From positions 1 through 20,828 of the IMG/VR virus record IMGVR_UViG_3300033145_002252: DNA of 20,828 nt; one strand, given 5' to 3'. The notes beneath the pieces were generated by a model. It saw nothing but the letters and a program-made list of their open reading frames with translations, had not been told where the DNA came from and ran no database searches. This DNA comes from a virus. The translations under genes and the position numbers were made by a program. This document shows positions 1 through 20,828 of this stretch, piece after piece. The stretch's first letter is position 1. Each line of letters opens with the position of its first letter.

Positions 1-116
1 GAGGATGAAACTGCTTTAAATTCAACTGGCGAAGGACCCGTGATGGTTGTGGTGGTTTGGACTATTGGAATGTAGTTTGTTAATAAAATCCGCCCATTTT
101 TTGCCAAAATTAAAAC
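1..116. other. Non-coding edge region with weak candidate promoter
   Basis: I see no convincing gene here on either strand. Reading leftward there is a TTGGCA (plus positions 102-107), a 16-base spacer, and TATTAA (plus 80-85). These could be a weak promoter for genes beyond the left edge, just downstream of the early-operon terminator. The match to consensus is partial, so this is tentative. Confidence 0.25.
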
Positions 117-151
117 AAAAAAATACAGGAAAGGTGTGTGTATCTTTCCTG
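117..151 (-). terminator. Rho-independent terminator ending the leftward early operon
   Basis: On the minus strand an 8-bp perfect stem (CAGGAAAG at one arm, CTTTCCTG at the other; plus positions 144-151 and 126-133) closes a 10-base loop and is followed by TATTTTTTTG. It begins 3 bases after the stop codon of the last small gene (154-234), as expected for the end of this operon. Confidence 0.85.
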
Positions 152-153
152 CG

Positions 154-234
154 CTATTCCTTTGATCTATTTTTAATACAAAACCAGATCGTGAAACCAA
201 TGACCGACAGCACTATCAATGTTGAGATTAACAT
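154..234 (-). CDS. 26-residue single-span membrane peptide
   Basis: A 26-codon ORF starts at ATG (234) behind a strong AGGAGG, 4 bases upstream. It encodes one hydrophobic helix (residues 2-19, rich in I, L, V, F) followed by a short basic tail ending KNRSKE. It is the last gene before the 117-151 terminator. Its SD lies in the 3' arm of a long leader hairpin (239-299), so translation may be regulated. No family is recognised. The size and form resemble small phage membrane proteins (lysis, exclusion or toxin type), but nothing in the sequence selects one role. Confidence 0.6.
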   Translation of the reverse strand: MLISTLIVLSVIGFTIWFCIKNRSKE

Positions 235-238
235 GCGG

Positions 239-299
239 CCTCCTAAGTTTTGCCCGGGCTTTGTCGAAGACTGGCGCCGGGCGTGCCGTTCTAAGGAGG
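239..299 (-). promoter_or_regulatory. Leader hairpin sequestering an SD with a 16S-like anti-SD
   Basis: On the minus-strand transcript the SD of the 26-residue peptide, CTTAGGAGG (plus 239-247), can pair 8 of 9 with an upstream CCTCCTTAG (plus 291-299). A nested 6-bp stem, GCCCGG/CCGGGC (plus 277-282 and 252-257), lies inside. The upstream arm is part of ATCACCTCCTT, identical to the canonical 3' end of 16S rRNA. The pairing is seen directly. A role as a translational switch is inferred. Confidence 0.5.
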
Positions 300-312
300 T
301 GATATGTGCCCG

Positions 313-549
313 TTATTGCCGCGACGGGACCGCGCGGTTGGGTGTAGCCTCTCGATATATCTTTCTGAACAGCCAGGCTGGAATGATTGCGAGGCCCGGC
401 ATGAAATCAACATGGTTGACAGGCAGGTTCAGTTCTTTACCTGTCTTCTTAACAACAACGGTTATACCCCTGGGAGTTGTCTTAACAATATCTGTGATCT
501 CAAGGGCTGTTGTTTCTATATGGCTACTCTGTATCATCTCTAAAGACAT
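313..549 (-). CDS. Small phage protein of unknown function
   Basis: The frame is open from a TTG at 576. I prefer the ATG at 549; another ATG lies at 537. None of the three has a good SD, and all overlap the end of the preceding membrane-protein gene (524-715), so translation is probably coupled. The roughly 78-residue product has alternating beta-like stretches (LEITDIVKTTPRGITVVVKK) and a C-terminal segment LPVNHVDFMPGLAIIPAWL followed by a basic end. I do not recognise a family. The opposite-strand ORF starting at 304 has a perfect SD but a less protein-like composition. Confidence 0.55.
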   Translation of the reverse strand: MSLEMIQSSHIETTALEITDIVKTTPRGITVVVKKTGKELNLPVNHVDFMPGLAIIPAWLFRKIYREATPNRAVPSRQ

Positions 550-715
550 TGGCCATGATGCAGGACGCACCGACAAGAGCTATGCCTATCGGTATATGCC
601 ATGGCCACCATGTGCTTTCTGCTCCGGCAATCAATATTCCGGCTGTAAAACAAAAAGCGGTTAAGTAGATTTTAAAGTTCTTTCTTATCCGCTTGAAGAG
701 CTTTGTTACATTCAT
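524..715 (-). CDS. 63-residue membrane protein, two predicted helices
   Basis: A basic N-terminus (KLFKRIRKNFK) is followed by two hydrophobic segments: about residues 17-31 (YLTAFCFTAGILIAG) and about 40-55 (HIPIGIALVGASCIMA). GAAGGA lies 7 bases before the ATG at 715. The start lies 44 bases inside the end of the upstream HTH gene in another frame, typical of a compact, translationally coupled phage operon. The function is unknown. Small two-span proteins of this type occur among phage holins and superinfection-exclusion factors, but the distance from the lysis genes argues against a holin. Confidence 0.7.
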   Translation of the reverse strand: MNVTKLFKRIRKNFKIYLTAFCFTAGILIAGAESTWWPWHIPIGIALVGASCIMANVFRDDTE

Positions 716-1385
716 CGGGTCCTTCTCTTTCTTTATTGATAAGATATAAAATATGATCCTCCGGTTTGCGGAAGTTGGCTTTAGCTGTTTTGATTACATG
801 GTTATAAAGATCTTGATATTCTTTGAAGTCCAGGATGATAAACTTTTTACTATCCAGCTCGGTTTCTCGTATGGGTTGAACTGGTGGAAGGTCAGTAGTG
901 TATCCGTGGCAGTCTTCGGCTTTTACACTCAGATCGCCGGCGGGAGTACGAGTCAGGGGTATAACTCCCTCTTCGATTGAGACGGTTTTGGCTGATTTTG
1001 TAACCTTTGGTTTAAGTATTACGCTGATGGCCTGTTGTGTTTTGCCGAGCAGTTTGCCGATATCTTTCAAAGATAAAACATATTCATGTCGCAATTTGTA
1101 TGCTATAACCGCTCTGGCTTCACTGAGCCCGCCCGAAAATCGCCGAGATTTTAAATCTTCTAATGCAATAAAATGCTTCTCACAGTACTCCTGGATATAT
1201 AACTCAGCCTGTTTTAATTTGGCTGTAGATGCTCTCTTTATTACCGGTCTGACAAGTGTTGCCGGTGACGCGCCGTCTATGATTTTTATATAATCGCACC
1301 TGGCGTCGCAATCTTTACAGGTGGGGTTATCTTTTGAATAGTTTTTCAGGACGCATGATAAACACGGGCTTTCTATTTCAGGCAT
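672..1385 (-). CDS. Cys-rich, DnaA-C-like HTH protein carrying a tape-measure motif
   Basis: A 237-residue protein in the early operon. Residues 8-30 hold a cysteine cluster (C8, C11, C23, C26, C30) suited to zinc binding. Residues about 75-125 resemble the DnaA C-terminal HTH: a run of basic residues, ARAVIAYKLRHEY, then the SLKDIGKLLGKTQQAIS recognition region. This suggests DNA binding, perhaps for replication or transcription control. Residues about 138-157 read GVIPLTRTPAGDLSVK. That is the classic C-terminal motif of tail tape-measure proteins, also present in the tape-measure fragment at the right edge of this window. The C-terminal 55 residues are of unknown type. The ATG overlaps the HNH stop codon (TAATG). 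The HTH assignment is fairly secure; the biological role is not. Confidence 0.75.
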   Translation of the reverse strand: MPEIESPCLSCVLKNYSKDNPTCKDCDARCDYIKIIDGASPATLVRPVIKRASTAKLKQAELYIQEYCEKHFIALEDLKSRRFSGGLSEARAVIAYKLRHEYVLSLKDIGKLLGKTQQAISVILKPKVTKSAKTVSIEEGVIPLTRTPAGDLSVKAEDCHGYTTDLPPVQPIRETELDSKKFIILDFKEYQDLYNHVIKTAKANFRKPEDHILYLINKEREGPDECNKALQADKKEL

Positions 1386-1687
1386 TATTCAAAACCCTCG
1401 ATCTGTAGATTATTTTTATGGTTTTTACGCCATCTCGTTGATGCGTGATGTATTGAATCGTATCTAAGATGGCATTGGCTGCACATGGCTGCGAGATTTT
1501 CCGGGCGGCAATCCATTCCGATATGATTACAGTGTGCGACCGTTAATGTGTTTTTATGAGTATCGAACGGCTCTCCTGGCCGGCGGCATTGTTTGCCACA
1601 ACATTCGCACTGCCACTGTGCTTCCTCTTTTATTTCCAGGGCTATTTCAAGCCAGTTTTCAGGATAGTTTGACCAGACCATTGGCAT
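1385..1687 (-). CDS. HNH endonuclease-like protein
   Basis: A 100-residue protein read from the ATG at 1687, which lies one base after the preceding stop codon (TAATATG). The open frame runs back to 1735, but earlier starts would overlap the upstream gene. Zinc-ligand pairs flank the fold (C27/C30 and C69/C72). The His-containing stretch TVAHCNHIGMDCRPENLA, followed by CSQCHLRYD, matches the beta-beta-alpha-metal HNH core, with H52 as likely catalytic histidine, N64, and H73 as likely metal ligand. Members of this family nick or cut DNA. Phage copies beside terminase genes often help packaging, but this one sits in an early operon. It may therefore be a replication or restriction-type nuclease, or a homing remnant. 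Confidence 0.8.
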   Translation of the reverse strand: MPMVWSNYPENWLEIALEIKEEAQWQCECCGKQCRRPGEPFDTHKNTLTVAHCNHIGMDCRPENLAAMCSQCHLRYDSIHHASTRWRKNHKNNLQIEGFE

Positions 1688-1688
1688 A

Positions 1689-1922
1689 TTAGAAGGCCTC
1701 ATAAACCACAGGAACATCGATCCAGGTTCCATCATCTAATTGTTCTTGTAATATTTTAATAACAGGGTTGGCCTTACATTGTGCTGAAAATGTTGGATCT
1801 CCTATCGCAAACGTGTGTAGATGTTTTGGTACAAAAAACCGTAATCTTCCGACACGCATCGTTGTATTTGGAGGATCTCCGTGTATATGATCGTCAATGC
1901 TATGACTTTCTGAACCGCTCAT
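1689..1922 (-). CDS. 77-residue phage hypothetical protein
   Basis: It starts at the ATG at 1922, overlapping the preceding stop as ATGA, with AAGGG 8 bases upstream. Earlier in-frame starts would sit inside the previous gene. The acidic, His-rich N-terminus (SESHSIDDHIHGD) leads into MRVGRLRFFVPKHLHTFA and a C-terminal ILQEQLDDGTWIDVPVVYE, which looks like two beta-rich segments. No family is recognised. It lies in a tightly coupled early operon between an uncharacterised small protein and the HNH gene. Confidence 0.7.
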   Translation of the reverse strand: MSGSESHSIDDHIHGDPPNTTMRVGRLRFFVPKHLHTFAIGDPTFSAQCKANPVIKILQEQLDDGTWIDVPVVYEAF

Positions 1923-2101
1923 ATAAAACCCTTTTTCTTGGCCAGCCATTCGGGCATTATTACTTCGTATCCGTTGGACAGCTTTCTGATTTTAATCTGA
2001 GATCTTGGCAGCCAGTCTTCACTTACACCATCAGACAAAAGAATAGCGTTCTCGGTGTCGGTTTTTATGTCTCCGCATATTTTGATTGAATTATCGGACA
2101 T
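1919..2101 (-). CDS. 60-residue conserved-looking small phage protein
   Basis: The product has the pattern ENAILLSDGVSEDWLPRSQI followed by a short basic strand and MPEWLAKKKGFI. Small proteins with this 'W-(I/L)-P-K/R-S-Q-I ... EWLA' arrangement are common uncharacterised genes in phage early regions; this is from memory of the family pattern. The stop is coupled by ATGA to the next gene. It follows the 24-residue ORF by 3 bases. The function is unknown. The length and beta-strand layout suggest a small single-domain nucleic-acid-associated or regulatory protein, but this is weak. Confidence 0.7.
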   Translation of the reverse strand: MSDNSIKICGDIKTDTENAILLSDGVSEDWLPRSQIKIRKLSNGYEVIMPEWLAKKKGFI

Positions 2102-2104
2102 TAT

Positions 2105-2179
2105 TTACCTCTGTAAAAGCTCAATGGCTTCTGAAAATGTGTAGCCTTGTTGTATTAAAAAAATAATAAGATCTATCAT
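2105..2179 (-). CDS. 24-residue mini-ORF
   Basis: A 24-codon ORF starts at ATG 2179 with GGAGAG 5 bases upstream. It ends 3 bases before the next start codon. The peptide begins with a hydrophobic run (MIDLIIFLIQQGY) and ends TFSEAIELLQR, an amphipathic helix. The fit between neighbouring genes, the SD and the spacing support translation. It is too short for homology judgement, and could act mainly as a coupling leader for the following gene. Confidence 0.5.
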   Translation of the reverse strand: MIDLIIFLIQQGYTFSEAIELLQR

Positions 2180-2205
2180 TTTTACTCTCCTTTTTGTTTA
2201 CCGCG

Positions 2206-2352
2206 CTAGTCGTTGAGGTAGTCGCCTTCTGGCGTTGGCAGCATAACCTCAACTCGTGCGGCCATGGCGTCAAGGTTTTCTATAAACTGTCTTCGCATGG
2301 CATCAATGCTCATACGAATGCGGATCAACTCCTGGAGGTCTTTTTCTGTCAT
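2206..2352 (-). CDS. 48-residue small helical phage protein
   Basis: It starts at an ATG overlapping the preceding stop as ATGA (2349-2352). GGAATGGAGA gives a nearby SD. The product is a single charged helix with regular hydrophobic spacing (LQELIRIRMSIDAMRRQF onward), likely a coiled coil or helical hairpin. It ends LPTPEGDYLND. No family is recognised. The tight coupling on the upstream side supports a real gene. Confidence 0.6.
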   Translation of the reverse strand: MTEKDLQELIRIRMSIDAMRRQFIENLDAMAARVEVMLPTPEGDYLND

Positions 2353-2810
2353 TTCTCCATTCCTGCTGCATCGAGTAATTGCTCGATTTCCTGTATGGCT
2401 TTCCTGGACGCTTCTTTTATTCGGATCCTCTCTGCGGTATCCAGCAGATCATCTTCCAGGGCATTCCGGATCTCATTAATAAGTATGCCGGATGCCACGG
2501 ACAGATCGGCGGCCTCACCGTCAACCGAGCCTTTGTCTGACACTGAAATCTCTTTTTCTACAAACTCTCCGCCTAAAGGCTCGGCCATATAATCAATCGC
2601 GGCCCTGGCATACTCGCCGTATCCGGTCAGGTTCAACTCGTCCAACATTAAACGGATACGATCAATCGGATTTCGATGCGTCACGTCGCAATCCCGCGGG
2701 TTTGCAGCCCAGTATGCAACAAGGCGTGCGGACCGCCTGTATATGTTTTGCAGCCGTCCGGTCGGAAGTTTCTTTTGTGCAGTATAAAATATCTGCCAGG
2801 ATTCAATCAT
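2349..2810 (-). CDS. 153-residue phage protein of unknown function
   Basis: The start ATG at 2810 overlaps the stop of the virion-morphogenesis-like gene as ATGA, with GGAGAGAGA close upstream. The N-terminal half (residues 1-75) is helical with a distinct aromatic start (MIESWQIFYTAQKKLP) and the stretch ARLVAYWAANPRDCDVTHRN. The C-terminal third (about 105-150) is a long acidic/basic helix, LINEIRNALEDDLLDTAERI onward, likely a coiled coil. No catalytic motif is visible and I do not recognise the family. Co-translation with the upstream gene suggests a linked function. Confidence 0.7.
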   Translation of the reverse strand: MIESWQIFYTAQKKLPTGRLQNIYRRSARLVAYWAANPRDCDVTHRNPIDRIRLMLDELNLTGYGEYARAAIDYMAEPLGGEFVEKEISVSDKGSVDGEAADLSVASGILINEIRNALEDDLLDTAERIRIKEASRKAIQEIEQLLDAAGMEK

Positions 2811-3412
2811 ATTCTCTCTCCTCGCATCTTGCGTTTGAAGCTGCGTCTGATATTCGGCCAGGCTTCTTTTTCGTGCATATTCCAGAATGGGTCCATGATG
2901 GGTCTGGCCGGGGTGCGAAACTGTGATGTTGATTTTCTGATGAAGAGATATTTACGGCCTTTTGATCTGTTGGACATGCGGCCGGCTTTTGAAGCGAAAA
3001 AACTACGCTTAAAATCACCGCCGTACTTTCCGGATCCGAGCGGCCCGGTGAAACCTTCCTGATGTTGTTTTGCCAGGCGTTTCATGGTGACCGACGATCT
3101 TGGCCCTACCCAGCCAACTTCAACCGACATCGGCTTTGGGTTGAAATGAACAAAAATGCCTCTTGTCAGAGATGCCAGAGGTTTGTTTGCACGCCAGTTT
3201 CCTTTGCCCTGATGCCACGCTCTTGCAACCCAGGTTAATGGAGCGAATTTCTGCCCGCCGGGAGCGCCTTTTTTAATCTCTTTTACAAGCTCTTTCCGCA
3301 GGCGAAAGCCTTCAACTTTAACCGCCGTTGTGAGAGCTCTTTTTTGTCGCTTAGATTCAACCTTGAGATCCTTTTGCAGGTTTTTCAATCCGCGAACGGT
3401 AACTTTCAGCAT
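2807..3412 (-). CDS. Virion morphogenesis / tail-completion-like protein
   Basis: A basic 201-residue protein. The start MLKVTVRGLKNLQKDLK resembles the opening of HK97 gp10-type and Mu gpG/phage_tail_S-type head-tail joining proteins. The middle contains GAPGGQKFAPLTWVARA and RLAKQHQEGFTG. The end has LFIRKSTSQFRTPARPIMDP then WNMHEKEAWPNIRRSF, all typical of the phage virion morphogenesis family from memory. Such proteins cap the tail tube or join tail to head. SD GAGGA lies 9 bases before the ATG. It is odd that a structural gene lies in the early operon, between a Ner-like regulator and small early genes rather than in the late cluster. The family call is moderately sure. Confidence 0.65.
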   Translation of the reverse strand: MLKVTVRGLKNLQKDLKVESKRQKRALTTAVKVEGFRLRKELVKEIKKGAPGGQKFAPLTWVARAWHQGKGNWRANKPLASLTRGIFVHFNPKPMSVEVGWVGPRSSVTMKRLAKQHQEGFTGPLGSGKYGGDFKRSFFASKAGRMSNRSKGRKYLFIRKSTSQFRTPARPIMDPFWNMHEKEAWPNIRRSFKRKMRGERI

Positions 3413-3431
3413 TGTGCATTCCTCTCAAAAC

Positions 3432-3743
3432 TTAGAAATTTACAAAACGTCCTGGATGTGAAAATAATTCTTCAGGCTCTAGGTTCAGGGCCTGTGAAAT
3501 ATTCATGATTGCCGTGGGGTTCTTTTTAAGCCCTTTGATTGCGTAAGATATGGACGGAATGGAAACCTCGCCCTTTATTTCTGTAAATTTGATGCCGTTT
3601 AAAACGATCAGGGCATGACGAATTTTCGGCAAGGGATATCCGAGTTCGTTCAGACAGTTAAGCGCTGCCCGGTTTGTGTTAGATTTGTCTTGTAAAATTT
3701 TTTTCACTCTGCTATTTTTGATTATTTCTCTAATAAATTTCAT
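3432..3743 (-). CDS. Ner/Cro-like HTH regulator
   Basis: 103 residues. The C-terminal half (about 40-97) reads as an HTH: IRHALIVLNGIKFTEIKGEV, then SIPSISYAIKGLKKNPTAIM and ISQALNLEPEELFSHP. The 'PxxIxxAL..G....xxA.xL.l.PEELF' pattern matches Mu Ner-like and XRE regulators, which control early transcription. The N-terminus (about 40 residues, basic) is unassigned. The start ATG at 3743 touches a 17-bp perfect dyad (3743-3759) that also abuts a divergent gene and is a natural operator candidate. AAAGGA upstream of the ATG comes from that dyad. It probably plays a Cro-like role opposite the CI-like protein at 4366. Confidence 0.7.
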   Translation of the reverse strand: MKFIREIIKNSRVKKILQDKSNTNRAALNCLNELGYPLPKIRHALIVLNGIKFTEIKGEVSIPSISYAIKGLKKNPTAIMNISQALNLEPEELFSHPGRFVNF

Positions 3744-3759
3744 TAAAGGGTTCCTTTAA
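3743..3759. promoter_or_regulatory. 17-bp perfect dyad between divergent genes
   Basis: TTAAAGG-GTT-CCTTTAA: 7-bp perfect arms around a 3-base centre. It occupies essentially the whole gap between the Ner-like gene (start at 3743, minus) and the gene at 3761 (plus). The arms supply an SD-like AAAGG in both directions. It may be an operator for the adjacent HTH protein, a shared ribosome-binding palindrome, or both. Confidence 0.5.
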
Positions 3760-3760
3760 G

Positions 3761-4069
3761 ATGATAAGGTTTCCACACTTTTTTAAAATAAAGGCCAGGC
3801 CAAAATTCAAAAATTCCGATCTTGCCGGCGCATATATCCACATATGGGTTATGGCGGAGACTCTGGAGGCCGCTGAATCTCGCGCTACTCATTACGTTTC
3901 CGAACATCTCTGGGAGATAGAAGCGGTTGAATTCGGCGCTCGGATGCAGCCCGAGCAGATTGCTCGTCTGGATAAACCAGAAGCAGCGAACCATCAGAAC
4001 GCATTAAAGAACGGGATCGCAGCCGAAATTCACGCCTGGCCGGAAAAAGATCGTCCGGGTGTTTGTTAG
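3761..4069 (+). CDS. 102-residue phage protein, antisense within the early operon
   Basis: A protein-like composition with a mixed alpha/beta pattern: IRFPHFFKIKARPKF (strand), AGAYIHIWVMAETLEAAESR (strand then helix), HLWEIEAVEFGARM, PEQIARLDKPEAANHQNAL, and a closing NGIAAEIHAWPEK. This layout resembles an uncharacterised small family in phages and islands in which a strand with 'hIWV.A.tleeA' is followed by 'W.ie..e'. Two minus-strand ORFs overlap it (3743-3994, which stops at the Ner start, and 3885-4085, which starts at the 48-residue gene's stop). Their Arg/Ser-rich or random composition makes me read them as shadows. The SD is weak. If real, the gene is convergent with and antisense to early leftward transcription. 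Confidence 0.65.
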   Translation: MIRFPHFFKIKARPKFKNSDLAGAYIHIWVMAETLEAAESRATHYVSEHLWEIEAVEFGARMQPEQIARLDKPEAANHQNALKNGIAAEIHAWPEKDRPGVC

Positions 4070-4081
4070 ACTTGTTGTTTG

Positions 4082-4228
4082 TCATTTGGAGTCCTGGCTT
4101 TCTTCAGTTGATATCTCAGGCAGTGGTTCAGTGTAGCCGTCGGCCTCTGCCCAGATCTTAGCGCCTGCTAAAAGCCATGATAAAATGCCTTCTGCCTCGG
4201 ATTTTAAAACGGATTCTGAATGTGTCAT
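4082..4228 (-). CDS. 48-residue acidic protein, first gene of the early leftward operon
   Basis: It starts at ATG 4228 with AGAGG 5 bases upstream. It is the first ORF after the leftward promoter at 4281-4307. It contains VLKSEAEGILSWLLAGAKIW and then a short acidic, Pro-containing tail. The core resembles the helical 'E..GIL.W...G...W' segment found near the C-terminus of D5/P4-type phage primase-helicases, so it may be a stand-alone remnant or mimic of that segment. This similarity is from memory and weak. Confidence 0.55.
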   Translation of the reverse strand: MTHSESVLKSEAEGILSWLLAGAKIWAEADGYTEPLPEISTEESQDSK

Positions 4229-4280
4229 TTAGCCTCTTTGGTGTGTTTGTTTTAATGTTTGTTTAAAAGTTAATTAATAG

Positions 4281-4307
4281 ATATTACAAATATTGCAATA
4301 ATGTCAA
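4281..4307 (-). promoter_or_regulatory. Early leftward promoter overlapping a dyad operator
   Basis: On the minus strand, a perfect -35 TTGACA (plus 4302-4307) is followed by a 15-base spacer and TAATAT (plus 4281-4286) as -10. The spacer is short; ATATCT gives a 17-base alternative. Between -35 and -10 lies the dyad TATTACAA-ATA-TTGCAATA (4282-4300), with 8-base arms and one mismatch. This fits a repressor operator blocking early transcription. It sits between the CI-like gene and the first early gene, as in a lambdoid switch. Confidence 0.6.
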
Positions 4308-4365
4308 GAAAAAAATGCAAGAACCGTAATAATAATTGTCAGTTGGTGTAGAACGGGGTGATATT

Positions 4366-5010
4366 ATGGATAATAGGGCGAAAATATTTTTAGAAAAAAT
4401 AGCTATTTTTTATAAGATAGCCATTGATCATAAGTGGGTATCGGAACTTTATGACAAAATAGGTGAAGATGTAGAAATCAAAAGTGCCAACACAATAAGT
4501 GTATGGATTTCACGAGGGAACATTCCGGATCACGCCATTAAAAAACTGTTAAAACTTAACATTCCGGATGAATTAAAAAAGCTATACAGAAAAAAGAAAA
4601 AACAAGGCATGACCATAAAACAACACGAAAAAACCGGTTTATATTTAAAAAACTTATATGATAGCTGTATAGCCCTTCAAGAATATCTTTCACTTTACCT
4701 TCCTTTGAAGCTCTATGAAAAACATATTAATCGCATAATATATGAAATAAACAATGTTCGATCTAACCTCGACGATAAAGTTTTCGAGATATTACCAAGA
4801 GGCTTAGAATTAAATAAAAAGGTTGGCGTTTATTATCCTGGCGATGAATACGAAAAAAGGTTGGTATTATTAGAGAAAGAACTCAACAATATAAAAAGAA
4901 GCATGAAGTATGATAGGCGAAAAGGTGAGCGTCGCAAGAAAGACACCAAATTCGACGGCGACGACTGCAGGCTGGGGGAAAGGCGGCGAAAAATAGCGTC
5001 AGGGGAATAA
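4366..5010 (+). CDS. CI-like phage repressor without a peptidase domain
   Basis: Start ATG at 4366 (214 residues), GGGGTG upstream; a TTG at 4336 is in frame but less likely. Residues 6-65 fit the phage CI N-terminal HTH: FLEKIAIFYKIAIDHKWVSE, then NTISVWISRGNIPDHAIKKL (41-60), which matches the 'vs.W..Rg.iP..ai' signature. Residues 80-180 are helical and likely oligomerising. The C-terminus (182-209) is very basic with a repeated RR-type motif (DRRKGERRK and RLGERRRK). No LexA/S24 Ser-Lys peptidase signature is seen, so induction by RecA-stimulated self-cleavage is unlikely. It is divergent from the early promoter at 4281-4307, whose dyad is its likely target. Confidence 0.75.
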   Translation: MDNRAKIFLEKIAIFYKIAIDHKWVSELYDKIGEDVEIKSANTISVWISRGNIPDHAIKKLLKLNIPDELKKLYRKKKKQGMTIKQHEKTGLYLKNLYDSCIALQEYLSLYLPLKLYEKHINRIIYEINNVRSNLDDKVFEILPRGLELNKKVGVYYPGDEYEKRLVLLEKELNNIKRSMKYDRRKGERRKKDTKFDGDDCRLGERRRKIASGE

Positions 5011-5014
5011 CCAT

Positions 5015-5076
5015 GCCCGGTCATTTGGAGCCGGGCGTTGCAGGATTAAAAGTTTAAGGCGGAAAGATAATATAAT
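5015..5076 (+). promoter_or_regulatory. Intergenic hairpin and TATAAT box before the SWIM gene
   Basis: A 6-bp stem GCCCGG/CCGGGC (5015-5020 and 5031-5036) with a 10-base loop lies just after the repressor stop. There is no T-run, so it is not a clear terminator. A perfect TATAAT is at 5071-5076 but has no good -35 at 17 bases. This may be an internal promoter for the SWIM-membrane protein-integrase genes. Weak evidence. Confidence 0.3.
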
Positions 5077-5119
5077 TTTTCTTGAGATTTGCTCGGCGTG
5101 TTAAGGAGGAATTTTTTTC

Positions 5120-5926
5120 ATGATTGAAAAATGGAATTTCAGCGATAACGACCAAAATTCATCCAAACAGCTTATAAACCGCCAGAAATCAGCTTTAAGG
5201 TTAAGGTTGATTAAGGTCGACAGGGAGAAAAAATCCGGCATATTTCATAGCGAGAAGGATGGGAACATCGCAACAACCTTGAATAAGTGCGAATGTTACG
5301 ATTTTAACTATACCGGAAACTGGCAAAGAAAGAAATTTTCACCCTGCAAACATATATATAGGCTTGCAATTGAGCTTGGGTTAATGGAACCTGCATTTGT
5401 AGATTACAAGGCAAAGCGAGAAGATAAGGAGATAGAAGACCTTCTTTATGATTCTGAAAAAAAACTTCGATCATTAAAAAGCGCATCCGATCAGTGGGGT
5501 GGATGGGACGCAAAAATTCACAAAACTCGACCCCAAAGAAACAGGCAATATAGAGCGTATGAAATAATTAATGAATATACCTGCAAAGTACGTGAAAACT
5601 CTGCTGTGATAGGAGACTATAACGTTACATTGCGCTCATGCGATTGTTTTGATTTTGAAAACAGAGCACTTCCCTGTAAACACATATATTGTTTGGCGCT
5701 GCTAAAAAAAATTAACTTATATCTAACGCCGGAACAACATGAAGAGAAAAAGAAGGAGTTTATAGAGGATTTTGATGCAGAAACCGGGCCATCTATAAGC
5801 ATAACAGCATCAACACTCAGCAAGTTTGACACACTGATCTATGTGTTGCTGAAATATGTAGGATTGCAGAAATTGGGAGCAACATATCTTTCAAAGCGTC
5901 TAAAACTAAATGGAAAGATAGTATAA
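5120..5926 (+). CDS. Tandem SWIM zinc-finger protein
   Basis: A 268-residue protein with an excellent SD (AAGGAGG, 10 bases before the ATG). It holds two SWIM-type fingers of the form CxC...CxH: C57, C59, C76, H78 in the first (CECYDF, then SPCKHIYRLAIELG) and C174, C176, C186, H188 in the second (CDCFDF, then LPCKHIYCLALL). SWIM domains bind nucleic acid or protein and usually sit in larger proteins such as helicases or transposases. Here two make up most of a stand-alone protein. The region between (about 95-150) is charged. It lies between the repressor and the integrase genes, which suggests a role in lysogeny, DNA regulation or host interaction. The role is not known. Confidence 0.8.
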   Translation: MIEKWNFSDNDQNSSKQLINRQKSALRLRLIKVDREKKSGIFHSEKDGNIATTLNKCECYDFNYTGNWQRKKFSPCKHIYRLAIELGLMEPAFVDYKAKREDKEIEDLLYDSEKKLRSLKSASDQWGGWDAKIHKTRPQRNRQYRAYEIINEYTCKVRENSAVIGDYNVTLRSCDCFDFENRALPCKHIYCLALLKKINLYLTPEQHEEKKKEFIEDFDAETGPSISITASTLSKFDTLIYVLLKYVGLQKLGATYLSKRLKLNGKIV

Positions 5927-5950
5927 ACTTATGAGATATGAGGTATATAA

Positions 5951-6217
5951 ATGAATAATATGGCTGAGGCTTATGGGGTTTTGGTGTTTGGGATCGGGCT
6001 GGTGATAATGGTTACAAGTGTTTTTCTGTTTCTTCTGCCCTTCTTTGTTTTCAAAATCAGAAATCAGGTCATTGAGATGAACAAGAAGATGAACCAGATC
6101 ATCGAGCTGCTCGGAGGGCGGGTTACTGATTCCAAATACAAAATATGCCCGAAATGCCAGGCTAAAAACAGGTTAACGGATTATAACTGCGTCAGTTGCG
6201 GTGGCCCGTTGTTGTAA
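5951..6217 (+). CDS. Membrane-anchored zinc-ribbon protein
   Basis: 88 residues. A hydrophobic segment spans about residues 8-34 (from VLVFGIGLVIMV through FLFLLPFFVF). It is followed by an amphipathic helix (NKKMNQIIELLGG) and a C-terminal zinc ribbon KICPKCQ...CVSCGGPLL with two CxxC pairs. GAGG lies upstream of the ATG. The stop TAA overlaps the integrase ATG (TAATG), so integrase translation is probably coupled to it. The form suggests a small inner-membrane protein with a cytosolic metal-binding tip. Superinfection exclusion is possible but not shown. Confidence 0.7.
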   Translation: MNNMAEAYGVLVFGIGLVIMVTSVFLFLLPFFVFKIRNQVIEMNKKMNQIIELLGGRVTDSKYKICPKCQAKNRLTDYNCVSCGGPLL

Positions 6218-7248
6218 TGGCATACACACAGATAAAAGACGGCCGGTGGATATGTTACTACCGGGTTCGTGGTGAGGATGGTAAGAGCCGGGTAAAGAAG
6301 GAGTATTTCGGCAGGGGGGCGGAGGCTCAGGCTGCGGCGAAGGCCAGGGATGACGAGCTGGGGTTGAAAAAACGCAGGCCGAGGAACGTGACGCTGGGGC
6401 CGAGCCTGGCTGCTCTTGCGCAATCCTATTACGATAATAAAAACTTTAACGCCAATTCAAAGAAACATCTCTTTATCAGACTCGACTCAACTATAGTGCC
6501 GAACATTGGCAAAATACCGGCCATTAAACTTTCTCATCAGGACCTTGATAATTACGTGCAGAAACGCAGGCTGGATGGCGTCAAAAACTCCACGATTCGC
6601 AGGGAATTGACAGACATCAAGGCCATTCTGAACTGGTCGGTGTCGAGACATCCGCCGCTGATTCCGTTCAATCCTGTCCGGGACTATAAAAAGCCACCAT
6701 CGGACGACGCAATCATCCTGCCACCCACGCAAAAAGAATCACGGGCCATACTCAAAGCAGCATCGCCGCATATTAAACGCGTCATTAAGCTGGCATATTA
6801 TACCGGCCTGCGTCCCGGATCCGTAGAATTGTTGTCCTTAACCTGGAAACAGGTAAACTGGGAGGGCAAAACAATCCTGATAGTGTCCGCACATAAAGGC
6901 GGTCCTGAACAACGCCAGGTGCCGCTGCATAAACACTTTATTGAGCAATTAGAACAATGGTATGAGGAGGATGAAAAAGATGGCTATATAATACACTACA
7001 ACGGCAAACCCATCAAAACAATTAAGTCCGCATGGAAGGGAACTTTAGAACGGGCAGAAATCACCAGGAGGATCCGACCTTACGACCTGAGACACAACTT
7101 CATAACCCTTGCCTTGGAAGACGGCGCCGACATGAAAGCACTGTCGGAAATAGTCGGGTCCCGACCAGAAACCATCATGAAATATTATCAGCACGTCTCA
7201 AAAAAACTGCACCGCCAGACCGTGGCAAAGATTCCACCGCTGAAATAG
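6217..7248 (+). CDS. int: Tyrosine-recombinase integrase
   Basis: 343 residues from the ATG at 6217, which overlaps the previous stop. An upstream in-frame TTG at 6196 is less likely. Residues 1-50 form an arm-type DNA-binding domain (WICYYRVRGEDGKSRVKKEY), 60-150 the core-binding SAM-like domain, and 170-335 the catalytic domain. Visible catalytic residues are R199 (TGLRPGSVELLSLTW), K227 (SAHKGG), R292 (YDLRHNF) and the nucleophile Y324 (MKYYQHV). The usual box II His is Y289. The usual His/Trp of the 'LGH' position appears as S315 (IVGSRPET). The presumed att core, a tRNA-Val 3' part, lies 73 bases downstream, fitting a tRNA-targeting phage integrase. Confidence 0.92.
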   Translation: MAYTQIKDGRWICYYRVRGEDGKSRVKKEYFGRGAEAQAAAKARDDELGLKKRRPRNVTLGPSLAALAQSYYDNKNFNANSKKHLFIRLDSTIVPNIGKIPAIKLSHQDLDNYVQKRRLDGVKNSTIRRELTDIKAILNWSVSRHPPLIPFNPVRDYKKPPSDDAIILPPTQKESRAILKAASPHIKRVIKLAYYTGLRPGSVELLSLTWKQVNWEGKTILIVSAHKGGPEQRQVPLHKHFIEQLEQWYEEDEKDGYIIHYNGKPIKTIKSAWKGTLERAEITRRIRPYDLRHNFITLALEDGADMKALSEIVGSRPETIMKYYQHVSKKLHRQTVAKIPPLK

Positions 7249-7320
7249 TCCTGGGGATACAATTCCCAAAAATAGAAAATGGCCGATTTCTCGACCATCC
7301 TCTAACCTACTGATTTTATT

Positions 7321-7368
7321 TGGTAGGCACGAGTGGATTTGAACCACCGACTTCTACCGTGTCAGGGT
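7321..7368 (-). other. Partial tRNA-Val(GAC) 3' segment: presumed att core
   Basis: Read on the minus strand this gives an anticodon loop CTGACAC (anticodon GAC, plus 7361-7363) with part of its stem, a T arm (GGTGG, loop TTCAAAT, CCACT), the acceptor 3' strand CGTGCCT, discriminator A and CCA (plus 7321-7323). There is no D arm and no proper 5' half. Upstream sequence has an AGGCAC that could pair with the acceptor but is 6 bases too close, so this is not a whole tRNA. Phage integrases commonly carry the tRNA 3' half in attP to rebuild the gene. Phage genes flank it on both sides. Confidence 0.8.
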
Positions 7369-7392
7369 TGTGGGGGTGGTAAAAGTGCCTTT

Positions 7393-7419
7393 ATAACCGT
7401 TGGTTATGGGTTTTGTTTT
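7393..7419 (+). terminator. Possible weak terminator or protein site near att
   Basis: A perfect 6-bp dyad ATAACC-GTT-GGTTAT (7393-7407) is followed by GGGTTTTGTTTTG on the plus strand. It could end rightward integrase transcription beyond att, before the convergent late operon. The stem is AT-rich and the T-tract is broken, so it could instead be a recombination-factor site. Confidence 0.3.
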
Positions 7420-7451
7420 GGGGATATATTGTTGTATGCTCAGGGGCCGAT

Positions 7452-8021
7452 TTAATCACGGTTTTTTCTTATCGTGGCTGATAATGCGAGGCTGTAAAAC
7501 CTGTCTTGAGGGTCTTCGAGCATCGCTAACCTTTCTTCGTCCTTGCCACACCAAGTCCGATCACGGGTGAACGGATCTATTTGAGCCGCTTTGCTGCCGA
7601 TGTGAAAACTGAGCCATGGAGTGCCTATCGAGAAAGATGGCCAGACGAAAGCCGGTGTTCTTAAAACAAACCAGTGCAGAGCATACCACGGATTCCACAC
7701 CGTTCTCTTTGGCCAGTGATGAGGGGACAAAAGCATGATTTCTCGATATAATTTGCTACCGAAGAAGAACTCTGCATATTCAACACCTTCGTTGAGTATG
7801 TCTTGAATAACGAGCTTATCTTTTTTCCAAAATCCCGGTTTCCAAAAATAAGGAATCGGCCTGATAACTTTATCTATTGCCAGATCGATCTTGATTCCGA
7901 ACCCGGTTCTCATTTCCGGCGGAACTTCGTGGAAGTCATTATCATCAAAGAAATAACGTTTTACATATTTGCCACAGTAAAAAACATCCTTGCCCCATAT
8001 AAAAGAAAGCCCTTTTAACAT
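7452..8021 (-). CDS. Last late-operon protein, Trp-rich, unknown
   Basis: 189 residues, starting 4 bases after the holin stop with GAGG 8 bases upstream. It has no long hydrophobic helix but many aromatic residues (FWKPGFWKKD; HHWPKRTVWNPWYALHWFV; FVWPSFSIGTPW). It looks like a compact globular protein. No family is recognised. As the gene next to attP it is in the place where temperate phages often carry accessory (morons, lysogenic conversion) genes, but it seems to be in the late operon. The stop codon lies within 85 bases of the att core. Confidence 0.7.
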   Translation of the reverse strand: MLKGLSFIWGKDVFYCGKYVKRYFFDDNDFHEVPPEMRTGFGIKIDLAIDKVIRPIPYFWKPGFWKKDKLVIQDILNEGVEYAEFFFGSKLYREIMLLSPHHWPKRTVWNPWYALHWFVLRTPAFVWPSFSIGTPWLSFHIGSKAAQIDPFTRDRTWCGKDEERLAMLEDPQDRFYSLALSATIRKNRD

Positions 8022-8025
8022 TCCA

Positions 8026-8580
8026 TTAACCTCTTTTCATTGCCAGCAACGCTGTTTTGTCACCAGATGATTTGGTGGTTCCAAAGAAATAATTCATCAC
8101 ACTTCCAAAACCAGCAATTAAAGCACCACATAAAAGGAATATAGCCTGACTTGAAGATTCTGGCAACTCGACAAATGTCAAAAGAACCACACTGCCAAAG
8201 AAGCCGGCAACTATAGTCCACGCCAAAACATACAGGTTGATATCCTTTTTACCTGTTGCTTTTGCCATCTCAATTTCTCTGGTTCTGGCATTTTGGATAT
8301 CAGCCAGTTGTGCCTGATCTCTTTGCAAAGCTATCCGCTCCAGTTCGGTTTTGTTGTTTAACTCAATTGTCTTGAGCTTTATAACTGCATCGGGGTCTGC
8401 TTTGATGGCTTCATAAACAGCTTCCGGGTTATCAGCATCTTCAATTCCAAAAGCTGAAGCGATAAGTGATATTGCTCCACCTGCCAAACCTCCAACAGCG
8501 GTTCCTGCTGGCCCACCAATACACGTTCCAAGAATGGGCGCTGCTGATTTAACTAATCCAACCACTTTTGACCAATCCAT
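8026..8580 (-). CDS. GTA-type 3TM holin
   Basis: 184 residues from the ATG at 8580, with AAGGAG 8 bases upstream; an in-frame start at 8616 overlaps the previous gene. The N-terminal segment (about 5-45) is Gly/Ala-rich and hydrophobic (AAPILGTCIGGPAGTAVGG). It is followed by the family-typical EAIKADPDAVIKLK and a charged helix with NAR/REIE. Two more membrane helices follow (about 116-137 and 145-166). This matches the three-TM holin family first named for gene transfer agent release, from family knowledge. It would permeabilise the inner membrane so that the amidase at 9367 can reach peptidoglycan. Confidence 0.8.
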   Translation of the reverse strand: MDWSKVVGLVKSAAPILGTCIGGPAGTAVGGLAGGAISLIASAFGIEDADNPEAVYEAIKADPDAVIKLKTIELNNKTELERIALQRDQAQLADIQNARTREIEMAKATGKKDINLYVLAWTIVAGFFGSVVLLTFVELPESSSQAIFLLCGALIAGFGSVMNYFFGTTKSSGDKTALLAMKRG

Positions 8581-8596
8581 TTTAAATACTCCTTTA

Positions 8597-8998
8597 TTAA
8601 TGATCTCCTCCACCAAAAATGAGAGGACCTACAGGTCTTAAATTTATTTTTATCTGCCATGGCTGAACCACCCCATCAACAATGCCATGAGTTAACGAGG
8701 TGGCCCACTCACTATACTGAATTGTTTTTCCATCCTCTGCAAAATTCCAGGCTCTTACATAAAAGATATAAATACCAGCACTCTGAATACTAAGAGACGC
8801 TTCTAATAAAACTGTTGAATCTTCAGCTATTACTACAGCATCATCAATTCTATCTATATGCCAATAGTACCCAAGTGCTAAAGTAGAAGCATCCCATCGT
8901 ACTCCAAACTGCTGCCCAGTATAAAACTCATGTTCATACTGGGCATAAGCAGTGGTAGAGCAAAACAGAATAATTAAGAAAACAATTCTTTTAACCAT
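8597..8998 (-). CDS. Secreted beta-sandwich-like protein
   Basis: 133 residues with a clear signal peptide: basic MVKR, hydrophobic IVFLIILFCS, and TTAYA-Q as a signal peptidase I site. The mature part shows Fn3-like strands (GVRWDASTLALGYYWHID; SAGIYIFYVRAWNFAEDG). SD GGAGG lies about 8 bases from the ATG. It sits between a small structural protein and the holin. It may act in the periplasm or outside the host during lysis, or as a lysogenic-conversion factor. The function is unknown. A Sec signal on a protein of a phage late operon is notable. Confidence 0.75.
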   Translation of the reverse strand: MVKRIVFLIILFCSTTAYAQYEHEFYTGQQFGVRWDASTLALGYYWHIDRIDDAVVIAEDSTVLLEASLSIQSAGIYIFYVRAWNFAEDGKTIQYSEWATSLTHGIVDGVVQPWQIKINLRPVGPLIFGGGDH

Positions 8999-9014
8999 GC
9001 AAGTAGCCTCCGAA

Positions 9015-9344
9015 TTAAGCGTCTGAGAAATTCAAAGATCCCACCGGGTTCGGAGCTACAAAATCGAAAGGGACATCGTTCATCAAAGTCATAGACGCCT
9101 CGTTCCCTCTGTCGTCCACCGCTGCAACGCCTACATTATAGATACCGTCTCTTGTGGTCATGCCCGGCAAAGTTGAAATATCTACTTCCACCAATCCTTC
9201 AACATTCAAATTATTTCCTAAATCAAAAAACTGAGAGTCAACTGTAACCGGCGCCGGAACCTCTTCCATATACATTTTATTTGTTACAACATCCGGACTG
9301 TCTGATGGTTCAAATCTTAAAAACATTGATTTTACTTCTGCCAT
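9015..9344 (-). CDS. Small Fn3-like structural protein
   Basis: 109 residues with AGGAG 8 bases upstream. The pattern fits a single Ig/Fn3-type beta domain: VSIS-like strands ending GIYNVGVAAVDDRGNEASMT and a C-terminal VAPNPVGSLNFSDA. Similar small proteins occur near phage tail-fibre genes as decoration or adhesion domains. It shares style with the secreted protein downstream, which also looks Fn3-like. Confidence 0.65.
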   Translation of the reverse strand: MAEVKSMFLRFEPSDSPDVVTNKMYMEEVPAPVTVDSQFFDLGNNLNVEGLVEVDISTLPGMTTRDGIYNVGVAAVDDRGNEASMTLMNDVPFDFVAPNPVGSLNFSDA

Positions 9345-9366
9345 TTTTCATTCTCCTTTCGTGTGA

Positions 9367-9783
9367 TTATGTCTGGAAAAGTTTAATGGGGAATAGTTTT
9401 CCAGGACATGATTTATAGTCTGCAAGCTCTCGGTGACCAAACACATGCCGGGCCGGTATTTCAAATGTCTGCCTTAACGCTCTAACCAGTTTTAATCCGA
9501 GTGAAAGCATTTCATCCGGGACAGGCTCAACGTCATAATTTCCTGTAAAACAAATACCGAGACTGCGGCTATTCATATTCATCTGTGAACAGTGGGCACC
9601 GTTCTCGTTCCATGTTCTGCCCACAAGGATCTCGTAAGCGTCCCCGATCAGCTCCAGGCCGAAATGATATCCGATGTCTCTCCATCCAAGATCGTTGACA
9701 TGATAATCTCTTATAGCTCCCCAGCTTACTGTTGGGCCGTCTTTTGTTAAGCTGTGATGAAGGGTAATAAATTCAGGTTTCAT
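9367..9783 (-). CDS. N-acetylmuramoyl-L-alanine amidase (PGRP/T7 lysozyme type) endolysin
   Basis: 138 residues from the ATG at 9783, which overlaps the previous stop (ATGA), with GGAGG upstream. Zinc ligands of the T7-lysozyme-like fold can be placed: H9 (ITLHHS), H117 (VFGHREL) and C126 (KSCPGKLF). Y39 (IGYHFGLE) and K124 fit the other active-site positions known for this family. GICFTGNYDVEPVPDEM is the usual central motif. It cleaves the amide bond between MurNAc and L-Ala to lyse the host. It has no signal peptide, so it depends on the holin at 8026. The short, single-domain form suits a Gram-negative host. Confidence 0.93.
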   Translation of the reverse strand: MKPEFITLHHSLTKDGPTVSWGAIRDYHVNDLGWRDIGYHFGLELIGDAYEILVGRTWNENGAHCSQMNMNSRSLGICFTGNYDVEPVPDEMLSLGLKLVRALRQTFEIPARHVFGHRELADYKSCPGKLFPIKLFQT

Positions 9784-10100
9784 GGGTGAGCCTCCATATA
9801 TCCGTCGATTTTGCCGAGGGTGTGTTGTAGAGCCTCCCATTTTGTAGAGTCTTCTTTGCGAGCACGCTCTCTTTTTTTATCCATGTCGGATATAATTTTT
9901 TTGATCTCTTCCGTTTTTTTACAAAAATTCTCGTGCTCTTCTTTGCACTCGCTGCGTGGCACGTAGACCGTAACGCCGTCATTCCTATACAGAGCTTTTT
10001 TAAGCTTGGTTTCGTTCATGGTTCTGCTCCTTCGGATATCCCACCAGATAAACCCCAGGGCTCCTACCGCAACGATTCCCGGCAACCAGGTCATGTCCAT
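9780..10100 (-). CDS. Membrane-anchored coiled-coil protein, lysis accessory candidate
   Basis: 106 residues. There is one N-terminal hydrophobic segment (about 5-20, LPGIVAVGALGFIWW) with a basic flank (DIRRSR), then a charged region from about 50 to 90 (ECKEEHENFCKKTEEIKKII and onward) that should form a coiled coil. SD GGAGAAATA lies before the ATG, which overlaps the preceding stop (TAATG). Its stop overlaps the amidase start. The topology and position fit an inner-membrane spanin (Rz-like), but no matching outer-membrane lipoprotein partner is seen, so other roles are possible. Confidence 0.65.
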   Translation of the reverse strand: MDMTWLPGIVAVGALGFIWWDIRRSRTMNETKLKKALYRNDGVTVYVPRSECKEEHENFCKKTEEIKKIISDMDKKRERARKEDSTKWEALQHTLGKIDGYMEAHP

Positions 10101-10276
10101 TATTTCTCCTTTTCAGCGGCAGGAATCTTTACATTTCTGCAGGTGCCGTCTTCCCGCATATATCTGCAGCAGTGGCGCATGGGTGACTTCTCGGCATATT
10201 CGCAGGTCTGCTGCTTATCCCATGATATTTCATTGCACCGAGACAGGCCGTTGTATTTGCACAGGTTAGCCATCAT
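10100..10276 (-). CDS. 58-residue cysteine-rich protein
   Basis: An ORF starting at ATG 10276, with a second ATG immediately after it. GGAA lies upstream, and its stop is coupled to the next gene as TAATG. It contains six cysteines in a compact arrangement (LCKYNGLSRCNE, QQTCEYAEK, HCCRYM, GTCRNV), consistent with zinc binding or disulphides. No signal peptide is seen. No family is recognised. Overlap with its neighbour and the Cys spacing support a real gene. Confidence 0.6.
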   Translation of the reverse strand: MMANLCKYNGLSRCNEISWDKQQTCEYAEKSPMRHCCRYMREDGTCRNVKIPAAEKEK

Positions 10277-10312
10277 GTTTTTCCAGCTCTCTTTACCGTT
10301 TCCGTACCGAAA

Positions 10313-10594
10313 TCAAAGTGCGGCCTCTGCAATGAACGCATCTTTGACGATTGTAATCCTGTCGTCGCCACCGACCGCCGTTATATTATATAGAAACTTT
10401 CCCAAACTGCTCGGCACTAAATAATCATAATAATACGTGCCGGTCGCGGAGGTCTCCATATTGTCGGCAGTTATAACGGCAGCACCATCGGGATCGGTGA
10501 TGGATATTTTTACGGTGACGGGATCGGCGGGAGCCAGATCAACATCGGTAATATACGCATACAGCCTTGCCGTCTCACCTATTTGATATATCAT
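10313..10594 (-). CDS. 93-residue Ig-like structural protein
   Basis: A single beta-sandwich-like unit: GETARLYAYITDVDLAPADP, VTVKISITDPDGAAVI, TGTYYYDYLV and GKFLYNITAVG. The pattern is like macroglobulin/Ig-like adhesion domains seen in phage tail and baseplate decorations. AAGAGG precedes the ATG. It lies within a run of small structural genes downstream of the fibre-like protein. Confidence 0.7.
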   Translation of the reverse strand: MIYQIGETARLYAYITDVDLAPADPVTVKISITDPDGAAVITADNMETSATGTYYYDYLVPSSLGKFLYNITAVGGDDRITIVKDAFIAEAAL

Positions 10595-10603
10595 TATTAC
10601 CTC

Positions 10604-10972
10604 TTATACCGGATCTGCAAGTTCGTAGTCGAAGGTCGGAATCGTAACCGTCCCGCCGGATGTCAGTCCCTGCGACGTGCATGTGGTTGTTAATAATATC
10701 ACGGAGGACAGTGATAATACGATATGCAGCGCATCTCCGGTACCGGTGATGGAAACGTCCGCCTGTTCCGCGACAGCTATCTTTCTTCCGTCCGCATCGC
10801 CTTCGCCTATAACATAGTCTCCGGATCCATCGCCCGGTGTGAGGGTTACGTTTGCCAGGGTGTTAGTCAGATCGGCAGGTGTACCGACATCACTGCAAAC
10901 GTCCATCCGGTCGCATGTTGCCACTCTGTCCAGTGCATCGTCTAACACATCGTTATGTACGGTTTTTCCCAT
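10604..10972 (-). CDS. 122-residue phage structural protein
   Basis: It starts at ATG 10972 with AGGAG/AGGAAAA upstream. The N-terminus overlaps the end of the 38-residue mini-ORF in another frame. The first 25 residues are helical (DDALDRVATCDRMDVC). The rest is Gly/Thr-rich and beta (ANVTLTPGDGSGDYVIGEGD; DALHIVLSLSSVILLTTTCT), ending in a polar TVTIPTFDYELADPV. No family is named with confidence. The location suggests a virion or tail-associated part. Confidence 0.65.
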   Translation of the reverse strand: MGKTVHNDVLDDALDRVATCDRMDVCSDVGTPADLTNTLANVTLTPGDGSGDYVIGEGDADGRKIAVAEQADVSITGTGDALHIVLSLSSVILLTTTCTSQGLTSGGTVTIPTFDYELADPV

Positions 10973-11069
10973 TTTTCCTGTCTCCTATTTTGTTTAAGGT
11001 TACGGTTGCTTTCACGTTTTGAACTTCCAAAACCACTGATTTCTTTTTCTTCTCTTTTTTTTCTTCCAC
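10953..11069 (-). CDS. 38-residue Lys-rich mini-ORF with GTG start
   Basis: It starts with GTG at 11069, overlapping the preceding stop codon (TAGTG), with GGAGGAGG 7-8 bases upstream. The product opens with a strongly basic/acidic stretch (MEEKKEKKKKS) and then VVLEVQNVKATVTLNKIGD. The strong SD and stop-start overlap support translation. It also provides coupling to the next gene, whose start lies inside it. Confidence 0.5.
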   Translation of the reverse strand: MEEKKEKKKKSVVLEVQNVKATVTLNKIGDRKNGKNRT

Positions 11070-12814
11070 TATGTGCCTCCTCCTGTTTCCGTCAGTTCGA
11101 TATTATACTCGGAATCTTTAGATAATGTTATGGCGTATTCCGTGTCTTTGGATAAGGCCATGTCATATTCCGTGGACTGCGCCAGGGTTATAAGTATCAA
11201 TCCGCTGACGATGTTGAAATTTATATTGTCGATTATCCCGCTGGACAACAGACTGTTGATGACCAGCAGTTGTTTTTGTGTAAGTACGGTATTGTCGAGA
11301 ATGCCGGATGATAAGACTTCCTGAACCGTCAATATGTGCTTTTGTGTTAATCCGACATTATCTATGGTTCCGGCGGATAAGGCATCGGCAACTATTAGCA
11401 GGATAGACAGACTCAGCGTAACATTATCAACAGCTCCAGCTGATAGTAAATCCTGGATCGCTAAAACATGCTTCTGTGTCAGCGCAACATTGTCTAAGGC
11501 TCCGCTGGTAATCATGTCCGCAACCACCAGTAAGGTTGCGAATGTCAGCTCAACATTATCAATCGCGCCGGATGTTAATAATTCCTGGACAACAAGCAGA
11601 TGTTTCTGAATTAATGCGACATTATCGAGCGCGCCGGAGGATATAAGCTCCTGAACGGCTAAAATATGCTTTTGGGTTAAATCTAAATTGTCAAGCGAGT
11701 TGGATGATAGTAGGTCTGCAACGATGAGCAAAATCGCAACAGATAATACAGTGTTGTCTATCGTGCCGGATGATAAAAGCTCTTGAATAGCCAATACGTT
11801 TTGTTGTATCAGGTCGACATTCTCTATCGCCCCGGATGATAACAAGGCCTGGATTGCTAAAACATGATCCTGAATCAAATCTAAGTTATCTAAAAATCCT
11901 GAAGATATAAGGCTCTGAACAGATAAAAGGAAATTTTGTATTAAATCAACATTATCGATAGCTCCGGCTGATAATAGTTCTTGAATGGCGAGGACGTTCG
12001 CCTGGGTTAAATCTATATTATCTAAAACCCCTGCGCTCGTTAGTGCCTGGATTGCCAAGGTGTGAGCTTGGGTTAGATCAACGTTGTCAAGGGTTCCTGC
12101 GCTTTCAGCATCGGCAACTGTCAAGGTTGAACCAGCCGCTCCAGGCTCAATAGCAAACTGAAAACCAGCCATACTATCAGCTACAGCAGGCTCAACGCTT
12201 GCCGTTCCGGTAGCCCCCGTTCCCGACATCTGGCGTGTACCAAAAACTCCACAAGCATCATTTGACTCAGTTCCGGGGAAATTTTCTGCCCGTTCAACCC
12301 AACCTGTACCAGAAATACTAAACGAACCAGCATCACCCCCATCATATGCAGCAACATAAAAAGCCAAACAATCAGCTTCCGTACAATTAACTCCTGTAAT
12401 ATCCAGAGCAGAACCCGAAGCGGCAAAACTATCTGCTCCAGTTAAATGTAGTGCAGGAGTCCCGCTAATAAGAATACAAAAAGCCCACATTTCTGTACTA
12501 ATCGACTGCGGAATATTAAAACTTGAACCCTCTCCTCCATCTACCACTTTATAAAATGCGGCAGCATGGCAATCCGAAGCTCCAGTTCCAAGCTCACTAA
12601 TAAGCGTAAAACCTGTAGGCTTATTAGTATCATCATCCCAAGACGGATCAGCGCTGGTAGAATCGTTTCCACAAATGATGATAAGCAAATCACCAACTTC
12701 AGCATCTTTAGGATCATCACCATCGGAACTTCCGCTTGTTGGCTTATCAATATCTATAGAAGTTACCGCAGCCGTAGTCCCCGCCGCTTCCCAGCAATTT
12801 AAGACTGTTGCCAT
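11069..12814 (-). CDS. Fibre-like phage protein with fourteen 22-residue repeats
   Basis: 581 residues. Residues 1-225 form a beta-rich head typical of phage tail or virion-associated proteins (GDLLIIICGNDSTSADPSW, MWAFCILISGTP, then AGFQFAIEPG). Residues 231-538 are fourteen tandem 22-residue units with the core LAIQELLSSGAIDNVDLTQK. The C-terminus (about 547-576) has three decapeptides (STEYDMALSK and variants). Units fall into two types: most have a TQxH..LAIQ side, while three have an SxxILLIVAD-type side. The 'DN(V)xLTQ' repeat style is known in phage tail-fibre proteins. It likely forms an elongated receptor-binding or spacer stalk. The repeat DNA is diverged, not exact. Confidence 0.8.
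   Translation of the reverse strand: MATVLNCWEAAGTTAAVTSIDIDKPTSGSSDGDDPKDAEVGDLLIIICGNDSTSADPSWDDDTNKPTGFTLISELGTGASDCHAAAFYKVVDGGEGSSFNIPQSISTEMWAFCILISGTPALHLTGADSFAASGSALDITGVNCTEADCLAFYVAAYDGGDAGSFSISGTGWVERAENFPGTESNDACGVFGTRQMSGTGATGTASVEPAVADSMAGFQFAIEPGAAGSTLTVADAESAGTLDNVDLTQAHTLAIQALTSAGVLDNIDLTQANVLAIQELLSAGAIDNVDLIQNFLLSVQSLISSGFLDNLDLIQDHVLAIQALLSSGAIENVDLIQQNVLAIQELLSSGTIDNTVLSVAILLIVADLLSSNSLDNLDLTQKHILAVQELISSGALDNVALIQKHLLVVQELLTSGAIDNVELTFATLLVVADMITSGALDNVALTQKHVLAIQDLLSAGAVDNVTLSLSILLIVADALSAGTIDNVGLTQKHILTVQEVLSSGILDNTVLTQKQLLVINSLLSSGIIDNINFNIVSGLILITLAQSTEYDMALSKDTEYAITLSKDSEYNIELTETGGGT
11201..12124 (-). repeat. Fourteen 66-base in-frame repeats
   Basis: The DNA encoding the 22-residue repeats has a 66-base period. 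On the plus strand, words such as TTGTCTAAGG/TTATCAATCG and CTGGATCGCT recur once per unit. The copies are diverged enough for stable inheritance, but unequal recombination between units could change stalk length. Confidence 0.85.
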
Positions 12815-12820
12815 TTATCC

Positions 12821-13111
12821 TTACATCCTTCGCATTACTTCGATTACATCAGATGGAACATCAGATGGAGTTACCGAATTTCCATCATATAGATTAATAA
12901 ACTCATCCAACAAAGTCCTAAATTTAACCAAATCAGTTCGCACTTGTCCGGTAGCTATATTCATAGCGTCAAGGTCTGCCACCTCTACCCTGCTAATAAA
13001 TTCTGATAGATCACGCCACCGACCTATGAGAAGATCCATTTCCGTTGCTGCGTTTTGAATTTTTCCATAAAAAACATCTTTTGTTTGTAGTTGTATTTCT
13101 GTTAGTGCCAT
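12821..13111 (-). CDS. 96-residue helical phage protein
   Basis: AAGGAG lies 8 bases before the ATG, which overlaps the preceding zinc-ribbon stop (TAATG). The sequence is mostly helical (KDVFYGKIQNAATEMDLLIG; LVKFRTLLDEFINLYDG) and ends with an acidic VPSDVIEVMRRM. It could be a chaperone or small structural protein for the fibre encoded next. No family is recognised. Confidence 0.7.
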   Translation of the reverse strand: MALTEIQLQTKDVFYGKIQNAATEMDLLIGRWRDLSEFISRVEVADLDAMNIATGQVRTDLVKFRTLLDEFINLYDGNSVTPSDVPSDVIEVMRRM

Positions 13112-13230
13112 TATTCTTTCTCCTTTTTTTCATTCACATTTGAAAGACAATGTGGACAAGTATATCTTATCCCTGTCTCTGTTTTAATTGTAGTGATTAT
13201 TTCTTTTTTGCAGACTTTGCATTTAGTCAT
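13111..13230 (-). CDS. 39-residue zinc-ribbon protein
   Basis: I choose the ATG at 13230, with GGGAGG 7-8 bases upstream, over the open frame start at 13293. The product is a minimal zinc ribbon: CKVCKKEI near the N-terminus, CPHC near the C-terminus, and a highly charged tail (NEKKEKE). Its stop overlaps the next start. Tiny zinc ribbons of this type are common in phage late operons; the role is unknown. Confidence 0.7.
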   Translation of the reverse strand: MTKCKVCKKEIITTIKTETGIRYTCPHCLSNVNEKKEKE

Positions 13231-13261
13231 GGTTTTTCCTCCCGTGCTTCGCCTTAAGGCT

Positions 13262-13735
13262 TCAGTCTTCGCTTTTATGCTTCGCCCCGACAAAACGCAG
13301 GGCAGGCCCTTTGATTTTTTTTACATCATCTATATTCATCGCCCGCAGCGTGTGCGAGCTGGACAGAATCAACGCTTTGGCCAGGGTTTCGGAGTCTATG
13401 GTGTTTCGGCGCTCGATTTCGTCTGCGAATATCTGTTTGATATCTCCGATTTCGTTTAATGTCTGTGCCGATCTGTTTCGAGCCTGGCCGGCATCCACCT
13501 GCACACCTCGAATGGATGCCTCCACCGAGGGCAAATATTGTGCCAGAAAATCAATAACGTTGACGTTCTGATCTTTAATCACTTTTTTGCCCGGCTCGGT
13601 CTTGCCGTCCTCGATCTGGATCGTACGTGTCATTGACTGGCTGACGGCTTTTAACATTATGTTGCCGATGAGGGCTTCGCCCTGGGGCGATGCGAAAAAG
13701 TTGTTCAGCGCCTTTGTTAATGCTTTTTTGAACAT
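13262..13735 (-). CDS. 157-residue phage structural or assembly protein
   Basis: It starts at ATG 13735, directly after the A1 repeat and its SD hairpin; the frame extends upstream into the repeat, which I take as non-coding. It has a basic helical N-terminus (MFKKALTKALNNFFASPQGE), a middle with DQNVNVIDFLAQYLPSVEAS, then heptad-like helices (NEIGDIKQIFADEIERRNTI). The C-terminus is basic. No family is recognised. The position between collar-tip and fibre genes suggests a tail part. Confidence 0.7.
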   Translation of the reverse strand: MFKKALTKALNNFFASPQGEALIGNIMLKAVSQSMTRTIQIEDGKTEPGKKVIKDQNVNVIDFLAQYLPSVEASIRGVQVDAGQARNRSAQTLNEIGDIKQIFADEIERRNTIDSETLAKALILSSSHTLRAMNIDDVKKIKGPALRFVGAKHKSED

Positions 13736-13737
13736 AA

Positions 13738-13824
13738 AAAATAACCTCCGGTTATTTTGGCTTGAGGCTGGGAAGTTGGGAAGCAAAAGCCTCCCAACCT
13801 CCTAACTTCCCAGCCTCATAGCCT
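13738..13824. repeat. Intergenic octamer-hairpin repeat, family A copy 1
   Basis: It fills the gap between the collar-tip gene's stop (TTA at 13825-13827) and the next start. The outer arms GAGGCTGGGAAGTT and AACTTCCCAGCCTC pair perfectly over 14 bp. Between them lie GGGAAGC-AAAA-GCCTCCC and related words, with an overall period of about 8 bases. At the start-codon end is a second hairpin: arms AAAATAACC (13738-13746) and GGTTATTTT (13750-13758) around TCC. It contains the SD (GGAGG on the minus strand, plus 13745-13749). Confidence 0.85.
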
Positions 13825-14496
13825 TTATAGGTCTGGATATTGTAAGGTTCCAACCGCCGCGGCGGGCCGATACGTAGTGCCGTGATTATGGCTGAGATCA
13901 CCGCCGCCGTCGGTATCGGTTGTAAATGAATGTGTGTGCGCTCCTGCCGACAACGCAGCAGCAGCGGCATCCGTAGAGTCTGTACCATCATCTATTTGTT
14001 GGACTTGATTATCTTCGGCGCCGCCTATAATAAATGTATTTACATCATGCGTATGTGCTCCATCGCTGTCTACCGTTCCTGAATGAGCATGATCCGGGAT
14101 TTCGGTTGCCGCCAGTGTATGCCCGGGCTGCGTCCATGTGCCGGCAGCCACTCCGCCGTTTACGTTGTAAGCGTTGGACCCGCCTTTGACAGCCAGAACA
14201 CGATCCGTCACGGTGGCATCGATAACCCAGCCCTCGCAGGTGTCGTTTCGGTACACCCACATTTTCTGATTTGCATCGCCGTGTAGTATTGCAAGCCATG
14301 CGGTGTTCCCGATATTCCGGCGTTTCAAACCCTTGGCGGTATCTCCCCAGGGCATGAATGCTACGATGTTTGATGGGGCCGAGCCGCCGGAAAAAGAGGA
14401 CTGCAGCGTGTCGAGCATCTTTTCCACATCCTGCATAATGACGTCGGCGGTTCTGGCATCTTTGTCGTATACGTCTGTGTTCCAGTCTTGAGACAT
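13825..14496 (-). CDS. Tail collar / receptor-binding tip protein with HxH motifs
   Basis: 223 residues. Four HxH motifs are visible: H136-A-H138 (IPDHAHSG), H148-T-H150 (GAHTHDV), H187-T-H189 (GAHTHSF) and H203-N-H205 (SHNHGTTYRP), before AAAVGTLQYPDL. This is the pattern of short tail-fibre/collar-type proteins with a metal-coordinating C-terminal tip, as in T4 gp12-like and related proteins. The N-terminus (1-120) should attach to the tail or form a trimer. It probably binds the host surface. It lies between two family A repeats. Confidence 0.8.
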   Translation of the reverse strand: MSQDWNTDVYDKDARTADVIMQDVEKMLDTLQSSFSGGSAPSNIVAFMPWGDTAKGLKRRNIGNTAWLAILHGDANQKMWVYRNDTCEGWVIDATVTDRVLAVKGGSNAYNVNGGVAAGTWTQPGHTLAATEIPDHAHSGTVDSDGAHTHDVNTFIIGGAEDNQVQQIDDGTDSTDAAAAALSAGAHTHSFTTDTDGGGDLSHNHGTTYRPAAAVGTLQYPDL

Positions 14497-14498
14497 AA

Positions 14499-14596
14499 TA
14501 AACTCCTTTGGAGTTTAAGCTGGGAAGCTTGGAAGCCAGGAAGTTGGGAAGCAAAAAGCCTCCTAACCTCCAAGCCTTCCAGCCTCATAGCCTATG
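14499..14596. repeat. Intergenic octamer-hairpin repeat, family A copy 2
   Basis: It runs exactly from the stop of the 98-residue gene (14597) to the start region of the collar-tip gene (14496). It has repeated words such as GAAGCTTG, GAAGCCAG and GAAGTTGG, then inverted counterparts AACCTCC, AAGCCTTC and CAGCCTCA. A separate small hairpin (arms TAAACTCC 14499-14506 and GGAGTTTA 14510-14517, loop TTT) contains the SD GGAG. Confidence 0.85.
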
Positions 14597-14893
14597 TTAT
14601 TCTACTAACAATTCATCAATTCCTGCCTGAGCGATGGTTCGCAGGTTGATTTTGCGATCATATTCCGCCAGGCTTTCCTGCCACCAGGAACGTGTTTTGT
14701 TTTTTAAATCTTCTTTTGATTCTGCGAGTGTCTGGCCGGCGGCTATTGAAACAGCTTTATTTGCCAGTATTTTGTCCGGCGCCGTATCAGTGGTAATGTT
14801 TAATGATACATCATAACTGATTATGGTCTCCGTTCCGTCCAGATTCACGGTTTTATTTTCCACAACGCTTTGCAGTTTCAATAAAAGGGCCAT
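14597..14893 (-). CDS. 98-residue tail-associated protein
   Basis: It starts at the ATG at 14893, preceded by the SD hairpin of repeat A3. It has a beta-like N-terminal half (LKLQSVVENKTVNLDGTETI; ISYDVSLNITTDTAPD) and a helical second half (AAGQTLAESKEDLKNKTRSW; then QESLAEYDRKIN). No family is recognised. It lies between the gpJ-like gene and the collar tip, both bounded by family A repeats, so it is probably a fibre/tail part or its chaperone. Confidence 0.7.
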   Translation of the reverse strand: MALLLKLQSVVENKTVNLDGTETIISYDVSLNITTDTAPDKILANKAVSIAAGQTLAESKEDLKNKTRSWWQESLAEYDRKINLRTIAQAGIDELLVE

Positions 14894-14895
14894 AA

Positions 14896-14986
14896 AAAAT
14901 AACCTCCGGTTATTTTGGCTTGAGGCTGGGAAGCCTGGAAGCAAAAAGCCTTCCAACCTCCAAGCCTTCCATCCTCACAGCCTATG
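14896..14986. repeat. Intergenic octamer-hairpin repeat, family A copy 3
   Basis: It spans the gap between the gpJ-like stop (14987) and the next gene. Its SD hairpin (AAAATAACC 14896-14904, TCC, GGTTATTTT 14908-14916) is identical to that of copy 1, as is the following GGCTTGAGGCTGGGAAG. The inner words (CCTGGAAG, AAAGCCTTCC, AACCTCC) differ, so copies vary most in the middle. Confidence 0.85.
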
Positions 14987-17900
14987 TTATACTTCCGCCG
15001 GTCCTTCGTATGCGAGCATGTCCAGCTCTTCTAATGACAGCCGTGCATCGTTGGACGGGTTTATAATTGTCACTTCCGCACCGATATATCCTGCTTTCAC
15101 ATCCGCGCTTAACACCTCGAAATACTCAGCAACGTCAAAACTGTCTCCGGAACCTTCTTTGTGCAATAAAAATGCATTCAACCGCGGTGCGGCGGATGAA
15201 GAGAAAATCTGTGAGAATGTTTTCGTATCCGCGTCATGATCTCCGAAGGTGCCGGTGGTACCCATAACGCCGCCGAAGGTTGTTTCCGACGAGACGAAAG
15301 CAGTATCAAAATTACCCCAGGCTCTGACTATTTCTACGGCGTTCAGATCGTGAGTGGGCGAAATCCATTTTCCGACTCTCGGATTGATCTGCTTTGCTTG
15401 CCAGTTGTCTACATAAAACAACTCTGACGAAGCGATTGATTGATTTTCATGTACTCCCCAAACATACAATCTTTGGTCTTCATTCAAATCAGTAGTATAA
15501 CTTAGAGTCTGCCAACTACCTTGCGTCGTAACAGGTGTTCCGTAAACATATGACATCTCTCCGGCTTTATTTATAATTTGAACCGTATATCTAAAATTTG
15601 TCAATACGGTATTACCGCTCGGAATATATAATCTCGCTTTAAGCTCATAGTTTTGTCCATAAGGACATCTTGCGTTGTTCAAGATAAAATACAATATATG
15701 ATTAGAAACTGTCGAGCCATCTCCGGTAAAACGCATCGAATAGGTTCCCGTATCAGCCTGCGTACTACTTCTTGCTTTTGTGCCGGCGTAGACCAGCATG
15801 GCAGTACTCCACATGGTGGGCTCGGCGTACTCACAGGTTCCATTTTCAATGGCCTGGGCGGTAATCACCTCAAAATAATTATCGTCGATGAATGCTGTAC
15901 CGGAAGGAGTGCCTGGGATATTATACCACCAGCCACCTCCGTAAATCCTGACAAAAGCAGCATTTGCAGGTATTGTAAAATACATTCCAGCTCCACTGGG
16001 ACCTACTGTTATTATATTTTCTTCCCAGACTCCCACCGCACCTACAGGATAAAGATATGTATTGGAAATAAAAACCTTTGCTGAAGTAAGAAAATCCAGT
16101 CGGCAAACAATTAATCCCCCAGTAGTCACTGCTGAAATATACGACCACTGTACAAAACTATAGCACGTAAACGGATTAACCTCATAATCATCATAGCAGC
16201 CGATTACATTTGCTGCGCCAGTAGCCACCAGCTTAGAGCTATAGTCTCCAGTTCTTTTTATAGTACTTTCTATTACAGAACTACCTTGAGCTGTCCATCC
16301 GGAAAAATCACCGGCTTCAAATCCTCCGTCGGAAAGTCTGTTTTCAAAGGTCATTAATCTTAGCCAGTCTACTGCCGAGCCATCGGTGTACTGTTCCGTA
16401 TTGATAAAATATCCGAGGCCGTAATCCCACGTCCATGTGCCGTATGTGGCAAGAAGGGTGTAGCTCGGAGGCAGAAAAACGTCCACAACCGTATAAACGG
16501 GATTGGTTGAGTACAATCCGTTGTTACCTTTCGGAGACATCCAGAACTTGTGTGAGCCCGGCCTGACACCCGTAAACGTCAGAGAGCAGTTTTTCTCCAT
16601 ACTTACAAAAAGAGCCGACGCCCACGACTCTCCGCGGCGGATTTCGTAACCGGCAATGTCCGGCTCTGATATGGGGTCCGCGTATATGGTGACATTGTTG
16701 CCGTTGGCAACAGCAGTCATGGAAGACAGATCAGACGGCACGTTTGTGCGGCCCAGGATGGTTTTTGAAACCGTGTAGCATGAGTCAAAATCTTCTTTTG
16801 CTCCGGAGACACTGACGGATCTGATCTTGACATAATAGATCTCGCTTTCTTCAACGGGATCCAAAACGTAATCGCTGGTGGATTTTGTCATGTATCGATA
16901 ATCGGAGGATCCTCCGATGGAAACCCATATTTCGGCGTAATCCCACCAGGGATATGTCATCGCAGCCGGAGGATCGAAATCTATCTTCCAGCGGGTGAAG
17001 CTTCTTTCGCGATAATAATATACGGTTTCGGCATTGGATACATTGATAACGGACGCCACAGCGCCCAGGATGTTGGGCAGATTGGTCGTGTACCAGGTAT
17101 GAGCCGTGACATCGTAAACATCGTCGTACAAATCGACGTGCTCTTCCACGCCGGTGATGCTCACAAGGTTGTTTTCCAGGTACGACACATTGGTAATTCT
17201 TAATATTTGATCGGTCCAGCCCGGCATGTCATGTGTAAGCTGTATCAGATCCATGGGCTCTAACGCCTGGGCTTTTCCGCCGGCTGTAAACGACACGATG
17301 TTACCCCAGCGCAATCGCTCAAGCTGATAGTTGAGCATCTTGCCGACCAGCTCAACGGTGTTCAGGCCGTATAATTTTACCTCGTTTTCTCGGTAGTCGC
17401 CGTCCGCGGTAATTGCAGCGCTGTCAGGTTTTATCAGATCGGCAACCTGATATGTTCCGGATCCGTCGGTTGCGCCCATGCTGGATAAATACTTTGCCCG
17501 GACGGCATTGGGGCGGTTGAATATGTTGGGCTGATTGATTTTCAGCGAACTTTCAATATTGTCGGAAATCACATCGTCGTCATCAAAGGACATGATCACC
17601 GCTTCGTAATTGAGATCCATAAAAAGCACTTTGAATTTGTTCTCCGAATAGACCAGCCCGCCGCGAAAATTAGGCAGAATCATGTTGATATTATCAACGA
17701 CCGCCTTTTTAGCCCCGGTTATCGGAAGATTGCTTGTCCAGCCTTTGGTCGTGCAGTAATCCTTTGTGTCGTCAACCGAGCCGGTGTCTATCCTGGGAGA
17801 GGCCGGTTCCGGTCCGTACCATGTGTCCAGTCCGAATCCGCCGCGAACCGACGGACGGCTCAGCATGTCGTAAGTACACAGCGCCGGGTTGTCGGAATTT

Positions 17901-18460
17901 TCCGTCACATCGTCGGTGGGATCCCATACCTCCAGTCCGTCAACGATCAACGTGACATTCGGTTCCGAGTTGAACTTGTCTCTGTTATATTTTATTCTAT
18001 AATAAATATAAGCCGTGTATCGCTGCAGATCCGTCCACTCCGGTATAGCGGTGTGCAGCGTCGCACAAACGTTCTGGGTGGATGTGCCGGTGAAAAATTC
18101 GTAATAAACCTCATCGCCATAATCTGTGTAGATCTTGTCATCGAAAAAAACCTGATCAACGCTGTTTTCCTGGTGAATGCCGCCCACCGGGCCTTCTCCA
18201 ACTATTCCAATATAATGCAAATACTCGTTATCTGTCCCGGAACTACCGATATACACCTGGTTGACTCCCACCCGGCAGGTTCCGTATATCAACGGAATGG
18301 CGGCGGACGTTGAACGTTTTGCTTTTAGATGGCCGCCCTGGTCGAGATCGGAAATATCGTCTGGTTCGTCAGGGCCGAAAATCTTGCCGATTATATAAGA
18401 AAATAATATTGTGGCTATCAGCTTGGCTAACCACACAAGCGCTGGAATCGCTGCCGCCAT
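14987..18460 (-). CDS. gpJ-like central tail-tip protein with C-terminal adhesion domains
   Basis: 1157 residues from the ATG at 18460 (TAATG overlap with the NlpC-like gene, AGGAG upstream). Residues 1-30 are hydrophobic (PALVWLAKLIATILFSYIIG). About 45-460 is the tail-tip hub region (AAIPLIYGTCRVGVNQVYIG; later VSITGVEEHVDLYD), as in lambda gpJ-type proteins. Two Fn3-like domains follow (about 480-570 and 573-665). Then come two CBM4/9-like jelly-roll units (about 705-868, opening LSDGGFEAGDFSGWT; about 870-1026, ENGTCEYAEPTMWS). The last 130 residues are beta-rich. It closes the tail tube and likely carries host-surface binding. The CBM-like units suggest a glycan receptor (inference). Confidence 0.88.
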   Translation of the reverse strand: MAAAIPALVWLAKLIATILFSYIIGKIFGPDEPDDISDLDQGGHLKAKRSTSAAIPLIYGTCRVGVNQVYIGSSGTDNEYLHYIGIVGEGPVGGIHQENSVDQVFFDDKIYTDYGDEVYYEFFTGTSTQNVCATLHTAIPEWTDLQRYTAYIYYRIKYNRDKFNSEPNVTLIVDGLEVWDPTDDVTENSDNPALCTYDMLSRPSVRGGFGLDTWYGPEPASPRIDTGSVDDTKDYCTTKGWTSNLPITGAKKAVVDNINMILPNFRGGLVYSENKFKVLFMDLNYEAVIMSFDDDDVISDNIESSLKINQPNIFNRPNAVRAKYLSSMGATDGSGTYQVADLIKPDSAAITADGDYRENEVKLYGLNTVELVGKMLNYQLERLRWGNIVSFTAGGKAQALEPMDLIQLTHDMPGWTDQILRITNVSYLENNLVSITGVEEHVDLYDDVYDVTAHTWYTTNLPNILGAVASVINVSNAETVYYYRERSFTRWKIDFDPPAAMTYPWWDYAEIWVSIGGSSDYRYMTKSTSDYVLDPVEESEIYYVKIRSVSVSGAKEDFDSCYTVSKTILGRTNVPSDLSSMTAVANGNNVTIYADPISEPDIAGYEIRRGESWASALFVSMEKNCSLTFTGVRPGSHKFWMSPKGNNGLYSTNPVYTVVDVFLPPSYTLLATYGTWTWDYGLGYFINTEQYTDGSAVDWLRLMTFENRLSDGGFEAGDFSGWTAQGSSVIESTIKRTGDYSSKLVATGAANVIGCYDDYEVNPFTCYSFVQWSYISAVTTGGLIVCRLDFLTSAKVFISNTYLYPVGAVGVWEENIITVGPSGAGMYFTIPANAAFVRIYGGGWWYNIPGTPSGTAFIDDNYFEVITAQAIENGTCEYAEPTMWSTAMLVYAGTKARSSTQADTGTYSMRFTGDGSTVSNHILYFILNNARCPYGQNYELKARLYIPSGNTVLTNFRYTVQIINKAGEMSYVYGTPVTTQGSWQTLSYTTDLNEDQRLYVWGVHENQSIASSELFYVDNWQAKQINPRVGKWISPTHDLNAVEIVRAWGNFDTAFVSSETTFGGVMGTTGTFGDHDADTKTFSQIFSSSAAPRLNAFLLHKEGSGDSFDVAEYFEVLSADVKAGYIGAEVTIINPSNDARLSLEELDMLAYEGPAEV

Positions 18461-18858
18461 TATATAAGTCTCCTGGCCATGATCAATTTGTTGAAACGTC
18501 CGATATGCGCCACACACACTCCTTTTTGGATGGCGGATGTAATAACCATTTTTCTACCAACATATATTCCTGGAAAAATAACCTTCCCAGGCTGCATCAG
18601 TATCACAAGATCGTATATTTTAAGTCTGTCAACAGATACCGGCTGTCCAAGCGATTTAAAAAGCTGCAGCATTCTGGCCTGAGTTAGCTTTGAGTTCGTC
18701 TTGAAATGCTCCTGATAATTATCCAGAGTCAGCTCTCCGAAACTTTTAGGCCCTTCAAACCCCAGATCGGCATAAATGCTGTGCATCAGATGCATGCAGG
18801 GCATCTCGGAAAACGGTTTACCGATGTATTTACTTGTTATTTCGGATAAGGGAACCAT
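18460..18858 (-). CDS. NlpC/P60-fold tail protein, catalytic His missing
   Basis: 132 residues, in the lambda gpK position (between the gpL-like and gpJ-like genes). The start IGKPFSEMP-C21-MHLMHSIYADLG matches the Cys-containing helix of NlpC/P60 peptidases. YDLVILMQ and FPGIYVG match the second and third motifs. However, the family's HVGIYVG reads FPGIYVG (F95, P96), and the later His is also replaced (VITSA). The fold is likely kept, but peptidase activity is doubtful. It may be only a tail-tip assembly factor. The start codon and SD lie in the hairpin at 18856-18878. Confidence 0.7.
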   Translation of the reverse strand: MVPLSEITSKYIGKPFSEMPCMHLMHSIYADLGFEGPKSFGELTLDNYQEHFKTNSKLTQARMLQLFKSLGQPVSVDRLKIYDLVILMQPGKVIFPGIYVGRKMVITSAIQKGVCVAHIGRFNKLIMARRLI

Positions 18859-18954
18859 AAAACTCTCCTGGTTTTATGAGCTGGGAAGCCGGGAGGCCAG
18901 GAAGTTTGGAAGCAAAAAGCCTCCTCACACCCAAGCATCCTGGCATCATAGCCT
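18856..18954. repeat. Intergenic octamer-hairpin repeat, family A copy 4
   Basis: It fills the gap from the gpL-like stop (18955) to the NlpC-like start. It has words GAGCTGG, GAAGCCGG, GAGGCCAG, GAAGTTTG then GAAGCAAAAAGCCTCC, and right-arm partners CCAAGCATCC and GGCATCATAGCC. The SD hairpin differs: CATAAAAC (18856-18863) pairs with GTTTTATG (18871-18878). The start codon is in the stem and the SD (AGGAG on minus) is in the 7-base loop. This is the most diverged copy. Confidence 0.8.
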
Positions 18955-19575
18955 TTATGCATTTTGCGTCCGTCCCCACCAGATCTTCTTTTCTTCGAGA
19001 GACGGCAGAAAACGAAAACCTCCGAAAGAATCCGTGTTTGCTAAAACGACGCATCTGTCATAAGACTGATCGCACCAGGTTTCGGCGCCGCTGTATGTGC
19101 ATTCCGTGCCTTTAAATTCCCAGGGACACGATGCCTGGCACGTTCTGAGTGTACGTTTTGACCAGAGAATGAACTCGTTTACCAGTTTGATCCGAGCCTC
19201 GCCTTCGGTCAGATCCCACTCTCCCACCAGGCCGCGAAACAGCTCCTCGGCCTCTATTATAGTGTAGTTGGAATCCACCATGAAAAACGACAGTATGCAT
19301 GGCTTGCCTGCCACATCTTCACCGAGCAGAATAGACGACATGATAAGGTTGACATTGGCAAAATCAAGCTCCAGGCTGTCCACGCTCATGCCGGCGGAAT
19401 TCGCCACGTTGCCGATGGAAAACGGAAAATGGTCGTACTTATTGCCGCCGTAGTACATATCGATATCGCAGTCGGTGTATCGATAGGTGGAGGCAAATTG
19501 AAACTCTACAAAAAAAAATATGGCTGCTATTTCTTTTGCGAGTTCTGCGGTTATGTTACTATCAAAAGATTTCAA
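18955..19575 (-). CDS. gpL-like tail-tip protein with cysteine cluster
   Basis: 206 residues, starting with TTG at 19575 behind AAAGG in a small hairpin. The N-terminal part includes MYYGGNKYDHFPFSIG. The C-terminal third has SCPWEFKGTECTYSG, WCDQSYDRC and then NTDSFGGFRFLP. The set C150, C159, C168, C175 has the spacing expected for lambda gpL-type tail-tip proteins, whose C-terminal domain binds a [4Fe-4S] cluster (established for lambda gpL). It sits between the gpM-position and gpK-like genes, as expected. A TTG start next to a repeat is unusual. Confidence 0.82.
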   Translation of the reverse strand: MKSFDSNITAELAKEIAAIFFFVEFQFASTYRYTDCDIDMYYGGNKYDHFPFSIGNVANSAGMSVDSLELDFANVNLIMSSILLGEDVAGKPCILSFFMVDSNYTIIEAEELFRGLVGEWDLTEGEARIKLVNEFILWSKRTLRTCQASCPWEFKGTECTYSGAETWCDQSYDRCVVLANTDSFGGFRFLPSLEEKKIWWGRTQNA

Positions 19576-19578
19576 TTA

Positions 19579-19720
19579 AAAACCTTTGGTTTTGAAGGAT
19601 TCAAGGATTCAAGGGGCCGAGGGTTCAAGGGGTGGTGTCGCTCACGCTCCGCCTTTTTAAAAACGACTTTTTATCCTTCACTCGAACCCTTGAATCCTTG
19701 AATCCTCGAACCCTTTTTTT
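19579..19720. repeat. Intergenic octamer-hairpin repeat, family B copy 1
   Basis: Left arm (from 19597): GGATTCAA twice, then GGGGCCGA and GGGTTCAA, a strict 8-base period. Right arm (to 19720): CGAACCCT, TGAATCCT twice, CGAACCCT, then a T-run into the stop codon of the 196-residue gene. The roughly 50-base centre is shared with copy 2. A small hairpin AAAACC-TTT-GGTTTT (19579-19593) next to it contains the SD of the gpL-like gene. Confidence 0.88.
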
Positions 19721-20311
19721 TTATGCTGCACTTAAGCCTTTTAATTTTATTCCATATCGAAATAATATCGTCATAAACAGCTCTCTGGACAGTTTGTCTT
19801 CCATGAATCTGGCACGGATCCGCAGATATCCGGTAAAGTCAACCGTGATCACTTCGCCGGCTGCGGGCGCTGATACAAAGTCTATACGATCCGAGCTGCT
19901 CTCTCCTCCGCCGGTTAAAATCACATAGTCGGTGGTCAAAGTCTGCTCGACGCCGTCTAAATATACGACTTGAGAAGATGTGCTCCTTCCGGAAATATCA
20001 AACACTTCGGTGACGCCGTCTCCAGTACCACAATACTGTCCAGCATGATTCGGCGATATATTGGCCAAAAGGGCCAGATCATAAATATAAAACGCCTCAG
20101 AAGAGCCCTTCCTGGCCATGTAAAAATCGTACAGGATCTGCATGTCGGATTCGGAAAGAGCGTCATACTGCACCGCAACGTCATACTTCGGAAAGAGCTG
20201 CTTCTGCCTGCGCTGTTCTCCGCCTCTGTCAAAACCGGAAATAAGAGTCTTCCATTCCGGCTCTAAAATGAGCGGGTAAATTGGTTTCGGTGATTCAGGA
20301 TAAGTCGACAT
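19721..20311 (-). CDS. Minor tail protein in the gpM position (DUF2460-like)
   Basis: 196 residues. The N-terminal half (YPLILEPEWKTLISGFDRGG, EQRRQKQLFPKYDVAVQY, then MQILYDFYMARKGSSEAFYI) matches minor tail proteins of the DUF2460/TIGR02217 type, from memory. It is followed by a beta segment typical of these proteins (GDGVTEVFDISGR; VVYLDGVEQTLTTDYVILTG; then IDFVSAPAAGEVITVDF) and a closing helix FMEDKLSRELFMTILF. It lies after the tape measure and before gpL-like, fitting the lambda H-M-L order. AAAGG lies about 9 bases from the ATG. The product caps or extends the tail tip. Confidence 0.75.
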   Translation of the reverse strand: MSTYPESPKPIYPLILEPEWKTLISGFDRGGEQRRQKQLFPKYDVAVQYDALSESDMQILYDFYMARKGSSEAFYIYDLALLANISPNHAGQYCGTGDGVTEVFDISGRSTSSQVVYLDGVEQTLTTDYVILTGGGESSSDRIDFVSAPAAGEVITVDFTGYLRIRARFMEDKLSRELFMTILFRYGIKLKGLSAA

Positions 20312-20353
20312 CTCTTTTTACCTTTGTGTCTTCTTCACTTGTTTTTGTTATAA

Positions 20354-20475
20354 GGATTCAAGGGGTCAAGGGGCCGAGGGTTCAAGTGGTGGTGTCGCTT
20401 TGCTCCGCCTTTTTAAAAACGACTTTTTATCCTTCACTCGAACCCTTGAATCCCTGAATCCTTGAATCCTTTTTT
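20354..20475. repeat. Intergenic octamer-hairpin repeat, family B copy 2
   Basis: Nearly identical to copy 1 (roughly 90% or better by eye). The words GGATTCAA, GGGGTCAA, GGGGCCGA, GGGTTCAA are followed by the common centre (GTGTCGCT, GCTCCGCC, TTTTTAAAAACGAC, TTTTTATCCTTCACT), then AACCCTTGAATCCCTGAATCC and CTTGAATCC plus a T-run. It touches the tape-measure stop codon (20476-20478). Unlike the other five copies, no clear SD hairpin lies at its left end; 42 bases separate it from the next start. Confidence 0.88.
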
Positions 20476-20828
20476 TTACAACGTTCTCCTCATCGTGCTT
20501 CTCAAATTCGTATTCCCAATCATGGCATCGTCTACCACCTTGACAATGCTGCCGGGATTTCTTCTAATCATGTCGTCGAAACTCTTTGCATCATTGGCGT
20601 TGATAATTATGGTTGTACCGCCCCCGCCGCCTTCGGTTTTGACACCCAAGTCGCCGCCGGAAGTACGGGTCAGGGGCAGAATCGCCTCCGGGCCGGCCTC
20701 TCCCATCAGTCCTGCTCCGGATGCAAACGGGAAAACAGTCGGGCGGTTGACGATCCCGCCGCTGGCAAAAGGAACCATGCCGGATTGATTGAAGACGGCG
20801 CCCTGAGCTGCAACCATTCCATCCCACG
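20476..20828 (-). CDS. Tail tape-measure protein, C-terminal end (partial)
   Basis: The frame is open to the right edge, so the gene is cut by the window. The last ~117 residues show the standard tape-measure C-terminus: ASGGIVNRPTVFPFASGAGL, MGEAGPEAILPLTRTSGGDL, then GVKTEGGGGG and TTIIINAND, ending ...RSTMRRTL. Tape-measure proteins set tail length and help DNA entry. The motif at residues LPLTRTSGGDLGVK recurs in the early protein at 672-1385. The stop codon merges with the T-run of repeat B2. Confidence 0.88.
   Translation of the reverse strand, partial: WDGMVAAQGAVFNQSGMVPFASGGIVNRPTVFPFASGAGLMGEAGPEAILPLTRTSGGDLGVKTEGGGGGTTIIINANDAKSFDDMIRRNPGSIVKVVDDAMIGNTNLRSTMRRTL

Follow-up and report, generated by a model that had tools for sequence, protein, structure and literature searches.

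Small hairpins around the Shine–Dalgarno sequence adjoin palindromic repeats ahead of phage late genes

How is the Shine–Dalgarno sequence (SD) of a phage late gene arranged when a long palindromic repeat stands directly before it, and what could keep such an arrangement in place? The question is raised by the IMG/VR virus record IMGVR_UViG_3300033145_002252, analysed here over 20,828 bases (the window), whose late genes lie on the minus strand and include those for a baseplate hub protein (PF09931), a DUF2460 protein (PF09343), a tail protein (PF13550), a tape-measure protein and a tail-fibre-like protein. Palindromic repeats occupy six junctions of the window; type A, with units like GGAAGGCTT, accounts for four of them and type B, with units like GGATTCAAGG, for two. 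A first-pass annotation had placed a small perfect hairpin with the SD next to five of these six repeats, and we found all five on the coding (minus) strand. They are listed below with their repeats, each P value coming from a comparison with dinucleotide-shuffled versions of the 34 nt upstream.

13738..13758, minus strand: SD hairpin AAAATAACC(GGA)GGTTATTTT of the gene starting at 13735; P = 0.002; dG −5.6; P(formed) 0.94; flush with the repeat stem
13759..13824, minus strand: type A palindromic repeat between the stop codon of 13825–14496 and the SD hairpin; fold z −8.6
14499..14517, minus strand: SD hairpin TAAACTCC(AAA)GGAGTTTA of the tail-fibre-like gene starting at 14496; P = 0.012; dG −7.2
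14518..14593, minus strand: type A palindromic repeat
14896..14916, minus strand: SD hairpin AAAATAACC(GGA)GGTTATTTT of the gene starting at 14893, identical to 13738–13758; P = 0.003
14917..14983, minus strand: type A palindromic repeat
18856..18878, minus strand: SD hairpin CATAAAAC(CAGGAGA)GTTTTATG, including the start codon of gene 18460–18858; P = 0.003
18879..18956, minus strand: type A palindromic repeat
19579..19593, minus strand: weak SD hairpin AAAACC(AAA)GGTTTT before the TTG start at 19575 of the PF09931 baseplate hub gene; P = 0.205; dG −2.3; P(formed) 0.02 in context
19594..19720, minus strand: type B palindromic repeat (GGATTCAAGG units)
20352..20477, minus strand: type B palindromic repeat without SD hairpin, an internal negative case

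Four of the five hairpins are individually significant (P 0.002–0.012), while that at 19579–19593 is not significant alone (P = 0.205); its TTG start is backed by orthologues. The SD had been said to lie inside each hairpin, and all five do carry it, although in the identical copies at 13738–13758 and 14896–14916 its GGA core is the loop and not part of the stem. Genes that had been named as free of an SD hairpin gave no stem (9015) or a stem of 5 bp (12821, P = 0.12), and at the sixth window repeat (gene 19721–20311) there is no SD hairpin, the best stem having 3 bp.

Read along the coding strand, a junction runs from the stop codon through the repeat stem-loop and the small hairpin to a stretch of 0–6 nt and the start codon. 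The small hairpin adjoins the base of the repeat stem with zero gap at four of the five window sites, and at most sites its 3′ arm ends 0–6 nt ahead of the start codon or else takes the start codon in. As its loop it has GGA (the SD core), AAA immediately 5′ of GG or, in one case, CAGGAGA. Its arms are rich in A on the 5′ side and in T on the 3′ side. The stems are weak (−1.4 to −7.2 kcal/mol), and a few of the hairpins (19579–19593, that of contig L207 and that at 17706 in L239) are not predicted to form in context. We rejected the idea that the hairpin is an integral part of one repeat element: the two B repeats of the window are 96% alike over a 76-nt block and only one has a hairpin, and its four type A copies carry three different hairpins.

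The main rival to an RNA-level reading of this anatomy, although an unlikely one in our estimate, is a by-product of DNA processing, in which template switching or fold-back synthesis during gain or replacement of a repeat would copy one side of the ribosome site inverted and leave a harmless palindrome that persists. The hairpins have several properties that fit such an origin, being nearly perfect and located at the boundary of repeats that are evidently labile, with almost exclusively Watson–Crick pairs (few are G–U) and strand-biased arms, as if one arm had been copied from the other; the spacer between SD and start has 61% T in hairpin genes vs 23–26% in other genes. On the other side, GGA or AAA at the SD forms the apex in nearly every case.

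The hairpin recurs in further phage contigs, mostly those with Desulfobacterota-like repeats. It generally consists of an A-rich arm, C(GGA)G or C(AAA)G in the middle and a T-rich arm, followed by the start codon, and it is placed directly 3′ of palindromic tandem repeats that belong to many unrelated families. We fetched phage relatives by protein and host DNA by repeat B, took gene starts from open frames and SD rules, and scored every gene start by whether a C(GGA)G or C(AAA)G triloop coincides with its SD. An upstream gap of 50 nt or more served as a stand-in for a repeat, some of these long gaps holding none. Triloop SD stems of at least 5 bp were found at 19 of 237–247 long-gap phage genes (the denominator varies with the minimum gene length) and at 0 of 203–222 short-gap ones, an excess with a Fisher P of about 6e-6, a value to be read as indicative since the contigs are not phylogenetically independent. 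Over 200 trials in which the 5′ sides were swapped between genes, such stems averaged 0.31 and never numbered more than 2. The first-pass annotation had tied strong SD dyads at late genes to the repeats, and this link held up, with the triloop form at 0/203 phage genes without a long gap. Most long-gap phage genes have no hairpin, and the repeats therefore do not require one.

The commonest form, the exact 15-mer AAAACCGGAGGTTTT, was found at 61 distinct sites in IMG/VR hits, 42 of them directly 5′ of an open frame, and 27 of these 42 follow repeat-rich sequence of what by eye are many families; a control hairpin in the IMG/VR scan was start-linked at 16 of 63 sites. After removal of the bait sites, the AAAACCGGAGGTTTT contigs had other stems at 9/199 long-gap and 1/184 short-gap genes, against 0/131 and 1/213 in the contigs fetched with the control hairpin. 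The total reached 74 hairpin sites, 54 of them repeat-linked, with 29 different stem sequences. An exact 21-mer of the window had no match in IMG/VR. A different arrangement is seen in one relative of the window (G001, loci L010 and L149), where another repeat, CCTGCGTAGCTTTAGCGAAGCAGG, lies directly 5′ of several start codons and supplies the SD from its 3′ arm.

The probable hosts were placed by the occurrence of repeat B, present in 64 of a sample of 291 genomes from the order that a Desulfobacterales MAG belongs to. None of the genes scored in repeat-bearing host genomes (0/241 and 0/121, together 0/362) has the triloop SD hairpin, and we rejected the idea of a host feature on this count. 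In the hosts, at loci such as L096, L172, L078 and L112, a small hairpin of another kind, TTCTCCCAA(CTAA)TTGGGAGAAGAACC, often comes after the chromosomal type B repeat.

Three relatives of the window with the same genes (G001, G002 and L291) allow the hairpins of orthologues to be compared, with stem pairs counted by hand outward from the loop. Ahead of the minor tail gene (MQQTGAN...) the hairpin of G001 is TAAATTAC(GGA)GTAATTTA, which follows a GGTTTACGG-type repeat, and that of L291 is ATAATAATC(GGA)GATTATTAT, which follows type B; pairs 2–5 from the loop (four of eight) are altered on both sides and still paired, and the distance from GGA to ATG is 10 nt in both. The tape-measure gene has AAAACAC(GGA)GTGTTTT after type B in G002 vs AAAACC(GGA)GGTTTT after type A in L291, and at the tail-fibre gene TAAACTCC(AAA)GGAGTTTA of the window corresponds to AAACC(GGA)GGTTT in G002, there after a B-type repeat fragment. 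In another lineage, orthologues in L201 and L205 differ by one pair (C–G to A–T), and their loops differ too (GGA vs AAA). Compensatory changes, on which the first-pass annotation had made its proposal depend, are thus present in relatives as double-sided changes, and its view that stem sequences vary while the architecture is kept is supported on this wider body of data. That both arms of same-gene hairpins change together argues against a mere by-product of DNA processing, as do the stems of G001 and G002, which are identical while the repeats diverge.

A further point against that origin is that the hairpin survives replacement of its repeat. In five gene sets the repeat family differs and a hairpin is kept: L205 vs L206/L207, L291 vs G001/G002 at three genes, and the window vs G002 at the tail-fibre gene. 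For example, the gene next to the minor tail gene (MDLYTFF...) has AAAATGC(GGA)GCATTTT after type B in G001 and the same hairpin after type A in L291. Orthologues without a repeat are generally also without a hairpin. At one junction L205 and L206/L207 have 99.6–100% identity on both flanks, whereas the block from stop codon to hairpin is of a different repeat family and its right breakpoint falls within the 5′ arm of the hairpin. The blocks at 2990–3130 in L205 and at 4036–4172 in L207, and that in L206, are unrelated repeats between the same stop codon and SD hairpin, which we take as evidence for exchange of whole intergenic repeat blocks. Elsewhere, the differences between L206 and L207 are patchy in the manner typical for inter-phage recombination, and recombination is therefore the likely route of this exchange too, although assembly mixing in metagenome contigs may be an alternative source of the difference. 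A separate case is L011 8618–8690 (G002), where half a type B repeat takes the place of the native start of the orthologue of window 18460–18858 and holds the GTG start and AAGG of that gene.

One way in which the hairpin could serve the downstream gene is suggested by folding 26 sites in context. The mean probability of pairing between SD and repeat is 0.05 in the native sequences and 0.22 with the 5′ arm shuffled, and the SD is unpaired at 0.66 vs 0.46; the second figure is partly built in, GGA being usually the loop, which does not apply to the first. The reading that we consider best, and hold to be reasonably probable from these predictions, is an SD-presenting RNA hairpin that caps the intergenic palindromic repeat and keeps the SD out of it, and not a tight lock. 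The long palindromic repeat fills the space from the stop codon of a late gene to the ribosome site of the next, and the small hairpin sits at its 3′ base, often flush, with GGA, or AAA before GG, as the loop and its 3′ arm as the spacer to the start. Local pairing of the A-rich and T-rich arms would prevent both the repeat and the coding sequence from capturing the SD, and GGA would stay unpaired and open to the 30S subunit. Hardly any RNA from stop to start would be left single-stranded, while such weak stems could be melted by the ribosome, so that initiation would be permitted and not blocked. The repeats appear to be swapped independently of the hairpin, which would be retained because the downstream gene needs it.

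As a tight lock, the hairpin would sequester the SD and either give low, fixed expression or insulate each tail gene from read-through; the first-pass annotation had suggested such insulation, or the setting of stoichiometry, as possible roles. Two sites look the part, TAAACTCC(AAA)GGAGTTTA with the SD within its stem and CATAAAAC...GTTTTATG with the start codon paired. However, three of the four SD bases are predicted to be unpaired at most sites, with GGA exposed, and the hairpins lie in the stability range in which, by established work on phage MS2, hairpins reduce translation little. Given such weak stems, with the SD core as the loop, a lock is not favoured, and we regard sequestration as highly improbable. 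Terminator-like sites are not in excess: a loose scan (G+C-rich stem plus T run) gave 7 sites in the region vs 8.1 expected, and 14499–14517 is the only one of the hairpins that passes it. Promoter-like sites number 18 vs 10.9 expected, with none listed at a repeat.

A hairpin loop that holds GGA, preferably in the context ANGGA, and overlaps the SD is also the known type of CsrA site, and 51 of the 54 repeat-linked sites have a GGA loop at the SD, with AAA in a few exceptions. They might therefore be binding sites for an RNA-binding protein or endoribonuclease that reads the loop GGA (host CsrA/RsmA, or a phage factor like RegB of T4 acting on GGAG) and times or tunes late translation. The ANGGA context, however, is seen in just 4 of the 15 distinct GGA stems, AAA loops occur in a minority of the hairpins, no CsrA was found in 11 phage records and the motif is absent from the host genes scored above, which makes this reading quite improbable.

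The nearest elements in the open-access literature are the SAS/ESAS of Cluster K mycobacteriophages (PMC3203893; survey PMC12699233), SD-bearing motifs at start codons, often with an upstream inverted repeat and in long gaps; similar SD motifs occur in Microbacterium cluster EF phages (PMC7302621). The design is alike: SAS carry AGGAG or AGGA a few bases 5′ of start codons in several copies per genome, with an inverted repeat just upstream in about half of the cases and gaps over 50 bp, and the hairpins share the position a few bases from the start codon, the inverted repeat directly upstream and the gap over 50 bp. However, we do not count the hairpin as a member. SAS conserve a sequence, with the consensus GGGATAGGAGCCC showing an outer GGG...CCC symmetry around the SD, whereas the hairpins conserve a structure and vary in sequence; with at most two mismatches allowed, the 13-bp consensus was not found at the hairpins, the one window match (two mismatches) being inside a gene and chance-like. 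SAS lie outside structural genes, whereas the hairpins precede tail genes, those downstream genes with a family match being tail or connector genes. ESAS have a single repeat family in each subcluster, and those who described them saw little to support RNA pairing, whereas the repeats described here are of many families and fold strongly. No Rfam family matched at gathering score. The SD hairpin of the phage MS2 coat gene (PMC9894550), which contains the SD and start codon and controls translation through its stability, is likewise an RNA hairpin with an SD, but it is a single site in an RNA phage with no repeat attached. Structured standby sites upstream of the SD (PMC3936740) also have strong hairpins that the ribosome must handle before the SD, but there the SD is free, while here it has its own small, flush hairpin.

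A wider proposal is possible, although we find it doubtful and put it forward tentatively, namely that a structure-conserved, largely sequence-free SD triloop hairpin is a widespread RNA element in phages whose genomes are filled with repeats. It would give a fixed landing edge for swapping unrelated palindromic repeats into and out of the space from stop codon to hairpin without harm to the downstream gene, repeat exchange and hairpin together forming a modular system of operon evolution. If true, this would be a ribosome-site element known by shape and position and not by sequence, of a kind that searches for sequence motifs miss. It would suggest how phages tolerate strongly folded repeats within essential operons, and its natural compensatory variants would make a test case for weak local hairpins protecting initiation sites. 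The SAS/ESAS puzzle of mycobacteriophages may likewise gain an RNA-structure reading.

Three other features of the window deserve mention. Next to the integrase gene, CGAGTGGATTTGAACCACCGACT (7330–7352) has the look of the 3′ portion of a tRNA gene, possibly the sign of an attachment site; ARAGORN gave no full tRNA there. The divergent starts of genes 3432–3743 and 3761–4069 have in common a 7-bp palindrome, TTAAAGG(AAC)CCTTTAA (3744–3760), that is SD-like on both strands. Finally, gene 11069–12814 holds about a dozen internal repeats of 66 nt (22 residues) at 11270–12025.
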